Assembly: GCF_036227485.1 (NCBI RefSeq) | Contig: NZ_CP109479.1 | Coordinates: 5,704,001 to 5,768,000, forward strand | Length of the DNA stretch: 64,000 nt | Source: Streptomyces sp. NBC_01451 | Lineage (GTDB): Bacteria; Actinomycetota; Actinomycetes; Streptomycetales; Streptomycetaceae | Direction: 5' to 3' | Shown here: piece by piece, positions 1 to 64,000 of the stretch | How positions within the stretch are numbered: the first letter of the stretch is position 1 | Layout: each line of letters opens with the position of its first letter | Program-made: the position numbers and the translations under genes | Notes under the pieces: generated by a model | Seen by the model: the letters and a program-made list of their open reading frames with translations, nothing else | What the model was told of the DNA's origin: nothing | Databases searched by the model: none

Positions 1-302
1 GTGAAGCTCAGGTGGGGGTGGGCCCGGCCGGCCAGCTCGATCATCTTCGGCGACAGGTCGACGCCGAACGCGGGCACGCCCAGGGCTGCCAGGTGCGCGG
101 TCACCTTGCCGGGCCCGCATCCCAGGTCCGCGACCGGGCCGAGGCCGGCCGTCTGCACGGACTCGGCGAACGCGGCCAGCATTGCCCGCGACAGTGGGTC
201 CAACTCCTCCGGATTCTTGACGAGTTGGACGTAGGCGGCGGCGACGGTGTCGTACGAGTCGCGGATCGCGGTGAGGTGGGAGGGGGCGGATTCGTGGGTC
301 AC
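1..302 (-). CDS. SAM-dependent methyltransferase, N-terminal part (cut by window edge)
   Basis: The reverse frame is open from a GTG at 302 to the window edge and gives about 100 residues. A glycine-rich motif I (VADLGCGPGKVTAHL) is followed by an acidic strand-2 end (FGVDLSPKMIELA), the usual order of a class I Rossmann methyltransferase of the UbiE/Methyltransf_11 type. An N-terminal helix (DSYDTVAAAYVQL) is typical of small Streptomyces methyltransferases that act on small molecules. The catalytic and substrate-binding half is outside the window, so the substrate cannot be judged. The fold call is secure; the function is unknown. Confidence 0.85.
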   Translation of the reverse strand, partial: MTHESAPSHLTAIRDSYDTVAAAYVQLVKNPEELDPLSRAMLAAFAESVQTAGLGPVADLGCGPGKVTAHLAALGVPAFGVDLSPKMIELAGRAHPHLSF

Positions 303-676
303 GCGGGGGACTCTAGAGGAGGGGGCCGACAAGCACGCCGAACCGGCCTGCGGCCACGGCGGAGGCGAAGCCGGCCGGCTGTGGGTGAGTGGGAGCGCCG
401 GTCCGTGCGGGGCTTCGCTGTCGCGGACGGCGATCGTCATGTCATCGACGACGCCGTCCTCGGCGTACTGGGCTCCCGCATCGGAGAACGACGACTTCCA
501 CCGGACCCTTCTCGCCTCGGGCTCGGCGCACTGCGATCAAGCCGCCTGTGAGTACGCCGTGGTGGCTTCGTCGTGAAGATCGGGAGCTACCATGGCTGGC
601 GCTCCGGCCTTTCCGGTTTCCGGCATCGGGCAATTCGTCCGATCGTTCCGGTGGTCTCGGACACGGACGAAGGCAT

Positions 677-693
677 GGTGTACGCCGTACACC
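677..693. promoter_or_regulatory. Palindromic operator copy 1, upstream of the TetR gene
   Basis: GGTGTACGCCGTACACC is a perfect 17-bp palindrome apart from its centre base. It lies about 90 bp before the TetR start. The same palindrome occurs twice more at 1686-1735 before the oxidoreductase gene and I saw it nowhere else in the window. That points to autoregulation by the TetR protein encoded between the sites. Binding is inferred. Confidence 0.7.
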
Positions 694-782
694 TCATGGT
701 GGGAATACGGTGGGTGGACGCTGTGCACCCGTCCAAGGGGAGGGTGGCGGCTCCGGGCCCTGCCCGGTACGAGAGGGAGGGG

Positions 783-1484
783 ATGGTGGAGATGGCCACG
801 CAGGCCGACGCCGCCGTGCAGCCCCGTGTGCCCCTGAGCAGAAAGCGGCTTCTGGGCGCCGCTGTCACCCTGGCCGACGAAGGCGGGGTCGATGCGCTCA
901 GCATGCGCAGGATCGCGCAGGCGCTCGGCGTCGTGCCCATGGCGCTGTACAAGCATGTGGCCAACAAGAACGAGCTGCTGGACGGCATGATCGACGTCCT
1001 CGTCGGCGAGATCGATCCGCCGGCCGCCGACGTCGACTGGAAGACCGCCGTCCGCCGACGGGTGCTGTCGGCCCGCCGTATGCTGCTGCGCCACCCGTGG
1101 GCGTCCGGGGTCATCGAGTCGCGGATCAAGGCGCGGTCCGCCCCCACCCCTGCGGTGATGGAGTATCTGGACTCGATGATCGGGATCTTCCGGGCCGGGG
1201 GGTTCTCGATCGACCTGGTCCATCACGCGATGCATGTGATGGGCAGCCGTCTGCTGGGCTTCTCCCAGGAACTGTTCGAGGACGGCTCCGGCCGTGAGCC
1301 GGATCCGGACGCGATGCCGCCCGAGGAGATGGCCGCGCGCTACCCCCACATCACCGAACTGGCCATGGCGGTCGCCCACGACAACGAGTCCGTCGTCGGC
1401 TCGGGCTGCGACGACCAGTTCGAGTTCGAGTTCGCTCTGGACCTGACGCTGGACGGCCTTGAGCGGCTCCGGGGCGCGAGCTGA
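783..1484 (+). CDS. TetR/AcrR family transcriptional regulator
   Basis: This is a 233-residue one-component repressor. The N-terminal helix-turn-helix is clear at residues 20-65 (LSMRRIAQALGVVPMALYKHV, NKNELLDGM), and the C-terminal half is the helical ligand-binding domain of the TetR_C_1 type often found next to drug or quinone resistance enzymes. The ATG at 783 has a purine-rich ribosome site (GAGAGGGAGGGG) just before it; an in-frame ATG at 792 is also possible. One copy of a 17-bp palindrome lies in its leader and two more lie before the downstream oxidoreductase gene, so it probably represses both itself and that enzyme. The ligand is unknown. Confidence 0.9.
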   Translation: MVEMATQADAAVQPRVPLSRKRLLGAAVTLADEGGVDALSMRRIAQALGVVPMALYKHVANKNELLDGMIDVLVGEIDPPAADVDWKTAVRRRVLSARRMLLRHPWASGVIESRIKARSAPTPAVMEYLDSMIGIFRAGGFSIDLVHHAMHVMGSRLLGFSQELFEDGSGREPDPDAMPPEEMAARYPHITELAMAVAHDNESVVGSGCDDQFEFEFALDLTLDGLERLRGAS

Positions 1485-1535
1485 CCCACCGGTGAAGGGT
1501 CCGGCGGCATCAGCCCGAGGCTTTCGTTCGTCATA

Positions 1536-1611
1536 GCCGCTGCCGCTGCCGCTGCCGCTGCCGCTGCCGCTGCCGCTGCCGCTGCCGCTGCCGCTGCCGC
1601 TGCCGCTGCCG
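1536..1611. repeat. Hexanucleotide tandem repeat (GCCGCT, about 12.7 units)
   Basis: Twelve perfect GCCGCT units followed by GCCG sit between the TetR stop and the operator pair of the oxidoreductase. On the reverse strand the tract would read Ser-Gly or poly-Ala in two frames, but no credible gene uses it. Such a perfect short repeat can change copy number by slippage. Confidence 0.95.
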
Positions 1612-1685
1612 TCGCCCACCCCACCCCGCCCCACCTCTTCTCCCCTGCTGTGCGCCTCGAACTCGTGCCTCTTCGCCCCTTGACG

Positions 1686-1735
1686 GGTGTACGGCGTACA
1701 CCTACGTTGCTCATCAGAGGTGTACGCCGTACACC
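1686..1735. promoter_or_regulatory. Palindromic operator copies 2 and 3, before the oxidoreductase gene
   Basis: GGTGTACGGCGTACACC at 1686-1702 and GGTGTACGCCGTACACC at 1719-1735 are spaced 33 bp from start to start, close to three helical turns, so two repressor dimers could sit on the same face of the DNA. They precede the start codon at 1819 by 84-133 bp, a usual promoter position. With copy 1 at 677-693 they define a small TetR regulon. Confidence 0.75.
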
Positions 1736-1818
1736 TTCAAGGATCTGCTGATCGGTCGGTGCCGTACCCGGCGAGGACGGCGAGCGGCGATCGGTCACGA
1801 GGTGATGGGGGAAATCCG

Positions 1819-2808
1819 ATGAAAGCGATCGTTCAGGAGCGGTTCGGCCCGCCGGACGTCCTGCGACTGGCGGACGCCGACCGGCCCGAGGTCGGCGCCG
1901 GCCAGGTGCTGGTGCGGGTGCGCGCCGCCGCACTGAACCCCTACGACTGGCACATGATGCGTGGCGACCCGTTCATGGCGCGGCTGACGGGAGCCGTGGG
2001 ACTGACCCGGCCGAAGTCCCGGGTGGCCGGGATCGACGCGGCCGGACAGGTGGAGGCGGTCGGCGACGACGTGCGCGGACTCCAGCCCGGCGACGAGGTC
2101 CTGGGCTTCTGTCCGGGCGCCTTCGCCGAGTACGCGGTCACCACCGCGGACCTGCTGGTGCCCAAGCCCGCGACCCTGACCTTCGAGCAGGCAGCAGCCG
2201 TGCCGGTGGCGGCGGTGACCGCCCTGCGCGGCATCCGGACCGTGGGCCAGGTACAGGCCGGGCAGCGGGTGCTGGTCAACGGAGCGGCCGGCGGTGTGGG
2301 CACGTTCGCCGTCCAGATCGCCGCGGCCCTGTCCGCGGAGGTCACCGGGGTGTGCAGCGCCCGCAATGTCGAGCTGGTGCGCTCGCTGGGCGCCGCGCAC
2401 GTCGTCGACTACACCCGGGAGGACTTCACCGACGGGCGCGAGCGCTACGACGTGATCCTGGACAACGTGGGCAACCGCCCGCTGAGCCGGCTGCGCCGGG
2501 CGCTCACCCCGACAGGGACCCTGGTGGCCAACGGTGGCGGCTCGCCCGGCCATGTGTTCGGAGCGATGGGCTCCATGCTGCGACTGATCGCGGTCAACGC
2601 GTTCGTCCGGCAGCAGCTCCGCGTGATCCTCCCGGCGACCCCGGCCGGGCCGGCCCACGAGGACCTCCTCGCCGTCACCGCGCTCATCGAGTCCGGCAGG
2701 CTCACCCCGGTGGTCGACCGGACCTACCCCCTGACCGACGTGGCCGAGGGCGTGCGCCATGTCGAGCGGGGCCATGCCCGCGGCAAGGCCGTGGTCACGG
2801 TGCCGTGA
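1819..2808 (+). CDS. Zinc-free medium-chain dehydrogenase, quinone oxidoreductase-like (NAD(P)H)
   Basis: The 329-residue product has the two-domain MDR fold: an N-terminal GroES-like domain and a Rossmann domain with the nucleotide motif VLVNGAAGGVGTFAVQIA near residue 150. Cysteine ligands for structural zinc are absent, as in the QOR/zeta-crystallin branch, which reduces quinones or enones with NADPH. The start ATG at 1819 follows GGGGGAAA. Two repressor palindromes lie in the promoter region, so expression is probably induced when the upstream TetR protein binds an electrophilic or aromatic ligand. The substrate is inferred from the family only. Confidence 0.88.
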   Translation: MKAIVQERFGPPDVLRLADADRPEVGAGQVLVRVRAAALNPYDWHMMRGDPFMARLTGAVGLTRPKSRVAGIDAAGQVEAVGDDVRGLQPGDEVLGFCPGAFAEYAVTTADLLVPKPATLTFEQAAAVPVAAVTALRGIRTVGQVQAGQRVLVNGAAGGVGTFAVQIAAALSAEVTGVCSARNVELVRSLGAAHVVDYTREDFTDGRERYDVILDNVGNRPLSRLRRALTPTGTLVANGGGSPGHVFGAMGSMLRLIAVNAFVRQQLRVILPATPAGPAHEDLLAVTALIESGRLTPVVDRTYPLTDVAEGVRHVERGHARGKAVVTVP

Positions 2809-3081
2809 GCGCGCTGTACCGGCTCGGCCCCGCCTTCGACCACTCGCACGATCGGCGCGCGCCTCGTGACCCGGCGCGGGCGGGTCGCTCCGGACCACGG
2901 CCACGATCAGTACGTGACGACGATCCCGGCGCCGTCCCAGGACTGGCTGGCGCTGGTCGAGCGTGGCGCCCCGTGTCGCATTCGCCTTGTCTTCGCACCG
3001 CTCACCCTTACGGCCGACCAGGCGGAGACCGACGTGGTGGATTCTCGCCCACTCGCAGAACCGCCCCCCCCCGCTCCCCGT

Positions 3082-3966
3082 TCAGATCTTCACAGCCCCC
3101 GCGGCCACCCCCCGATAGAACCACCGCTGCGTGATCACGAACAGCACCAGTACCGGGATCACCGAGATCACCGAACCGGCCATCACCATCCGCTGGTCGT
3201 AGCCGAACGACGACGACTGGAGCCGTGAAAGGCCCAGCGTCAGCGTCATGTTGCTCTCGGAGCGCAGCACGATCAGCGGCCACAGGAAGTCGTCCCAGGC
3301 GCTGATGAACGTGTTGATGACGACCACCATGATCGCGCCCCACGCGGACGGCAGATACAGGTACTTGAAGCGCTGCCACTCGTTCGCGCCGTCCAGCATC
3401 GCCGAGTCCTCGATCTCGCGCGGGACCGCGAGGAACGCGCCGCGCATGAGGAGGACGTTGATCGCGCCGACGAAGCCCGGCAGCCACACGCCGGCCAGGC
3501 TGTCGACCAGACCCAGGTCGCGGATGCTGATGAACAGCGAGACCATGATCGACTCGAAGGGGAACATCATCGAGGCGATCAGCACCACCCAGACCGCCTT
3601 GCGGCCCTTCCAGGAGGACTTGGAGAGCATGTAGCCGGCCGTCGTGGAGAAGACCAGCTGGCTGGTGATCGACAGGGCGACCACGATCAGGCTGTTCTTG
3701 ATGTACGACCACACCGGCACCTGGTCGAAGACCGTCCGGTACGCGCGCAGGGTCGGGTGGTGCGGCAGCAGGGTGGCGTTCGCGCCGAAGACGTCCTCGC
3801 TCGTGCCCTTCAGGGAGGCCAGCAGCTGCCACAGCAGCGGGCCCACGGTGAGGCCGAGTACCAGAATGAGGAGCAGATAGCGGACGACCAGCTCGCGCGG
3901 GCGGCCGTAGTCGCGCCAACGCGGCATCAGGCGACGGCCCTTGGGCTCGACGACGGTCGTCGTCAT
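3082..3966 (-). CDS. Carbohydrate ABC transporter permease (MalG type)
   Basis: This 294-residue membrane protein has about six hydrophobic segments and the EAA loop of binding-protein-dependent permeases (EIEDSAMLDGANEWQRF, near residue 190), which contacts the ATPase. It is the inner-membrane partner of the permease gene that overlaps its start by 4 bp (ATGA at 3963-3966), so the two are translationally coupled. Gene order binding protein, MalF type, MalG type is standard. No ATPase gene is present; streptomycetes often serve many sugar importers with one shared MsiK ATPase, and that is probably the case here. The linked GH38 enzyme suggests a mannose-containing or related oligosaccharide. 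Confidence 0.93.
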   Translation of the reverse strand: MTTTVVEPKGRRLMPRWRDYGRPRELVVRYLLLILVLGLTVGPLLWQLLASLKGTSEDVFGANATLLPHHPTLRAYRTVFDQVPVWSYIKNSLIVVALSITSQLVFSTTAGYMLSKSSWKGRKAVWVVLIASMMFPFESIMVSLFISIRDLGLVDSLAGVWLPGFVGAINVLLMRGAFLAVPREIEDSAMLDGANEWQRFKYLYLPSAWGAIMVVVINTFISAWDDFLWPLIVLRSESNMTLTLGLSRLQSSSFGYDQRMVMAGSVISVIPVLVLFVITQRWFYRGVAAGAVKI

Positions 3967-4988
3967 GACTCGTCCTCCTTGGTCAGGCGCTGCGCCAGCA
4001 GGGTCAGGCCCAGGGTGAGTGCGAACAGGGCCACGCTGACGGCCGAGCCGTAGCCGGCGTTGCCGGTGATCGGGTCCAGGCCGACGTCCCGGATGTAGAA
4101 GGGCAGGGTGCGGTCGGCGCCGCCGGGGCCGCCGGTGGAGCTGCCGAGCATGTAGATCTCGGTGAAGACCCGCAGGGAGCCGATGCCGGTGAGGGTGCCG
4201 ACGAGCATCATGGCCGTCCGGACGCCGGGGATCGTGATGTTCCAGAAGCGGCGGACCGCACCGGCGCCGTCCATCTGGGCGGCCTCGTGCAGTTCCTTGG
4301 GCACGTTCCCGAGGGCGGCCAGGTAGAAGACCATGTACCAGCCGAGGCCCTTCCACAGGGTCAGGCCCATCGCGGAGAGCAGGATCAGCCACGAGTCGGA
4401 GAGGAAGGGGATCGCCGACCTGATCAGGTGGGCTTTCTCCAGCCAGGTGTTGACCAGGCCGTCGTCCGCGAGCAGCCACTGCCAGCTCAGGCCCACGACC
4501 ACGCTGGAGGCGAGCACCGGCGTGTAGAAGGCGGAGCGGAAGAAGCCGATGCCGGGCAGGTTCTTCTCCACCAGGACGGCGAGCATCAGCGGCAGCAGCA
4601 CCATCAGCGGCACGACGATCACCGCGTACAGGATGCTGTTGCGGGTCGCGAGCCAGAAGTCGTCGTCCTGGAGCATCCGCGTGTAGTTGTCGAGTCCGAC
4701 GAAACTCGCGGCGCCGCCCAGCGGCTTGGCGTTGGTGAACGACAGCAGGACCGTGTTGAGGAAGGGGAACACCCCGAAGACCACCGCGCACACGATCGCG
4801 GGGGCGGTCCACAGCCACGGCAGCCACCAACGGCGGTACATGGCCGCTCCGTTGGCCCCGGGAGCGGGACCGGGCAGCGCGGCCCTGGCGAGCCGGCGGA
4901 GGCGGGAGGGAGAAGGGGGCGGGGCCGGGGCCGGCGTGGAGGCCGGGGCCTCTACGCCGGACGCCGGGTTCGTGATCTGTGCCGTCAC
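3963..4988 (-). CDS. Carbohydrate ABC transporter permease (MalF type)
   Basis: The 341-residue protein starts at a GTG at 4988, two bases after the binding-protein stop. A Pro/Ala-rich cytoplasmic N-terminus of about 55 residues precedes six membrane segments. The EAA motif (ELHEAAQMDGAGAVRRFW) is in the second half. It pairs with the downstream permease to form the membrane channel. The long, low-complexity N-terminal extension is common in Streptomyces permeases. Substrate assignment is inferred from the neighbouring glycoside hydrolase and phosphosugar genes. Confidence 0.93.
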   Translation of the reverse strand: MTAQITNPASGVEAPASTPAPAPPPSPSRLRRLARAALPGPAPGANGAAMYRRWWLPWLWTAPAIVCAVVFGVFPFLNTVLLSFTNAKPLGGAASFVGLDNYTRMLQDDDFWLATRNSILYAVIVVPLMVLLPLMLAVLVEKNLPGIGFFRSAFYTPVLASSVVVGLSWQWLLADDGLVNTWLEKAHLIRSAIPFLSDSWLILLSAMGLTLWKGLGWYMVFYLAALGNVPKELHEAAQMDGAGAVRRFWNITIPGVRTAMMLVGTLTGIGSLRVFTEIYMLGSSTGGPGGADRTLPFYIRDVGLDPITGNAGYGSAVSVALFALTLGLTLLAQRLTKEDES

Positions 4989-4990
4989 CG

Positions 4991-6364
4991 TCAGCTGCCC
5001 TGCTTCAGCAGCTCGTTGGACTTCTCCTGGGCGTCCTTCACGGCGTCCGCCGCGCTCTTCTTGCCCTGCATGGCCAGCTGCACCTGGGACACGATGGCGT
5101 TCTGCACGGCCGGGGAGAGGTTGGTCTGGTTGGTGGAGGCCGTCTTGAGCTGGTCGGCGACGAGCTTGCGGGCCTGGGAGAACGGGTCGGTGCCGGTGAC
5201 GTTCTGGAAGAACGGGTCGTTCAGCGACTCGGTGGTCGTCGGGAAGATCACCACGGCCGGGTCCTTGCACCAGGCCGTCTGGTTCTCGGCGTTGGTGAGG
5301 AACTCGGCGAACGACAGCGCGGTGGCCGCGTGCTTGCTGGTCGCGGCGACCGAGATGTACTGCGGGGCGCCGGCGGAGGCGACGCCGAGGGCGTCGTAGG
5401 GCTGCTGGCCGACGGCCGTCTTGGCGTAGACCGACGGGCTGTTCTGCTTGACGAACCGCACGAAGCTCGGGTTCGTCGAACCGTAGGCCACCTTGCCCTG
5501 GCTGTAGAGCGTGGACGGGTCGTTGCTGGAGGACAGCGAGTCCTTCGGCATCGCGCCCTCCTTGTACAGCTTCGCCATCCACTCGACCCACTGGGTGGTG
5601 CGCGGGTCGTCGCCGAAGACGGCGGACTTGCCGTCGCTGGAGAGGACCTTGATGCCCATCTGGTCGAAGTCGGCCGGGATGCGCCAGATCGGGTTGGCCA
5701 TCGTCGCGAAGTACTTGCCGTCGGCGGCCTTGGCGACCTTCTCGTAGTCGGCGAAGAGCCCGAAGATGCTCGTCGGCGCCTTCGCCGGGTCGATGCCGGC
5801 CTTCTCCAGCAGGTCCTTGTTGTACGTCAGGAGGACGCCGCCGGTGTACCAGGGCAGCGTGGTGTGGATCGACTTGCCGGAGGCGTCCGCGAAGGTGGCG
5901 GTCTTCCAGAACGACGGGACGAAGGGCTTGGACGAGTCCGGGTCCTTGGTGCCGATGTCGAGCAGATAGCCGGCCTTGGTGAGGGCGGTCGCCGTCGGCG
6001 CGTTGACGTTGATGACGTCGGCCATCGTGCAGGCTTGGGCGTCGGCGACGGTCCGGCTGGTGAAGGTGTTGTCGCCGGGGTCGTCGATCCACTTGACCTT
6101 GGTGCCGGGGTGGGCCTTCTGGAAGTCGGCGATCACGCCGTTGAAGAAGTCGCCGAAGTCTTTCTTCAGGTTGGTGGTCTGGAAGGTGATCGTGCCCTTG
6201 ACGTCCCCGGTCAGCTTCCCCGACCCGACGTTGCCCTTGTCGACCGAGCAGCCACCGGCGGTGGCGCCGCTGTCGTCGGAGCCTCCGGAGAGGCCGCATC
6301 CGGCGGCCGTCAACGTCAGTACGACGAGACAGGACAGGGATCCGGTCAGTCTTCTTGCGCGCAT
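4991..6364 (-). CDS. Extracellular sugar-binding lipoprotein of ABC transporter
   Basis: This 457-residue solute-binding protein begins with a lipoprotein signal (basic MRARR, hydrophobic stretch, then LTLTAAGC with the lipidated Cys near residue 23). The mature part fits the family 1 extracellular solute-binding fold, with a conserved start (GTITFQTTNLKKDF) and a central DGKYFATMANPIWR segment. The ATG at 6364 has GGAGGG about nine bases ahead. It is the first gene of the three-gene importer and has a TGGTTTGATTCACCA site in its leader, matching sites before the GH38 and SIS genes. It delivers a sugar, probably an oligosaccharide, to the two permeases. Confidence 0.93.
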   Translation of the reverse strand: MRARRLTGSLSCLVVLTLTAAGCGLSGGSDDSGATAGGCSVDKGNVGSGKLTGDVKGTITFQTTNLKKDFGDFFNGVIADFQKAHPGTKVKWIDDPGDNTFTSRTVADAQACTMADVINVNAPTATALTKAGYLLDIGTKDPDSSKPFVPSFWKTATFADASGKSIHTTLPWYTGGVLLTYNKDLLEKAGIDPAKAPTSIFGLFADYEKVAKAADGKYFATMANPIWRIPADFDQMGIKVLSSDGKSAVFGDDPRTTQWVEWMAKLYKEGAMPKDSLSSSNDPSTLYSQGKVAYGSTNPSFVRFVKQNSPSVYAKTAVGQQPYDALGVASAGAPQYISVAATSKHAATALSFAEFLTNAENQTAWCKDPAVVIFPTTTESLNDPFFQNVTGTDPFSQARKLVADQLKTASTNQTNLSPAVQNAIVSQVQLAMQGKKSAADAVKDAQEKSNELLKQGS

Positions 6365-6385
6365 TGCTGCTGCCCTCCAGGATGC

Positions 6386-6400
6386 TGGTTTGATTCACCA
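6386..6400. promoter_or_regulatory. Candidate RpiR-type operator before the sugar-binding protein gene
   Basis: TGGTTTGATTCACCA has TGGT/ACCA arms and lies 22 bp before the start of the binding-protein gene. Its TTGATTCACC core recurs at 12816-12825 in the rpiR-SIS intergenic region, and related TGGTTCA sites lie at 11571-11613. The RpiR protein encoded in the locus is the obvious candidate binder. This is inferred from motif recurrence only. Confidence 0.5.
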
Positions 6401-6497
6401 ACTTCGACTCCGAATGATGAAAATGTGGACCAGAATTCATCGGAGGTCAATGGGGTGCCGTGTTGCTTTTAGGTTCCGGAACCTGACGGCAGCCGCC

Positions 6498-7211
6498 TCA
6501 GTGGCGGTGTTCGTGGTCCGGTTGGGACGGGTCCCCGGGGTGCTCGTGCCCGGGCGCGTACACCACGTCCACCCGCGCCAGGTCGAGCCACGAGAAGAAC
6601 GCCCGCCGGCCCGCCGCCTGCCTCAACTCGCCCTCGATGCCCGCCTTCACGTGCTCGTACGGCAGGAAGTCGGCATCCCTCGCGGCACCGAACGGATCGA
6701 CGCCGCCGCGCAGGGACTCCACGGTCAGGAACCGGTCCCGGTTGCGCTCGTAGTACTCCCGCAGGGCCGCCTCGGGGATCGTCTGGCGCTCTTCGAGGTG
6801 CCCCAACAGCGCCCGCGCCGCGGCCGAGTAGGCCAGCACGACCGCGACGATGCTCCCGAGCCCGGCGACGTCCGCCTCCGGCACGGCGGTCAGCACACCT
6901 GCCCGGGGCGGTTCCGGAGGCTCCAGCCCCCGATCCGTACACGCCCGCCGCGCCAGTACGTCCGCCACGACCACCTGCGTGGCCCAGCGCCGCCGCTGCC
7001 GCTCCGCCCGCGCGACCGCCTCGGGCCGCGCCGTGTCGCCATCGCGCGCCGGTACGGCCGCCAGGACAGCGTCCACCTGCTCCCGGGCCACGGGTTCACC
7101 GCGTACGAGGGCACAGGCACCCTCGGGCGGACGCGCGGACGGGTGCGTGGAGGGACGCGCGGGTGGATCCGCGTGCGCATGCGGATACCCGTGCCCATGT
7201 TCCTCGTTCAC
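6498..7211 (-). CDS. His-rich parvulin-like (peptidyl-prolyl isomerase-type chaperone) protein
   Basis: The 237-residue product starts at a GTG whose GTGA overlaps the stop of the GH38 gene, so it is coupled to it. The middle and C-terminal parts resemble the N-terminal helical chaperone region of SurA/PrsA-type proteins (IPEAALREYYERNRDRF, then VKAGIEGELRQAAGRRAFFSWLD). Histidine clusters flank the protein: HGHGYPHAH near the N-terminus and HEHPGDP with DHEHRH at the C-terminus, which suggests metal binding. There is no signal peptide. Similar small proteins are annotated as hypothetical in actinomycetes. Possible roles are folding or metal supply for the zinc-dependent GH38 enzyme; this is inference. 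Confidence 0.6.
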   Translation of the reverse strand: MNEEHGHGYPHAHADPPARPSTHPSARPPEGACALVRGEPVAREQVDAVLAAVPARDGDTARPEAVARAERQRRRWATQVVVADVLARRACTDRGLEPPEPPRAGVLTAVPEADVAGLGSIVAVVLAYSAAARALLGHLEERQTIPEAALREYYERNRDRFLTVESLRGGVDPFGAARDADFLPYEHVKAGIEGELRQAAGRRAFFSWLDLARVDVVYAPGHEHPGDPSQPDHEHRH

Positions 7212-10200
7212 GGCGTCACCTCCAGAACCACGGCCTCCGTGTACGCCACGCACCCGTGCCAGCCGGCCTTCGCCATCAGCCAGTACGACCCCGGCGCCAG
7301 CGCCCCGCCGTCCACCTCGATCCCGCACTCCACCGACTCCCCGGCCGGTACGGCGAACCCCCGCACCCCGGGCCCGACCCCCGCCCACGTCCCCCACGAG
7401 GACACGGCCCACAACGTGCCGCTGATCTCCCCGAGGGTCGTGTTGCGCAGGCTCACCGGGACCCGCACGCGCTCCCCGCGACGCACGACCACCCGGTCGG
7501 CCCCGAGCCTGGTCAGCAGAGTCGGGCCGGTACGCCCGTCCGGCGCGCCCTCCGCCACGGCGCCCGGCACGTCCAGGGCCACCGTGTCCTCGTACACCTG
7601 ACCGCCGTACGGGAGGCGTGCGGTGAGCCAGTGGCGGCCCGGCGGCGCGTCCTTCGGCGGGGTCACGGTGACCTCGGTGAGGGTGAATCCGGCGGGGCCG
7701 AGGGCGTACGGCAGCTCGGCCGGTTCGGCGGACCAGCCCGGCGGGACGCCGAGGGCCAGGGTGCCGGAGACGGGGGAGTCCGTCAGCTCGGAACTGATCC
7801 GGACCGTCACCGTGACCGGCCCGGAGGCGGTGAGGGCGGTGGGGGAGAGGTAGACGGCGACGGGCAGGTTGCCGCGCGGGGCCGGACCGGAGTTGTGCAG
7901 CCAGTAGCGGGAGTGGACGGGCTGCGCGGGCTCGTACGCGTCGATGCCCGCACCCGTGCTCACGCCCTCGGCAGTCGGTGTACCGGCGGGAGTCATCAGC
8001 AGGGTGGCGACCTCGAACCCGGTCAGACGGGCTCCGAGGCCGCCGTCCGCGTCCGGGGTCAGCGGCTCCCCGGGTGTCTCCAGGAGGTCGGCACGGGTGC
8101 CGTCCGTCCAGGCCACCGGCCCGCGCACCCGCGCCGACGCCGGTCGGCCGTTCACCTCGTGCATCCGTACGACGACACCGCGCCCCGGGTCGGCGGGCGC
8201 CACGCTCCCCCGGGCGAGCGGTGAACCGGCGGGCTTGAGGGCGTCGAGGAGTACCTCACCGGCGGGTTCGAGGCTCAACAGGGTTGTGGTGCGGGGAAGT
8301 TCGACAGTGTCCGCAGCTTCCGTGGAGCGGTCCCGAACCCGTGCCCGCAGGGGATGGTTGTACGCGTGCCCAGCCTGCGGCAGCCGCAGCTCGCGCCAGT
8401 CGCCGGTGCCGCCGAGGACGGCGTACTCGAAGGTGTGCGACCAGCGCTGGAGCTGGAAGGCGGAGCCGTCGGGGGCCGTGCGGCGGGGCGGGTCCACCCA
8501 GAAGCCCGACGGCCAGCCGGTGCAGGAACGCATCAGGGACATGTAGAGGTCGCCGGAGGGCGTGACCACACAGCCGGGCGTGCCCCGGTTCAGGACGGCG
8601 AAGCCGGTGCCGTCCCAGGTGTCGCCCGGCGGCAGCGCCTCGCCGCCGCCGGCCGCCGTGGCACGGACGACGGCGTCGCCGAGATCGGCGATCAGCGCGT
8701 CCACCGCCTTGGCGTCGTCCTGCGGACCGCTGCCCGCCACCACGAGCAGCGGCAGCCGCTCCAGATCGCGCAGATCGGCCCCGGGCACCCACTCCTCGCG
8801 CAGCCCGGCACGCGGCGCGACCCATACGGCCGCCACGCCCGACTCGGCGAGCTGGCGCCGGAGTTCACGACCGGCGGCCGGGTCCATGCCGAGGGCCTCG
8901 GCGACGACGGAGTTGCGGTCGGGGGTGCCCACGGCGATCCGGATGTCGGGGAGGTTGGAGTCGATCTCCAGGTCGCCGTAGCGTCGGCCGTCGGCGATCG
9001 TCGAGGTGGCTGTGACCCCCACCCGTACCAGCGCGGCGGCGAGTTCGGCACCGAGTTCACCGGCCTCGGTCCAGGACGGGTATACCAACTCGGCGACACC
9101 GAAGGCCCGTTGGCCGAGAAGCGCGCCGGAGTCGTCGTGCACGGCCACCCGGGCGGTGCTTCCCAGCGCGAACCAGTTGTTGGCCGGGTTGTCGAGCGTC
9201 CACGGGAACTGCTCGCTGTCCACCTCCACGAACCCGAACCCGCGCCCGATGACCGCGTCGGCCACCTCGTGCACGGGCAGCCCGCCCTGGACGTTCGAGG
9301 GCCAGCGGACCCGGATGAGCCGGTCGGAACCGTCGTACCCGTCGACGGTGGTCGACACGTCCAGCCGGTCGACGCCCTCCCAGAGGGTCAACTGCTGCGT
9401 GTAGGTGAAGAGTTCGCCGAGGGCGGCGGTGACGGTGAGCCGGGACCCGGCCGCGGAGTGCTCCACCTTCACCGAGGCCGTGACGCTCCCGCTGCGGGCG
9501 GCCGTCGTCCCGGTCGGGGTGAGATGCCAGGGCCCCTCGCCGAACTTCGGGTGCGCCGGATACTCCTCCTGCACGACCAGCTCGTTGCCGATGTCGCCGG
9601 CGCGCAGCAACTCCCGCCCGCCCTCGCTGAGCCGGCGCAGGCTGCTGACGCCGCCGCCGCGAGCGGGGTCGACCGTCACCTCGTAGAACCCGTTGCTGAT
9701 GGTCAGTCCGTCGCCCGGAGTCCAGCCGGGTACCGAACCCTCGCCGAGCGGAAGCGCCTTGAGCCCGAGGCCGGGTACGCCGGGCGCCACGACCCGCAGT
9801 TCACCGTCCGCCTCCCGTACGGCGGGCAGCGGCAGCCCGGTTGTGTCGTCGAGGGGGACGAGACCGTCGGGGAGGCCGGTGGTGAGGACGTCCCGGCGTT
9901 GCCAGGTCGCCGAGTTGAGGACGACGAGGTCGGGTCCGCCGCCGGGCAGCGGGGTCACCCGGTCGGCGAGGGCCTGGGTGGCGTCGGTGTGCACGGACTC
10001 GGCGAGGTCGTACAGCTCGCGCCAGCCGGTCATCAGGTCGATGTAGACCTGGTCGGACTCGGAGCCGGTGACCGCGTCGTGGTGGGCGCCGTAGATCAGC
10101 TGCCGCCAGGCCTTGTCGAGGGCCGCGTCGGGGTGGGCGCGCCCGGTGACGAGGGAGGCGAGCGTCGCCCAGGCCTCGGCGTCGGCGAGGACTGTCTCGC

Positions 10201-11512
10201 CGTACCGCTGGGCCTGCTTGGTGTCGATGTACGAGACGTCCTTGCCGGTGTAGACCGGGTTCATGTCCCGGGTCTGCGGCGAGGCCCTGCGCCCCTCGGC
10301 TTCGAGTTCGGCGCGTACGGCGGCGAAGAAGTCGCGCGGGATCGCGGAGACGAAGCGCGGCCAGACGTACCGCTCGTTCCAGTCGCGGTGGATGGCCATG
10401 ACCCAGCGGCAGGGCGGCGCGTAGTCGCCACCGACGGGGAGGAGGACGTTGCGGGTGAGCGCGACCTTCTTCAGCCCGGTGAACAGCTTGAGGGCGGCGG
10501 CCTCCGCCTCCGGGAGCGTGGGCGCGTTGTCGATGGCCCAGCCGGCGCCGTAGTGGTTGACCATGTACGCGGTGAGGAGACCGCGCCCGGAGGGGGCGAT
10601 CCAGTCGAACTCGGCCTGGAACTGCATCCGTCGGGGGTCTCGGGGTTCCTCCCCGAAGACCGACATGGTGGGCCCCCACTGGTGGAAGGGCCCACGGGCC
10701 CAGGAGCTGGAGGAGAGCCCCGCGTCGGCCATCAGCCCCGGGAACTGGGGGTCGTGCCCGAAGGCGTCCAGCTGCCAGGCGGTGTGCGGGTCGGCGCCGA
10801 GGATCCCGCGCTGGAAGCCGTCGCCGTAGAGGGCGTTGCGTACGGTCGCCTCGGCGCCGGTGAGGTTGGTGTTGGGCTCGTTGTACGTGCCGCCCATGAT
10901 CTCGACGCGCCCGGTGCGCAGCAGCTGCCGCAGGAAGGCGCGCTCCTCGGGGAAGGCGTCCCAGTAGGGCTTCAGGTAGTCGACCTCGGCGAGCACGAAG
11001 GTGTACGCGGGGTCGCGGCGCGCGAGGTCGATGTGCGCGCGGACGAGGCTGATGCCCGACTGGCCGCGCCAGTCGTAGGTGCGGGCGGGCAACCCGGTGG
11101 TGGCCGGGTCGTCGACGTCGTCCCAGGTCTCGGTGTAGGCGGCCTGGGTGTTCCACCAGACGGGGTCGTAGTGGAAGTGGCTGACCATGAACATGGTCCA
11201 GCCGGGCTCGGCGACGAGGAGGCTGCCGGTGAGGGAGGCCCGCAGACCGGGGTCGTCGGTGTCCTCGGCGGTGACCGTGATGTGGGTGCGCTCGCCGGGG
11301 GGCAGGCCGCAGACCACGGATATCTCGACGCGGAGGGTCCCGTCGTCACCGACGGCCGCGAGCGTCTCCCCGTCGGCGCGGACGCCGGGTCCTTCGGCGG
11401 TGAGCCGGACCGTACGGCCGGCGGTGTGTCCGAGCTCGGCGGTCACCACCTGACGAGGGTGCTCGGCGCTGCCGACGAACAGCTCGGTCGACTCGACTGA
11501 GGTGACGCGCAT
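7208..11512 (-). CDS. GH38 alpha-mannosidase-like glycoside hydrolase, 1434 residues
   Basis: The N-terminal 100 residues form a small beta domain. The catalytic GH38 domain follows, with the zinc-ligand motif HFHYDPVWW at residues 112-120 and the nucleophile region WQLDAFGHD (Asp near 249), close to the family's DPFGHS pattern. A long beta-rich C-terminal half contains the Glyco_hydro_38C-type sandwich. Near residues 1240-1340 there is an NEW3/Ig-like module (PGWSAEPAELPYALGP). No signal peptide is present, so it probably works in the cytoplasm on imported oligosaccharide. The ATG at 11512 has AGGAG seven bases ahead. Two RpiR-like half-sites lie 60-100 bp upstream. The substrate need not be mannoside; GH38-like proteins of this size also act on other alpha-linked sugars. 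Confidence 0.88.
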   Translation of the reverse strand: MRVTSVESTELFVGSAEHPRQVVTAELGHTAGRTVRLTAEGPGVRADGETLAAVGDDGTLRVEISVVCGLPPGERTHITVTAEDTDDPGLRASLTGSLLVAEPGWTMFMVSHFHYDPVWWNTQAAYTETWDDVDDPATTGLPARTYDWRGQSGISLVRAHIDLARRDPAYTFVLAEVDYLKPYWDAFPEERAFLRQLLRTGRVEIMGGTYNEPNTNLTGAEATVRNALYGDGFQRGILGADPHTAWQLDAFGHDPQFPGLMADAGLSSSSWARGPFHQWGPTMSVFGEEPRDPRRMQFQAEFDWIAPSGRGLLTAYMVNHYGAGWAIDNAPTLPEAEAAALKLFTGLKKVALTRNVLLPVGGDYAPPCRWVMAIHRDWNERYVWPRFVSAIPRDFFAAVRAELEAEGRRASPQTRDMNPVYTGKDVSYIDTKQAQRYGETVLADAEAWATLASLVTGRAHPDAALDKAWRQLIYGAHHDAVTGSESDQVYIDLMTGWRELYDLAESVHTDATQALADRVTPLPGGGPDLVVLNSATWQRRDVLTTGLPDGLVPLDDTTGLPLPAVREADGELRVVAPGVPGLGLKALPLGEGSVPGWTPGDGLTISNGFYEVTVDPARGGGVSSLRRLSEGGRELLRAGDIGNELVVQEEYPAHPKFGEGPWHLTPTGTTAARSGSVTASVKVEHSAAGSRLTVTAALGELFTYTQQLTLWEGVDRLDVSTTVDGYDGSDRLIRVRWPSNVQGGLPVHEVADAVIGRGFGFVEVDSEQFPWTLDNPANNWFALGSTARVAVHDDSGALLGQRAFGVAELVYPSWTEAGELGAELAAALVRVGVTATSTIADGRRYGDLEIDSNLPDIRIAVGTPDRNSVVAEALGMDPAAGRELRRQLAESGVAAVWVAPRAGLREEWVPGADLRDLERLPLLVVAGSGPQDDAKAVDALIADLGDAVVRATAAGGGEALPPGDTWDGTGFAVLNRGTPGCVVTPSGDLYMSLMRSCTGWPSGFWVDPPRRTAPDGSAFQLQRWSHTFEYAVLGGTGDWRELRLPQAGHAYNHPLRARVRDRSTEAADTVELPRTTTLLSLEPAGEVLLDALKPAGSPLARGSVAPADPGRGVVVRMHEVNGRPASARVRGPVAWTDGTRADLLETPGEPLTPDADGGLGARLTGFEVATLLMTPAGTPTAEGVSTGAGIDAYEPAQPVHSRYWLHNSGPAPRGNLPVAVYLSPTALTASGPVTVTVRISSELTDSPVSGTLALGVPPGWSAEPAELPYALGPAGFTLTEVTVTPPKDAPPGRHWLTARLPYGGQVYEDTVALDVPGAVAEGAPDGRTGPTLLTRLGADRVVVRRGERVRVPVSLRNTTLGEISGTLWAVSSWGTWAGVGPGVRGFAVPAGESVECGIEVDGGALAPGSYWLMAKAGWHGCVAYTEAVVLEVTP

Positions 11513-11570
11513 GGGTCTCCTACGAGGCCTACGGGAGAAACGGGGGGCGCCCATCGTGGCACCGTTCGGA

Positions 11571-11613
11571 TGGTTCAAACAACCACCTTCAAGTTTCCTT
11601 GGTGGTTCATCCA
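11571..11613. promoter_or_regulatory. Two candidate RpiR operators before the GH38 gene
   Basis: TGGTTCAAACAACCA at 11571-11585 has TGGTT/AACCA arms, and TTGGTGGTTCATCCA at 11599-11613 repeats the TGGTTCA element 32 bp away. A GTGGTTCA element also lies at 12842-12849 before the SIS gene. The position, 59-101 bp before the GH38 start codon and just after the rpiR terminator, is what a promoter operator would have. The binder is inferred. Confidence 0.5.
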
Positions 11614-11616
11614 TGC

Positions 11617-11649
11617 AAAAGCCGCCCCGGGGTGAGAACACCCGAGGCG
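11617..11649 (-). terminator. Rho-independent terminator of the rpiR gene
   Basis: Read on the minus strand, CGCC-GGGTG pairs across a short TTCT loop with CACCC-GGCG (11623-11649) and is followed directly by TTTT. It lies 68 bp past the rpiR stop and separates it from the GH38 promoter. Confidence 0.75.
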
Positions 11650-11716
11650 ACTTCTGTGACGTACGACGACTGCGCAGGACTGCTCAGCGACTGCACCCTG
11701 ACTGCACTGCGACTGC

Positions 11717-12628
11717 TCAGCGTGTGCGGCGGGACTTCACCGCGTGCTCCCTGGCGATGTGGTCGGTGAGGGCGAGGGAGGCGCTGGCGCGCTGGTAGGA
11801 GAGCTGGGCGACCCGGACGTACAGGCAGTCGATGAGGACCAGCACGGAGTGCCGGGCGCCGATGCTCTCGGTGCGGAAACTGGTCTCCGAGGAGGAGGAG
11901 ATGAGCCGTACGTCGGCGGCGCGGGCCAGTGGCGACTTCGGATCGGCGGTGATGGCGACGGTGGTGGCGCCGCGCTGCTTGGCCAGTTCGAAGGGCTCGA
12001 TGGTCTCGCGGGTGGAGCCGGAGTGCGAGATGCCGATGGCCACGTCGGCGGGGGTGAGAAGGGCGGCGGAGGTGAGGGCGGCGTGCACCTCGGTCCAGCC
12101 GCGCACCGCGCACCCGATGCGGAAGAGCCGTGTCTCGGTCTCCTGGGCGACGGCGCCGCTGCCGCCGACGCCGTACACGTCGATGCGGCGGGCGCGGGCG
12201 GCGGCCTGGCCGGCGCGCTCGATGGAGTCGAGGTCGATACGGTCGATGGTCTGCTGGATGGCGCGGAGATCGGCGCTGCCGACGACCTGGACGACGCGCT
12301 CCAGGCTGTCGTCGGGCGAGATGTCGGGCCCGATCTCGGCGGTGCCCCAGTCGGAGACCTCGCCGCGACCGCGCTCCTGGGCCAGCTCGATGAGGAGATG
12401 CTGGTAGGAGTCGAGGCCGATGGCACGGCAGAACCGGGTGACGGTGGCCTGCGAGGTGCCGGTGCGGCGGCCCAGTTCGGCGGCGGAGCAGTGGGTGACG
12501 GCGGCGGGGTCCTCGAGGATCAGCTCACCCACCTTCCGCAGGGAGCCGGCGAGGCGCGGCAGTTCCGTACGGATGAGGGTGGTGACGTCGGTCGGGGGCA
12601 TCCCGTTGCTGGAGCCGGTCCGTTCCAT
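11717..12628 (-). CDS. MurR/RpiR family transcriptional regulator (HTH + SIS)
   Basis: The 303-residue protein has an N-terminal RpiR-type HTH (residues 20-85: AAVTHCSAAELGRRTGTSQATVTRFCRAIG region) and a C-terminal SIS domain that binds phosphosugars (VYGVGGSGAVAQETETRLFRIG, then IGISHSGSTRETIEPFELAK). The SHSGST loop is the phosphate-binding signature. The ATG at 12628 is preceded by AAGGAG. It is transcribed divergently from the SIS enzyme gene, with a shared 243-bp promoter region, and its likely regulon is the importer, GH38 and SIS genes. The inducer is probably a sugar phosphate made by this pathway. Confidence 0.92.
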   Translation of the reverse strand: MERTGSSNGMPPTDVTTLIRTELPRLAGSLRKVGELILEDPAAVTHCSAAELGRRTGTSQATVTRFCRAIGLDSYQHLLIELAQERGRGEVSDWGTAEIGPDISPDDSLERVVQVVGSADLRAIQQTIDRIDLDSIERAGQAAARARRIDVYGVGGSGAVAQETETRLFRIGCAVRGWTEVHAALTSAALLTPADVAIGISHSGSTRETIEPFELAKQRGATTVAITADPKSPLARAADVRLISSSSETSFRTESIGARHSVLVLIDCLYVRVAQLSYQRASASLALTDHIAREHAVKSRRTR

Positions 12629-12871
12629 GGGGTTACCCGATCTCCTTGGCGCTGTGCGGCTGTACTTGACGGTAGGGCGAATGTACCAGCCACCGTCTGT
12701 AGGGCAGTTTGAATTCCAGGACCGGAACACCGAGACAACCAGGGTAACCGGGACGGATGGCCCGTGCGGGGCTTTGCCTGTGGCCCGTTGCCCGCAGCCC
12801 GTAGACTGTGATTTATTGATTCACCGATAGCGGTATAGTGGGTGGTTCAATCCACCGGTGGGGAGTGTCGA
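12629..12871. promoter_or_regulatory. Divergent promoter region between rpiR and the SIS gene
   Basis: This stretch holds TTGATTCACC at 12816-12825, matching the site before the sugar-binding protein, and GGTGGTTCAATCCACC at 12841-12856, a perfect 5-bp inverted repeat that contains the TGGTTCA element seen before GH38. TATAGT at 12834-12839 would serve as a -10 element for the SIS gene. The SIS ribosome site GGTGGGGAG (12857-12865) follows directly, so a repressor bound at 12841 would block transcription start. Confidence 0.55.
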
Positions 12872-13642
12872 GTGTCTGTCGAGTCCGTCAGCGCGCAGGG
12901 GTTCGTGCGCGAGAGCCGGGCCGTTCTCGACCGCGTCACCGGGTCGGAGGCGGTCCAGGAGTCGGTGACCCGCGCCGCCCGGCTGATCGCGGACTGCATC
13001 CGTGCGGACGGCGTGATCCAGGCCTTCGGTACGGGCCACTCCCAGGCCCTCGTCCTGGAACTGGCGGGCAGGGCCGGCGGCCTCGTCCCCACCAACCGCC
13101 TGAGCATGGCCGACCTCGTCCTCTACGGCGGCGACGACCCCGGCGCCCTCGACGACCCCCTCCTCGAACGCAAGCCGGGCATCGCCGGGCGCCTCTACGA
13201 ACTCGCGGCGCCGCGCCCCGCCGACCTCTTCGTGATCATCTCCAACTCGGGCGTCAACAACGTCATCGTCGAGATGGCCCTCCAGGCGAAGGAACGCGGC
13301 CACAAGATCCTCGCGATCACGTCCCTCACCCACACGCGCACGGTCCCGGCGGGCCACATCAGCGGCAAGAAGCTGGCCGACATCGCGGACGTGGTCCTCG
13401 ACAACGCGGCCCCCACGGGCGACGCGCTCCTCGAACTCCCGGGCGGGGGTGCGGTGTGCGCCCTGTCGACGCTGACCGGCGTGATGCTGGTGCAGATGAC
13501 GGTCGCGGAGACGGCGGCGACGCTGATCGAGGCGGGGGAGCGTCCGCCGGTGTACGTGTCGGCGAACGTACCCGGAGGCTTCGAGGGGAACCTGGGGCTG
13601 GAGCGGCACTACGGCGACCGAATCCGGCGACCGGCGAGCTGA
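12872..13642 (+). CDS. SIS-domain phosphosugar enzyme (UPF0309/SCO4393-like)
   Basis: The 256-residue protein is one SIS domain with the phosphosugar loops FGTGHSQALVLELAGRAGG and VIISNSGVNNVIVEMALQAKE. Actinobacterial UPF0309 proteins of this size have recently been tied to N-acetylglucosamine 6-phosphate metabolism (the NagS-type dehydratase of S. coelicolor); that comes from memory of the family, not from a search. A GTG start at 12872 is favoured because GGGGAG is seven bases before it; an earlier GTG at 12842 would fall inside the operator. Divergence from rpiR and shared sites place it in the sugar pathway. It is more likely an isomerase, dehydratase or etherase than a regulator, since no HTH is present. 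Confidence 0.85.
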   Translation: MSVESVSAQGFVRESRAVLDRVTGSEAVQESVTRAARLIADCIRADGVIQAFGTGHSQALVLELAGRAGGLVPTNRLSMADLVLYGGDDPGALDDPLLERKPGIAGRLYELAAPRPADLFVIISNSGVNNVIVEMALQAKERGHKILAITSLTHTRTVPAGHISGKKLADIADVVLDNAAPTGDALLELPGGGAVCALSTLTGVMLVQMTVAETAATLIEAGERPPVYVSANVPGGFEGNLGLERHYGDRIRRPAS

Positions 13643-13680
13643 CCCGAGTTGAGCTGAGCCGACCCGAGTGGAGCTGAGCG
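13641..13680. repeat. 20-bp tandem duplication after the SIS gene
   Basis: GACCCGAGTTGAGCTGAGCC is followed at once by a copy with two changes (GACCCGAGTGGAGCTGAGCG). The first copy begins at the SIS stop codon. I see no function; it is probably a replication-slippage scar. Confidence 0.85.
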
Positions 13681-13857
13681 GCGTAAGGGGCTGACGCCTC
13701 GCCGTGTCGTCCTCGGCGCACCGAAACGACCGCACCGGGACGCCGAGTGCGCGGGCGGTGGCCCCGTAGAGGGCATGCCTGCCTCTGCTCCGCCTTCGAC
13801 TCCGGCCACGGAGAAAGCAGTTGCCGGACCGGCGCCCGTCATGGACGATCCCGAACC

Positions 13858-14697
13858 GTGACGACGCATGCCGACGAGCCCCGCCCCGACCGAACTCCGA
13901 CGCCGGTCCCGCCCGTGTCCCCTCCCGGCACCCGCCCCCTCGCCCTGGTCACCGGAGTGGGCCGCACCGTCGGGATCGGGGCCGGGATCGCCCGTCGGCT
14001 GGCGGAGTCGGGCTGGGACATCGCCTTCACCTACTGGACCCCGTACGACACCCGCATGTCCTGGGGGATCGAGCCCGGCGCGACCGAGGCGATCACCCGG
14101 TCCCTGGCCGCGCGGGGCGCCGCGAGCACGGCGATCGAGGCGGACCTCGCCGACCCGGACACCCCGGCGCACGTCTTCGACGAGGCCGAGCGCAGGATGG
14201 GCGGTGCGGACGCCGGTGCCGGTGTCACCGCGCTGGTGATGTGCCACTGCGAGTCGGTCGACTCGGGCCTGCTCGACACGACCCTGGAGAGCTTCGACCG
14301 CCACTTCGCCGTCAACGCACGCGCGACCTGGCTGCTGATCCGGGAGTTCGGCCGCCGGTTCACGGCGACGCCGGGAACCGGCCGGATCATCGGCCTCACC
14401 AGCGACCACACGGTGGGCAACCTGCCGTACGGCGCGAGCAAGGGTGCGTTGGACCGCATCACACTGGCGGCGGCCCGCGAACTCTCCCACCTCGGTGTGA
14501 CCGCCAATGTCGTCAACCCCGGCCCGGTGGACACCGGTTGGATGTCGGAGGAGGACCGGGCGAACGTCATCCGGCACACCCCGCTGGGCCGCCTGGGGAC
14601 ACCGCAGGACACGGCCCACCTCGTCGGATTCCTGTGCTCCGAGGAGGGGCAGTGGATCAACGGGCAGCTTCTGGAGAGCAACGGGGGGCTCGCGTAG
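13858..14697 (+). CDS. Short-chain dehydrogenase/reductase (SDR)
   Basis: The 279-residue protein has a Rossmann fold with an extended cofactor motif (TGVGRTVGIGAGIARRL), an internal active-site Ser/Thr region (IIGLTSDHT), and the catalytic YGASK with Tyr and Lys in SDR spacing. The C-terminal NPGPVDTGWM and SEEGQWINGQLLESNGG stretches are typical of classical, 3-oxoacyl-ACP-reductase-like SDRs. The start is uncertain: the GTG at 13858 lacks a good ribosome site, and an in-frame GTG at 13915 would trim a Pro-rich leader of 19 residues. The substrate is unknown. Confidence 0.88.
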   Translation: MTTHADEPRPDRTPTPVPPVSPPGTRPLALVTGVGRTVGIGAGIARRLAESGWDIAFTYWTPYDTRMSWGIEPGATEAITRSLAARGAASTAIEADLADPDTPAHVFDEAERRMGGADAGAGVTALVMCHCESVDSGLLDTTLESFDRHFAVNARATWLLIREFGRRFTATPGTGRIIGLTSDHTVGNLPYGASKGALDRITLAAARELSHLGVTANVVNPGPVDTGWMSEEDRANVIRHTPLGRLGTPQDTAHLVGFLCSEEGQWINGQLLESNGGLA

Positions 14698-14738
14698 GGG
14701 ACTTGATCGCTTCCGGGCCTGCTGATTGGCTGGCCGGC

Positions 14739-15278
14739 ATGACCGATCTCGGAGCCGTCGCCTGGCCGCCTGTCCCGATCGGGACCGAGAGGCTCGTCCT
14801 CCGTGAGCCCGAGGCCCGGGACCGGGCGGCGTTCATCGAGCTGCTCGCCTCACCGGAGGTGCACACCTACCTCGGTGGCCCTCGGCCGCGTGACGAGCTT
14901 GAGCGCGAGATGCCCGAGGTGCCCGAGCGGTGGCCCGGCAGCTTCGTCGTCGATCTCGACGGGGCGATGATCGGCCAGATCCTGCTCAGGAGGGCAACGG
15001 GGCACCGTCGCCCGGCAGCCGTGGGAAAGGTCGACCTCGGCTACCTGTTCCTGCCGCGGGCCTGGGGATCCGGATACGCCGCCGAGGCGTGCGCGGCGGC
15101 ACTCGACTGGCTCACCGGCGCGCTTCCCGGCGAGCCGGTGGTCCTCGCCACCCAGAACGCCAACGTCGCCTCGATGCGCCTCGCCGCGAAACTGGGTTTC
15201 ACCGAGGTGGAGCGGTTCGATGCCTGGGGCGCCGAGCAGTGGCTCGGCATACGGTCTCCGGTCCCGCCGTCCGCTTGA
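14739..15278 (+). CDS. GNAT family N-acetyltransferase (RimJ/RimL type)
   Basis: The 179-residue product opens with IGTERLVLREPEARDRAAF, the usual first strand and helix of RimJ/RimL acetyltransferases. It has the acetyl-CoA motif PRAWGSGYAAEACAAALDW and closes with NVASMRLAAKLGFTEVERF. It probably acetylates an amino group on a small molecule or protein N-terminus. It begins 41 bp after the SDR stop on the same strand and may be co-transcribed with it. Confidence 0.88.
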   Translation: MTDLGAVAWPPVPIGTERLVLREPEARDRAAFIELLASPEVHTYLGGPRPRDELEREMPEVPERWPGSFVVDLDGAMIGQILLRRATGHRRPAAVGKVDLGYLFLPRAWGSGYAAEACAAALDWLTGALPGEPVVLATQNANVASMRLAAKLGFTEVERFDAWGAEQWLGIRSPVPPSA

Positions 15279-15367
15279 ACTCGCCCTGGAGGTAAGGGAG
15301 TTGTGAAGCCGTCGGGACGGGCGCACACCCCGGCGGGACCGCGCCACACCATGATCGAGGACCGGCC

Positions 15368-15928
15368 TTGACTCCGCATTCCCTGGCGTTCTACCTGGAC
15401 GTCGTCACCACCGGCACGGTGCTCGGCGTGGGCCCCGCGGATTCTCCCGAGCGCGTCGCGGAGGTCCTGGGGCCGGACTTCGCCGAGGACCACTTCGGCG
15501 ACCGCGGCATGGGCCTCGGCTACGGCTACGGCTTCGTCGAGTTGTTCTGGGACCGCGCCTCCGCCGAACACGCCTGGTCGGGCCACCACTTCACCGTGCA
15601 GGTGCACCGGCTCGCGTTCCGGGACCGCGCCGACGTCCACGACGTGCTGCGCGCCCGGTACGGACGCTTCACTCCCAGGCTCCGGTTCGAGAAGCTGGAG
15701 CGCCTGCTGGCACGGCGTGGCGTCCCTCTGCTGGAGATCCCGGAAATCCCGGCGTCCGGTCCGTATTTCCGAACGTTCTGGCAGCCCGATTCCCGTGTGG
15801 CCGTCACCGTCATAGGCACCTACGACGAGCACGAAACGCCGGACAATCTGCGGGTCGGTGACGTGTACAGCGTTCACGGCCCGCTGGCCGCCGCGGAAGT
15901 GGAGTGGCGGCGGGCGCAGGCCGGGTAG
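15368..15928 (+). CDS. Conserved hypothetical protein (TTG start)
   Basis: This 186-residue protein is not recognised. A TTG start at 15368 is chosen because GAGG lies about seven bases ahead and no ATG or GTG is near. It is mixed alpha/beta, without signal peptide or membrane segment, and has a Gly/Tyr-rich stretch (GMGLGYGYGFVELFW) around residue 50. Single-domain soluble proteins of this look are common in Streptomyces and include immunity-type proteins, but nothing here proves such a role. Codon use matches its neighbours. Confidence 0.65.
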   Translation: MTPHSLAFYLDVVTTGTVLGVGPADSPERVAEVLGPDFAEDHFGDRGMGLGYGYGFVELFWDRASAEHAWSGHHFTVQVHRLAFRDRADVHDVLRARYGRFTPRLRFEKLERLLARRGVPLLEIPEIPASGPYFRTFWQPDSRVAVTVIGTYDEHETPDNLRVGDVYSVHGPLAAAEVEWRRAQAG

Positions 15929-15967
15929 CGCGGCGACGGGCGGGCGCCTCGCGCGGACCCGGGCCGG

Positions 15968-16402
15968 CTACAGGGGGATCAGACCGGCGTCCGTCGGCCG
16001 GAAACCGCAGGCCTCGAAGTAGAAGGAGCGCAGGTGCTCCTCGAAGTCCACGTGCAGCCACTCGCAGTCGGCGGCGCGGGCATGCTGGGCGGCGGTGGCG
16101 ATGAGCGCGGCGCCGATCCCCTGGGACCGGCAGTGCCGGGCCACGACCGTGTCCAGGACGAAGGCGTGAACTCCGCCGTCCCAGGCGACGTTGACGAACC
16201 CGACGAGGGAGTCACCGTCCTGGGCACAGACCCAGCCGAGGCTGTGCCGTTCCAGCCGGGCACGCCAGTCGGTGGTTCCCGGCGGACCGCCGAACCCCTC
16301 GGCGTGCAGCGCGTTGAGGGAGGCGTTGTCGAAGTCGCCGCGCCATTCGTACGTGGTCCTCGCCATGGGATCAGGCTTGAGGTGGAATGCCTTTTTCGTC
16401 AT
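15968..16402 (-). CDS. GNAT family N-acetyltransferase
   Basis: The 144-residue protein has the GNAT core: VGFVNVAWDGGVHAFVLDTVV (strands 4-5) followed by the acetyl-CoA loop RHCRSQGIGAALIATAAQHAR, and a final FYFEACGFRPTDAGLIPL. Its ATG overlaps the stop of the upstream PIN-like gene (ATGA at 16399-16402), so it is the third gene of an operon with the DUF433 and PIN-like genes. Whether it belongs to the toxin-antitoxin pair or is only co-transcribed is open. Confidence 0.87.
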   Translation of the reverse strand: MTKKAFHLKPDPMARTTYEWRGDFDNASLNALHAEGFGGPPGTTDWRARLERHSLGWVCAQDGDSLVGFVNVAWDGGVHAFVLDTVVARHCRSQGIGAALIATAAQHARAADCEWLHVDFEEHLRSFYFEACGFRPTDAGLIPL

Positions 16403-16785
16403 GGCCAGGTCCGGTCGAGGCCGCCGAGCCGCACGGCGTACGCGGCGGGGCCGCCCTTCTCGACGGCCTGATGGATCGCGCTGCGATGTGCGTCAAGCCG
16501 CTCCACCATCTCCAGACTGCGGAGTTGCTGGTTGTCGAGGTAAAAGAGGACGGCGGAACGTTCGAGGACTGGCTGGATCTCCAGGTCCCGCGTCTTGATA
16601 CGGCCGTCCTTCGACAGCGGAACCCATGCCCTGTCGAGCCCGTACGAGATCCACTCTTCGTCAGGAATTTCCTGCGCGTCCGCCGGGAAGACGTCGACAA
16701 TGCGGTGCACCACCCAGCCGCGCTCCCTCAACTCCTCCGCGACACGGCGTCCCAGGTTCCGGTCGAGAAAGAACTCAGGAAGCAA
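16399..16785 (-). CDS. PIN-like domain protein, putative toxin (VapC45/DUF5615-like)
   Basis: The 128-residue protein starts with MLPEFFLDRNLGRRVAEELRERGW, the hallmark first acidic residue and helix of compact PIN-like nucleases, and has further acidic positions at IPDEEWI and KDGRIKTRD that could complete the metal site. It overlaps the DUF433 gene by 11 bp. DUF433 plus PIN-like pairs are a known toxin-antitoxin arrangement, with the PIN-like protein as an RNase. No toxicity evidence is available from sequence. Confidence 0.78.
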   Translation of the reverse strand: MLPEFFLDRNLGRRVAEELRERGWVVHRIVDVFPADAQEIPDEEWISYGLDRAWVPLSKDGRIKTRDLEIQPVLERSAVLFYLDNQQLRSLEMVERLDAHRSAIHQAVEKGGPAAYAVRLGGLDRTWP

Positions 16786-17428
16786 GGCGCACCACTGCGT
16801 GGCAGAGCAAGTCCACCTGCTCGGGCGTCATGTCGTACTCGTAGGCGATGCCCTCGACGCTCTCACCGGCTTCCCAGAGGTCCGTGACGGACTTGACCGT
16901 GACGCGGTTGGCGGCGATGACCGGCAGGCCGTGCCCGAACCGGGGGTCGAGCACGACGGGTACCGCCTCCCCGTACTGCTTCAGCCGCAGGCTCGCCGGG
17001 TAGTCGTCGTCCTCCCAGGTCAGGTAGCGGAGATACCTTGCCACCACTTCCTGGATGGGCGTCTGACCGTCCCGGGCCCTGCGGAGATCCCCGAAGCCGT
17101 GCTCGACGAAGATGTCCACTCCGTCCGTCGCGATGCGCTTCGAGACAAGACCGTAGGGGGTGTCGAACGCTTTCCGAACGGCTGCGGCGGCCTCCCGGAT
17201 CTCACTCATCCGCAGGCCGAGAGAGCGGAGGGAACGCAGTACGTGGGCCTCGGCCACGGCGATGAAAGGGACGGAGGGCTGCCCGTTGCGGACTGGTTCG
17301 ACGCGGTGCACGAGCGGCGCGCCGGCCGCCGTTCCCTGGAGCCAGCTGGTGAGGGTGGACAACGGGACCTCCAAGTGGGAGGCCGTCTCCGCGGGCGTCA
17401 GAAGTCCGTCGCTGAACCGGTCGACCAT
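16775..17428 (-). CDS. DUF433-type antitoxin with N-terminal MerR/excisionase-like HTH
   Basis: The 217-residue protein has an N-terminal winged-HTH-like stretch (LLTPAETASHLEVPLSTLTSWL) and a C-terminal DUF433 HTH (NRVTVKSVTDLWEAGESVEGI then DMTPEQVDLLCHAV). DUF433 proteins are antitoxins of PIN-like toxins, and this one lies directly before such a gene with an 11-bp overlap. AGGAGG lies just three bases before the ATG at 17428. The unusual length, about twice a minimal DUF433 protein, gives it two DNA-binding regions, which fits autoregulation. Confidence 0.78.
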   Translation of the reverse strand: MVDRFSDGLLTPAETASHLEVPLSTLTSWLQGTAAGAPLVHRVEPVRNGQPSVPFIAVAEAHVLRSLRSLGLRMSEIREAAAAVRKAFDTPYGLVSKRIATDGVDIFVEHGFGDLRRARDGQTPIQEVVARYLRYLTWEDDDYPASLRLKQYGEAVPVVLDPRFGHGLPVIAANRVTVKSVTDLWEAGESVEGIAYEYDMTPEQVDLLCHAVVRLAS

Positions 17429-17547
17429 GACCCTCCTCTCGTCGATCCCAGGATTCGCATGCTTGCACACCCAACTCGTCGACTGTGTGCCATGACGGCA
17501 TGCGCCCATCGCGTGGTGCCGCGCCTTGCTACCGGCTCCCCGAGCCA

Positions 17548-18510
17548 TCAGGCCGCCTCGGCTGTCCTGCAGTCGCGGCACGCGGAGGGCCCCGCCGCCC
17601 GGAACGCCCGTTCGCAGCCGTCGCAGGTCTGCCAGCGGAGGGTGAGGGGCAAGGGTGTGGCGGCCGGGAGGGTGCTCGGGGGTGCCGGGAGCGGGGCTTC
17701 GCGCAGCCGGTACGCCAGTACGCGTGCCGGGCGGGCACGGAAGGGGGAGGGCAGGCTGGTGGTGAGCGCCTCGGTGATCTCCTCGGGGCGGAGTCCCTGC
17801 GCGAGCCACCCGCTGACCGCCGGGGCCAGCTCGGCGACCTCGCTGCGGGACAGGATGAGCCTGCGGTCGACGATACGGAGCGAGGCGAGGATGACGACGG
17901 CCTGCGGGTCGGCATCGTCGAGGCCGAGCGGGGGAGGGGGAGGGGGTGTGGGCGTTGGAGGAGACGGCGGAGCAACGGGCGGGAGACTCGCGGGAGTTGC
18001 CGTCGGCTTGTTGTTCTCGGCGGGCATGGGCTCCGGTTCGGGCTCGGGCCTGCGCTTCGCCGGTCGGGTGGGCGGCTGCGGAGCACGCGGCGCCCGGTCA
18101 CCGGCGTCGCGCGGTACGTCGTAGAAGAAGGTCTGGGTGCGTACCTTGCCGTTCGGCCCCCTCACCCGGCGCCGTTCCAGATGGCCCGCCTCCTCCAACT
18201 CCCGTAGCGCACGCGAGATCAGGATCTCGCCCTCGTCGAAGTGGGCGCAGAGCGCGGCGATGCTGATGCGGGCGCCGTCGGGGACGGAGAGGATGTAGGC
18301 CGCGACGCCGATGGTGACCGCGCTGCCGCGCCGCTGGGCGAGGGCGTTGGAGATCACGGTGAAGTTGGCGGCGAGGCGGGTGCGCACGTGGATCACACCG
18401 TAGGTGGGGGTGTCCGGGGAGCCCGGGGAGTCCGGTGTGTTCGATGAGCCCAGTGAACTCGTCGCGCCGGAGTTGGCGCACGAGGGCGCGTTAGACTGCG
18501 TTTCAGCCAT
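17548..18510 (-). CDS. Winged-helix DNA-binding protein with Pro-rich linker and C-terminal zinc-ribbon-like end
   Basis: The 320-residue product has a wHTH at residues 38-115 (IGVAAYILSVPDGARISIAAL, then ISRALRELEEAGHLERRRVRG), a long Pro/Ala/Glu-rich linker of about 70 residues, a helical domain, and a final WQTCDGCERAFRAAG with SACRDC, a CxxC...CxxC metal-site pattern. Proteins of this architecture occur in many copies in Streptomyces genomes and are annotated as helix-turn-helix proteins of unknown target. It stands alone, with 120 bp to the DUF433 gene. Confidence 0.8.
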   Translation of the reverse strand: MAETQSNAPSCANSGATSSLGSSNTPDSPGSPDTPTYGVIHVRTRLAANFTVISNALAQRRGSAVTIGVAAYILSVPDGARISIAALCAHFDEGEILISRALRELEEAGHLERRRVRGPNGKVRTQTFFYDVPRDAGDRAPRAPQPPTRPAKRRPEPEPEPMPAENNKPTATPASLPPVAPPSPPTPTPPPPPPLGLDDADPQAVVILASLRIVDRRLILSRSEVAELAPAVSGWLAQGLRPEEITEALTTSLPSPFRARPARVLAYRLREAPLPAPPSTLPAATPLPLTLRWQTCDGCERAFRAAGPSACRDCRTAEAA

Positions 18511-18779
18511 TGGGAAGGTATCGCTTCCTGAGCGGTCAGGCCCTCGTCCAGGATTGCCGTCCTGGCGGGGGCCGTCGTCTTTGTGAGGTTGTTTCGGGGA
18601 ACGTAACTCTCCGCACCCACTCACCGCAACCGCGTCACTCCTGAGGGTGAACAGGGGCACGCGGGGGCGGACGAGCGTGAACGGGCGGGAGGGAGGAGGT
18701 AGTTGGTTCTTTTCCCAAAGTCCTTTAGGGGGAGGGTCGTTGCCGCCCGCATCCCGGCGCACGAGGACCCGGTGCGACC

Positions 18780-19568
18780 TCAGCGCCGGTCGGCGGGCCA
18801 GTGCGGGTCCTGGTAACGGGCTGGGCCGGTGAGGCCGATCAGCCTTACCAGGTGCAGGAGTTCCCCGGTCGCGTCGTCCTGGGCGTGCAGCCGTGCGGGG
18901 GCGCGGCGGACCAGCCAGGCCGAGAGTTCGGTGCGCGCGGCGTCCACGTCGTCGTCCTCCCACAGCCACATGTTCCAGGGAAGCTCGTCTCTCAGCAGGT
19001 CGTACTCCCACACCGCAGCAGCTTCCGCCAAGTGCCGGTCGGCCACCGGGTGGTCGAGTCCCTCCCAGACCGTGAGCCATGGGCCGATGACGCCGGACGC
19101 CTCGGTGCACAGCGCGAGGAGTTCGTGCGCGGGGGCAACGGGAGCCGGGTCGGTGAGGCTGTGGGCCCACCAGGCGTGCAGGAACTCCCACACCACCGTG
19201 CTCTGGTGCACGGGCCACCGGTGCAAGTGGCCACGAGAGAAGGAACGTCCGACCTCGTCCATGAGGTACGGCTGCACGAGACCGCCGACCAGCGCTCTGG
19301 CGAACTGGGGCAGGACGCGGCGCAGTACCGCGCCGTGATCATCCCAGTCGGGGGCATGCCAAGTGCGGTACAGCAGGTGCGGGTCGAGTTCCACGTCCGG
19401 GACCTTCAGCAGCGCGAGCTCTTCCTCGCTGCCCCAGTGGCACTCGCACTGAGCCTCGTCGGCGCGGGCGGTCATCCCGCGGAAGGTGACATCCAGGCGG
19501 TCCAGGGCGCGGTCGAGCCGGAGTCGCGTGGGGGGAATGTCGTCGACGTTCGTCGTTGCCGGGTTCAT
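18780..19568 (-). CDS. Conserved hypothetical protein (Trp-rich, helical)
   Basis: The 262-residue protein is not recognised. It is rich in Trp and acidic residues (WDDHGAVLRRVLPQF, WNMWLWEDDDVD) and appears all-helical and soluble. There is no signal peptide. An ATG at 19568 starts the frame and codon bias is strong throughout. It has no operon partner: 216 bp separate it from the Nudix gene end and 269 bp lie between it and the wHTH gene. Confidence 0.72.
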   Translation of the reverse strand: MNPATTNVDDIPPTRLRLDRALDRLDVTFRGMTARADEAQCECHWGSEEELALLKVPDVELDPHLLYRTWHAPDWDDHGAVLRRVLPQFARALVGGLVQPYLMDEVGRSFSRGHLHRWPVHQSTVVWEFLHAWWAHSLTDPAPVAPAHELLALCTEASGVIGPWLTVWEGLDHPVADRHLAEAAAVWEYDLLRDELPWNMWLWEDDDVDAARTELSAWLVRRAPARLHAQDDATGELLHLVRLIGLTGPARYQDPHWPADRR

Positions 19569-19784
19569 CGTGTCGGCACAGCCTCAGGGGACTCCAGGTG
19601 GCTTCCGCCAGCCGAAGATTGCGACCCTACCGGCCCCGGCCGTGGTCGTCACCGGGGTTTGCTCTCCATCGATCCGGTGAACAGGTTCGACCTCGGCTTC
19701 AGAGCACGCAGGGGACAGGGCACATAGGGGACAGGTCGCAACCCGCGAGAAAATTCGGGGGCGGCGATCCGCACCGTGACGCCG

Positions 19785-20348
19785 TTACGGCGAAGGCGAG
19801 TTCACGCTCGGGCGCGGAGCGGTGTTCGCGGCCTGCCTCCAGCCGGCCAGCGAAACCAGCGGCCCGCCGTCGAGATGGGAGCGCAGCGCGCCCGCACTCG
19901 TACCCACGAACTCCGCCGGAAGGGCGCCGACTTCGACCCAGCGGACCTCGGCGTGCTTGTCGGGTTCGCGGTTCTCCGGCTCGCCGGTCCAGTCGTGTGC
20001 GGCGAAGACGACGGTGAGGTAGCCGTTGGGGATTTCGGCTCCCTCCGCGCCGTGGACCACGTGGGCGACCTCCAGATCCTCCGGCCGCACGGTGAGCCCG
20101 GTCTCCTCGTACAGCTCGCGCACCGCCGTGTCGGTGATCGGTTCGCCGGATTCCCTCTTGCCCATGGGCAGATCCCACATCCCCTGGCCGAACCTGGCAC
20201 GCGGTCCGCGCTGAAGGAGGACGACACGGCCGGCCGTCCGGTCGTGCACGATGACGGCCGCCACCAGCACGGTCATGGAGTCGAGGGCGGGCGCGAGGGT
20301 GTTGGACTGATCGGCAATCGGCGGCTGGGGCACTTCGTGTTCCTTCAC
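19785..20348 (-). CDS. Nudix hydrolase
   Basis: The 187-residue protein has a complete Nudix box at residues 63-85 (GKRESGEPITDTAVRELYEE then TGL), with all conserved Gly, Glu, Arg and Glu residues, so it should cleave nucleoside diphosphates linked to another group using Mg2+. The preceding QRGPRARFGQGMWDLPMG is typical of MutT/ADP-ribose-type members. A GTG start at 20348 overlaps the stop of the upstream small gene (GTGA), so the two form an operon. The exact substrate is unknown. Confidence 0.92.
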   Translation of the reverse strand: MKEHEVPQPPIADQSNTLAPALDSMTVLVAAVIVHDRTAGRVVLLQRGPRARFGQGMWDLPMGKRESGEPITDTAVRELYEETGLTVRPEDLEVAHVVHGAEGAEIPNGYLTVVFAAHDWTGEPENREPDKHAEVRWVEVGALPAEFVGTSAGALRSHLDGGPLVSLAGWRQAANTAPRPSVNSPSP

Positions 20349-20671
20349 GTTCCTGATTCATGGGCCAGTTGAACGAGCCCTTCGATCGAGGCCAGGGCGG
20401 CCCGAAGGGCTGGATCGGGGGCCGGAGTGGTGGTCAGCAGAAGCACCTGGAACACAGCGTGTTCGGGGAATAGCAGGTCGTCCTCGTCGTCGCCCGGTAT
20501 CGAGTTGGGCTGGATCTCGATCTCACGGCCGGGGCTCTTCGCGAGGTGGTACACACCCAGGTAGTCGCTCTCGCGCTCGGTGAAAGCCACCCCCAGGCGG
20601 TCGCTGACGAGCCGGACCAGTTCGTCGGGGGTGTGGGTGCTGGTGCCGTAGGTGTGGTGGTGGTCGGTCAT
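20345..20671 (-). CDS. Small conserved hypothetical protein coupled to Nudix gene
   Basis: This is a 108-residue soluble protein with a His-rich start (MTDHHHTYGTSTH), a helix with LVRLVSDRLGVAFTERESDYLGVY, and an acidic centre. It resembles the small immunity-like or adaptor proteins that streptomycetes encode in number, but I cannot name the family. It shares a 4-bp overlap with the Nudix gene and so is co-translated with it. Confidence 0.7.
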   Translation of the reverse strand: MTDHHHTYGTSTHTPDELVRLVSDRLGVAFTERESDYLGVYHLAKSPGREIEIQPNSIPGDDEDDLLFPEHAVFQVLLLTTTPAPDPALRAALASIEGLVQLAHESGT

Positions 20672-20769
20672 GGTGCGCCGGAGTCTAGGGCTACCCACTG
20701 ACATCGGGTTCCGTCCCCTGATCCGCACCGGCGACGTCCCCCTCGTACCCGTCCTCCCCCGGAGGGCCC

Positions 20770-22029
20770 TCACCCCCGTCGCAGCAGTGGCCGTTCCACC
20801 AGCGCGTACGACGCGAGGGCTGCCGCGGCCGTCGCCACCATGCCCATCGGCAGCAACTGGTCGTCGGGGACGCCGAGGTCGGAGAGGAGGCGGATGACGG
20901 GGTAGTGCCACAGGTACATCCCGTAGCTGAGGTTGCGGCCCACCCAGGCCAGGGCTCCGATCGAGAGGAGGCGGGACGGCCACGACCCCGGGAGCTGGTC
21001 CAGGGTCGCGACCACCGTGGCTGTCAGGACGGCGGCGACCATGAAGCCGGCCGTGTACCAGACGGGGTTCCACGCGCTCGCCCCGGCGATCGGGATCTGC
21101 CAGGCGACCAGGGCCAGCAGGGCGAGCGCGGGCCAGCACAGGCGTCCGGCCCAGCGGCGGAGCAGCGCCAGGCGGGGGTCGTCGGCGCGCAGGCGGGCCA
21201 GGACCACGGCCAGCAGGGCACCGATCAGGAGCTGGTCGGCGCGGGTGTCGGGGCCGTTGTAGATGCGGTGGGCCGCCGTGGGGTCCCAGAGGGCGAGGCG
21301 CCACAGCAGCGGCAGGACGCACAGGGCTGCCACCCAGGCCAGTGCCCTGCGTGCCGTGGTGTGCCGTAGAAGCAGCAGGAACAGGATCGGCCAGGCCAGG
21401 TAGAACTGCTCCTCCACCCCCAGGGACCAGGTGTGGCTGAGGGGTGCGGTGAGGTCGGAGTACGCGCCTGACTCACCCGCCCGTACGAGGTTGACCACCG
21501 ACACCGCCGCCAGCGCCGCCGCCTTCCACGCCCCGTCGAACAGCGGCAGCGGTAGCGCCAGGGAGAGGAGCGCGGTGACCGCGCACATCGTGAGCATGGC
21601 CGGCCCGAGCCGCAGCCACCGCCGCCTGTAGAACGACCGCAGACGGATACCGCCGGTGCGGGCGTACTCGGCGATCAGCAGCCGGGTGATGACGAAACCG
21701 CTGAGCGTGAAGAAGACGTCCACGCCGACCGAGCCGCCGGGAACCAGATCCGGCTTCACGTGGTACACGATCACCAGGACCACCGCGACCGTCCGCAGCC
21801 CGTCCAGCCCCGCCACCCGCCCACGACCACGCAGCGCCGACGGAAATCCCCGCCCACCACCGGATCTGCGCCGAGGTTCCGCCACCGGCCCGCGCGGGTC
21901 CCGCGCGCTCCGCTCCGTGACCGCGTCAGTACCGGCCACGGCGGTCACGGTGTCAGCGGCGGCTACGGCGTCAGCGGTGTCTGCGGCGTCAACGGTGTCT
22001 ACCGTGCTCCGGTCGGTGGGGGTGCTCAT
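20770..22029 (-). CDS. Acyltransferase-3 family membrane protein (OafA/YrhL-like)
   Basis: The 419-residue integral membrane protein has about ten hydrophobic segments. After an Ala/Thr-rich cytoplasmic head comes the family's opening motif GLDGLRTVAVVLVIVYHV (catalytic His in YHV near residue 90), then GVDVFFTLSGFVITRLL and the SHTWSLGVEEQFYLAWPIL motif with the conserved Glu. The family moves acyl groups to cell-surface sugars or small molecules. The ATG at 22029 follows no strong ribosome site. It is divergent from the AI-2E gene. Confidence 0.92.
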   Translation of the reverse strand: MSTPTDRSTVDTVDAADTADAVAAADTVTAVAGTDAVTERSARDPRGPVAEPRRRSGGGRGFPSALRGRGRVAGLDGLRTVAVVLVIVYHVKPDLVPGGSVGVDVFFTLSGFVITRLLIAEYARTGGIRLRSFYRRRWLRLGPAMLTMCAVTALLSLALPLPLFDGAWKAAALAAVSVVNLVRAGESGAYSDLTAPLSHTWSLGVEEQFYLAWPILFLLLLRHTTARRALAWVAALCVLPLLWRLALWDPTAAHRIYNGPDTRADQLLIGALLAVVLARLRADDPRLALLRRWAGRLCWPALALLALVAWQIPIAGASAWNPVWYTAGFMVAAVLTATVVATLDQLPGSWPSRLLSIGALAWVGRNLSYGMYLWHYPVIRLLSDLGVPDDQLLPMGMVATAAAALASYALVERPLLRRG

Positions 22030-22297
22030 AACGTCCGCGCCTGCCCCGCCTCGGCGGCGCCACACCCGTCCTTATGGTCTCCACAGTTTCGGCGCCGCCT
22101 TCCGGATGCCGTGCCTCCACCCGGATTCCACCCGCGGTTCGTCCGAACCCCACCCGGACTCCACCCGTCCCCGACGGCCTCCACGCGTCCTCTCAACCCT
22201 GCGGGGCCCGCGCAGGTCTACCCTTTCGCCGCGGCACAGCACGACCTTCGAAGCGCCGTGGCCAGCGGTCATGCGGGTGAGCGGAGACGAAAACAGG

Positions 22298-23506
22298 ATG
22301 AACAGTCGTACGGGAGCCCCTCGGCGCGTCGGCGCGGGCCGGAACAGCCGGCCGGGGCAACGCGGCACACGGATACACCGGACGCGTACGACCGTACGCC
22401 CCACGGGTGTGTTCAAGGACACGCCGGTCCGTGCCGACAGCCGCAGCGCCCCCCTGCTGTCGGGGCCCGCCCGGCGCATCGCCGCCGGAAGCGTGCTGCT
22501 GCTTCTGGTGAGCGGTGTGATCACCGTGGGTGTGTGGTTCTGCATCACGTTCCAGACCGCCGTCACCCCGGTGCTTCTCGCGCTGCTCCTGTCGGCCCTG
22601 CTCGGCCCGTTCTACCGGCGGCTGGTCCGGATGAGGTTCAACAAGTCGCTCGCCGCCGGGCTGACCTGCGTCGCCGTGATCCTGGTCATGGGCGGGGCCG
22701 CGTACATCGTGGTGAACGCCCTGCTCGACACCGGTGACCAGATCATCGACTCGCTGCGGGACGCGGCGAAGGACCTCAGCGAGCGGTTCGACGTGGTCGG
22801 CACCGCCCTGGACGACCTCGCCACGAACGCCCAGGACCTGCTGTCCAAGTTCGGCGGTACCGCGGTCTCCGGTGTGCTGAGCGGCGTCAGCATGCTCACC
22901 GAGATGATCGCCACCGGAACGCTCGCGATCCTGCTCCTGTTCTTCTTCCTCCGTGACTCCGACCGGGCCGTCGCCTCACTGCACTCGCTTGCGCCCCGCG
23001 GCTCCGGTGCGACCCTGGAGGTCATGGCCCGCCGCGCCTTCCAGGCGATCGAGGGCTTCATGCTGGGTACGACGATCGTCGCGTTCATCGACGCCGTCTG
23101 CATCACCGTCGGCCTGCTGATCCTCCAGGTGCCGGGTGCCGTCGGCCTCGGGGCGCTGGTGTTCATCGGCGCGTACATCCCGTACCTGGGCGCCTTCCTG
23201 TCGGGTGCGGTCGCGGTCCTCGTCTCGTTCGCGGACGGCGGGCTCACCACCGCGCTGTGGGTCCTCGGCGTGGTCACCCTCGTCCAGCTCCTGGAGGGGA
23301 ACGTGTTCCAGCCGATGATCCAGAGCCGCACGCTCCAGATGCACCCGGCGATCATCCTCCTCGCCCTCACCGCGGGCGCCTCCCTCGCGGGCATCCTCGG
23401 CATGCTCCTGGCCGTACCGCTGACGGCGGCGGCGTTCGGCGTGCTCTCGGAGATGCGGGGGCGGTACGAGGAAGGGGTGAGCGCGGGCGTCGGCGCGACG
23501 CGCTGA
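22298..23506 (+). CDS. AI-2E family transporter (putative permease)
   Basis: The 402-residue protein carries a basic, disordered N-terminus of about 55 residues, then the family's membrane layout: two N-terminal helices (VLLLLVSGVITVGVWF), a long soluble helical hairpin (DQIIDSLRDAAKDLSERFD), and a C-terminal bundle with GALVFIGAYIPYLGAFLSG and NVFQPMIQ, both signature stretches. Members export small molecules or act as ion antiporters, and autoinducer-2 is only the name-giving case. The ATG at 22298 is preferred, with GGAG about 12 bases upstream; an in-frame ATG at 22271 would add nine residues. Confidence 0.9.
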   Translation: MNSRTGAPRRVGAGRNSRPGQRGTRIHRTRTTVRPTGVFKDTPVRADSRSAPLLSGPARRIAAGSVLLLLVSGVITVGVWFCITFQTAVTPVLLALLLSALLGPFYRRLVRMRFNKSLAAGLTCVAVILVMGGAAYIVVNALLDTGDQIIDSLRDAAKDLSERFDVVGTALDDLATNAQDLLSKFGGTAVSGVLSGVSMLTEMIATGTLAILLLFFFLRDSDRAVASLHSLAPRGSGATLEVMARRAFQAIEGFMLGTTIVAFIDAVCITVGLLILQVPGAVGLGALVFIGAYIPYLGAFLSGAVAVLVSFADGGLTTALWVLGVVTLVQLLEGNVFQPMIQSRTLQMHPAIILLALTAGASLAGILGMLLAVPLTAAAFGVLSEMRGRYEEGVSAGVGATR

Positions 23507-23736
23507 CCACCGCCCCGTCGCCCGGCGGGCCGTCGCCTTCACCCACCGGACGACCCGTATGGCCACCACCCGCGACCCCGTGGGTGCGCGGCGCGCGTAA
23601 CATCGCGCTTCCGCTGCTGGGCCGCACCGCCATGCCGAGGAAGCTCGCGACCGGGTCGGCGGAACTCGACTACCGCTGACGCGAACACCGCACTACCGCT
23701 GGCTCAACTACCGTTGAGGGGAAGGAAATCGAAGGC

Positions 23737-24276
23737 GTGGAGACGGCGAGGCTGCTGATCCGGAGGTTCACCGCGGCGGACGCGCCGGCCCTGGCGGCGT
23801 ACCGGTCCGACCCCGAGGTGAGCCGGTACCAGTCCTGGGAATCGCCGGTGCCGTCGGCGGAGGCCGAGCGGCTGGCCGCCACGTTCTCGGCCGGGGACCC
23901 CCGCGCTCCGGGGTGGTTCCAGTACGCCGTCGAGCGACGGGACGTTCCGGGGCTGATCGGCGACGTCGGGGTGTGCCGCAGCGAGGACGGACGCCAGGCC
24001 GAGCTGGGCTTCACGTTCGCTCCGGAGTTCCAGGGTCACGGGTACGCCACCGAGGCCGTCGCGCGGCTGGTGCGGTTCCTGCTGCTGGAGGAGGACCTGC
24101 ACAGGGTCTCGGCCGCCTGCGACGGACGCAACGTCCGCTCGGCGCGACTGCTGGAGCGGGTGGGCTTCCGCCGCGAGGGTCACCTCGTCCGGAGCACCTG
24201 GATCAAGGGGGAGTGGACCGACGATCTCCTCTTCGGCCTGCTGGCGGCGGAGTACGGGACGGTTCCCTCCGACTGA
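23737..24276 (+). CDS. GNAT family N-acetyltransferase
   Basis: The 179-residue product begins METARLLIRRFTAADAPALA and contains the acetyl-CoA binding stretch APEFQGHGYATEAVARLVRF and the closing NVRSARLLERVGFRREGHLV. These are all hallmarks of RimJ/RimL-type acetyltransferases, many of which confer resistance to or modify amine-bearing metabolites. The GTG start at 23737 follows GGGGAAGGAAATCGAAGG. It stands alone, 230 bp after the AI-2E gene. Confidence 0.9.
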   Translation: METARLLIRRFTAADAPALAAYRSDPEVSRYQSWESPVPSAEAERLAATFSAGDPRAPGWFQYAVERRDVPGLIGDVGVCRSEDGRQAELGFTFAPEFQGHGYATEAVARLVRFLLLEEDLHRVSAACDGRNVRSARLLERVGFRREGHLVRSTWIKGEWTDDLLFGLLAAEYGTVPSD

Positions 24277-24301
24277 GGCGGGCCGGGGCCGAGCGACCGG
24301 C

Positions 24302-24332
24302 CTGTCCGGTGTCGTCCCCGCCGACCGGACAG
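24302..24332. terminator. Hairpin after the GNAT gene (candidate terminator)
   Basis: CTGTCCGGT (24302-24310) pairs perfectly with ACCGGACAG (24324-24332) across a 13-base loop, 26 bp after the GNAT stop. There is no T-run, which is common for GC-rich actinobacterial terminators. Confidence 0.45.
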
Positions 24333-24400
24333 ACCCTGGCCCATCAACACCACGAGGCACAGCACGGGGCTCACCACGAGGCAGTGACTGTCTGGAGGCG

Positions 24401-24748
24401 CTAGAGGCGGAGCATGCGCTGGGTGATCTCCCGGTACTGCCGCAGTGCGAGCCGGAGTTCGTCGGACTGGGTTTCGGGGTTCTGGTCCTGCCAGCCGGCG
24501 CGGAGGAGGGTCCGGTGTTCCGCGAGGGCGTTCACCAGCTGGGCGGTGGCTTCGTCGTAGGCGCTCTCGGCCTCTTCCAGCGCCTTGAGCGGGGTGTCGG
24601 CGAAGGTGTTGAGGGCGTGCTGGAGGCGTTGGAGGACCTTGTCCTGCTCGTCCGCCGGGAGCAGTGGCTCCGGGCCCGGCCGACGCCGCTCGGCAGAGCC
24701 CCGGGTCTGGCTCGCGGGCTGCTGGGCGCGTGTCTGGTCGTACATCAT
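24401..24748 (-). CDS. Small coiled-coil hypothetical protein
   Basis: The 115-residue protein is mostly helical with heptad-like spacing (VLQRLQHALNTFADTPLKAL, SAYDEATAQLVNALAEH), so it probably dimerises. There is no signal or membrane segment. ATGATG at 24748/24745 offers two starts. It lies downstream of the first GAF-ANTAR pair on the same strand, 183 bp away. The function is unknown. Confidence 0.65.
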   Translation of the reverse strand: MMYDQTRAQQPASQTRGSAERRRPGPEPLLPADEQDKVLQRLQHALNTFADTPLKALEEAESAYDEATAQLVNALAEHRTLLRAGWQDQNPETQSDELRLALRQYREITQRMLRL

Positions 24749-24931
24749 CGGGGATCGCTTCCATTCCGTCCGAAGGCACCGCAGGCATCTGAAGGCGTCC
24801 GATGGCGCCTGCGGTCAGGTGTCCGGTGTCCGGTGTCGTTGCTCACCAGGAACGGCACCGGTAACGGAGCCGGTGCACGAGGTGCTCCCGATGACCTCAC
24901 GCTACTCCCCGAAGCGGAGATGTGAGGCCGG

Positions 24932-25690
24932 TCAGGCGCGCTGGTCGCCGGGCCGGCCCGGCACCGGAGCGGGGATGGCCGAGGTGTCGAAGCCGCCCGT
25001 GATGATCTGCGCGGCAAGGTCGGACAGGCGCAGGTGACGGGCGCGGGCGTACGACCGGAACGCCTCGAAGGCATCGTCCACGGAGGTGTCCCAGCGTTCC
25101 GCCAGGACACCCTTGACCTGCTCGATCAGGACCCTGCTGGTCAGCGCGCTCTCCAGCTGGTTGTTCTCCACGTGCGACTGCTCCAGCGTGCGCTGCTGGA
25201 GGATCGTGATGGTGGCCACGTCGGCGAGGGCCTGGGCGAGTGCGATGTCGTCGTCGCCGAGGTGGTGCGGGGTGGTCTGGAAGAGGTTGAGGGCGCCGAC
25301 GACCCGGTTGCGCAGGCGCAGCGGGATGGCGTGGGTGGCCACGTATCCCGTCTCGCGGGCCTGTTGGGCGAAGCGTGGCCAGCCGGCCGCGGTCTGCGGC
25401 CGGGTCAGGTCGATGTTCGTGCGGGGGAGGCCGGTGCGGCAGCACTCGACGCAGGGACCCTGGTCGTGCTGGAGCGCGAAGAGTTCCAGCAGCCGGGTGT
25501 GCTCGTCGGAGGCGGCGATGACCTGCAGTTCACCGTGCGCGTCGGCGAGCAGGATCCCGGCCGCCGACACGTCGAGCAGTTCGACGCAGCGTGCGCACAG
25601 CCGGTGCAGCAGGTCGATCACGTCGAAGTCCTCGACGAGGGAGTCCGCGATCTCCACGAAGATCTCGGCCAGACGTCGTTCACGGGCCAT
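24932..25690 (-). CDS. GAF-ANTAR antitermination regulator (cassette 1, type A)
   Basis: The 252-residue protein has a GAF sensor domain at residues 15-150 (LLDVSAAGILLADAHGEL and the Cys-rich GPCVECCRTG) and a C-terminal ANTAR RNA-binding three-helix domain (LIEQVKGVLAERWDTSVDDA, AFRSYARARHLRLSDLA). ANTAR proteins bind paired hexaloop hairpins in nascent RNA and prevent termination. The ATG at 25690 is favoured by a ribosome site at good distance; ATG 25699 would make a 4-bp overlap with the upstream gene. It is closely similar to the protein at 28246-28962. The two neighbouring Cys in the GAF pocket could bind a metal or sense redox. Confidence 0.9.
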   Translation of the reverse strand: MARERRLAEIFVEIADSLVEDFDVIDLLHRLCARCVELLDVSAAGILLADAHGELQVIAASDEHTRLLELFALQHDQGPCVECCRTGLPRTNIDLTRPQTAAGWPRFAQQARETGYVATHAIPLRLRNRVVGALNLFQTTPHHLGDDDIALAQALADVATITILQQRTLEQSHVENNQLESALTSRVLIEQVKGVLAERWDTSVDDAFEAFRSYARARHLRLSDLAAQIITGGFDTSAIPAPVPGRPGDQRA

Positions 25691-25695
25691 GCCGA

Positions 25696-26433
25696 TCATC
25701 CCTTTCCACCGTCGGGCGATTGCGGCCCGCTCACATCGTCTTCGAATCGGAGCCTGCGGGCCACCACGTCCGCCGCGATCTCGCCGAGGGGGCGCTCACT
25801 GCCGTACGCGTGGGCACGGAGGCGCAGGAGCGCCTCCTCCATGGCCACGCCCAGCTGGACGCTGATCATTCCTGTCGCCTGGTGCACGACCGCGCGGCGC
25901 AGCCCCGACGGCGGGTCCAGGGACATGTCGAACCCGCGCATGTTCCCGTTCCCGCCGACCGGGGCCCCGTTCAGGAAAGCGCCGGTCAGCGCGGCGGTGA
26001 GGGCGGTGGCGTCCGTGTACTGCTGTTCGCTCAGCCGCCGGCCGCCGTCGCACAGCACGGTCAGTACCCCGACCCGGATGGCTCCGATGCCCAACGGGAA
26101 GCAGCACACACCGTGTACGCCCAGATCGTGCGCGGCCGGCAGCAGCGCCGGCCAGCGCTCGGGACGTACCCGGTCCAGGTCCGGTTCCACGACGGGCGAA
26201 CCCGTGGCGACCGCGTCCGGACCCGGCCCTTCGCCCAGCGTGAACTGGAGCTCGTCGAACCGAGCGCTCAGCTCGGGATGACACCAGACCGGCTCGGCCG
26301 TCGGGGCGGTACCGACCAGCACGGACAGGACGACGCCCTCGGCGCCCAACGCCTGTGCGCACGCCCGGGCCGGGTCGGTCACCTCGCCCCGGCGCAGTGA
26401 CCGCAGGACCTCGGCCATGCCGTCGCTGATCAC
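25696..26433 (-). CDS. GAF-ANTAR regulator (cassette 1, type B)
   Basis: The 245-residue product has a GAF domain (ELQFTLGEGPGPDAVATGSP, a pattern shared with the gene at 29042) and a C-terminal ANTAR domain (ATGMISVQLGVAMEEALLRL, RPLGEIAADVV). It directly precedes the type A gene and probably overlaps or abuts it, so both sit in one operon and may form heterodimers. GTG 26433 follows GGGACGGAG. The ligand of the GAF domain is unknown. Confidence 0.88.
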   Translation of the reverse strand: MISDGMAEVLRSLRRGEVTDPARACAQALGAEGVVLSVLVGTAPTAEPVWCHPELSARFDELQFTLGEGPGPDAVATGSPVVEPDLDRVRPERWPALLPAAHDLGVHGVCCFPLGIGAIRVGVLTVLCDGGRRLSEQQYTDATALTAALTGAFLNGAPVGGNGNMRGFDMSLDPPSGLRRAVVHQATGMISVQLGVAMEEALLRLRAHAYGSERPLGEIAADVVARRLRFEDDVSGPQSPDGGKG

Positions 26434-26497
26434 CGGTCTCCGTCCCGCGTCGGCCGTGGCATTTCAGGGTGGGGTGCCGCTCGGCTTGCTCCGTACA

Positions 26498-26866
26498 CTA
26501 CGCGGGCCGTTGGGCCATCGCACGATCCGCGGGTACGTCCTGCCAGGCGTCCTGGGGACTGGCGTACCGCGGGAACCGCTCCAGCAGACCGGCGGCCCGG
26601 AACAGGAGAGCCGTACTTGGCCGGTCGTGCACGACCCGCACCCAGCCGAGCCGGTCACAGCAGTCCTCCCGCGCCGCGCACAGCGGTCCCAGAGCGCTGC
26701 CGTCCATGAACGTGACAGCGCGCAGATCGACTATGAGGAACACCGGCCCACTGCCGTGCCGGGCGTCTTCCAGATCACGCGCGAAGGCCCGCACGGTCGT
26801 CAGGTCCAACTCGCCGTCGGCCGTGACCACGCGCAACTTGTCGAACAGGTCAGGATGCGGGCCCAT
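26498..26866 (-). CDS. STAS-domain anti-sigma-factor antagonist-like protein
   Basis: The 122-residue protein is a single STAS domain with the characteristic VFLIVDLRAVTFMDGSALGPL strand-loop-helix; the Ser in DGS is the position phosphorylated in SpoIIAA/RsbV. GGAGGA lies ten bases before ATG 26866; ATG 26875 is too close to it. It lies upstream of the GAF-ANTAR genes in the same direction with a 64-bp gap. The same STAS plus two ANTAR order recurs at 28.2-30.9 kb. Its partner kinase is not in the window, except possibly the GHKL ATPase in the island. Confidence 0.85.
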   Translation of the reverse strand: MGPHPDLFDKLRVVTADGELDLTTVRAFARDLEDARHGSGPVFLIVDLRAVTFMDGSALGPLCAAREDCCDRLGWVRVVHDRPSTALLFRAAGLLERFPRYASPQDAWQDVPADRAMAQRPA

Positions 26867-27222
26867 GTGCCCCATCTCCTCCGCCACCGGGGTGGCTGTC
26901 GCCTTGCGCAGGGCCTCTGTTGCGCGGAAACAGGACAGTACGGAGAGGGCCGGGGGCACGGGCTGCCGTACGAGCAGAGTACGGGCGTGGAGGTACCGGC
27001 CGGTCACCCTTTCCCCAGGTGCCCACGCGGGTGGTCGAAACTGTCGTCCCTGGTCTGTTCCTGACGGGATCGAGGGCGAAGTTGCCCGAGAAGGGGTTCG
27101 GAAAGGCGCGGAGAGGAGTGCGGAGAGGAGTCAGGAGTACGGAGAGGGGTCCGGAAAGGGGCGCTGATCGGGCTCTGCCGCAGTCCCCTCTGCCGGGGGT
27201 GGCGGCAGGCGACCCCAGGTGG
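26867..27222. other. Intergenic 356 bp with purine-rich repeats (27109-27161)
   Basis: There is no supported gene. At 27109-27161, CGGAGAGGAGTG, CGGAGAGGAGTC and CGGAGAGGGGTC follow one another as imperfect 12-mers broken by AGGAGTA. The rest probably holds the promoter of the STAS operon. Confidence 0.6.
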
Positions 27223-27465
27223 TCAGGGCCCGGCGGCCTCACCTGCCAACGCGGTCTCGGTACGGGCGAGTTCGGGGTGCTGGACGGCGGGCACCGGAAC
27301 GACCGGGAGCATGGCGGGTGCCTCGGCAGCGGGTGCCTCGGCTGTGGGTGCCTCGGCCGGTTCGGCCGGTGGCGACGGCAGGATGCGGTCCTCCCACCAG
27401 GACAGGGCCATCACGACGGCGAGCAGGACGAGGGGGGTCGAAGCGGGAACGATCAGCGCGTACAT
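27223..27465 (-). CDS. Small single-pass membrane protein with Ala/Glu/Pro tail
   Basis: The 80-residue protein has one N-terminal membrane helix (VPASTPLVLLAVVMALSWW) followed by an extended tail with repeated AEAP units (AEPAEAPTAEAPAAEAPA). The ATG at 27465 has AGGCGG at good distance. No family is recognised. The tail is probably disordered. It lies between the two ANTAR cassettes but on its own promoter. Confidence 0.55.
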   Translation of the reverse strand: MYALIVPASTPLVLLAVVMALSWWEDRILPSPPAEPAEAPTAEAPAAEAPAMLPVVPVPAVQHPELARTETALAGEAAGP

Positions 27466-27881
27466 GTGTACCGCCTGGCATGAGGTGCGTGCGACGCGGC
27501 GGGCGCCGGATCGGCGTCCGCTTGATGCGCATCGGGGCGTAGCAGGGCGTATCGGGGCGCGCCGGGATCGCGTGACGATGGTCGTGCGCGGTAACGGCCT
27601 CGCTCGTGACACGGCGGGTTCCGGCACCGATGCGCGGGGGTGCGCCCTCGGGGGAGCGCGTGGGAGGAGCGACGCTGCCAGGGGCCGGGGCGGCATGTCG
27701 AACCTAGTCCTCGCAGCGGTTTCCCGACAGGTGCCAAGCGGCCATTCACATCGGGCAGCACGTGCCGACGTCCAACGCTGTCCCGTCGAACGCTGTCCTC
27801 CGCCTTCGAGCAGGACTACGCTGGGAGCCAGGCCCCAGTCCCCGGTACCGATGCCGTGTTCCGCTCCCGGGGAGGCCCACC
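27466..27881. other. Intergenic 416 bp, divergent promoters
   Basis: The region lies between two divergent small membrane-protein genes. I see no coding bias and no repeat or hairpin of note. It should hold both promoters. Confidence 0.6.
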
Positions 27882-28172
27882 GTGTTCGTCCTGCTTCTCG
27901 TCCTCGTCGTGATCCTGTTCAGCTCCGGCTCCCTCCATCCGCTGTGGTGGGTGGCCGCGGCGGTGCTGGTCTACGGCGTCGTCCGGCACGGCCGTGATCG
28001 CGGCGGAGGCCGGAGTCGCGGCGCCGGATCCGATCTCGGGCACTACCGGGACTACCAGGAACGCCGGAGTCGTCGGGAACGCTGGGACCGCCGCTACAGT
28101 CGCCAGAACCGGGCGCGCTGGCGGCGCGAGGACCGGCGCGAGAGCCGTCGGGACCACGAACACCGCGGTTGA
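27882..28172 (+). CDS. Small membrane protein with Arg/Asp-rich tail
   Basis: The 96-residue product starts at a GTG with an ideal ribosome site (GGGGAGG, seven bases ahead). Two hydrophobic stretches (FVLLLVLVVILF and LWWVAAAVLVYGVV) form a hairpin, followed by a highly charged tail (YQERRSRRERWDRRY and more Arg/Glu/Asp). Such proteins are conserved in streptomycetes with no known role. The tail could bind nucleic acid or acidic lipid head groups. Confidence 0.7.
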   Translation: MFVLLLVLVVILFSSGSLHPLWWVAAAVLVYGVVRHGRDRGGGRSRGAGSDLGHYRDYQERRSRRERWDRRYSRQNRARWRREDRRESRRDHEHRG

Positions 28173-28245
28173 CCCGCGAGGCGACCCGGCGTCAGGGTCG
28201 GGGTGAGGCCGGGATGAGGGCAGGGATGAGGGGCCGGGGTGCGGG

Positions 28246-28962
28246 TCAGGCGTACAGTCCGGCAAAGGATTCGGAGTCGTCGACGAAGGCGCGGGCCACG
28301 TCGACCAGGCGCCGGTTGTGGGAGCGGGCGTAACCGCGCAGCGCGCTGAACGCCTGCTCCATGTCGATGCCCTGGCGTTCCGCGAGCTTTCCCTTGGCCT
28401 GTTCGATAAGGACCCGGCTGTTCAACGCCGTCTGCAGCTGTTCGTTGAGCATCGTGCTGCGATGGACGGTGCGCTGTTGCAGCAGACTGATGGTGGCGAC
28501 GTCGGCCAGGGCCTGGGCGATGAGTGTGGCGGGCGGGTCGAAGGGGCCGGGGGCGGCACGGAAGAGGTTCAGGGCGCCCACGGTGTCGTCCCGCAGACGC
28601 ATGGGCAGGGCCTGGACGGCCCCGAATCCGCTGCGGTGGGCCGCCGTCACGAAGCGCGGCCAGCGGTCGATCTCCCGGGTCAGGTCGTGGACGATCACCG
28701 GGGCGCCGCTGCGGAAGCACTCAAGGCAGGGGCCTTCGTCGTTCTGGAGCTGGAAGAGCTCCAGCAGGCGCACCTGTTCGTCGGAGGCGGCCATGACGCG
28801 GAGCTTGCCGTCCCGGTCGGCGAGCAGCACCCCGGCGGCGCTCGCGTCGAGCATGCCGACACAACGGTCCGTCAGCAGGCGCAGGAAGTCGATGAGGTCG
28901 AAGTCGGCGACCAGGTTGTCGGCCAGTTCGACGAACGTCTTGGCCAGGAGCTGTTGATCCAT
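28246..28962 (-). CDS. GAF-ANTAR antitermination regulator (cassette 2, type A)
   Basis: The 238-residue protein matches the type A protein at 24932-25690 over its whole length: LLADRDGKLRVMAASDEQVRL against LLADAHGELQVIAASDEHTRL, and the Cys-bearing GPCLECFRSG against GPCVECCRTG. It has a GAF sensor domain and a C-terminal ANTAR domain (LIEQAKGKLAERQGIDMEQA). The first Cys of the pair is kept and the second is Phe. ATG 28962 follows GAGGG. It lies 80 bp after the type B gene. Confidence 0.9.
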   Translation of the reverse strand: MDQQLLAKTFVELADNLVADFDLIDFLRLLTDRCVGMLDASAAGVLLADRDGKLRVMAASDEQVRLLELFQLQNDEGPCLECFRSGAPVIVHDLTREIDRWPRFVTAAHRSGFGAVQALPMRLRDDTVGALNLFRAAPGPFDPPATLIAQALADVATISLLQQRTVHRSTMLNEQLQTALNSRVLIEQAKGKLAERQGIDMEQAFSALRGYARSHNRRLVDVARAFVDDSESFAGLYA

Positions 28963-29041
28963 CGTGGGTACCCTCGATTGGGACTGGTCCCGGCCTGAGC
29001 GGGCGGGAAATACGGCACGTTCGGGGACCGGCACCCATGCG

Positions 29042-29788
29042 TCAGGCTTCCTCATCGGTCGGGTCCGGCTCCATGTCCGGTGGGAACCGGACCCGATGGG
29101 CCACCACGTCGGCGGCGACGTCGGCGAGCCGGCGCCCCCGCGCATAGGCGTACGCACGAAGCCGGACGAACGCCTCTTCGATGCCGACGCCGAGCTGGAC
29201 GGTCAGGATGCCGCTGGCCTGGTCGACCTCCGCCCGGTACGCGCCCAGGTCCTCGACGCGGCCATCGTGCGGCCCGCCCGTCTCCTCGATCCGCGTGTCG
29301 AGCAGCACCAGGGTCGCGAGATCGGCGAACGCCAACGCGTCCGCCAGTTCCTCCGCGTTCAACCGGACCGGAACGTGGGCGTACAGATCCAGCACCCCCG
29401 GGCTGATCGCCCCCAGCTGCAGAGGGAGCGCGAACACCGCGCGGGCCCCGGCCTGAAGGGCCGCCTCGGTGAACACCATCCAGCGGTCCTGCAGTTCAGG
29501 GGTGAGCAGATCGGGTGTCAGGACGGCCGAGCCGTGCAGGAAGGCGTCCACACAGGGACCCTCGCCCAGCGTGAGCTGGAGCTCCTCCAGTTGTTCGCTG
29601 ATGTCGTCGGTGCTGCACAGCGGGTGGCTCGGCGCGGTCCGGGACATCGCCGACAGCCCGGCCCCGCCGACCGGCAGCGTGGCCACGGCCGCGCTGCACA
29701 CGTCCGCCACCCCGACCCGGACACCGCGCCGCGCCGCGTGCTCGGCCACCAGCACCTGGATACGGGCCGACCGGCGGTCAGGCACCAC
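29042..29788 (-). CDS. GAF-ANTAR regulator (cassette 2, type B)
   Basis: The 248-residue protein has a GAF domain with EELQLTLGEGPCVDAFLHGSA, parallel to ELQFTLGEGPGPDAVATGSP of the cassette 1 type B protein, and an ANTAR domain (QASGILTVQLGVGIEEAFVR, RRLADVAADVVAHRVRF). Its GTG start at 29788 overlaps the preceding gene by 11 bp. It gains a Cys in the sensor loop that the cassette 1 paralogue lacks. Confidence 0.88.
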   Translation of the reverse strand: MVPDRRSARIQVLVAEHAARRGVRVGVADVCSAAVATLPVGGAGLSAMSRTAPSHPLCSTDDISEQLEELQLTLGEGPCVDAFLHGSAVLTPDLLTPELQDRWMVFTEAALQAGARAVFALPLQLGAISPGVLDLYAHVPVRLNAEELADALAFADLATLVLLDTRIEETGGPHDGRVEDLGAYRAEVDQASGILTVQLGVGIEEAFVRLRAYAYARGRRLADVAADVVAHRVRFPPDMEPDPTDEEA

Positions 29789-30452
29789 CCGGGCCCCCGC
29801 CCCCAGGCATCGTGGCGAGGCCCTCCAGCCGCGCCGTGGTTCGTTCCCCCACGGGAAACACCAGCGCGCGGAACGTGATGGGACCGGCCGGCCTGCGCAG
29901 CTCTCCCACGTCCAGCCACCCCCAGGAGCGGACCGCCGCGAGCGTCGTACGATCGTCCCGGTCCACCAGTGTCGCGCCGAGCGACGCCCGGTGGTCGGTC
30001 AGCAGCCGCTCCTGCACACGACGGGCGAGGCTCCGGTCCTGCGAATGTGGCCGGATCACGATGTCACCGAACGCGAAGACTTCGCCGGACAGGGTGAGTT
30101 CGTCGACACCGGGCGGCAGTGTTCCGTCGAGGCCGGACCACCAGGTGCCGTCGGCGCGTACCGGGAATCCGAAAGCGCACCCCATCAGGCTGTCCGTCTC
30201 GGCGATCACCAGGGCGAACCCCGGCCGGTGCATGTTCGTGGTGAGACGCTTCAGGAAGCTCTGACGGCTGGGGCCGAGGTACGCGTCGCCCGGCGCCGTC
30301 GCACGGGAATCCACGAACAGATCAGCCAGTTCCTCACGCATCCCTTCCACCAGCCAACGGTTCAGCCGGCGCAGCCGCGCCGGAGCCACGCCGGCGGACA
30401 GCGGGCCGTCCGCCGGCTTCCGCGACTGCGCCTGCCGGGCATCGGCCGTCAT
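29778..30452 (-). CDS. GNAT-like fold protein of unknown function in STAS-ANTAR operon
   Basis: The 224-residue product has a Pro/Arg-rich head and a core with features of a GNAT fold (FALVIAETDSLMGCAFGFPV, then FAFGDIVIRPHSQDRSLARR and VQERLLTDHRASLGATLVD), including a basic turn where acetyl-CoA would sit. The canonical RxxGxG is degenerate. It overlaps the STAS gene (ATGA at 30449-30452) and the type B gene (11 bp), so it is an integral operon member. It has no equivalent in cassette 1. Confidence 0.65.
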   Translation of the reverse strand: MTADARQAQSRKPADGPLSAGVAPARLRRLNRWLVEGMREELADLFVDSRATAPGDAYLGPSRQSFLKRLTTNMHRPGFALVIAETDSLMGCAFGFPVRADGTWWSGLDGTLPPGVDELTLSGEVFAFGDIVIRPHSQDRSLARRVQERLLTDHRASLGATLVDRDDRTTLAAVRSWGWLDVGELRRPAGPITFRALVFPVGERTTARLEGLATMPGGGGPGGA

Positions 30453-30874
30453 CGACCGTCGCCCGAGAGGACGGACACCAACCGGACGGACCCGTGCTGT
30501 GGGACCGGAGCGTGCGGAGCCGGGGTGTCCCCGGGAGAAGGAGGAAGGCGGCCGGGCGGAGCACCCAGGAGCGTCAGCCCGCAGCCGACGAGATCGAGTA
30601 TCCGGACCAGTGTCGGCGGCGGATGATGGAGCCGCAGGGTCCCACCGACCGCGGTGGTCTGCTGTGCGGCGGAGCAGAACACGTTGAGTCCGCTGCAGTC
30701 GCAGAAGGTGACATGGGTGAGGTCGACGTCGATGGCGCTCACACCGTCTTGTAGGCACTGTTCCAGGGACACCCGTACCAACGGCGCGGATTCGAGATCG
30801 ATCTCGCCGGCCATGGTGATCAGTGCCCGTGAGTCTCGGTCATGGCGGTGGACAGTGAGCTGTGGCAGGGGCAT
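30449..30874 (-). CDS. STAS-domain anti-sigma-factor antagonist-like protein (cassette 2)
   Basis: The 141-residue protein is a STAS domain with a Pro-rich tail. The key loop reads IDVDLTHVTFCDCSGLNVFC: the phospho-acceptor Ser follows Asp-Cys rather than Asp-Gly, and Cys residues are frequent around it. ATG 30874 begins the operon STAS, GNAT-like, type B ANTAR and then type A ANTAR. Regulation by an anti-sigma kinase is expected from the family. Confidence 0.85.
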   Translation of the reverse strand: MPLPQLTVHRHDRDSRALITMAGEIDLESAPLVRVSLEQCLQDGVSAIDVDLTHVTFCDCSGLNVFCSAAQQTTAVGGTLRLHHPPPTLVRILDLVGCGLTLLGAPPGRLPPSPGDTPAPHAPVPQHGSVRLVSVLSGDGR

Positions 30875-31299
30875 GGCGCCTCGGTTCGGAAGACCATCCG
30901 GCAGCGGGTGCGGTGGTGCCGGAGTTCCGGCTCCTTGGGCGTGCTCCCGGCGGTGTCGTGTTTTCGGCGGAGGCGGAGAAACGGCCGGTCCGACAACCTG
31001 CGCAGCAGGACAGAGGATCCACCCAGTTCCCTCCAGGGATGCGCCGGGTGAAGACGAAAGAGTCCGCATCCCACAGCCATCTGTGTTCGGGTAACAGCAT
31101 GCCGCCGGGGTCTGGGACGTCTGTACAGCAGCTTAGTCCTCGCGTCGTTCAATGGACAGGCCGGAAGTCCCCCGGTCCGACCGAACCCCGCCGCGCTCGC
31201 CCGGCCCCGAACCCGAATCCGCCCACCGGGCACGCCCATCGGGCGCCGAGCAGGGCCGGCCCCGACAAGAACCGCACAGCGACCGACTCGTGACCGTCT

Positions 31300-31344
31300 C
31301 CCACCCCTCCCACCCCTCCCACCCCTCCCACCCCTCCCACCCCT
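31300..31344. repeat. 9-bp tandem repeat (CCCACCCCT x5)
   Basis: Five perfect units. On the reverse strand they would code (GWE)n in one frame, but the surrounding frame shows no domain. It is probably a slippage repeat. Confidence 0.95.
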
Positions 31345-32132
31345 TCCGCCCCTCCGCAGCGGAGCACAGGCCGGACACGACGCAACCCCAGTGGTCACCG
31401 ATCGAGGCGGACAGCCAGCTGAACTGCCCATATCCGGTGCGCCGTTCACCCTGCCCGCACCCGTCCCGTGCAGCGCGCACGGCCTCATCCGGCCACGGGC
31501 GTCCGAATCGCGCGGTGTTGGTCCTGACCAAGCCCGGCCTATGCTGCGGGCAGGGTCCTCGCCTCGCTGCCGACCACGGTCGGAGAAGGCTGCGGGCCCG
31601 TGTACGCAGGCCCCCTGCCCCCGGGTCGCAGTGACAGTCCGACCACTGTGAGCGGCTGGAGCCGCATCGCCGACAACGCAGCTCCAGCCCTTCGTCCTCC
31701 CCAGCCCTGTTCGAGCCCGGGATGAACTCCCGCGTATCCCGGGACGGGTGGTGAGGACGTCAGTGCGAGGCGGCGACGTGAGGGGGAGTCCGCGCCGTCC
31801 TCGCGCCTCGCGGCCGCCGCCGATGCCTGCCCGCATCCGGCGGCGGCCGCCGACGACGACCAGGACACCGGCCCGCCGCTGCCTCCTGCCGCGAACCGAC
31901 TCCCGAAGCTCCCCGACGGCCACCACCGGACCTGACCGAACGGCGTGTCCCCCACGCTGCCGAACCGCCGGCCTCGCACCGCCTGTGTCCCCCTGCCCGC
32001 CCCGTTCAGGCGCTCCTCGACGACAACTGCTGAAACCCCCAAGTCGAGCTGACCGGGGACACCTTCAGGGAACCCGGGGCGCAAGGCGAGGGCACCCCGG
32101 CCGCCCGACTGCCCCGCCGGGAACATGCAAAA

Positions 32133-32154
32133 GGCGGGGTCCGAGAACCCCGCC
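32133..32154 (-). terminator. Terminator left of the island repeat
   Basis: GGCGGGGT/ACCCCGCC forms a perfect 8-bp stem with a 6-base loop and is followed on the minus strand by TTTT. It sits 17 bp beyond the left repeat, where the displaced 3' end of the target gene would have ended. It therefore looks like the original terminator of that gene. Confidence 0.8.
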
Positions 32155-32170
32155 CACCACCAGCAGAACC

Positions 32171-32256
32171 AAACCCCAGCTCACGGCCAGACAAGGCAAT
32201 AAGGCTGATGCCCCGCCTCATGCAACCGATGGCTGAAGTCCTGCCACTCGTGCAGC
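32171..32256. repeat. Left island boundary: 86-bp direct repeat (attL-like)
   Basis: Positions 32171-32256 match 41537-41622 at 85 of 86 bases; the first 76 are identical and the one difference is C/T at 32247/41613. Read on the minus strand, this copy encodes the orphan C-terminus LHEWQDFSHRLHEAGHQPYC and LVWP then stop, with no gene in front of it. It is therefore the displaced 3' end of the gene that now ends at 41547. Confidence 0.93.
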
Positions 32257-32363
32257 GAATGGGAGGGGCGGGGGGATGACCTGGGGTTTCTCAAGGGGAT
32301 GTGCATTGACCTGGGAAGACTCCTCTCGGTAGTTCTCACGGGTCAACGCCGTTTCCCAGGCTC

Positions 32364-32383
32364 ATGTGCCCTGGATGTGCCCT
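32364..32383. repeat. Short direct repeats near the left boundary
   Basis: ATGTGCCCT occurs at 32364-32372 and again at 32375-32383, spaced 11 bp. Pairs of about this spacing near an attachment site can be arm-type recombinase or excisionase sites. The evidence is weak. Confidence 0.35.
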
Positions 32384-32790
32384 CACTTGCGCTTCCGCAG
32401 TGCGGCGAGCCACTTGGAGGGGGCCAGGAAGGTCGTAGCCTTCGGCCTCGTTCGGGGCATGGCCTCAGCTGTTGGGTACACAGGTCTGCGGCTGGCGGAG
32501 ATTTCTTTCTCGGTCCACTGCCTAGCCCATGCGACTGTGTTGTTGCGGATCCAGTAGTGGGACTTGCACGGGAAGCTCCAGTTCCCGATCGAGGGGTGCA
32601 GGGAGATCGAGACCCCGTCGAAGGTCAGCTTCCACTCCCGGGGCGCGAGGGGAGTGACGACCTCGTACCCGCAGCCGCAGCAGCACAGGTGGGTGACCAG
32701 GGCGTAGCGGATGGAGATGTACACCACGCCCTGGTCCAACTGCTCCGGAAAGCAATCGACGAACGCATGTGTGATCCGAGCGTCCGTCAC
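32383..32790 (-). CDS. DUF6527-like Cys-rich protein of the ubiquitin-like operon
   Basis: The 135-residue protein has a Cys-rich turn at residues 36-41 (CCCGCG) and a second conserved patch FPCKSHYWIRNNTVAW (Cys75, His78). These are the marks of DUF6527, a small family found next to bacterial ubiquitin-like and ThiF genes. The pattern suggests one bound zinc. Its GTG start overlaps the stop of the E1 gene (GTGA at 32787-32790). The biochemical role is not established as far as I know; a processing or target-recognition function is possible. The tail after residue 95 is basic. Confidence 0.72.
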   Translation of the reverse strand: MTDARITHAFVDCFPEQLDQGVVYISIRYALVTHLCCCGCGYEVVTPLAPREWKLTFDGVSISLHPSIGNWSFPCKSHYWIRNNTVAWARQWTEKEISASRRPVYPTAEAMPRTRPKATTFLAPSKWLAALRKRK

Positions 32791-33971
32791 CCCGTGTCCT
32801 CGTTGGTGAGGACGTTCCCGTCCAATTGGTAGACGCTGTGGTGTTCACGCTCAAGGTCGACGTAGAAACCGTAGACCTTCTTGAACCTCACTACGGCGAG
32901 CGAGGCGTTCAGCGCGTTCAGCTCGGCGATCTGGATGTTGCTGGCGTACGCGTTGTCCTCGTCCGAGTCAGCGAAGGGGATTCGCTGCCGTTCATGGACG
33001 TGGTTGCGCTGGCCGGGCACGCTAGTGGTCACTCGAAGCAGCCCCGTCAGGGAGGTATCGCACACGAGGATGCCCATGCCCACATCGATGAAGGGCATGT
33101 CGTACTCCTCGAGCCGGCCCACCATCGGACGCTTGATCGCTCCCTTGTCGAGCGCGAGGAACACGAAGTCCATCCCGCGCAGTTCCTCGACGGTCGTCTC
33201 GTCCACGAACATCGGATGCGGGACGATGCCGGTCCGCATCTTTCCGTAGAGGTCCGCGTAGTAGTCGACCTTCAACGGCACCCCCTGCAGTTCCTTTTCA
33301 GAGGGCGCACCGGGTGCGCGGAAGGCGTTGTGTTGAAGGAAGCGGTCGCCGTCAAACAGATGGATCCGTGTGACCGGGGTCTTGGCGATCAGATCAAGGA
33401 TGTACGCGCCGGTTCCGCCCAGACCGACGATCGCCACGTTCTCGATCGCGGCCAGACGCTGACTGACGGCCCCGATGCCGGCCCGGCTGGTCGCAGTGTC
33501 GGCGTAGCGGAAAACGGAGTCTTGCGTCTCGGAGGGCACCACCCTGTATGTCTGCGCCGTTGCGTCGGGATCCAGTGTGTGGGCCGGGGAGGAAACGATC
33601 GCCACGTACGAGGTGATCTTCTCGTAGTAGTCGGCATACACGCCCGTCCCGACCGGCTTACTGGAGAACATGCACGCTGTCTGCACGCCCGCCAGCACGT
33701 CGCTGGTAGTCGCGTTGATGAGCTTGCTCAGCGGCTTGCCGGTGGCATCGCAGGGCGTGCCGCCGCTGAAGTGGACCGTGTGGGTGCCCGGGGTCGTGGT
33801 GACGTCGCCGGCCAACGTCAGCTCCGACACCAGGACTCCGAACTGCACCGTACGGTCCGCTGCCACGTACGGGACATGGTGGACGAGTAGGTGACCGTCC
33901 TTCACTTCGACCTCGAAGCCCTCGTCCTGGAGGCGCTTCAGGTCAGGGCTACGACTTGTCAGTGGCGACAA
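32787..33971 (-). CDS. E2-like/E1 fusion: ThiF-family adenylyltransferase
   Basis: The 394-residue protein joins an E2-like N-terminal domain (about residues 8-130) to a ThiF/E1 adenylation domain. The N-terminal part has HTVHFSGGTPCDATGKPL, with Cys74 in the place of an E2-type catalytic cysteine. The E1 part has the nucleotide loop IVGLGGTGAYILDLI (183-188), the acidic HLFDGDRF and the FLALDKGAIKRPMV segment; Cys304 in ILVCDTSLTG is a candidate thioester cysteine. A TTG start at 33971 overlaps the Ubl gene by 23 bp and is the only start near the first conserved residues. It should adenylate the Ubl C-terminus and pass it to Cys74. Family knowledge places such fusions in bacterial ubiquitination-like (Bub/BIL-type) operons. 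Confidence 0.85.
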   Translation of the reverse strand: MSPLTSRSPDLKRLQDEGFEVEVKDGHLLVHHVPYVAADRTVQFGVLVSELTLAGDVTTTPGTHTVHFSGGTPCDATGKPLSKLINATTSDVLAGVQTACMFSSKPVGTGVYADYYEKITSYVAIVSSPAHTLDPDATAQTYRVVPSETQDSVFRYADTATSRAGIGAVSQRLAAIENVAIVGLGGTGAYILDLIAKTPVTRIHLFDGDRFLQHNAFRAPGAPSEKELQGVPLKVDYYADLYGKMRTGIVPHPMFVDETTVEELRGMDFVFLALDKGAIKRPMVGRLEEYDMPFIDVGMGILVCDTSLTGLLRVTTSVPGQRNHVHERQRIPFADSDEDNAYASNIQIAELNALNASLAVVRFKKVYGFYVDLEREHHSVYQLDGNVLTNEDTG

Positions 33972-34221
33972 CGGTGAACACCGTCCCGTTCTTGATCTCG
34001 ACGCTCTCGCCGGTACTCAGGGTGCCGTCGGCGGGCTTCTGGTGGGCGTGCCGGAAGCTGACCGTGATGAGGACGTTCGGGCCCGATGGGACGGGATCGA
34101 GGGCCAGTCGGACCACCTCCTCGAAGGTCAGGGTGTCCTGGTGGACGGTCTTCTCGCGTGCGTTCACGACGATCTTGTAGTCGCGCTGGTGGGCGTTGGG
34201 GGCTGCGGAGACGTCAGGCAT
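33949..34221 (-). CDS. Single-domain ubiquitin-like protein (multiubiquitin family)
   Basis: The 90-residue protein is one beta-grasp domain: YKIVVNAREKTVHQDTLTFE opens with the first hairpin and the fourth-strand region reads NVLITVSFRHA. The middle and end (DGTLSTGESVEIKNGTVFTV) match the multiubiquitin domain, which usually occurs in two or three copies but is single here. The C-terminus is VVATDKS, with no Gly-Gly. GAGAGGAG lies six bases before ATG 34221. It is first in the operon with the E2-E1 fusion and the DUF6527 gene, so it is the probable conjugated modifier. Confidence 0.85.
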   Translation of the reverse strand: MPDVSAAPNAHQRDYKIVVNAREKTVHQDTLTFEEVVRLALDPVPSGPNVLITVSFRHAHQKPADGTLSTGESVEIKNGTVFTVVATDKS

Positions 34222-34298
34222 CTCGGCTCCTCTCGTCGGTTTCATTGAAGCCAGTGAAACCGTACCACGGGTCACCGCAGTCGCACGCGACACGCCTG

Positions 34299-34315
34299 AA
34301 CGGGTGACACCCGTT
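34299..34315. promoter_or_regulatory. Inverted repeat between the Ubl operon and the GHKL gene
   Basis: AACGGGTGACACCCGTT has perfect 7-bp arms and a 3-bp centre. It lies 78 bp before the Ubl start and at or just before the GHKL ATPase start, so one bound dimer could govern both divergent units. A related CGGGTCACC lies nearby at 34268-34276. Confidence 0.6.
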
Positions 34316-34323
34316 CTTGGGCG

Positions 34324-35199
34324 GTGCCCCTGGCATCCTGGTCTGTCGTGCTACTCGAACTCGTCGGACGCCACCCGTTGCTCCGCGCCGACCTGGCTCT
34401 CCATCTCCGCCCCGGCGAGCCCCTCACCGTCGACGCCACGCGGCTGCAGTTCATCAGCCCACTCGACCTCGCCGCCGTATCAGCACTCGCCCAAGCCGCT
34501 TCTGTCATGTCCGGCGAGAGTGTGCTGCGTCTCCCCTCCGATCCTCGTGTCGCCTCCTACTTGCAGCGGATGGACCTCCTCGCCCAGCTTCCCGAGGGCG
34601 CCACTGTCGTCGGGGCCGTTCCGTTCGATGACCGGCGTGACCATCGCGCGACTCTCCTTGAGACCACTCTCCTGACCCCGGAGACCGCCGACGACGTAGG
34701 TGAGCGCATAGGTCTTCTCGCTGTTGCCAACCTTGGTGCGTCTCCGGGTGCTCAGGTCGCCCGCAGTGTCGGTGAGCTGATCGACAATGCCGTCAGTCAT
34801 GGGTGCGGCCCTGGGGGTGCCTATATAGCTGCCCAGACGTACACCGGAAAGACCACTGGAACCCGTCGCTTGGAAGTAGCCATCTGCGACAACGGCATTG
34901 GGGTCCTCGCCCATCTGAGCCGAAACCCCGACCACGCCGACTTGGCGGACAGTGAAACTGCACTCCATAGGGCCCTCCGCCGTGGCATCAGCGGTACCGG
35001 GGGAGGTCGTGGCAACGGGCTGCCCGACCTGCTCAGTCAGGCCGGCGGCACCGGGCCAACCCGGCTTGTCCTGCGAAGTGGGCACGGGCTTGTGCGAGCC
35101 GCCAGACATCTCGCGGGGGCACCTGCCGTGCGCGGCTTCACCACGGGCATGCCCGTGGACGGCACATGGGCATGGCTGAGAGTCTCATTTGCGCCGTAA
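34324..35199 (+). CDS. GHKL ATPase (HATPase_c) with N-terminal STAS-like region
   Basis: The 291-residue protein has an N-terminal STAS-like segment (LTVDATRLQFISPLDLAAVS) and a C-terminal Bergerat-fold ATPase with N box VGELIDNAVSHG, G1 box CDNGIG and G2 box GGGRGNGL. It lacks a phospho-acceptor His domain, so it resembles anti-sigma kinases (SpoIIAB/RsbW) more than sensor kinases. GTG 34324 is the first in-frame start; GTG 34348 is equally plausible. It pairs with the STAS-like protein gene downstream, 45 bp away. Confidence 0.82.
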   Translation: MPLASWSVVLLELVGRHPLLRADLALHLRPGEPLTVDATRLQFISPLDLAAVSALAQAASVMSGESVLRLPSDPRVASYLQRMDLLAQLPEGATVVGAVPFDDRRDHRATLLETTLLTPETADDVGERIGLLAVANLGASPGAQVARSVGELIDNAVSHGCGPGGAYIAAQTYTGKTTGTRRLEVAICDNGIGVLAHLSRNPDHADLADSETALHRALRRGISGTGGGRGNGLPDLLSQAGGTGPTRLVLRSGHGLVRAARHLAGAPAVRGFTTGMPVDGTWAWLRVSFAP

Positions 35200-35244
35200 C
35201 CTCACTATGCTTCAATGCGTTCAATGAAAACGACGAGGCAAGGA

Positions 35245-35781
35245 ATGAGCACCTTCCCCGTACAGCCCTACGGCGAGTTCCTCTTCACGCGCGCCCGAGG
35301 GGCGGCAGCGCGAGCCGACCTGGAAGAGCACCTGCGGCAGTCTGATGTCCTGCCCATGCTGACGATCGACTTCGTCGGCGTCGTTGCGATGACCAACAGC
35401 TTCGCGGACGAGTTCCTCGGCAAGTTCTACACGCTTCTCTCGGCTGAAGGTCATGCCGTGGAAGCCGTGCAGCTCGCAGGATTGAACGAGGAGACCCGGG
35501 ACGCAGTCAACGTGTGTCTGCAAAGGCGCAAACAGTTTGCCGTGGATGCCGAGAGTCACACCCTCCTCGGGGATGCAGAAGTCCTGACGGACACCTATCA
35601 GCGCGCACGCAAACTCAGTGCCTTCCGTGCGGCGGAGCTTGCCGAGGAACTGCACATCTCCTTGCCTAACGCGAACAATCGGCTCAAGCGTCTCCTGGAA
35701 GCGGGAGCACTCCGGCGTGAACGTTCCGCGGGCCCTGACCGAGGCGGCAAGGAGTTCATCTACAGCGTGCCTGCCTTCTGA
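35245..35781 (+). CDS. STAS-like (DUF4325) protein with C-terminal winged helix
   Basis: The 178-residue product has a DUF4325-type STAS-like core (MLTIDFVGVVAMTNSFADEF, then FLGKFYTLL) and a C-terminal wHTH (AELAEELHISLPNANNRLKR, LLEAGALRRE, FIYSVPAF). A DNA-binding STAS partner of the upstream GHKL ATPase makes a self-contained switch: the ATPase could phosphorylate or bind the STAS part and so change DNA binding. GAGG at 35235 is six bases before ATG 35245; ATGs at 35215 and 35224 are in frame too. Confidence 0.82.
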   Translation: MSTFPVQPYGEFLFTRARGAAARADLEEHLRQSDVLPMLTIDFVGVVAMTNSFADEFLGKFYTLLSAEGHAVEAVQLAGLNEETRDAVNVCLQRRKQFAVDAESHTLLGDAEVLTDTYQRARKLSAFRAAELAEELHISLPNANNRLKRLLEAGALRRERSAGPDRGGKEFIYSVPAF

Positions 35782-35856
35782 GGGGCAGCCGGGCCTTCGC
35801 CCCACTCGTGAAGGCTCAGTACGCTGCCGGTCCGCCGAGTTCGTCCGGGCTTCAGC

Positions 35857-35976
35857 GCTGTTGATCTCCAAGCCGTACATGGACGCGTTCGTGTGGGACC
35901 GGCCGCCAGCTGCGGCCCGAGATGCTACGAGTGGCTTCTGAGCGCCGGATTCAACAGCCTCCTCGTCAGGTTCTGA
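35857..35976 (+). pseudogene. Decayed 3' fragment of a YdcF-like (DUF218) gene
   Basis: One frame encodes LLISKPYMDAFVW, close to LLISKPYMERRSY of the intact YdcF-like gene at 40053-40742. A second frame encodes LLSAGFNSLLVRF and stop, matching its terminal LLQAGFDSRLIGA. About 200 bp between the two is missing and the frames differ. It is the remnant of a second copy. Confidence 0.85.
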
Positions 35977-36069
35977 GATCGATGCAGTTCAGGCGGAGGC
36001 GGGAGAGCGGAGCTCATTGCCGATGCGGGTGAGTGGTTCGCGGTGCGGCTGTAGCCCTCTGCATGATCG

Positions 36070-36311
36070 GGCCATGGCCACGCCGATCACCGCCTCTAGG
36101 CCGACCGTGGCGACGGTGAAGAAGGTGGTGTTCCAGAACTGCTCTCCGGCGGAGCCGAAGATGTCGGCGTAGTTCCGCAGCCCCACGAACGACTCGGTGC
36201 CGCTGATGAAACCGGTCGCCGGGTCCAGCCCCTTGGTCCCGTACAGCGACTCCTTGAGCGCCATGAGGTCGGGTAGAGCACGACGATCGTAAGCACCAGG
36301 AGCCTGGCCAC
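36070..36311 (-). pseudogene. Truncated, frameshifted sugar ABC transporter permease fragment
   Basis: In one frame the region begins ARLLVLTIVVLYPT (a first membrane helix). It shifts to ALKESLYGTKGLDPATGFIS, then FVGLRNYADIFG and FWNTTFFTVATVGLEAVIGV, the usual N-terminal 80 residues of a MalF-type permease. The homology stops at VAMA near 36070. It is not related to the intact permeases at 3-5 kb beyond family level. Confidence 0.8.
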
Positions 36312-36480
36312 CCGCCCGGAACCCTACGAGATGGGCCGTGTCGCCAGCGAACTGGCTCTGCGGCTGATCGACGACTCCGACGCGGACCATGAGCAGCACA
36401 TCGTCCTGCCGGCGACGCTGATCCCGCGGACGACCACCGCGCCGCCGCCCGGGACCTCTGGGGAGCGGGACACCGAGTAG
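36304..36480 (+). pseudogene. C-terminal fragment of a LacI-family regulator
   Basis: The plus frame ending in TAG at 36478-36480 reads YEMGRVASELALRLIDD and then HIVLPATLIPRTTTAPPP, the standard last 55 residues of a LacI/PurR-type sugar repressor. No HTH or sensor part remains. With the adjacent divergent permease fragment it represents the scar of a lost carbohydrate locus. Confidence 0.82.
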
Positions 36481-36508
36481 GACCGCACCTCGTGGGGCGG
36501 GCTCCGAG

Positions 36509-36862
36509 TCAGGGGAGAAGGCCGATCCGGATGGCCATGGCACCAAGGGCTTCCTTCGCCGGTGGGTAGATGGCCCGGATACGGGCGAGTTGCTCGTCAC
36601 GGGTGGCGGTGGGGTTGACGTTGGAGGGCCCCTCGCCGTCGAGCAGGGCCTCGAAGCTGGAGTACTCGGTGACCCGTTTGACCGTGACCTTGCAGGTCTC
36701 CTCGGTGCCTTTGATGCGGAAGCGGATGGTGTCGCCGGCGGCGAGGTCGGCGAGGTGGGGGTATTTGACCCGTACCTCGATGGTCTTGGTGCCGGCGGCG
36801 ACGAGGTCGAAGTACTGGCGGTAGAGGTTGAGTTCGCGGACACGCGGGGTGGTGTTGCTCAT
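36509..36862 (-). CDS. ASCH-domain protein
   Basis: The 117-residue protein is an ASCH domain: ELNLYRQYFDLVAAGTKTIE leads into EVRVKYPHLADLAAGDTIRF with the conserved KTIEVR and GD turns. ASCH domains bind RNA or nucleosides, and some remove acyl groups from modified cytidine. Its ATG overlaps the stop of the synthetase-like gene (ATGA at 36859-36862), so the two are made together. A role in recognising the RNA or nucleotide handled by the upstream protein is inferred. Confidence 0.85.
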   Translation of the reverse strand: MSNTTPRVRELNLYRQYFDLVAAGTKTIEVRVKYPHLADLAAGDTIRFRIKGTEETCKVTVKRVTEYSSFEALLDGEGPSNVNPTATRDEQLARIRAIYPPAKEALGAMAIRIGLLP

Positions 36863-37980
36863 AGGGCGGAAATGCTCCTGGGCGCTGGTGCGGTGATGAG
36901 GCGGCCGATCTCGGCTGCGGAGTACGAGCGGAAGAAGTGCCGTGGGTCGGACAGCAGGGTCTCGGCCGTGGCCAGTAGTTGGTCGGCGTATTCGCTGATG
37001 GTGCCGGGCCATTGCCGGGTGTCGAGCATCCAGTCGGCGGCGCCGTCGGGCAAGGGGGCGTGGCCTTCGCGGATGAGGGACTTGGAGAGTTTCGCACCGG
37101 TGTCGGTGACGACTTGTGGGCAGAACAGGCGGGCGGGGAGCTGGGCACGAGTGAGGCCGACGGCTTGAAGGGCTTCGTCGACGAGGAGGGAGCCGAAGAC
37201 CCAGTCGCCGCCCTTGACCATCACGTGCAGAGTTCCACCTGCCCCCGTGCTGTTGAGGGCGAGTTCCTTGACGAGGTTGCGGTACAGGGTGGCCAAGTCG
37301 AGGTAGGCGCCGGCGGTAGGCGTGATGGTGACCTGGTAAGGACCGTGGTGGAGGCAGATGGCATCGACGTCGGCACCTTCTCGGTCGGTGAGGTGCACGC
37401 GCGTGCGTTCGGCGTGCTTCTCGGACCAGCCGCAGCCGGGGTGCGGGCAGGGGATTCGAAGGTGTGGGGTGCCGGTGGAGGGGGCGAGCCACCAGCGGGC
37501 GGCGTCGAGTCGGGGCAGTAGCCGCAGCCAGGTGCGGCGGAAGTGTTCGCCAGATTGCTGCTGGGTGTAGGTCGCGGCACGGTGGGGAATGCCCAGGCGC
37601 CGGGAGAGAGCCGTGAACAGGGGTTGGTACAGGGCGGCGACGAGGTCGGTCAGGGCCTGGTTGCCGAGGGCCTGGGCGTAGGTGCGTTGGTAGCGGTGGC
37701 CGCTGGCCGGGTCTGTGGACACTTCGTACGGGGCGTTGTCGAGGGCGCTGAAGAGGACCTCGGTGGGGATGCCGAAGCGGTCCCGTAGGCGGGCGGCCAT
37801 GGCGAAGGCGAGCGACTGGACGAGCGAGGTGCCGATGTGCGGGGTGCCGTTGATCTGGGTGCCGACGACCAGCACGATCCGCTCGGGCGGAGCGGCCAGG
37901 ATGCGCGGCGTCAGAACGTCCTCGGCGCGGAGAAGGGCGTTGGCGAGGACGGTGTTCGGTGAGACGAGACGGGCCGTCAT
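36859..37980 (-). CDS. Class-I aminoacyl-tRNA-synthetase-like protein (LysRS-I-like)
   Basis: The 373-residue protein has the two signature loops of class I synthetases in the right order: TQINGTPHIGTS (HIGH-like, residues 48-51) and GAKLSKSL (KMSKS-like, 297-301). An inserted zinc-binding module (CPHPGCGWS at 178-183 with CLHHG at 209-213) sits between them, and the KGGDWVFG stretch before the second loop recalls class I LysRS. It is shorter than a full synthetase and no anticodon-binding domain is evident, so it may activate an amino acid for a substrate other than tRNA, or modify tRNA or RNA. The partner ASCH protein supports an RNA-related task. Confidence 0.72.
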   Translation of the reverse strand: MTARLVSPNTVLANALLRAEDVLTPRILAAPPERIVLVVGTQINGTPHIGTSLVQSLAFAMAARLRDRFGIPTEVLFSALDNAPYEVSTDPASGHRYQRTYAQALGNQALTDLVAALYQPLFTALSRRLGIPHRAATYTQQQSGEHFRRTWLRLLPRLDAARWWLAPSTGTPHLRIPCPHPGCGWSEKHAERTRVHLTDREGADVDAICLHHGPYQVTITPTAGAYLDLATLYRNLVKELALNSTGAGGTLHVMVKGGDWVFGSLLVDEALQAVGLTRAQLPARLFCPQVVTDTGAKLSKSLIREGHAPLPDGAADWMLDTRQWPGTISEYADQLLATAETLLSDPRHFFRSYSAAEIGRLITAPAPRSISAL

Positions 37981-37997
37981 GGAATGTCCCCTTGCGG

Positions 37998-38480
37998 TCA
38001 GGCCGGACGGAATGAGGTGTTGCCGGGTTTGACGGGACGTGCCTGGCCCTGGATACCGGCGTCAGAGCGCGCTTCTTCCTGGGCACCGGCGACGTACGGG
38101 TGTTGGAGCGCGGTGCGGAGGGCGTCCGAGTCGGTGAGGGTGTTGTCGTCGGGTAGTTCGCACCAGCCGCCGAACCAGTCGTCGAGCCGCTCCACGCCGG
38201 GTGCGACGAGCCAGGAGTTGGTGGAGAGGTGCCGTACCGGCAGGTCGTCCCAGCTGTCGGCGGTGCTGGTCGCGATGGCGTAGTAGAGGCGCTCGTTGGG
38301 CCCGTCGTCGAGCACCGGGCCGATCGACGCACCGGTGCCGCGCAGGTGGGCCAGGGCCAGAAGACCGGTCTCGGCAGAGGTGCGCACGAGGTCCCAGCCG
38401 TCGCCTACCTTCAGCAGACGCAGTCCGGGCACGTCGCTGACCATGGGTGCGCTGCGCAACGCGTCGCGCATGGACATCAT
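37998..38480 (-). CDS. Hypothetical protein in synthetase-like operon
   Basis: The 160-residue protein is not recognised. It has a short hydrophobic core (GLLALAHLRGTGASIGPVLD, then RLYYAIATSTADSWDDL) and a recurring Trp/Asp-rich segment (VERLDDWFGGWCELPDDNTL). There is no signal peptide. ATGATG at 38480/38477 overlaps the stop of the upstream gene, so it is coupled to it. Proteins like this occur beside XRE regulators in Streptomyces accessory regions. Confidence 0.65.
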   Translation of the reverse strand: MMSMRDALRSAPMVSDVPGLRLLKVGDGWDLVRTSAETGLLALAHLRGTGASIGPVLDDGPNERLYYAIATSTADSWDDLPVRHLSTNSWLVAPGVERLDDWFGGWCELPDDNTLTDSDALRTALQHPYVAGAQEEARSDAGIQGQARPVKPGNTSFRPA

Positions 38481-38893
38481 GTGTCCCCCTGGGGCTGGAG
38501 GTTGGGGCTCGTGCCGCGGGAAGGCGCGGACTCCGTGATCGGCTTGAGGGAGCGGACCACGATCAGCCGGGTGCCCGTTGCTGTTATCTGTTGCTTCCGT
38601 TCGTTGCCGATGCTCCTGGGACCGAGGTGGCTGAGGGCGGGGACCACGGCGCCGTATGTGTCGGGTAGTTCGAGGGTGTCGACCAGCCCGATGAAGGCGG
38701 AGGAGCGGATGGCCACCGTGGTGTCGCGGTCGGTGAAGACGCCACAGAGGGCCAGTTCGTGTCGGCGGCAGTAGTCGGTGAGGCAGTCGACGAGCGCCGC
38801 ATGGCGGACCCGGCCGCCGGTGACGTGTCGTAGGTAGCCGAAGACCTGGGGGAAGGCGACGCGTCGGCGTTCCGTGATGAGTTCGTCGTCCAT
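38477..38893 (-). CDS. Small protein with resolvase-like fold features
   Basis: The 138-residue product recalls the N-terminal domain of serine recombinases: LALCGVFTDRDTTVAIRSSA followed by AFIGLVDTLELPDTYGAVV and VPALSHLGPRSIGNERKQQI. The catalytic Ser motif (YxRxS) is not visible, so it would be inactive as a recombinase. It lies divergent from the XRE-TPR regulator with a promoter gap of about 120 bp. ATG 38893 is chosen; GTG 38899 is alternative. Confidence 0.55.
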   Translation of the reverse strand: MDDELITERRRVAFPQVFGYLRHVTGGRVRHAALVDCLTDYCRRHELALCGVFTDRDTTVAIRSSAFIGLVDTLELPDTYGAVVPALSHLGPRSIGNERKQQITATGTRLIVVRSLKPITESAPSRGTSPNLQPQGDT

Positions 38894-39012
38894 GTCCACA
38901 GCGTCGGTCGGCGTGAAGGGCCTTGAAATGACCTGCTGTTGTACTTCCGTTGCACTTCCCGCCCCACGTCGTCACCGAGAGTGCTTCCATACGTGACGGA
39001 GGGAGGTAGTCC

Positions 39013-40056
39013 GTGGTCAGCGTGCAGCAGTGGACGGGCAGGGAAGCGAGCGCTCTGCGTGCTGCTCTGCGAATGAGCATGCGGGCCTTCGCCGAGCACC
39101 TGGGCGTCGCACTGCGCACGGTGGCCAAGTGGGAGAGCCTGGGAGCCGAGACCCGGCCTCGGCCCGATACCCAGGCGATCCTCGACACCTCGCTCGCTCG
39201 TGCCGATGCTGCCGCCCATGCCCGGTTCGAGGCGGTGCTGTTCCCGGGGCGGAAGTGCGCGCGGTCGGCGGACTACGAGACCTGGACAGAGGACATCGAG
39301 CGCGCCGTAGTCTGCGTCGGCCGCCAGGACTTCTCCTTCGCCGCGACCTTGTTGAACCGCTGGCTGGCGAGCCGTGACGCGCACGGCCTGGATGACAAGG
39401 GCCTTTATCTGTATGGGCGTTCGCTTGTCCTGCTCGGTGATGTGCAACGAGACCAGGGAGCGATCCTCGGCCCGCTGTCCGCCCGGCAGTCCTATCTGAC
39501 CGCGCGCGACATGTTCTCCGAGCTCGCCATCCCGCGCCGGGTCGCCCAGATCGAGCTGTCCCTCGCTGTCGTGCAGGAGATGTCAGGTCAGCTGGATGCC
39601 TCCGCCCGATGGTACGAGCAACTTGCCGCCGACCAGCGGCTCAGCCGACGGGACCGAGCTCGCGCCCGGTTGTGGATCGGTACGGCTCTGAGCAAGGAGG
39701 GCAACAACGAGTACGCCACCAACGTCATGGCTGCTGCCACCCGCGAGTTCGAGGCACTCGGTGAGCCGGAGGACTGGTCCGTGGCACACCAGAAGCTCGC
39801 CCTGGCCCACCGCGGCGCCGGCGACCTGAAGCAGGCCCTGCACTACATCGGCATCGCGCGTACCACCGGCACGGTCGACTCCCCGATGCAGCGGGTGCGG
39901 CTGGACACCGCGTACGGGCACATCCTTCTGTCGGATGCGGCGACCCGGAATGATGGGCTGTCCGTCCTCGACCAGGCGGCACAGGTGGCTCAGCAGTTCG
40001 GGCTGAGCCACCAACTGCGCAGCATCGAGGGCATCCGAAAAGGCCAGCAGAGATGA
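39013..40056 (+). CDS. XRE-family regulator with TPR-like repeats
   Basis: The 347-residue protein has an XRE HTH at residues 10-45 (ALRMSMRAFAEHLGVALRTV, AKWE) and a helical C-terminal part with tetratricopeptide-like pairs (YLYGRSLVLLGDVQRDQGA, QKLALAHRGAGDLKQALHYI). Such HTH-TPR proteins often sense a peptide or metabolite. GTG 39013 follows GGAGGT. Its stop overlaps the ATG of the YdcF-like gene. It probably controls this operon and the divergent one. Confidence 0.85.
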   Translation: MVSVQQWTGREASALRAALRMSMRAFAEHLGVALRTVAKWESLGAETRPRPDTQAILDTSLARADAAAHARFEAVLFPGRKCARSADYETWTEDIERAVVCVGRQDFSFAATLLNRWLASRDAHGLDDKGLYLYGRSLVLLGDVQRDQGAILGPLSARQSYLTARDMFSELAIPRRVAQIELSLAVVQEMSGQLDASARWYEQLAADQRLSRRDRARARLWIGTALSKEGNNEYATNVMAAATREFEALGEPEDWSVAHQKLALAHRGAGDLKQALHYIGIARTTGTVDSPMQRVRLDTAYGHILLSDAATRNDGLSVLDQAAQVAQQFGLSHQLRSIEGIRKGQQR

Positions 40057-40742
40057 GCCAGGGAGTGCCAGTGCCGGAGCACCAGCAACGTCAGATCACC
40101 GACGAGCAGTTCCACGACGCGACGTTGATCTGGAACTACCACCAGATGGGACATGAGGAGCGCCCCTGCTCGGCGGCGATCGGCCTGGGCAGTCACGACC
40201 TCGGGGTGGCCACGACGGCCGCCGACCTCTACCGCGTCGGCCTCTTCCCCGTCGTGGTGTTCAGCGGCGGCAACAGCTCCACCACGCGTGCCCGCTTCCC
40301 GCGCGGCGAGGCCGTCCACTACCGCGAGCACGTGCTCGCCCTGGGCGTTCCGGACGAGGCGATCCTGGTGGAACCGAAGGCGGCGAACACCGGCCAGAAC
40401 ATCACCTTCTCCCGCGAGCTGCTGGCCGACGCAGGCGTGGAGGTGGAGTCGCTTCTGCTGATCTCCAAGCCGTACATGGAGCGCCGCTCGTACGCGACGT
40501 GCCGCAAATTGTGGCCTGAGGCCGAGGTCGTCTGCGCCTCCGAGCCGCTGGAACTGGACGACTACATCAAGTCCATCGGTGACGAAAAGCTCGTCGTCGA
40601 CATGCTCGTCGGCGACCTGCAACGGGTGATCGAGTACCCGAAGCTCGGCTTCGCCGTCGAGCAGGACGTACCGAAGGATGTCCATGACGCCTACAAGCGC
40701 CTTCTACAGGCCGGATTCGACAGCCGCCTCATCGGCGCCTGA
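40053..40742 (+). CDS. YdcF family (DUF218) protein
   Basis: The 229-residue protein has the DUF218 core: an AAIGLGSHDLGVATTAADLY loop, FPVVVFSGGNS, the Arg-rich turn and ILVEPKAANTGQNITFSREL with the conserved Glu, Asn and Thr. LLISKPYMERRSY follows. The fold binds nucleotide-like or lipid-linked substrates; SanA/YdcF relatives act in envelope metabolism. There is no membrane segment here, so it is cytoplasmic. It overlaps the XRE gene by 4 bp. A decayed copy lies at 35857-35976. Confidence 0.86.
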   Translation: MSQGVPVPEHQQRQITDEQFHDATLIWNYHQMGHEERPCSAAIGLGSHDLGVATTAADLYRVGLFPVVVFSGGNSSTTRARFPRGEAVHYREHVLALGVPDEAILVEPKAANTGQNITFSRELLADAGVEVESLLLISKPYMERRSYATCRKLWPEAEVVCASEPLELDDYIKSIGDEKLVVDMLVGDLQRVIEYPKLGFAVEQDVPKDVHDAYKRLLQAGFDSRLIGA

Positions 40743-41568
40743 CCCGCTGCGTACCGGCGCACGGAACGGGGTGTGCGCCATCCACCAGCCGAATCTCTTC
40801 CCGAGATTGTCCACGCTGGCCAAGCTGTACGCCGCCGACCGGTGGATCGTCCTGGACAACGTGCAGTTCGCTCGGCGGGACTACCAGCACCGCACCCGGC
40901 TCGCTGCGCTGGACGCCCCGGACCGGCAGCAGTGGCTCACACTCCCCGTCAATCTGCCTCAGGGGCGCCCGACCCTGATCAGCCAGGCCCTGCTTGCCGA
41001 GCCCAGCCGCTCCCGGCGCACAGCGGAGCCGCTCATTCGCCAGTACTACGGTCGTAGCCGTCACTGGCCTGTCGTACGCACCGTTCTCGACACTGTGCTC
41101 GCGAGGCTTGCCGACACGGACAGCGTGGCTGACATCGCAGAGACCTCCACTCGTGTCCTGCTCGACAGCCTCGGCTGGCGGGGAGAGGTGTTGTACGGCA
41201 GCACCTTCCCCGCGAGACCTGGCAGGTCCGCGCGTCTTGCAGATCTCGCTCTCGCGACGGGCAGCACGCACTATCTCTGCGGCTCGGGCGGCATGCGCTA
41301 TCTCGACCCCGAGCCGTTCGGCGCCCATGGCATTCCGGTCCTGCCCTTCCGCACCCCTGTGGATGACGGGGACCCGCTCTGGCGTTTGGCCCGCAGGGTG
41401 AGCAGCCTCTGGGCGCTCAGCTCGATCGGCCCGCAGGCACTCGCCGCTCGGATGAATGTCGGCCGACAGGCCCGATCAGGCCCGATTCCCGGGTACGGAA
41501 AAGGGCGAGGCCCGAAGACCCCGCCCGAAACCACCGAAACCCCAGCTCACGGCCAGACAAGGCAATAA
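40684..41568 (+). CDS. WbqC-like family protein
   Basis: The 294-residue product matches WbqC: CAIHQPNLFPRLSTLAKLYA, WIVLDNVQFARRDYQHRTRL, then LTLPVNLPQ and a late GGMRYLDPEPFG. The family accompanies sugar or aminotransferase pathways and its reaction is unsettled. GAAGG lies six bases before ATG 40684, which gives a 59-bp overlap with the YdcF-like gene; GTG 40771 would begin right at the conserved core. Its last ten codons and stop lie inside the right attachment repeat, so the tail was set by integration. Confidence 0.85.
   Translation: MTPTSAFYRPDSTAASSAPDPLRTGARNGVCAIHQPNLFPRLSTLAKLYAADRWIVLDNVQFARRDYQHRTRLAALDAPDRQQWLTLPVNLPQGRPTLISQALLAEPSRSRRTAEPLIRQYYGRSRHWPVVRTVLDTVLARLADTDSVADIAETSTRVLLDSLGWRGEVLYGSTFPARPGRSARLADLALATGSTHYLCGSGGMRYLDPEPFGAHGIPVLPFRTPVDDGDPLWRLARRVSSLWALSSIGPQALAARMNVGRQARSGPIPGYGKGRGPKTPPETTETPAHGQTRQ
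41499..41526 (-). terminator. Terminator carried by the island, after the target gene
   Basis: On the minus strand a 10-bp stem (GGGCGGGGTC/GGCCTCGCCC with two G-T pairs) with a TTCG loop is followed by TTTT. It lies 21 bp past the stop of the gene ending at 41547. It sits in the position held by the hairpin at 32133-32154 on the other side of the island and runs through the 3' end of the WbqC-like frame. Confidence 0.8.
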
Positions 41569-41622
41569 GGCTGATGCCCCGCCTCATGCAACCGATGGCT
41601 GAAGTCCTGCCATTCGTGCAGC
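41537..41622. repeat. Right island boundary: 86-bp direct repeat (attR-like)
   Basis: This copy forms the functional last 25 codons, stop codon and 10 bp of trailer of the gene at 41547-42197 (minus). Its twin lies at 32171-32256, exactly 9366 bp away. The copies flank the ubiquitin-like and synthetase-like cargo, so an excised circle would contain one copy and the empty chromosome would keep the other. Confidence 0.93.
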
Positions 41623-42197
41623 AGTTGGTACACGTTGAACGCGTCTCTCGGCCCCCCGCGATCCGGCACCGTGGACCAGATGAACGCCGCCGCGCCCACC
41701 GCTTCCTCGCCTATGCCGCGCAGGGGGTCGACGACGGTCATCGGGAGTTTCACGACCGCGTAGTCGGGGTGCAGGACGACGAGTTCCAGCGGGGGCACCT
41801 TGTTGAGGGGGACGCCCTCGATGCCCGTGAGGACCATCGCGGCCATCGTCTCGGGCTTGATCTTGGTGAACATGCCGTTCATGCCGAGTTCGTCGCCGCC
41901 GAGTTCCTCGGGACGCATCGAGATCGGGACGCGGGCTGCCGTGGCGCCGTCCGGCGCGCCGAAGTATTTGTACGTCACCCCCACCCGACCACCATTCCGA
42001 CCGCCGTTCCCGCTCGCCGCCCGGAGTCGCTCGACCCTCCGGTCGACGCTCTCGGGCACACCGTTCGATCCCATGCCGAGGCCGGGAACCGTGCCCTGGC
42101 CAGGAACCATGCCCTGACCCGCACCCGTGCCCTGCCCGGGGCCCATCCCCTGGGCCTGTGCCTGCCGTGCCGCTTCTGCCGCTGCCGCTTCCTCCAT
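41547..42197 (-). CDS. Conserved hypothetical protein; 3' end used as integration site
   Basis: The 216-residue protein has a Gly/Gln/Met low-complexity head (GQGMGPGQGTGAGQG and similar), then a conserved core with VTYKYFGAPDGATAARVPIS, GMFTKIKPETMAAMVLTGIE and VVLHPDYAVVKLPMTVVDPL. The tail is YQLLHEWQDFSHRLHEAGHQ then PYCLVWP. The family is not recognised; it lies next to hemL. ATG 42197 is chosen; an upstream in-frame ATG at 42278 would add 27 mostly basic residues. Integration kept the reading frame and supplied a new terminator. Confidence 0.75.
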   Translation of the reverse strand: MEEAAAAEAARQAQAQGMGPGQGTGAGQGMVPGQGTVPGLGMGSNGVPESVDRRVERLRAASGNGGRNGGRVGVTYKYFGAPDGATAARVPISMRPEELGGDELGMNGMFTKIKPETMAAMVLTGIEGVPLNKVPPLELVVLHPDYAVVKLPMTVVDPLRGIGEEAVGAAAFIWSTVPDRGGPRDAFNVYQLLHEWQDFSHRLHEAGHQPYCLVWP

Positions 42198-42591
42198 GTC
42201 GCGTCGGTGCCTTCCCCGCCGGGCACGTCGAGGACCCAGGTCGTCAGTCCCCTCGCCCAGTCCGCCACCGCGATGCATATCTCCACCCGACTGCTGTTCT
42301 AGGACGCGCGAGCCCCGTCGCGCAACCCGATCATCGTGTCAGTGACCTCCCCCACGTCCGCCCGCCGAAACGTGCGTTGAAACACCTGTCCGCAGGATCT
42401 TCGCAGCCTCTGAACACCATCGTCCGCCCATCGTCCATATGTACGGCCCGATGAGCTGTGTGTCTCTGTGTCCGTGTGTGTGTCCGGTCCCAGTTTCGCA
42501 GACGGGTGGGGCCGACGCCCCCCTCCCGGGCCCCCTACCCTGAGGGGGTCACTGGCAATCGGAGCCCGAGAAGTCGGAGAAGTCGCAGGTC
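42198..42591. other. Intergenic 394 bp before hemL
   Basis: There is no supported gene. A GT-rich run lies at about 42455-42485 and the hemL promoter should be between there and the start codon. No clear operator was seen. Confidence 0.6.
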
Positions 42592-43947
42592 ATGAGCGAA
42601 ACGTCTAGCGGGGCAGCCAGCGGAATGGCGAGTGGGTTGCCCTATTCATACGAAGCGCCCGTCTCGCAGGGCCTCTTCGACCGTGCGACGGCCGTCACAC
42701 CGGGCGGCGTCAACTCGCCGGTGCGTGCCTTCCGCGCCGTGGGCGGTACGCCCCGGTTCATGGTGTCGGGGCGTGGCCCGTATCTCACCGACGCCGACGG
42801 GCGCGAGTACGTCGACCTGGTGTGCTCCTGGGGCCCGATGATCCTCGGGCACTCCCGCCCGGAGGTCATCGCCGCCGTCCAGGACGCCGTCTCGCGCGGT
42901 ACGTCCTTCGGTACGCCGGGGGAGGGCGAGGTCGCTCTCGCCGAGGAGATGGTCGCCCGCATCGACCCCCTCGACCAGGTGCGGCTCGTGTCCAGCGGGA
43001 CCGAGGCCACCATGTCCGCGATCCGGCTGGCCCGGGGCTTCACCCGGCGCGCCAAGGTGATCAAGTTCGCCGGGTGTTACCACGGTCACGTCGACTCGCT
43101 CCTCGCCGCCGCCGGGTCCGGTGTGGCCACGTTCGCGCTGCCCGACACCCCGGGCGTCACCGGTGCCCAGGCCGGCGACACGATCGTCCTCCCCTACAAC
43201 GACCTCGACGCCGTGCACGCCGCCTTCGCCGCGCACCCCGGCGAGATCGCCTGCCTGATCACCGAGGCGTCCCCGGGCAACATGGGCGTCGTACCGCCGC
43301 TGCCCGGGTTCAACCAGGGGCTCAAGGACGCCTGCGCCGCGAATGGCGCGCTGTATGTGTCCGACGAGGTCATGACCGGGTTCCGTACCAGTCGGAGCGG
43401 CTGGTACGGGATCGACGGCGTCCGGCCCGACCTCATGACCTTCGGGAAGGTCATGGGCGGTGGGTTCCCCGCCGCCGCCTTCGGGGGGCGCGCCGACGTC
43501 ATGGCCCACCTCGCGCCCGCCGGGCCCGTCTACCAGGCCGGCACCCTCTCCGGGAACCCGATCGCCACCGCCGCCGGGCTCGCCCAGCTGCGGCTGCTCG
43601 ACGAGGCCGCGTACGTCACCGTCGACGCGGTCTCCGCGCGGCTCCAGGGGCTCGTCGGTGAGGCGCTGAGCAAGGAGGGCGTCGCGCACACCGTGCAGAA
43701 CGCCTCCAACATGTTCTCCGTGTTCTTCACGGACCGGCCGGTGCGTGACTACGAGGACGCGAAGACGCAGGAGTCGTTCCGCTTCACCGCGTTCTTCCAG
43801 TCCATGCTGGCGAACGGCGTCTATCTCCCGCCCTCGTCCTTCGAGTCCTGGTTCGTCTCCACGGCCCACGACGAGCGGGCCATCCAGAAAATCGCCGACG
43901 CCCTTCCGGCGGCGGCCCGTGCGGCGGCGGAGGCCACGGCAGCATGA
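42592..43947 (+). CDS. hemL: Glutamate-1-semialdehyde 2,1-aminomutase
   Basis: The 451-residue PLP enzyme makes 5-aminolevulinate from glutamate-1-semialdehyde in C5 haem synthesis. Landmarks are [19 protein letters not shown] near the start, the [17 protein letters not shown] cofactor loop, [16 protein letters not shown], and [17 protein letters not shown] with the PLP Lys at residue 286. Length and motifs are full. A 4-bp overlap couples it to the histidine phosphatase gene, and cytochrome c maturation genes follow, so haem supply and use are linked here. Confidence 0.97.
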
Positions 43948-44669
43948 GCGACCTCACGAACAGCTCCAGCAACCCGAACAGCTCCACCGGTTCCGACAGC
44001 GACATCACCGTCGTACACCTCATGCGGCACGGTGAAGTCGCCAACCCCGAAGGGGTGTTGTACGGGCGGCTGGCGGGCTACCACCTGTCCGAGCTGGGCC
44101 GGCGGATGGCGGACCGGGTCGCCGAGCACCTCGCCCCGCGCGATGTGACGTATGTCTGTGCCTCCCCGCTGGAGCGGGCGCAGGAGACGGCGACGCCCAT
44201 CGCGAAGGCGCACGGGCTCGATCTGGCCTCCGACGCGCGGCTTCTGGAGGCGGAGAACGTCTTCCAGGGGAAGACCTTCGGTGTCGGGGACGGCGCCCTG
44301 AAGCGGCCCGAGAACTGGAAGCACCTGGTCAACCCGTTCAAGCCGTCGTGGGGGGAGCCGTACGTCGATCAGGTCGTACGGATGATGGGGGCGCTGGACG
44401 CCGCCAAGGACGCCGCCCGTGGGCACGAGGCCGTGCTCGTCAGTCATCAGCTGCCGATCTGGATCGTGCGCAGCTATGTGGAGCGGCGGCGGCTCTGGCA
44501 CGACCCGCGCAAGCGGCAGTGCACGCTCGCCTCCCTCACCAGCTTCACCTACCGCGGCGACAAGATCGTGTCGGTCGGTTACACCGAGCCCGCCCGTGAT
44601 CTCGTGCCGGCCCATCTCCTCGCCGGCGCCAAGCCGGTGAAGGGGAAGAGCAAGGCCTTCGGGGCCTGA
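43944..44669 (+). CDS. Histidine phosphatase family protein (phosphoglycerate mutase-like)
   Basis: The 241-residue protein carries the catalytic [12 protein letters not shown] near residue 28 and the second His in [30 protein letters not shown] is the classic conserved helix. It hydrolyses or moves a phosphate through a phospho-His; the in vivo substrate is unknown and many such genes lie beside hemL in actinobacteria. It starts within the hemL stop (ATGA). Confidence 0.93.
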
Positions 44670-44821
44670 TCGACCAGCACTTCGGAGACTTTCGTCCGTT
44701 GAGCGACCAGTGACACGGTTGTTGCAATTGTTCCGAAATGCGTGCTAATGCGGGGAACCTCCCTGTTCGTCGTCCCCTCTGACTGGGTGAACCAGCAGTG
44801 AGTACGACGAATGGGGATCCC

Positions 44822-46165
44822 ATGCACGGCAAGAACGGTGACGGTGTCGGTGGCTTCAGCCGGCGGGGTGCCCTCGGCCTCGGCCTCGGTGCCGCCGCCG
44901 CTCTCGGTACCGCCGGCTGCGGAACCGTACTGGGAGAGGGGTCGAGCGGTACCGGAGGTTCCACCGGTGACCGGCCTTCCGGCAAGCCGTCCCCCGACGG
45001 CCACACCGTCCCGGCCGCCAAACCCATTGGTGACGGCTCCACCTCGTTCACCGGCAAGCAGCCCCACCAGCCCGGCAGGCCCGTGCCGTTGGAGGCCGGG
45101 CAGACCCCGCCGCAGTTCGTGATCTTCTCCTGGGACGGCGCGGGGGAGGTCGGCAACGGCCTCTTCCCGCGCTTCCTCGACCTCGCGAAGACGCACGGCG
45201 CCCACATGACCTTCTTCCTCTCCGGGCTCTACCTCCTCCCCGAGTCGCAGAAGCGCAGGTACCTCCCGCCGAACAACGCCCCCGGCGCCTCCGACATCGG
45301 CTACCTCACCGACGACCACGTCAGGGCGACCCTCGCCAACGTGCGGCGGGCCTGGCTCGACGGGCACGAGATAGGCACCCACTTCAACGGCCACTTCTGC
45401 TCCGGTTACGGCACGGTCGCCAACTGGACGCCCCAGCAGTGGCGCAGCGAGATCCAGCAGGCCAAGGGCTTCGTGAAGGAATGGCGCACCAACACCGGGT
45501 GGACCGACCTGCCCGCGCTCCCCTTCGACTACGACAAGGAGCTCGTCGGCGGCCGTACGCCCTGTCTCCTCGGCCAGGACAACCTGCTGCCCACCGCCCG
45601 CGCCCTCGGCTGGCGCTACGACGCCTCATCGCCCGGCGGCCGGCAGGTGTGGCCCACGAAGAACGGCGGCGTCTGGGACCTGCCCCTCCAGGCGATACCT
45701 TTCCCCGGCCACAAGTTCGAGGTCCTGTCGATGGACTACAACATCCTGGCCAACCAGTCGATCAACTCGACCAACGCTCCCGCCTACAACTACCCGGCCT
45801 GGCGCGAGCAGGCGACGGGCTCCTACATCGCCGGTTTCCGGCGGGCGTACGAGACCAACCGCGCCCCCTTCTTCATCGGCAACCACTTCGAACACTGGAA
45901 CGGCGGCATCTACATGGACGCCGTCGAGGCCGCCCTCAAGCACATCGCGCGCGAGAAGGAGAAGGGCGAGGACATCCGGCTCGTCTCCTTCCGGCAGTTC
46001 GTCGACTGGCTGGACGTACAGAACCCCGAGGTGCTGGAGAAGCTGCGGACCCTCGATGTCGGGCAGCCGCCGGTCGGTGGCTGGAAGGGGTTCCTGGCCG
46101 ATCCGCAGAAGACCACCACGGGGTCCGTGACGGGGGGTTCGACGGGGACCGGAAACGCTGCCTGA
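44822..46165 (+). CDS. Tat-type lipoprotein, polysaccharide deacetylase-like
   Basis: The 447-residue protein has a twin-arginine signal (FSRRGALGLGLGAAAALG) with the lipobox TAGC, a Ser/Gly/Pro-rich spacer, and a NodB-like domain: FVIFSWDGAGEVGNGLFPRF with the metal Asp, then HEIGTHFNGHFCSG. The second metal motif HxxxH reads HFNGH, so the site looks intact. It is probably surface-anchored and acts on cell-wall or extracellular polysaccharide. ATG 44822 follows GGGGAT; GTG 44798 is an alternative. It lies between the haem genes and resA. Confidence 0.87.
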   Translation: MHGKNGDGVGGFSRRGALGLGLGAAAALGTAGCGTVLGEGSSGTGGSTGDRPSGKPSPDGHTVPAAKPIGDGSTSFTGKQPHQPGRPVPLEAGQTPPQFVIFSWDGAGEVGNGLFPRFLDLAKTHGAHMTFFLSGLYLLPESQKRRYLPPNNAPGASDIGYLTDDHVRATLANVRRAWLDGHEIGTHFNGHFCSGYGTVANWTPQQWRSEIQQAKGFVKEWRTNTGWTDLPALPFDYDKELVGGRTPCLLGQDNLLPTARALGWRYDASSPGGRQVWPTKNGGVWDLPLQAIPFPGHKFEVLSMDYNILANQSINSTNAPAYNYPAWREQATGSYIAGFRRAYETNRAPFFIGNHFEHWNGGIYMDAVEAALKHIAREKEKGEDIRLVSFRQFVDWLDVQNPEVLEKLRTLDVGQPPVGGWKGFLADPQKTTTGSVTGGSTGTGNAA

Positions 46166-46231
46166 AATGCGGGTTTGTGCCCGCAAGGGGGGTGCGCAAG
46201 ATCCTCGGAACGGACATGCGAAACTTTTCAC

Positions 46232-46882
46232 ATGAGTGCCGCCAGTCGCGTCTCCCTCTTCCTGGACCGTCGCCCGAACCGTTCCCGTGGTCAGGCCCGT
46301 AGCCGCCGGGCCGTCCTGTTCACCGCCGCTGTCGCCGCCTCCGCGCTGGCCCTGACCGCGTGCGGCTCCGGCGGTACGTCCGGGGGTTCCGGCGACACCA
46401 ACTTCGTCACCGGCACCGGCGGCATCGCCACGGTGGCCCAGGGCAAGCGGGTCGTCGCCCCCGACCTCTCCGGGGCGACCATCGACGGCAAGCAGCTCGA
46501 CGTCGCCGACTACAAGGGCAAGATCGTCGTCATCAACATCTGGGGTTCGTGGTGCGGGCCCTGCCGCCTTGAGGCGAAGAACTTCGTCGCGGTCTCCGCC
46601 GACCTCAAGGACAAGGGCGTCGAGTTCGTCGGCATCAACACCCGCGACACGGAGACCCGTCCGGCGGTCGCCTTCGAGAAGCAGTACGGGGTCACGTACC
46701 CGAGTCTGTACGACCCCACGGGCAAGCTGATGCTCCGCTTCAAGAAGGGCACGCTCAACCCGAAGTCGATCCCCTCCACGATCGTCCTCGACCGGGAGGG
46801 GAAGATCGCCGCCCGCGCGCTCGTGGCGCTCAGCGAGGACAACCTGCGCAAGATGATCGACCCCGTCCTCGCGGAGAAGTGA
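46232..46882 (+). CDS. resA: Thiol-disulfide oxidoreductase ResA-type lipoprotein
   Basis: The 216-residue protein has a basic N-terminus, a hydrophobic signal ending ALTACGSG (lipobox), and a thioredoxin fold with WGSWCGPCRLEAKNF; the active-site WCGPC is at 107-111. It keeps apocytochrome c thiols reduced outside the membrane. It is first in the resA, ccdA, resB, ccsA operon; the ccdA GTG begins two bases after its stop. Confidence 0.95.
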   Translation: MSAASRVSLFLDRRPNRSRGQARSRRAVLFTAAVAASALALTACGSGGTSGGSGDTNFVTGTGGIATVAQGKRVVAPDLSGATIDGKQLDVADYKGKIVVINIWGSWCGPCRLEAKNFVAVSADLKDKGVEFVGINTRDTETRPAVAFEKQYGVTYPSLYDPTGKLMLRFKKGTLNPKSIPSTIVLDREGKIAARALVALSEDNLRKMIDPVLAEK

Positions 46883-46883
46883 C

Positions 46884-47681
46884 GTGAGCGGAGCGATCAC
46901 GGACGTGACCGGCGTGCTCACGCTCGCCGCCTCCGTCCCCGCGGCCAACGAGACCGTGATGAGCGGGGCCCTGATACTGGCCCTGCCGATCGCCCTGCTC
47001 GGCGGCCTCGTCTCCTTCTTCTCGCCGTGCGTGCTGCCCCTCGTACCCGGTTATCTGTCGTACGTCACCGGTGTCACCGGCACCGACCTCGGCGAGGCCC
47101 GCCGAGGCCGGATGGTCGCCGGGGCCTCGCTCTTCGTGCTCGGGTTCACCGCCGTGTTCGTGTCCACGGGGGCACTGTTCGGCTACTTCGGACAGACGCT
47201 CCAGGAGCACCAGGACACGCTGTCCAAGGTGCTCGGCGTCCTCATGATCCTCATGGGCGTCTTCTACATGGGCCTGATGCCCTGGCTCACCCAGCGCGAG
47301 TTCCGCTTCCACAGGAAGCCCGCCACCGGACTGGTCGGCGCCCCTCTCCTCGGTGCCCTGTTCGGCATCGGCTGGACGCCCTGCATCGGCCCGACCCTCG
47401 CCTCCGTCAACACCCTCGCCTTCGACCAGGCCAGCGCCGGGCGCGGGGCCGTACTGACGGTCGCCTACTGCGCCGGCCTCGGGGTGCCCTTCGTGCTCGC
47501 CGCGGTCGCCTTCCGCAAGGCGCTCGGTGCCTTCGGCTGGGTCAAGCGCCACTATGTGTGGGTCATGCGCATCGGCGGCACGATGATGATCCTTACCGGT
47601 GTGCTGCTCCTTACCGGCGCGTGGGACCGTCTGGTGCAGGAGATGCAGACCTGGTCCGACGGCTTCACTGTGGGGATCTGA
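46884..47681 (+). CDS. ccdA: Cytochrome c biogenesis protein CcdA (thiol reductant transporter)
   Basis: The 265-residue membrane protein has six helices and both catalytic cysteines of the DsbD-like core: SFFSPCVLPLVPGYLSYVTG and GIGWTPCIGPTLASV. It carries electrons from cytoplasmic thioredoxin to ResA. A GTG start with a 1-bp gap to resA shows tight coupling. resB follows three bases later. Confidence 0.96.
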   Translation: MSGAITDVTGVLTLAASVPAANETVMSGALILALPIALLGGLVSFFSPCVLPLVPGYLSYVTGVTGTDLGEARRGRMVAGASLFVLGFTAVFVSTGALFGYFGQTLQEHQDTLSKVLGVLMILMGVFYMGLMPWLTQREFRFHRKPATGLVGAPLLGALFGIGWTPCIGPTLASVNTLAFDQASAGRGAVLTVAYCAGLGVPFVLAAVAFRKALGAFGWVKRHYVWVMRIGGTMMILTGVLLLTGAWDRLVQEMQTWSDGFTVGI

Positions 47682-47684
47682 TCG

Positions 47685-49418
47685 ATGAGCAACACCACCG
47701 GCACCGGCAGCACCCCTGCCCCTGCCTCCGCCCCCAAGGGCGGTGACGACCGGGAGGAACTCGGCGCCGCCGGCTCCCAGCTGTCCACCGCCCCCCAGGA
47801 GGACGCGCCGGGCCCGCCCTCCATGGGCGTCATCGGCTGGGCCCGCTGGTTCTGGCGCCAGCTCACCTCCATGCGGGTCGCGCTGCTGCTGCTGTTCCTG
47901 CTGTCGCTCGGGGCGATCCCCGGCTCGCTGATCCCGCAGTCCGGGACGGACGAGACCAAGGTCGCCGACTTCATGCGGCGCCACAGCTTCGTGGGGCCGA
48001 TCTACGAGAAGCTCGGCCTGTTCCACGTCTACAGCTCGGTGTGGTTCTCGGCGATCTACATCCTGCTGTTCGTCTCCCTCATCGGCTGCATCGTGCCCCG
48101 CACCTGGCAGTTCGTGGGCCAGCTGCGCAGCCGCCCGCCGGGCGCGCCCCGCCGCCTGACCCGGCTGCCCGCCTACACGACGTGGCGTACGGAGGCCGAG
48201 CCCGAGCAGGTCCGCGAGGCAGCCCTCGTACTGCTCAGGAAGCGCCGCTTCCGCGCCCATGTCGCCGGGGACGCGGTCGCCGCCGAGAAGGGCTATCTGC
48301 GCGAGGTCGGCAACCTCGCCTTCCACATCGCGCTGATCGTGATGCTGACCTCCTTCGCCTGGGGCCAGCTGTACAAGTCCGAGGGCAACAAGCTGATCCT
48401 CGAAGGCGACGGCTTCTCCAACACGCTCACCCAGTACGACGACTTCAAGTCCGGCACCCTCTTCGACACCGACGACCTCGACCCCTTCAGCTTCCATCTG
48501 GACGACTTCAAGGGCACGTACGAGACGACCGGCCCCAACCGCGGTACCCCACGCACCTACGAGGCCGACGTCGACTACAGCGTGGGTGCGTACGGCAAGC
48601 CCCGGAAGCGCACCATCAAGGTCAACGAGCCGCTGGTGGTCGGCGACTCGAAGGTCTACCTGACCGCCCACGGCTACGCGCCGGTCATCACCGTCCGCGA
48701 CGGCAAGGGCGACATCGTCTTCGACCAGGCCGTGGCCCTTCTGCCCCTCGACTCCAACGTCACCTCCTCCGGTGCGATCAAGGTCATGGACGGCTACCGC
48801 AATCCCGAGGGCGTCGAGGAACAGCTCGGCATCCAGGCCTTCTTCCTGCCCACCTACGTGCCCGGCAACGAGGTCGCCTCGCAGTTCCCCGCACTGGAGA
48901 ACCCGGTGCTGAACCTGGCGCCCTACCACGGCGACCTCGGGGTCAACGCGGGTCTCCCGCAGAGCGTGTACCAGCTCGACAAGACCCACATGAAGGCCTA
49001 CAAGGACGCCAAGGGCCAGCAGGTGCGCGAGAACCTGAAGCCCGGCGAGACCATGCAACTCCCGGGCGGCGCCGGCTCGGTGACCTATGAGGGCACCCAG
49101 GAGTGGGCCAACTTCCAGGTCACCCGGCAGCCCGCCAGCGGCTGGGCGCTCGGCGGCGCGATCGTCGCCGTCTTCGGCCTCGCCGGTTCCCTGTTCATCC
49201 AGCGCCGACGGGTGTGGGTGCGGGCGGTCAGGGGCTCCGACGGCGTCACCGTCGTCGAGATGGGCGGCCTCGGCCGCAGCGAGTCCGCGAAGGTGCCCGA
49301 GGAACTCGGCGACATCGCCGGAATCCTGTACGACCAGGCGCCCGGCGCCCCCGATCCCGAAACCCCCGATCCCGACCCCGATACTTCCGCCGTACCTGCC
49401 GAAGGGGCTGAGAAGTAA
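47685..49418 (+). CDS. resB: Cytochrome c biogenesis protein ResB
   Basis: The 577-residue protein has membrane helices near the N-terminus (residues 60-80 and 120-140), a third in EVGNLAFHIALIVMLTSFAW, a long extracytoplasmic domain and a last helix (WALGGAIVAVFGLAGSLFIQ). SLIPQSGTDETKVADFMRRH matches the family. It works with CcsA as the System II haem lyase. A Pro/Ala-rich N-terminus of about 50 residues precedes the core. The stop directly abuts the ccsA ATG. Confidence 0.95.
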   Translation: MSNTTGTGSTPAPASAPKGGDDREELGAAGSQLSTAPQEDAPGPPSMGVIGWARWFWRQLTSMRVALLLLFLLSLGAIPGSLIPQSGTDETKVADFMRRHSFVGPIYEKLGLFHVYSSVWFSAIYILLFVSLIGCIVPRTWQFVGQLRSRPPGAPRRLTRLPAYTTWRTEAEPEQVREAALVLLRKRRFRAHVAGDAVAAEKGYLREVGNLAFHIALIVMLTSFAWGQLYKSEGNKLILEGDGFSNTLTQYDDFKSGTLFDTDDLDPFSFHLDDFKGTYETTGPNRGTPRTYEADVDYSVGAYGKPRKRTIKVNEPLVVGDSKVYLTAHGYAPVITVRDGKGDIVFDQAVALLPLDSNVTSSGAIKVMDGYRNPEGVEEQLGIQAFFLPTYVPGNEVASQFPALENPVLNLAPYHGDLGVNAGLPQSVYQLDKTHMKAYKDAKGQQVRENLKPGETMQLPGGAGSVTYEGTQEWANFQVTRQPASGWALGGAIVAVFGLAGSLFIQRRRVWVRAVRGSDGVTVVEMGGLGRSESAKVPEELGDIAGILYDQAPGAPDPETPDPDPDTSAVPAEGAEK

Positions 49419-50546
49419 ATGTCTGCTCTCGCCACCGCGCCCGACCTCGTCCACGTGACGACTCTCGCCACCGCGACCAACGAACACCTCGCGAACATCA
49501 GCAACACGCTGATCTACTCCGCGATGGCCGTCTACACCCTGGCCTTCTTCACCTACATCGCCGAGTGGATCTTCGGCAGCCGCAGCAAGGTCAGCCGGAC
49601 GGCCGCCGCGCTCACCGCGAAGCCGGCCGGGGCGGCCGGGGCGAAGGCGCCGGAGGTGACCGTCAAGAACGCCGGCGGGACCGCCGTACTGGAGCGGCCG
49701 AAGGTCGTCGTGCGGGCCGCGGCGGGGGCCCGGGACGTGCCGGACGGGCCCGGCGCCCACGGCGGGGACGAGCAGGGCGACCTGTACGGGCGCATCGCCG
49801 TGTCCCTCACCGTGGTCGCGTTCCTCGTGGAGTTCGGCGGGGTGCTGGCCCGTGCGCTGTCCGTGCAGCGGGCGCCGTGGGGCAACATGTACGAGTTCAA
49901 CCTCACCTTCTCCACCACCGCCGTCGGCGTGTACCTCGTCTTCCTCGCGCTGAAGAAGGACATCCGCTGGCTCGGCCTCCCCCTGGTCACGAGCGTCCTG
50001 CTCGACCTCGGACTCGCGGTCACCGTCCTGTACACGGCCAGCGACCAGCTCGTGCCGGCCCTCCACTCGTACTGGCTGTACATCCACGTCTCCACGGCGA
50101 TCCTCTGCGGTGCCGTCTTCTACGTGGGCGCGGTCGCCACGATCCTCTACCTCTTCAAGGACTCGTACGAGAACAAGCTCGCGTCCGGCGGCAGGCCCGG
50201 CACCTTCGCGACCTCCGTGATGGAGCGGCTGCCCGCCTCCGCGTCCCTCGACAAGTTCTCGTACCGGGTCAACGCGGCCGTCTTCCCGCTGTGGACGTTC
50301 ACGATCATCGCGGGCGCGATCTGGGCGGGCGACGCGTGGGGCCGCTACTGGGGCTGGGACCCCAAGGAGACCTGGGCGTTCATCACCTGGGTCGCCTACG
50401 CCACCTACCTGCACGCCCGCGCCACAGCCGGCTGGAAGGGCCGCAAGGCCGCCTACATCGCCCTGATCGCGTTCGCGTGCTTCCTCTTCAACTACTACGG
50501 CGTCAACATCTTCGTCAGCGGCAAACACTCGTACGCGGGCGTGTAA
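49419..50546 (+). CDS. ccsA: Cytochrome c biogenesis protein CcsA/CcsB-type (haem handling)
   Basis: The 375-residue polytopic protein has the Trp-rich haem-binding loop AGDAWGRYWGWDPKETWAFI, the WWD-type signature of System II. Conserved His flank it (SYWLYIHVSTAIL, ARAT). An insertion of about 60 Ala/Gly/Pro-rich residues after the first helix is usual in Streptomyces. It moves haem out and joins it to apocytochromes with ResB. It ends the operon. Confidence 0.95.
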   Translation: MSALATAPDLVHVTTLATATNEHLANISNTLIYSAMAVYTLAFFTYIAEWIFGSRSKVSRTAAALTAKPAGAAGAKAPEVTVKNAGGTAVLERPKVVVRAAAGARDVPDGPGAHGGDEQGDLYGRIAVSLTVVAFLVEFGGVLARALSVQRAPWGNMYEFNLTFSTTAVGVYLVFLALKKDIRWLGLPLVTSVLLDLGLAVTVLYTASDQLVPALHSYWLYIHVSTAILCGAVFYVGAVATILYLFKDSYENKLASGGRPGTFATSVMERLPASASLDKFSYRVNAAVFPLWTFTIIAGAIWAGDAWGRYWGWDPKETWAFITWVAYATYLHARATAGWKGRKAAYIALIAFACFLFNYYGVNIFVSGKHSYAGV

Positions 50547-50575
50547 CTCCCGTAGCAGGACGGCGGGTACGACGC

Positions 50576-52219
50576 TTACGACGATGGCGGCAGGCAGTCC
50601 TTCTCCGGGGGTCTGCCCGTCGGCCAGGCGATCTCGACGAAGCGGGCGTGCCGGTCGGGGGTCAGTTCCACGATCGGTACGGCCTTGTCGTACGGGTTGC
50701 CGTAGTTGTCCAGGCAGATCCAGCCGCTCGCGCCGTTCACGCGCCCCGACGAGCCCTTGATGAGCGTCCACTCGTCGCCGACGTCGGCGAGTGTGGGCGC
50801 GCTCCGGCCGCGGGGCGTGGCCTCGCGGATGCCCTCGACGGTGAGCCGCATCGCGTCGTACGCGATGATGAGCTGGCCGTCCTCCAGGTCGATGGCGCCG
50901 ATCGGTGAGGGCCTGCCGCTCCTGCCGGTCCTGTTGGCCTGGGCGGCGCCCAGCAGTTCGGTCAGCTCCCGGGCGTCCGCCGCCGAACCCCCGGTCCTCG
51001 GGGGGTCCTTGAGCCAGGCGTCCGGGTGGGCGAGGGCGCTGTAGCGCACCGAGACGCCGTGCTTGAGGGCTTCGGGGTCGAGCTTCCTGTCGCCGGTGAG
51101 GTACGAGGCGTCGTCCCCGGTCAGGATGGTGAACTCCCGTTGCTGGCAACCTCGTTCGCCGAGCGCGTTGATGAACTGGCGCAGCTGGGTGTGCCGTCCG
51201 GCGAACAGGATGGTGTTCACGCCGGGTGCGGTGTCGCACACCAGCTCCCTGATCTGCCGGAAGTCGTTGGCGGTGGTCCCCTCCTTGGTGCGGTCGGCGA
51301 GCGGGGTGAAGGGCCACGGCTGGTAGCGCGAGCCGGTCAGCAGCTTCTCGAACGAGGCCTGGAGCGTGAGCGTGTACGGGTCGCCCGGGTCGTCGTACAC
51401 CAGCACCGCCTTGTCGGCCGCGACGTCGGCGAAGGAGGCCAGCGCGCGGGCCTCGTCGGTGTTGGTCGGGGCGGTGCGGGCCAGCCCCGGGAAGGGTTTC
51501 AGGCCCTCCGGGCTGCCCTGCCGGCCGTTGGCGAGGCTGTCGGCCGTGATGGACGTGCCGACGACGGGGATGCCGCGCCTCGTCAGCTCCTTCACGGCCC
51601 GGGTGTTCTCCTCCGTGCTCAGCCCTATCCCGGTGACCGCGCGCAGCCGGTCCGAGGTCGTCGTCATCCGCTCCAGCTGGTCGACCGTGTGCTCCCAATG
51701 GGCGCCGGTACGCCCCGGGTTGGCGAGCACCAGCCGGATCGGCGGACCCTCGCCGTTCGCGTCGTGGTTCACCTTCCACTGGGCGAGATAGGCGCCCTGG
51801 AGCTCGTGCAGCACGTCCCCGAGATTGTCCTCGTCGGTAGCGGTGAACGGCTCGAACAGGGCGACGGTGACATAGCCGGCCGTACCGTCCTCGCCGTCCG
51901 TGTCGTCTGCGTCGTTGGATCCGTCGGTTCTGTTCGTGAGGGAGTCGTTCTCGCGGTCGATCGCCCTGATCGTGTCGGCGAGTTGCTCCCGGCCGAAGGC
52001 GTAGTCGGTCGTCGAGACGCCCACGCACTCGTCACTGCCCGCCGGACGCACGACCCCGGGCGCGCAGGACCGGTCGTCGTGCGTGAGCGACCTGACCGCG
52101 AAGCCGATGCCGGTCACCAGCGCCGCCGTGACCAGCAGGGCCAGATAGCGGCGCAGCGGGATCGCCCAGACCCCCTCGCGCAGCCACGCCCCGACGCCCC
52201 TGAACCCGCTGCGAGCCAT
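50576..52219 (-). CDS. Membrane-anchored periplasmic-binding-type (Peripla_BP_6-like) protein
   Basis: The 547-residue protein has one N-terminal membrane helix (YLALLVTAALVTGIGFAV near residue 30) and an extracellular part with a type I periplasmic-binding fold: VTVALFEPFTATDEDNLGDV, then VTGIGLSTEENTRAVKELTR and NTILFAGRHTQLRQFINALG. No transporter genes are linked; instead it follows the STAND-like ATPase gene with a 1-bp TGATG overlap. It therefore looks like a receptor rather than a nutrient-binding protein. An acidic insert (NDADDTDGEDG) is probably a loop. Confidence 0.8.
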   Translation of the reverse strand: MARSGFRGVGAWLREGVWAIPLRRYLALLVTAALVTGIGFAVRSLTHDDRSCAPGVVRPAGSDECVGVSTTDYAFGREQLADTIRAIDRENDSLTNRTDGSNDADDTDGEDGTAGYVTVALFEPFTATDEDNLGDVLHELQGAYLAQWKVNHDANGEGPPIRLVLANPGRTGAHWEHTVDQLERMTTTSDRLRAVTGIGLSTEENTRAVKELTRRGIPVVGTSITADSLANGRQGSPEGLKPFPGLARTAPTNTDEARALASFADVAADKAVLVYDDPGDPYTLTLQASFEKLLTGSRYQPWPFTPLADRTKEGTTANDFRQIRELVCDTAPGVNTILFAGRHTQLRQFINALGERGCQQREFTILTGDDASYLTGDRKLDPEALKHGVSVRYSALAHPDAWLKDPPRTGGSAADARELTELLGAAQANRTGRSGRPSPIGAIDLEDGQLIIAYDAMRLTVEGIREATPRGRSAPTLADVGDEWTLIKGSSGRVNGASGWICLDNYGNPYDKAVPIVELTPDRHARFVEIAWPTGRPPEKDCLPPSS

Positions 52220-54354
52220 CACGCGCCTCCGTCGTTGCGGTTCCGGGTCCGGTCGTCGGAGGCGGTGTCCCCGTCGTCGCGCGGGGCGCGCAGCGGGCGG
52301 CCGGCCAGCGCGGCCTCGGGCCACTCCTGCGAGGCGTGCCACAGCAGCGCGTTGCTCGCGCGCGGGTCGTTGGACAGCTGCTCCAGCTCGTAGCGCAGCC
52401 GGTCGCACAGCTTCCGGTCCGGCAGCACCAGCGGATCGGTCAACTGCCAGACGGCGTGCAGGAGTCGGCGTACCCGCAGATGCAGTACGGCGTCCACGTC
52501 GTCCGGCGGCCGTTGCTCGGCGTCGGTGTGGCCGAAGGCGATCCGGGCGCGCTGGTGGTCGCCGCCGACGAAGTCGTGGCCCTCGGCGTCGTGGGCGTGG
52601 AAGTAGGGCGCCGACGCGACGAAGAGAAGCGTGTCGAGCCAGGTGCTGGTGTCGAGGGTGTGGAAGGTGTCGCGCAGATACGCGACCGCCGGTCCGGTGT
52701 CGCCGAGGGCGAGTTCGTGGTGGAGGCGGTAGCGGGCCTTCGACGGCTCGGGTCCCTCGTAGTGCTGGATGAGGGTCTCGTGGACGTCCCGCCACTTGCC
52801 GTGGTCGGCGTGCCGGTGGTGCAGGCGCAGCAGGAGCAGGGTGCGGACGAAGGCGTCACCGACGAACTGGCCCGGAACGGCGGGCAGTCCCTCCGCCACG
52901 AGCCGGGTCTCCAGCGCGCGGACGCTCGACGGGCCGAAGTCGTCCGGGAGCCCGGAAGCGGCGAGTGCGCAGGCCGAGTCGTGGTCGTGGGCGGCGGCCA
53001 GCACGGTCAGTTCGTCGAGCCGGTCGGCGGGGACGAGCCGGTCGAGGAGTTCGCGGTAGGCGGGATGGCTGTCGCGGTCCTCGTGCAGGGCGAGTTCGGC
53101 GGTCAGCAGGGCGCCGAAGGGTGCGGTGGGCGGCAGTTGGGGAAGGTTCTGCCGGGCCGACTCGGCGACCAGCGCGATGCCCAGCGGATTCCCGCACGTC
53201 AACCGGTGTGTGGCGGGCGGGAGTTCGGCAGGCACGGGCACCGCCGTGCCCGTGCACACCGCGTCGACGATGTGCAGGGTGTCGTCGGAGGACAGCGGCG
53301 GCAGCGAGACCAGCAGGGCCCGGGAGGAGGCCGTGTCGCCCGGTGTCCAGCGGGTGCGCTGGACGGTCTCGCGCAGGTCGCGGCGTACCGCGTTGCGCAG
53401 CGAGGACTGGCCGCTGCCGCCGCGCACGGCGGTGATGAACGCGACCTGGTCGGCGATGCCCTCGGCGCGGTCGCGCAGCACCTGCTCGGTCAGTTCGCGT
53501 CCCGGCGATCCCTGCGCGTTGTCGACCAGGACGAGCGGGCGGCCCAGGCGCTGCAGGTGTGCCCGTACTCCGGCGTAGGCGTCGGTGAGGTCGGCGAGCA
53601 GGGCACGTACGAGATAGCGCTCGGCGTGCTCGCGGGAGGTGCCGCCGGCCCTGAAGTGGTCGGAGAGCAGGCGGAGTCCGAGCTCGGCGCGGTCACCGGC
53701 GTTCGGGTACGTCCGGTACCAGGTCGACGCCCTGCGCTGCCGCGCGCTTGAGGAACGTTCCGTCATCGCCTCCAGGGTGGCCTCGATGACCGCCGAGACC
53801 AGCGGGTCGTCGCTGATCGCCGCCGCGACCGCCTTCGAGGCCACCCGGCCCGCCCAGCGTGCGGCGAACCCGGTGAACCACGAGCCGCTCTCGTTGAGCA
53901 GTAGCATCCGCTGGACCTCCCAGCGGATGCGCTCGGTGTCGGCGTTGCCCCAGCCGCCGGCGGCCACCGCGATCAGGCCCGACATCAGCCGGGGGAAGGC
54001 GATCCGCCGGGCGCCGGTGACCGGTTCGGCGAGCTGCTCGGCGATCACCAGCAGCGCCTGCGCGAGCGGCGACCAGGCCTGCGCCGGGTGCCGCTCGGGC
54101 GACAGGACGAACTGCGGGTCCTCGCAGTCGATCAGCGCGACCGGGGTGTGCCGCTGGTAGGCGGCGCGCAGCTCGCCGAGGACCGCGCTCTTGCCGAGTC
54201 CGCGCCCGGCGGTGAGCACCACGAACGGCAGTTCACGCGGATGCTCCAGGGGAACGGCGATGTGGTGGTGCGGTCGCAGTCCCACGAGCCGGGGCGCGAG
54301 CCCCGGCGGTTCGGTGGCGAAGAGCGCCCCGCGTCCGTGCAGCCGTCTGAGCAC
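52219..54354 (-). CDS. STAND/AAA-like P-loop ATPase
   Basis: The 711-residue protein has a Walker A loop LTAGRGLGKSAVLGELR (50-56), a Walker B-like RPLVLVDNAQGSPG, and a sensor-type VAFITAVRGGSGQSS. The large C-terminal half is helical, with no known repeats visible. This arrangement fits a signalling NTPase that recruits or senses rather than a helicase. It is co-transcribed with the membrane-anchored binding-fold receptor, so the pair may act as receptor and cytoplasmic switch. The Pro/Arg-rich tail is probably disordered. Confidence 0.75.
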   Translation of the reverse strand: MLRRLHGRGALFATEPPGLAPRLVGLRPHHHIAVPLEHPRELPFVVLTAGRGLGKSAVLGELRAAYQRHTPVALIDCEDPQFVLSPERHPAQAWSPLAQALLVIAEQLAEPVTGARRIAFPRLMSGLIAVAAGGWGNADTERIRWEVQRMLLLNESGSWFTGFAARWAGRVASKAVAAAISDDPLVSAVIEATLEAMTERSSSARQRRASTWYRTYPNAGDRAELGLRLLSDHFRAGGTSREHAERYLVRALLADLTDAYAGVRAHLQRLGRPLVLVDNAQGSPGRELTEQVLRDRAEGIADQVAFITAVRGGSGQSSLRNAVRRDLRETVQRTRWTPGDTASSRALLVSLPPLSSDDTLHIVDAVCTGTAVPVPAELPPATHRLTCGNPLGIALVAESARQNLPQLPPTAPFGALLTAELALHEDRDSHPAYRELLDRLVPADRLDELTVLAAAHDHDSACALAASGLPDDFGPSSVRALETRLVAEGLPAVPGQFVGDAFVRTLLLLRLHHRHADHGKWRDVHETLIQHYEGPEPSKARYRLHHELALGDTGPAVAYLRDTFHTLDTSTWLDTLLFVASAPYFHAHDAEGHDFVGGDHQRARIAFGHTDAEQRPPDDVDAVLHLRVRRLLHAVWQLTDPLVLPDRKLCDRLRYELEQLSNDPRASNALLWHASQEWPEAALAGRPLRAPRDDGDTASDDRTRNRNDGGA

Positions 54355-54540
54355 CGCATCCCTCCCCCTGGGGCCTACCGCGGTTCAGTGTGCTGTGCAG
54401 TACTGCAACACCAGTGTAGGAAGAGGAAGTTGGATCGGACCAGATCGCATGATGTCCGTTGTGTTACGAAATTATCGGCCCAATGCTCAACTTTCTACGC
54501 CCGCTCGGACGGCCCGGACGGCTTGGGCAGCTCGGCCGTC

Positions 54541-55533
54541 TCAGTCGACGGTGATCGAGTCCAGCTGCCCCCGCAGATAGACGTGCGAGTCGAAGGCCTC
54601 GTACGCGACCCGGCCCACCGGCGCGGGCACCGACTCGACGATCGTGCCCGGGGTGCACTCGCCGAAGTAGACGAGGGACATCAGCTCCTCGGCGGGCGAG
54701 TCGGCCGGCGGCGGCAGCACCCGGTGCCGGCCCGAGCGCCAGCGGTCGCCGGTCCAACGGGCCATCAGGTCACCGATGTTGATGGTGAACGCCTCGGGGT
54801 CGAAGGGCGCGTCCTCCCAGCCGCCCTCGTCGGTGTAGACCTGTAGTCCGCCCTTCCCCGCCTGCCGGTCGAGGATGGTGACCGTCCCGAAGTCGGTGTG
54901 CGGCCCGATCCGGAACTGCCCCGGCTCCGGCTCGCCGACCACTTCCACCCCCGGATACCAGTTGATGTTGAAGCCGTACGTCGGATGGTCCATGTGCCGG
55001 GAGAAGAAGTCGGGTTCGAGCCCGAGAGCGGACCCGAGAAGGGTCAGCAGCTCCTTCTCCAGCTCGCCCATCCGGTCGAGATACTCCTCGCACAGCCTCC
55101 GCAGCTCGGGAGCCTCGGCGGGCCACACGTTGGGCGCGTACCACTCGGCGTTGACGGCCGGGTCGTCGAAGGGCTCGTGCGTGGCGAAGGTCAGCGACTC
55201 CTTCAGGTCCGGCGGTGTCTCGGTCCCCTCCGAGTACCCGTTGGCCTCGGCCCCCGGACCCAGCCACCCCCTCCCGCCCACCTTCGCCGTGTACCGCTCC
55301 TTCACCTCGGCCGACAGCGCGAAGAAGGCGCGGGCCGCCTCCCGGATACCGGCCCGCAGGGCGGGGTCGACGCCGTGCCCGGTGACCAGCAGGAATCCGG
55401 CGGTCTGGAGGGCGGAGTCGACGGTACGGGCGATCTCCTCGCGGGTCTCGGCGTCGCCGGACAGCCAGGGCCGCAGGTCGACGGTGGGGATGCGGGGTGC
55501 GGCGGGGGTCTGTGCCGACGTGGGATTACTCAC
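54541..55533 (-). CDS. 2-oxoglutarate/Fe(II) oxygenase, isopenicillin N synthase-like
   Basis: The 330-residue enzyme has an N-terminal DIOX_N domain (IPTVDLRPWLSGDAETREEI) and the jelly-roll core with iron ligands His212 and Asp214 in GPHTDFGTVTIL and His270 in SGRHRVLPPP. NINWYPG is the conserved approach strand. It overlaps the deaminase gene by 8 bp and is regulated with it. Relatives in purine and pyrimidine salvage oxidise bases or nucleosides, so such a substrate is plausible. GTG 55533 is the start. Confidence 0.9.
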   Translation of the reverse strand: MSNPTSAQTPAAPRIPTVDLRPWLSGDAETREEIARTVDSALQTAGFLLVTGHGVDPALRAGIREAARAFFALSAEVKERYTAKVGGRGWLGPGAEANGYSEGTETPPDLKESLTFATHEPFDDPAVNAEWYAPNVWPAEAPELRRLCEEYLDRMGELEKELLTLLGSALGLEPDFFSRHMDHPTYGFNINWYPGVEVVGEPEPGQFRIGPHTDFGTVTILDRQAGKGGLQVYTDEGGWEDAPFDPEAFTINIGDLMARWTGDRWRSGRHRVLPPPADSPAEELMSLVYFGECTPGTIVESVPAPVGRVAYEAFDSHVYLRGQLDSITVD

Positions 55534-56029
55534 CGATGTCCTCGTTCCACAGTGCGGGATTGTTCGTGATGAAGTCGCGCATCATGCCGACGCACTCGGG
55601 ATCGTCGAGCAGTACGACCTCGACGCCGTGCTCGGCGAGCCAGTCGTGCCCACCGTGAAAGGTGACGGCCTCTCCGACGATCACCCGGGAGATACCGAAC
55701 TGCCTCACCAGACCGGAGCAGTACCAGCACGGGGAGAGCGTGGTGACCATGGTCGTCCCACGGTACGACCGCTGCCGTCCCGCATTCCGGAACGCGGCGG
55801 TCTCGCCGTGCGTCGAGGGGTCGCCGTCCTGGACGCGCCGGTTGTGCCCACGCCCGAGAAGCGTGCCGTCGGCGCCGTAGAGCGCGGCCCCGATCGGGAT
55901 GCCGCCCTCGGCGAGCCCGGCGCGGGCCTCCTCGACGGCGACGGCGAGCCACGAGCGTGCCAGCGCCTGATCGATCTCGACCACCTCGCCCACCTCGACC
56001 ACCTCCTCCAACCCGTCCATCCGATTCAT
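55526..56029 (-). CDS. Nucleoside/cytosine deaminase-like protein (zinc)
   Basis: The 167-residue protein holds the deaminase zinc motif: PSTHGETAAFRNAG (His74, catalytic Glu76) and LSPCWYCSGLVRQ (Cys101, Cys104). Length and spacing fit the cytosine/guanine deaminase family. ATG 56029 follows GGAGAG. It is divergent from the PucR gene and joined to the oxygenase gene, giving a base-salvage unit. Confidence 0.92.
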   Translation of the reverse strand: MNRMDGLEEVVEVGEVVEIDQALARSWLAVAVEEARAGLAEGGIPIGAALYGADGTLLGRGHNRRVQDGDPSTHGETAAFRNAGRQRSYRGTTMVTTLSPCWYCSGLVRQFGISRVIVGEAVTFHGGHDWLAEHGVEVVLLDDPECVGMMRDFITNNPALWNEDIGE

Positions 56030-56129
56030 GGGTTCACTCTCCTTCGGCGGAAACACCGGGGCAACGTGCGGAAAGTACTCTCCGGGCATCCCCCAGCAGG
56101 ACGAAGTGTCAGCGCCTTGGGAGGCACCC

Positions 56130-57404
56130 GTGCCCGCACTCACCCTCCGTGAAGTCCTGGCCCTCGACCCGGTCCGCGCCGCCGAGCCCGAACTCCTCAC
56201 CGGGGAGGCCGCGCTGGACCGGCCCGTGCGCTGGGTCCACTCCAGCGAGGTGTACGAGGGCGCGAACTTCCTCGACGGGGGAGAACTGCTGCTGACCAAC
56301 GGATTCGGCCTCACCGACACGGACGAGGAGGTACGGCGCCGCTACGTCCGCGAGCTGACCGCCCGGGGCGCGGCGGGCCTGGCCGTGGAGATCGGCCGCT
56401 CGCTGCCCGCGATGCCGCCCGAGGTGACGGACGAGGCCCGCCGCCTCGGCCTGCCCCTCCTCGCCCTGCGCCGCGTCGTCCCCTTCGTACGCATCACGGA
56501 GGCCGCCAACCGCGCGATCGTCGCCCGGGGCCTGTCCGGCCGCACGGTGGTCCGCCCCTGGGGCGACGACCACACCGCCGCCCTGCTCGCCGACCTCGCC
56601 GACGGCCAGGCCCTCAACCAGCCCGAGGTCGAGGCCCGCGCCGCCCTCACCGGCTTCCACCCCGGCCCCGGCGCCCGCCTGATCGGCGTCTCCGTGCACG
56701 GCACGCGGGACGTCTCCACGGTGGACCGGGCGGCGCGCGCCCTGGGCGGGGCGGTGCTGCGGGCCGCCTTCCCGGGGGACGTGCTCGCCCTCGTCGCGGT
56801 CCGGCCGGCGCCGGAGGCGAAGACGGGACGGGACCCGGTACGGGCGGTGCAGGACGCCTTCCGCACGGCCGCCGCCGCCCCCGGCCTCACCGTCGCCGTG
56901 GGCCACGCCGTCGACGCGGGCAACGGCTGGCTGCGCTGGAGCGAGACGCTGCGCGCGGCCCGTACGACCCTGGAACTGGCACTGACGGTGCCGCCGCCGG
57001 AGCCGAACGCCCCGCAGGGCCCCCTGGTGACGTCGTCCCGGGCCCTCGCCCTCGAACGCGAACTCACCCGAGGGGGCGTCGACGCCAACCAGGACCGCCT
57101 CACCCGCCTCGTCCAGCACACCCTGGGCCCCCTTCTGGCGTGGGAGGCGGCCCACCCCAGCGACCTGGTCCGCACCCTGGAGGTCCACCTCCGCAACGGC
57201 TGCTCGCCCACCCGCACGGCGACCCTCCTCCACATCGGCCGCCAGTCCCTCTACCAGCGCCTGGAACGCATCGAGTCCCTCCTCGGCCTGGAGATAGACG
57301 ACCCGGACCTGCTGGGCGAGCTCCTGACGGCGGCCTGCGCGTGGCGGGTGGTGCGGGGGACGGGTGCGGGGGCGGGAACGGGGGGTCTGCGGACGGTGGC
57401 GTAG
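56130..57404 (+). CDS. PucR family transcriptional regulator
   Basis: The 424-residue protein has the N-terminal PucR domain (LTLREVLALDPVRAAEPELL, VHSSEVYEGANFLDGGELLL), a middle GGDEF-like segment, and the C-terminal PucR HTH (LRNGCSPTRTATLLHIGRQS, LYQRLERIESLLG). It controls purine and related catabolism in other bacteria. GTG 56130 has GGGAGG five bases ahead; in-frame GTG 56106 and ATG 56028 would lengthen it. It is divergent from the deaminase and oxygenase genes, which are its likely targets. Confidence 0.92.
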   Translation: MPALTLREVLALDPVRAAEPELLTGEAALDRPVRWVHSSEVYEGANFLDGGELLLTNGFGLTDTDEEVRRRYVRELTARGAAGLAVEIGRSLPAMPPEVTDEARRLGLPLLALRRVVPFVRITEAANRAIVARGLSGRTVVRPWGDDHTAALLADLADGQALNQPEVEARAALTGFHPGPGARLIGVSVHGTRDVSTVDRAARALGGAVLRAAFPGDVLALVAVRPAPEAKTGRDPVRAVQDAFRTAAAAPGLTVAVGHAVDAGNGWLRWSETLRAARTTLELALTVPPPEPNAPQGPLVTSSRALALERELTRGGVDANQDRLTRLVQHTLGPLLAWEAAHPSDLVRTLEVHLRNGCSPTRTATLLHIGRQSLYQRLERIESLLGLEIDDPDLLGELLTAACAWRVVRGTGAGAGTGGLRTVA

Positions 57405-57428
57405 GGGGCGGCGCGGGCCTGGGCGAAG

Positions 57429-58391
57429 TCAGAAGGGCCGTAGGGTGACGTGACGTGGTGGGTTGTACTCGGACAACTCCAGCACGGTCCTCGGTGTCCG
57501 CAGCCCGTCCTCCACGCCGAAGATCCGCCGGGCGGCCTCGAAGGGAACATCGTCGGGAGCGTCGGGGGCGACGATCGCTGACACCCGGTCGTACAGCTCG
57601 CGGAGGGGTTCGGTCATGGTCCGCCCGTCCGCCTCGGCCTCCGTCCCCCAGATGTCCCACAGCAGGGTCTCCACCTTGTTCAGCGCGGCGAGGTCGAGCC
57701 GTATGTTGCCGGCCACGAACCACTCCCCGTTCAACGGCCCGTCCTCCGGCGGGTACAGCCCGAAGGTGTCGGGGTCGGCGTCCCCGGCCCGGATGTCCCG
57801 CCAGGCCCGGCCCGCGACCTGGAAACGGTCACGCGGTACGTCCATCGGGTCGAAGTCGACGCGACCGGCGGTCGTCACGTCCGGATCGGCGAGCTGCGCG
57901 TCGGCGAGGAGCCAGCCGCGCGACTCGTCCCAGTACTCGGTGACGACGTGATCGCAGTGGAAGCCGTCCGTCCGGAAGTAGTCGGCGAACCCGGACCGCA
58001 CGCGGGCGGGAATGCCGCTGTGCCGCAGCAACGAGCAGTGCAGGAGCGCGAAGTCCCGGCAGACACCGACGAACCGGTCTCCGGCCGTGCGCCGTCGGGT
58101 CAGCGGGGAGCCGTCGCGCGCGATGACGATCCGGAGGATGTCGTCGACGTAGCGGGCGTTGGCGTCGTGGTGCAGCCGATCGGTGGGATGTGTGTGGCGG
58201 AACTGGTCTCCCTCGCCCCGATGGATCACCAAGTCGCGTGCTGTGCGGGCGAGTCGGGCGGGGTCGGAGGGTAGGCCGGCGTACAGCCGGGCGAGGTCGC
58301 CGGGGTCGGAGAAGGGGCTGTGGGTGCGGTAGAAGGCAGCGGCTTCCGGGGCGAGGCTGGGGTGGGCGGAGGGCAGGGAAGGCGACGACAC
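57429..58391 (-). CDS. Transglutaminase-like cysteine protease-fold protein
   Basis: The 320-residue protein has the transglutaminase-like triad: Cys111 in FVGVCRDFALLHCSLLR, His148 in DGFHCDHVVTEYW, and Asp164 in WLLADAQLADPD. A Thr/Pro-rich start and a helical front precede it. The core is preserved, so it could act as a protease, amidase or acyl transferase. There is no secretion signal. GTG 58391 with GGGAG is the preferred start; TTG 58406 is the longer option. Confidence 0.87.
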   Translation of the reverse strand: MSSPSLPSAHPSLAPEAAAFYRTHSPFSDPGDLARLYAGLPSDPARLARTARDLVIHRGEGDQFRHTHPTDRLHHDANARYVDDILRIVIARDGSPLTRRRTAGDRFVGVCRDFALLHCSLLRHSGIPARVRSGFADYFRTDGFHCDHVVTEYWDESRGWLLADAQLADPDVTTAGRVDFDPMDVPRDRFQVAGRAWRDIRAGDADPDTFGLYPPEDGPLNGEWFVAGNIRLDLAALNKVETLLWDIWGTEAEADGRTMTEPLRELYDRVSAIVAPDAPDDVPFEAARRIFGVEDGLRTPRTVLELSEYNPPRHVTLRPF

Positions 58392-58523
58392 GGTGAGCTC
58401 CCTCAAGACGGGGGTCGGGTTTGTTTAGCTCGTACGTTCGAATGCCGGTCGGCTCGCACCACCGTGTCAAAATTCGCCGCAAATTGTCCAGGGCCGAAAC
58501 CCAAGATCCATAGACTGGTCGCC

Positions 58524-59204
58524 ATGGCTGACGAGCGCGTCGCGCGATGGAACGGGGTCACCCGGCGATCGATGTTCAAGGACCACATCGACCAGCTGAG
58601 GGACCGCCTGGCCGACGCTGCCCGGGACGGCGACTGGCGAACGGTCTTCGAGATCCTTGACAAGGACGACGAGTGGACCAACTCGGCTCGGCTGGAAGGC
58701 GGTAGCGGCTACGCCCCACTCCATCAGGCAGCGTGGCACGGCGTTCCCGTCGCCACGGTCGAGCGCCTTTTGTCGTACGGCGCGTGGCGCACCCTGAGGG
58801 CGAGCGACGGGACGCGCCCCGTCGACATCGCCGCCCGGCTCGGCCACCATCACCTTGCCGCCGTCCTGCGCCCGGAGTTCAAGCACCCCTTGCCGCAGGA
58901 CGAACTCGCCCGCCTCCAGGAGAACTTCCACCGCCTGATCCGATACCGGTCGGGCGGCGAGCTCGGGGACCAGGATCTGGCCACGGAGAAGGAGCTGCGC
59001 CTCCCGGAGATCGAGGTGCTGACCGAACTCGACAACCCCGTCGGCTGGTTCCCCGTTCCGGGCATGTACGGCGGCTTCAAGTTCGAGCTGCGTGGCCGGG
59101 AGTTGATCGTGGACAGCTGGGTGCGCATCGTCGGAGGCTCCGAGCGGACGGGCCGGGTTACGGCCGAGGGGGTGTTCCTGGTTCACGAGGGCAAGCAGAT
59201 CTGA
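58524..59204 (+). CDS. Ankyrin-repeat domain protein
   Basis: The 226-residue protein has two or three ankyrin units in its first half (YAPLHQAAWHGVPVATVERL, LLSYGAWRTLRASDGTRPVD, IAARLGHHHLAAVLR). Its C-terminal 100 residues (VLTELDNPVGWFPVPGMYGG) are not recognised but fit a compact beta domain. It is probably a protein-protein interaction module. A lone ATG at 58524 lacks a strong ribosome site. No partner is evident. Confidence 0.8.
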   Translation: MADERVARWNGVTRRSMFKDHIDQLRDRLADAARDGDWRTVFEILDKDDEWTNSARLEGGSGYAPLHQAAWHGVPVATVERLLSYGAWRTLRASDGTRPVDIAARLGHHHLAAVLRPEFKHPLPQDELARLQENFHRLIRYRSGGELGDQDLATEKELRLPEIEVLTELDNPVGWFPVPGMYGGFKFELRGRELIVDSWVRIVGGSERTGRVTAEGVFLVHEGKQI

Positions 59205-59215
59205 CAGCGGTCGAA

Positions 59216-59947
59216 CTACTCGATCCCGAACTGCTCGACGTACTCGATGTACTCCGCCAGCCGCCCCGCCCCCGCCAGCATCGCCCGGGTACGCCCCGCC
59301 AGCGCCTCCCCGCGTGCCGCGACGGCCGCTCGCAGTGCCTCCGTGCCGCCTTCCCGGCGCAGTTCCTCCAGTACGGGGCGGATCTGGTCCAGGAGGTAGT
59401 GGCTGCGGCGGAGGGTCTGGATCAGGCGGGCGTCGCGGACGTCGTCGGGGCCGAACCGCCGGTAGCCCGTGCCCCGTTCGCGGCCCGGGGTGAGCAGGCC
59501 CGCCGCCTCCCACACCCGCAGCGCGGACGTCCGTACGCCGAGCAGCGCGGCCACCTCGCCGATCCGCAGGTCGGTCGCGGGGAGTGCCACCTTCGGGGCC
59601 CGTCGGCCGGTCAGCGCCTCCAGGGCCTCGCGCGTCGCCCGCAGGGCCGTCCGCTGCTCGTGCAGCCCGGCGTGCGCGGCGTCGACGAGCGCCAGAGCGC
59701 CCGGCAGGTCGCCGTCGTGCAGGGTGCGCATGACGGCGGTCGCCGCCGGCGGCCCGTACCCGGGATGCAGGGCCCGGTAGGTCAGCAGCGCGCGCCGGTG
59801 CACGTCCCCGAAGACGCGGTACCCCGACTCCGTCCGTGCCGCCGGGGGCAGGACGCCCGCGTCCTCGTAGTTGCGGATCTGCTGCGTCGACAGACCCGAC
59901 AGCCGGGCCAGGTCGACGGGCCGCAGCCGTACCTCATGGTTCGTCAC
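59216..59947 (-). CDS. MerR family regulator with two MerR DNA-binding domains
   Basis: The 243-residue protein has a MerR HTH at residues 8-75 (LARLSGLSTQQIRNYEDAGV, RTESGYRVFGD) and a second complete one near 126-195 (RIGEVAALLGVRTSALRVWE, RERGTGYRRFGPDDVRDARL). Two DNA-binding units in one chain are unusual. The GTG start at 59947 faces the UvrA-like gene across 81 bp, which it probably controls. The effector is unknown. Confidence 0.88.
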   Translation of the reverse strand: MTNHEVRLRPVDLARLSGLSTQQIRNYEDAGVLPPAARTESGYRVFGDVHRRALLTYRALHPGYGPPAATAVMRTLHDGDLPGALALVDAAHAGLHEQRTALRATREALEALTGRRAPKVALPATDLRIGEVAALLGVRTSALRVWEAAGLLTPGRERGTGYRRFGPDDVRDARLIQTLRRSHYLLDQIRPVLEELRREGGTEALRAAVAARGEALAGRTRAMLAGAGRLAEYIEYVEQFGIE

Positions 59948-60028
59948 GGGTTTGAAGCTTAGAGGCAGTACGGGCCGGTGTTTCCGGCTCAAAGCCTCAA
60001 TAGGAACTTCAATGAAAAACTTGAAGGC
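59948..60028. promoter_or_regulatory. Divergent promoter of merR-like and uvrA-like genes
   Basis: CTTCAA (60007-60012) and TTGAAG (60021-60026) form an inverted repeat with an 8-bp centre, and a further TTGAAG lies at 59952-59957. This is the expected position for a MerR operator. The double-domain MerR protein encoded here is the obvious binder. Confidence 0.5.
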
Positions 60029-62671
60029 ATGGATGAAGGCATGGATGCAGGCTTGATCGAAGGCACGGCTGCCCACCGAACTCCCGTGATGCACATCAAA
60101 GGCGCCCGTCTCCACAACCTGAAGAACGTCTCGCTCACGATCCCGAAGCAGAAGCTGGTCGTCGTGACCGGTCTCTCCGGCTCCGGCAAGTCCACGCTCG
60201 CTCTCGACACCCTCCACCGGGAAAGCCACCGCCAGTACATGGAGGCGTGGGGCGTGGCGACCGCCGGTGTCAGCCGGCCCTCGGTCGACTCGATCACCGG
60301 TCTGTCCCCGTCCGTCAGCATCGACCAGCGTCCGGCAGGGCGCGGCCCGCGTTCGACGGTGGGCACGGCGACCGAGGTCTTCACCTATCTGCGGCTGCTG
60401 TGGTCCCGGATCGGCGTACGCCCGTGCCCCGGCTGCGGGATGGAGATCCCGCCGTCGTACGCCCACGACCCGGAGGGCGACGAGGAGGGGGAGGCCGGGG
60501 TGGAGCCGGGAGCGGAGACGGGAGCCGCGGGCGAGGGTGCCACCTGCCCGCACTGCTCCGCCCCCGTGCCCCAACTCCTCATGGGCTCCTTCTCCTTCAA
60601 CAAGCCCGCCGGTGCCTGCCCGTCCTGCACCGGACTCGGCGAGGTGATCCGGGTGGACGTACGGACCCTGGTCGACGAGGAGTTGAGCGTCGCCGCCGGT
60701 GCGGTGCGCGGCTGGCCGAGGCAGCTCGTGGAGCGCAACCTGCCTCTGCTGCGAGCCGCGGCCCGCCACTACGGCCTCACCTTCGACACGGATGCCCCGC
60801 TGGCCGAACTGGCACCATCCTCAAGGGACTTGCTTCTCCACGGAGTCGAGTCGCCCGAGTTCCGAAGGCACCTCCCCGCGCTCGGCATCGAGCCCCCGGC
60901 CACCGTCTCCGCGGGCCGTTTCGAGGGCGTCGTCACCGCGTTCATGCGGCGCTACGCCGACCGTGTCGACGACACCGCCTACCGGCAGAGGGCCGAGCGC
61001 TCGATGGTGAAGGAGACCTGCGGGGCGTGCGCGGGGACACGGCTGCGTGCCGAGAGCCGGGCCGTCACCGTGCACGGCCTCGGCATCACGGCCGCATCCC
61101 GCCTGCCGCTCGACGAACTCGCCGACTGGGTGGCGGAGTTGAGGGCGTTCTCCACCGGGGACGAGTGGCGGTTCGCCGAACCGGTCGTCGCCGACCTGGA
61201 GGAACGGGTACGCCGGCTCGTCGACACCGGGGTCGGCTACCTCACCCTCGACCAGTCGAGCACCAGCCTCTCCGCGGGTGAGTCCCAACGGCTGCGCCTG
61301 GCCGCGCTGCTCGGCTCGGGCCTCACCGGCATGCTGTACGTCCTCGACGAGCCGACCATCGGACTGCACCCCGCCGACACGGCCCGCCTCATCGACGTAC
61401 TGCGCCGCCTGCGGGACCTCGGCAACACGGTCGTCGTCATCGAGCACGACCTGGACGTGCTGTGGGCCGCCGATCATGTCGTCGACATCGGCCCGGGCGC
61501 GGGCCGGGACGGCGGCCGGGTCGTCGCCCAGGGAACTCCGGAGGAGGTGGCGGCGACCGAGGGGTCCGTCACCGGGGCGTATCTGTCGGGCCGCCTCCAG
61601 CACCCGTCCCGCAAGCAACGCCCGGATACACACGCGGAGTTGGTGATTCGAGGGGCCCGCGCCCACAACCTCAGGGATGTCACCGTACGGATTCCGCTCG
61701 GGCGGCTGGTGACGGTCACCGGACCGTCGGGCTCGGGCAAGTCGACGCTGATACTCGACGTGTTGGGCAGGGTGGCCCATCAACGCCTTGATCCCACAGG
61801 GGAGTTGTCGGCCGCTGCGAAGCCCCCGGGGGAGCACGACGGTATCGACGGCTGGGAGCACCTCGACAAGGTCGTGACGATCGACCAGGAGCCGATCAGC
61901 CGCCTCCCGCGCTCGAACGCGGCGACGTACGCGGACGTCTTCACCCCGGTCAGGGAACTCTTCGCCGCGCAGGAGGCGGCGCGGTCGAGCGGGCTGACTC
62001 CGGCCGCCTTCTCCTTCAACGTGCCCGGCGGACGCTGCGAGCGGTGCGAGGGTGCCGGTGTGCTCGCCGTGCACATGCACTTCCTGCCCCCGGTGGAGGT
62101 GCGGTGCCCGGGCTGCCGGGGCCGCCGGTTCCGCGGCGAGGTGCTCGCGGTGCGCTACGACGGGTACGACATCGCCCAGGTGCTGGCCGCCACGGTGGAC
62201 GAGGCGCTCACCGTCTTCCGGGACGTACGGCAGATCGCCGCCCGCCTGCAACGCCTCTCGGACGTGGGCCTCGGCTACCTCCCGCTGGGCCAGCCCGCCA
62301 CCACCATCTCCGGCGGCGAGGCCCAACGCCTCAAACTGGCCAAGGAGTTGGGGCGCCGCGCGACCGGCCGCACCCTGTACCTCCTCGACGAACCGACCAC
62401 AGGCCTGCACGCCGCCGACACCGCGCGTCTCCTCGACGTACTCCAACGCCTCGTCGACGCGGGACACTCGGTGGTGACCATCGAGCACAACCTCGACGTC
62501 ATGCGCGCCTCCGACTGGATCGTCGACCTCGGCCCGGAGGGCGGCGCAGGCGGAGGACGCGTGGTGGCGGAGGGGACACCGGAACAGGTCGCGGAGGCGG
62601 CGGGGGCGCTTGATGGGACCGGTTCCCGGACGGGTGGGTTTCTGCGGGAGGGCGTACGGGCGATGAGGTGA
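60029..62671 (+). CDS. UvrA-like ABC ATPase (excinuclease subunit A paralogue)
   Basis: The 880-residue protein has two ABC cassettes: Walker A GLSGSGKS at 48-55 and GPSGSGKS in the second half, signatures [12 protein letters not shown] and [12 protein letters not shown], and Walker B regions [15 protein letters not shown] and [15 protein letters not shown]. Four CxxC pairs give the UvrA zinc modules (CPGCG, CPHC; CERCEG, CPGCRG). It is shorter than housekeeping UvrA (about 950) and is probably a UvrA2-type paralogue tied to drug or DNA-damage resistance. ATG 60029 is chosen; others at 60041 and 60089 are possible. Confidence 0.9.
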
Positions 62672-62704
62672 TCGCCCGCGCGACCGGCACACAAGGCGTG
62701 ACCG

Positions 62705-63196
62705 GTGGGGTGGGGCGGCCGGGGCGGTGGTCTCTGGGACAACCTCTATGAGGTCGTGGGCCGTTATCCGTACGACCTGCCGGGCTCGACCCTGGACAAG
62801 GAGGTCAAGCCCGGCGAGCTCGCGACGGTCTTCGGCGCGGGCCTCGCCTGCAACGGCAAGCGGTACATCCACGGGGTGTACGGCTCGCGCAACGCCTGTA
62901 CGAACGTGACGAAGCAGACCGGTGCCCGCTACTCGTTCGTCTCGGGCGCGGACCCCGGCCAGAACTCCGTCAACAAGGCGGCGGGTCCGGCCGACGGCTT
63001 CGTCAACTACCTCGCCCGCCTCCTGGAGATCGCGAAGAAGTACGGCAAGGGCAACGCGAACCAGTCGGTCATGGAGTACGTGCGGCACAAGTCGTACGGC
63101 GGCGGACCAGGGCGAAGGCGTTCGCCCTCCGGGCCGGACAGGTCGATTCACCCGGGAAACCGGATCTTCGCAAGGTGGCTCCCGGCGGCCCTGTGA
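62705..63196 (+). pseudogene. Remnant of an unidentified secreted-type protein
   Basis: Within an open frame of 163 codons, residues 13-130 have good codon bias (NLYEVVGRYPYDLPGSTLDK, KPGELATVFGAGLACNGKRY, KYGKGNANQSVMEYVRHKSY). No signal peptide and no sensible start precede them, and the tail turns into an Arg/Pro-rich out-of-frame stretch. It is best read as a fragment that lost its 5' end. The family is not recognised. Confidence 0.5.
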
Positions 63197-63392
63197 TCGT
63201 CCTGTCTCTGGTTGGTGAAGACGGACGTCCGGGCTCCGCCGACGGTCACCGGATACTGCTGCCGCAGCAGGTCGACGACAAGTGGGACGTGTACTGGCGT
63301 ACCCACATGCTCGACACCCGCGAGGCGCCCACGGAGTTCCGGGCACGGGACGTCGGGGGTGCCTCGTGTGCCCGGCTTGCGATGGTGACGGG
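63197..63392 (+). other. Short stretch with coding-like traces between remnant and TetR gene
   Basis: The plus frame encodes GHRILLPQQVDDKWDVYWRT and EFRARDVGG with fair codon bias but no start, domain or clear stop in context. It may be the remains of a second gene. I do not call a gene. Confidence 0.35.
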
Positions 63393-64000
63393 TCAGCGTT
63401 GCAGCCACTCGTCCAGCAGGGCGGCCTCGGCTTTGCTGAGCGTGGGCAGTTCGGGCAGGAGGGTGCGGAAGGCCGCGACGACGGCCGCCGGGTCCTGGGC
63501 GGGGACAGCGGGCTCATCCGTGAGGATGGCGCGGGTGATCGCGTCGAAGGCGGCGTCGGACAGATGCGGGTCGCTCTGCTCCGGCAGCTGGGTCAGCAGG
63601 GTGTGGATGGTTCCGACCCCCGCCGAGCGGATGAGGTTGACGGCGCGTTCCTCGCTGACCCGTAGCCGCCCGGCCGCGGCGATCCTGTGCACGCGCTCGG
63701 CGAGGATCCGCACGCCCTTGAGCTGCGTCGGGGCGTCGCGTGCGCGGACCGGGTCGAGCAACAGGCCGTAGACGTACGGGTTGGCCAGGCCGAAGCTGAT
63801 CTGTGTGTTCCATCCGGCACGGAGGTCCTCCACCGGGTCGTCCGAGGGCGCGGTGGTCTGCTTGCTCGCCACGTGTTCGGCGAAGACATGCTCCGCGGCG
63901 GCGTTCAGCAGCTCGTCCTTGTCCTGGAAGAGACGGTAGAGGGCAGGAGGCTGCAGCCCGGCCTCGTGGGCCACGCGGCGCGTGGTCACCGCGGCCGGCC
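63393..64000 (-). CDS. TetR family regulator, C-terminal part (cut by window edge)
   Basis: The frame runs off the right edge and ends at 63393. It encodes most of a TetR protein: the end of the HTH (TTRRVAHEAGLQPPALYRLF, QDKDELLNAA) and the helical ligand domain (LRAGWNTQISFGLANPYVYG and further). The first helices are outside the window. No target gene is in view. Confidence 0.88.
   Translation of the reverse strand, partial: PAAVTTRRVAHEAGLQPPALYRLFQDKDELLNAAAEHVFAEHVASKQTTAPSDDPVEDLRAGWNTQISFGLANPYVYGLLLDPVRARDAPTQLKGVRILAERVHRIAAAGRLRVSEERAVNLIRSAGVGTIHTLLTQLPEQSDPHLSDAAFDAITRAILTDEPAVPAQDPAAVVAAFRTLLPELPTLSKAEAALLDEWLQR

What the first reader, a model, noticed from the sequence alone, without database searches (positions are those of the whole stretch)
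32383..34221. Compact three-gene ubiquitin-like conjugation operon (Ubl, E2-E1 fusion, DUF6527) in a Streptomyces island
Seen: three genes with 23-bp and 4-bp overlaps encode a 90-residue beta-grasp protein of the multiubiquitin family, a ThiF/E1 protein with an E2-like N-terminal domain (Cys74 in GTPC, GLGGTG nucleotide loop at 183-188), and a Cys-rich DUF6527-like protein. Known: such sets belong to bacterial ubiquitination-like (Bub/BIL type) operons, some relatives of which act in phage defence. Inference: this is a minimal form, with one Ubl domain and no recognisable separate deubiquitinase, and its targets are unknown.
Basis: partly seen in the sequence, partly recalled or inferred. Interest (0 to 1): 0.9.

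Follow-up and report, generated by a model that had tools for sequence, protein, structure and literature searches.

The report
Damage-inducible minimal bacterial ubiquitin-like operon
A Streptomyces genomic island carries a three-gene ubiquitin-like tagging operon of a widespread but apparently untested type, next to a regulator pair that in related strains faces anti-phage (CBASS) genes, so it is probably a stress- or phage-triggered defence pathway.

Summary
The three genes are as described: a 90-aa Ubl (Multi_ubiq), a DUF6791-ThiF E1 and DUF6527, with 23- and 4-bp overlaps. They fit operon type 6e of Iyer et al. 2006 ('domain X' in place of JAB) and are a sister of Bub operons: the nearest solved E1 is Citrobacter BubCD, and Bub operons also carry DUF6527. 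E1 matches occur in 115 of 72,556 plasmids but only 10 of 392 Streptomyces. (2) A 9.4-kb island between 86-bp direct repeats. (3) The Ubl ends in T-x-[KRQ]-Ser, not Gly, in 25 of 25 readable loci (28 examined). E2-likeness of the N-terminal domain is unproven, and Cys74 is replaced in 7 of 145 homologues. Known kind, new variant; function untested.

The parts
33949..34221 (-). Ubl gene, 90 aa, one Multi_ubiq domain (residues 15-88), C-terminus ...ATDKS
   Evidence: PDB 9cd2 multi-ubiquitin protein matched at E 7e-5, also ending TDKS
32787..33971 (-). DUF6791-ThiF (E1-like) protein, 394 aa; TTG start; overlaps the Ubl gene by 23 bp
33495..33947 (-). DUF6791 domain (residues 9-159): helix, four longer strands, loop with C74, two short strands, long helix in the model; possible E2-like domain
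   Evidence: model pLDDT 92.5; relation to E2 not significant
33075..33458 (-). ThiF/E1 adenylation domain (residues 172-299; G183, G185, G188, D209, R218, K234 in 129 of 129, D275 in 128)
33750..33752 (-). Cys74 codon of the E1 protein
   Evidence: C in 138 of 145 homologues
32383..32790 (-). DUF6527 protein, 135 aa; H34, C36, C38, C40, S67, N70, C75, S77, H78 invariant in the 121 closest sequences aligned
34237..34262 (.). Predicted CapS operator CGGTTTCA-N10-TGAAACCG in the divergent promoter region
34324..35199 (+). CapK-like protein, 291 aa, STAS-like plus GHKL kinase domain, no HTH
35215..35781 (+). CapS-like protein, 188 aa, STAS-like plus winged HTH (true start may be the ATG at 35224); S62 aligns with the phosphorylated S54 of Enterobacter roggenkampii CapS
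35210..35229 (.). Second predicted CapS site (CTTCA-N10-TGAAA, one mismatch) at the capK-capS junction; overlaps possible first codons of capS
32171..32256 (.). Direct repeat, left island end
41537..41622 (.). Direct repeat, right island end, overlapping the 3' end of an ORF (41547-42278, minus strand) conserved in relatives

Best explanation
A DNA-damage- or infection-inducible ubiquitin-like conjugation cassette, sister to the Bub operons, carried on a 9.4-kb island. In resting cells a CapS dimer sits on the TTTCA-N10-TGAAA site between the divergent genes and holds the Ubl operon (and its own gene) down. A stress signal activates the CapK-like kinase, CapS is phosphorylated at S62 and leaves the DNA, and the operon is expressed. 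The E1 half adenylates the free C-terminal Ser90 of the Ubl and, without any conserved E1 cysteine, passes it to the DUF6791 domain, which does the E2 job and attaches it to targets; DUF6527 is a metal-binding partner that chooses substrates or edits the tag. Shown: gene content, homology, conservation of the regulator and its site, exchange of the same regulator with CBASS genes. Inferred: repression and induction, adenylation, conjugation, the roles of DUF6791 and DUF6527, defence.
Against: No conjugation, phage-defence or induction data for this branch in anything I could read; [quoted passage not shown] E2 fold of DUF6791 not demonstrated. The CapK here lacks the HTH and the ssDNA-binding Trp68 of the studied CapK, so the signal may differ. 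STAS and GHKL Pfam scores in CapK, and the STAS-like DUF4325 score in CapS, are below curated cut-offs. Only 4 distinct Streptomyces loci pair this operon with CapK-CapS (window, G168, G364, NRRL F-525); the other 7 of the 10 Streptomyces genomes with DUF6791 have no match to this capS anywhere. 6 of the 17 loci examined show none of the three regulator kinds.
Confidence: 0.6

Rival explanations
1. Sulfur-carrier or peptide-modification system: the E1 adenylates the Ubl or another substrate for a small-molecule or peptide reaction (as ThiF-ThiS, MccB or PaaA do), not for protein tagging.
Against: First by sequence profile and by Foldseek E-value is BubCD; the operon's partners are Multi_ubiq and DUF6527, with no biosynthetic gene among the three; regulators of the kinds reported at immune operons.
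Confidence: 0.15
2. Non-cysteine conjugation: the DUF6791 domain is not a thioester E2. The tag is transferred directly from the acyl-adenylate or through a Ser or His centre (H64, S103), with Cys74 only helpful.
For: H64, P73 and S103 are kept in 145 of 145 while C74 is H, S or R in 7 of 145; no other Cys of the protein reaches 90% conservation in 129 sequences.
Against: C74 is kept in 138 of 145, including the window; the seven exceptions could be inactive or have moved the cysteine.
Confidence: 0.3
3. Stress-response or toxin-like cassette: it serves island stability or general genotoxic stress rather than phage defence.
For: CapK/CapS-like proteins also control a VapC toxin system (PMC13373217, passages); 70% of multiubiquitin proteins lie by HTH-DUF955 loci read as toxin-antitoxin pairs (PMC4963859, passages).
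Against: HTH plus M78-type peptidase is also the make-up of the CapH-CapP immune regulators (the M78 identity of CapP is recalled); exchange with CBASS genes in Streptomyces.
Confidence: 0.25

Closest known systems
Operon type 6e with 'domain X' (Iyer, Burroughs, Aravind 2006, PMC1779556; section 14 and passages seen)
   Same: Ubl protein with one to three domains, E1 with an uncharacterised N-terminal domain in place of JAB, small Cys-rich metal-binding protein Y; sporadic distribution. 'Fsp.' (read as Frankia) is marked as domain-X form.
   Different: That paper left domain X unassigned and gave Y the signature C-x3-C-x(35-38)-H-x2-C; here the order is C-x3-C-x34-C-x2-H. The Ser tail and the CapK-CapS link were not in the passages read.
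Bub operons (BubA, BubB, BubCD; Ye et al. 2026 and Gong et al. 2025 seen only as citations)
   Same: Multi_ubiq Ubl, related E1, DUF6527 annotated after E1 in 6 of 9 JAB-type loci fetched, CapK-CapS, WYL or HTH-peptidase genes nearby
   Different: No JAB and no Prok-E2_E domain; Ubl ends in Ser, whereas JAB-type Ubls end ...TTTEG (2 of 3 free ones) or run ...NNG into the fused E2 (4 of 6)
Type II CBASS Cap2
   Same: E1 with an N-terminal extra domain; in other Streptomyces the same CapK-CapS and operator stand before CBASS genes
   Different: Best PADLOC E1-E2 match E 7e-6, confined to residues 151-218; the window's gene facing capK is a Ubl, not a cyclase
CapK-CapS (EMBO J 2026, PMC13373217; section 7 and passages seen)
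   Same: capK followed by capS, STAS-GHKL and STAS-wHTH, phospho-Ser, wide palindrome with N10 spacing, two sites
   Different: No HTH, no W68; half-site TTTCA/TGAAA instead of TTAA; divergent to the operon rather than upstream in the same direction

Membership tests
Operon type 6e, domain-X form (Iyer 2006) | Ubl protein with one to three domains of this family | tested here: met
   PF14452 E 3e-14
Operon type 6e, domain-X form (Iyer 2006) | E1 with an N-terminal domain other than JAB | tested here: met
   PF20590 then PF00899; no JAB family at E<=1. That DUF6791 is Iyer's domain X is my inference.
Operon type 6e, domain-X form (Iyer 2006) | Cys-rich metal-binding protein Y | tested here: met
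   PF20137; the Synechocystis 6803 pSYSX locus has DUF6527 after E1, but I did not match it to the paper's example sll6052 by locus tag, and residue order differs from the published signature.
Bub operon proper | JAB peptidase domain on or beside the E1 | tested here: not met
   (none in the three proteins) against (present in both JAB-type loci scanned)
Bub operon proper | Prok-E2_E (BubB) domain | tested here: not met
   none at E<=1; PF14462 E 6.5e-34 and 1.8e-34 in the JAB-type loci
Bub operon proper | BubC-like E1 | tested here: met
BIL (BilABCD) | Separate E2 and deubiquitinase genes beside Ubl and E1 (recalled) | tested here: not met
   no E2 or JAB family in the three proteins; capK on one side and the island end 127 bp beyond DUF6527 on the other. 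No BIL-specific model was named.
Type II CBASS | CD-NTase beside an E2-E1 Cap2 | tested here: not met
   no cyclase among the three proteins; PADLOC E1-E2 match weak and partial
E2/UBC fold for DUF6791 | UBC fold with catalytic Cys | tested here: inconclusive
   hhalign P 0.022 and 0.035, controls 0.11-0.69, positive control 0.066; fold search covered only 146-394; order of elements in the model is compatible
CapS | STAS-wHTH with conserved phospho-Ser and DNA-binding residues | tested here: met
   STAS-like Pfam score below cut-off
CapK | STAS-GHKL kinase with active-site Asn, gene directly before capS | tested here: met
   Pfam scores below cut-offs
CapK | N-terminal HTH and ssDNA-binding Trp68 | tested here: not met
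   both absent in the alignment
CapK-CapS control | DNA-damage-induced derepression of the adjacent operon | not testable with these tools
   needs a reporter experiment

The most novel reading that the evidence does not exclude
A ubiquitin-like system that breaks two textbook rules: the modifier is activated through a C-terminal serine (T-x-[KRQ]-S) instead of glycine, and transfer needs no conserved cysteine in either the E1 or the E2-like domain (H64/S103 centre, Cys74 dispensable), while one regulator-operator module is freely exchanged between this pathway and CBASS.
Probability: 0.25. Interest if true: 0.85.

Novelty: new variant of a known kind. Interest (0 to 1): 0.62.

Why it matters
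One search returned 7,977 relatives of this E1, a number limited by the candidate cap, yet the branch appears untested: DUF6791 and DUF6527 gave no paper in the open library. The CapK-CapS link gives a concrete prediction of when the pathway switches on, and the exchange with CBASS in the same genus argues for an immune role of a ubiquitin-like pathway so far only predicted. If a serine-ended modifier is really conjugated, it widens the chemistry known for ubiquitin-like proteins. DUF6527 copies in three phages raise the question of viral counter-measures.

Full report
Observation. The window lies at 5,704,001-5,768,000 of a 10.27-Mb single-contig genome. The three minus-strand genes are at the stated coordinates with the stated overlaps. 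Pfam places the 90-aa protein in Multi_ubiq (E 3e-14), the 394-aa protein in DUF6791 (residues 9-159, E 2.4e-56) plus ThiF (172-299, E 5.6e-8), and the 135-aa protein in DUF6527 (E 3.3e-25). NCBIfam names the middle protein only as a hypothetical protein (PRK06153.1-4, E 4.9e-159). The Ubl matches the solved ZDHYS365 multi-ubiquitin protein 9cd2 (E 7e-5 by sequence, 1.4e-16 by profile), which ends in the same TDKS.

Distribution. One search returned 7,977 E1 relatives among 7,999 scored candidates, a capped number. Plasmids: 115 of 72,556 records, by tally mostly Acinetobacter (45) and rhizobia. Streptomyces: 10 of 392 genomes; Actinomycetota sample: 3 of 396; both counts include the window's own genome. 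Phage records: none for E1, but DUF6527 in 3 of 50,697, in 89-104-aa proteins that keep most of the Cys/Ser/His pattern. The order Ubl-E1-DUF6527 recurs across phyla.

The regulator. A pair of genes starts 102 bp from the Ubl gene on the other strand: 34324-35199 (STAS-like plus GHKL) and 35215-35781 (STAS-like plus winged HTH). The second one's best PDB match is 9z71 (E 1.1e-4), the CapS of Enterobacter roggenkampii (PMC13373217; section 7 and passages seen). The paper gives that CapS the accession WP_001567865.1, which I found before a JAB-type operon on a Salmonella plasmid. Against it the window protein gives 47% over 47 aa (E 3e-10), and the alignment keeps the phosphorylated serine (S54, here S62) and the DNA-binding residues N145, K151, G169 and G170. 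The kinase matches capK at 27% over 158 aa (E 2e-8) and keeps the active-site Asn (N218, here N155), but lacks the HTH and the ssDNA-contacting Trp68. Pfam scores for STAS and GHKL are below the curated cut-offs.

The operator. Between the divergent genes lies CGGTTTCA-N10-TGAAACCG (34237-34262), conserved in relatives while the flanks drift. TTTCA-N10-TGAAA occurs once in the whole genome. With the wider pattern CGNTTTCANTGANNNCANTGAAANCG, zero-mismatch sites occur in 5 of 392 Streptomyces genomes, and all five are capK-capS loci; two more genomes have two-mismatch sites without capS. The N10 spacing is that of the published CapS wide palindrome (TTAA-N10-TTAA). A second site with one mismatch lies at the capK-capS junction (35210-35229; two sites in the window against 0.07 expected, none of 100 shuffles with two). 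In the seven loci compared, this stretch has one (4) or two (3) mismatches to the core; since it may overlap the first capS codons, protein coding could also keep it. E. roggenkampii CapS likewise has two sites.

Exchange with CBASS. Seven of 392 Streptomyces genomes carry this capS. In G000 (window), G168 and G364 it stands with the Ubl operon, as also in Streptomyces sp. NRRL F-525. In G119 and G224 it faces a CD-NTase and a Cap2-type E1-E2 gene, with an HNH-SAVED gene convergent to them, and in G022 a CD-NTase gene (PADLOC E 1.2e-139 or better for seven of the eight proteins scanned, no match for the eighth). G119 and G224 have the same operator and G022 a one-mismatch version. G106 holds only a shortened capS. 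Against a fixed link: the 7 other Streptomyces genomes with DUF6791 have no match to this capS. Elsewhere the DUF6791 operon has other neighbours: of 17 loci outside the window examined (L002-L010, L024-L030, L044), 2 have capK-capS, 7 an HTH and/or M78 (ImmA/IrrE) peptidase gene, 2 a WYL gene, and 6 none of these. CapH-CapP (HTH and peptidase) and CapW (WYL) are reported as DNA-damage-responsive controllers of Bub operons too (PMC13373217). I tested this likeness only at the level of Pfam domains, and for L044 by its annotation.

The tail. The last four Ubl residues read T-x-[K/R/Q]-S in all 25 loci whose tail was readable (28 examined, window included); T87 and S90 are invariant in the 71-sequence alignment. 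Of three free JAB-type Ubls, two end in ...KKTTTEG and the third (L047) reads on past ...STEG; of six fused ones, four run ...NNG into the E2 part. The overlapping E1 start does not explain the invariance (see Tried and rejected). Whether the serine is adenylated, or the tail is trimmed first, is unknown.

The active site. H64, P73 and S103 are kept in 145 of 145 homologues; C74 is C in 138, H in 3, S in 2, R in 2. Of the seven exceptions, L006, L008 and L010 have Ubl and DUF6527 matches beside them, and L014 and L023 have a DUF6527 match and a readable Ubl tail; for the other two, P0025 and P0026, I have no neighbourhood. No other cysteine of the protein reaches 90% conservation, so no E1 thioester is expected. 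The N-terminal part has an E2-compatible order of elements in the model (helix, four strands, loop with C74, two short strands, long helix), but the sequence-profile test is only suggestive and the fold test did not cover this part.

Island. An 86-bp direct repeat (99% identical) lies at 32171-32256 and 41537-41622, the only two copies in the genome. The right copy overlaps the 3' end of an ORF conserved in many of the relatives searched, a layout typical of site-specific integration (inference). No match to window about 32.39-36.05 kb is among those listed for 30 relatives, though the list was cut short. G106 has the same anchor gene about 6 kb from its capS remnant. I noticed no integrase among the ORFs of 220 aa or more listed at 35.7-42.5 kb, but ran no integrase search.

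Literature limits. Ye et al. 2026 and Gong et al. 2025 on Bub are not held; I saw only citations and other papers' sentences about them. DUF6791 and DUF6527 return no paper; subscription papers and preprints may say more. Bub operons were said in 2026 not to have been shown to protect against phage (PMC13373217).

Verdict. Real, correctly read at gene level, a new variant of a known kind. The strongest new result is the regulatory one: the same CapK-CapS pair and operator serve CBASS genes and this Ubl operon within one genus. The boldest open point is the serine-ended modifier with a non-essential cysteine.

Noticed in passing
L053 (7424-9966), L055 (1389-7051), L056 (7734-13267): In three other Streptomyces genomes the same CapK-CapS pair and operator (one mismatch in the core in L053) face CBASS genes: a CD-NTase, with Cap2 and a convergent HNH-SAVED gene shown in two of them.
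   Followed up: yes
L031 4974-5243, L032 4968-5282, L033 5001-5285: DUF6527 homologues in three phages without an E1 match (Erwinia phage pEa_SNUABM_29, Burkholderia phage FLC9, Dulem virus 40); possible counter-defence or unrelated use.
   Followed up: partly
window 32171-41622: The island also holds ORFs with ASCH (36512-36862 minus), DUF218 (40053-40742 plus) and WbqC (40678-41568 plus) domains, one resembling an aminoacyl-tRNA synthetase by eye (36859-37980 minus, no Pfam match) and one with an HTH-like start by eye (39013-40056 plus, no Pfam match).
   Followed up: partly
L025, L026, L027, L028: On Leptolyngbya, Mesorhizobium, Klebsiella and Acinetobacter plasmids a UvrD-type helicase gene lies upstream of the DUF6791 operon (an IS element lies between in Acinetobacter); in Leptolyngbya a caspase-family gene lies downstream, in Klebsiella Tn7-like transposition genes.
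   Followed up: no
window 25425-25672 and 28700-28947: 248-nt direct repeat at 74% identity, perhaps paralogous genes.
   Followed up: no
L051 4560-6053: A JAB-type locus of Pseudosulfitobacter lies near a gene annotated as anti-phage dCTP deaminase.
   Followed up: no
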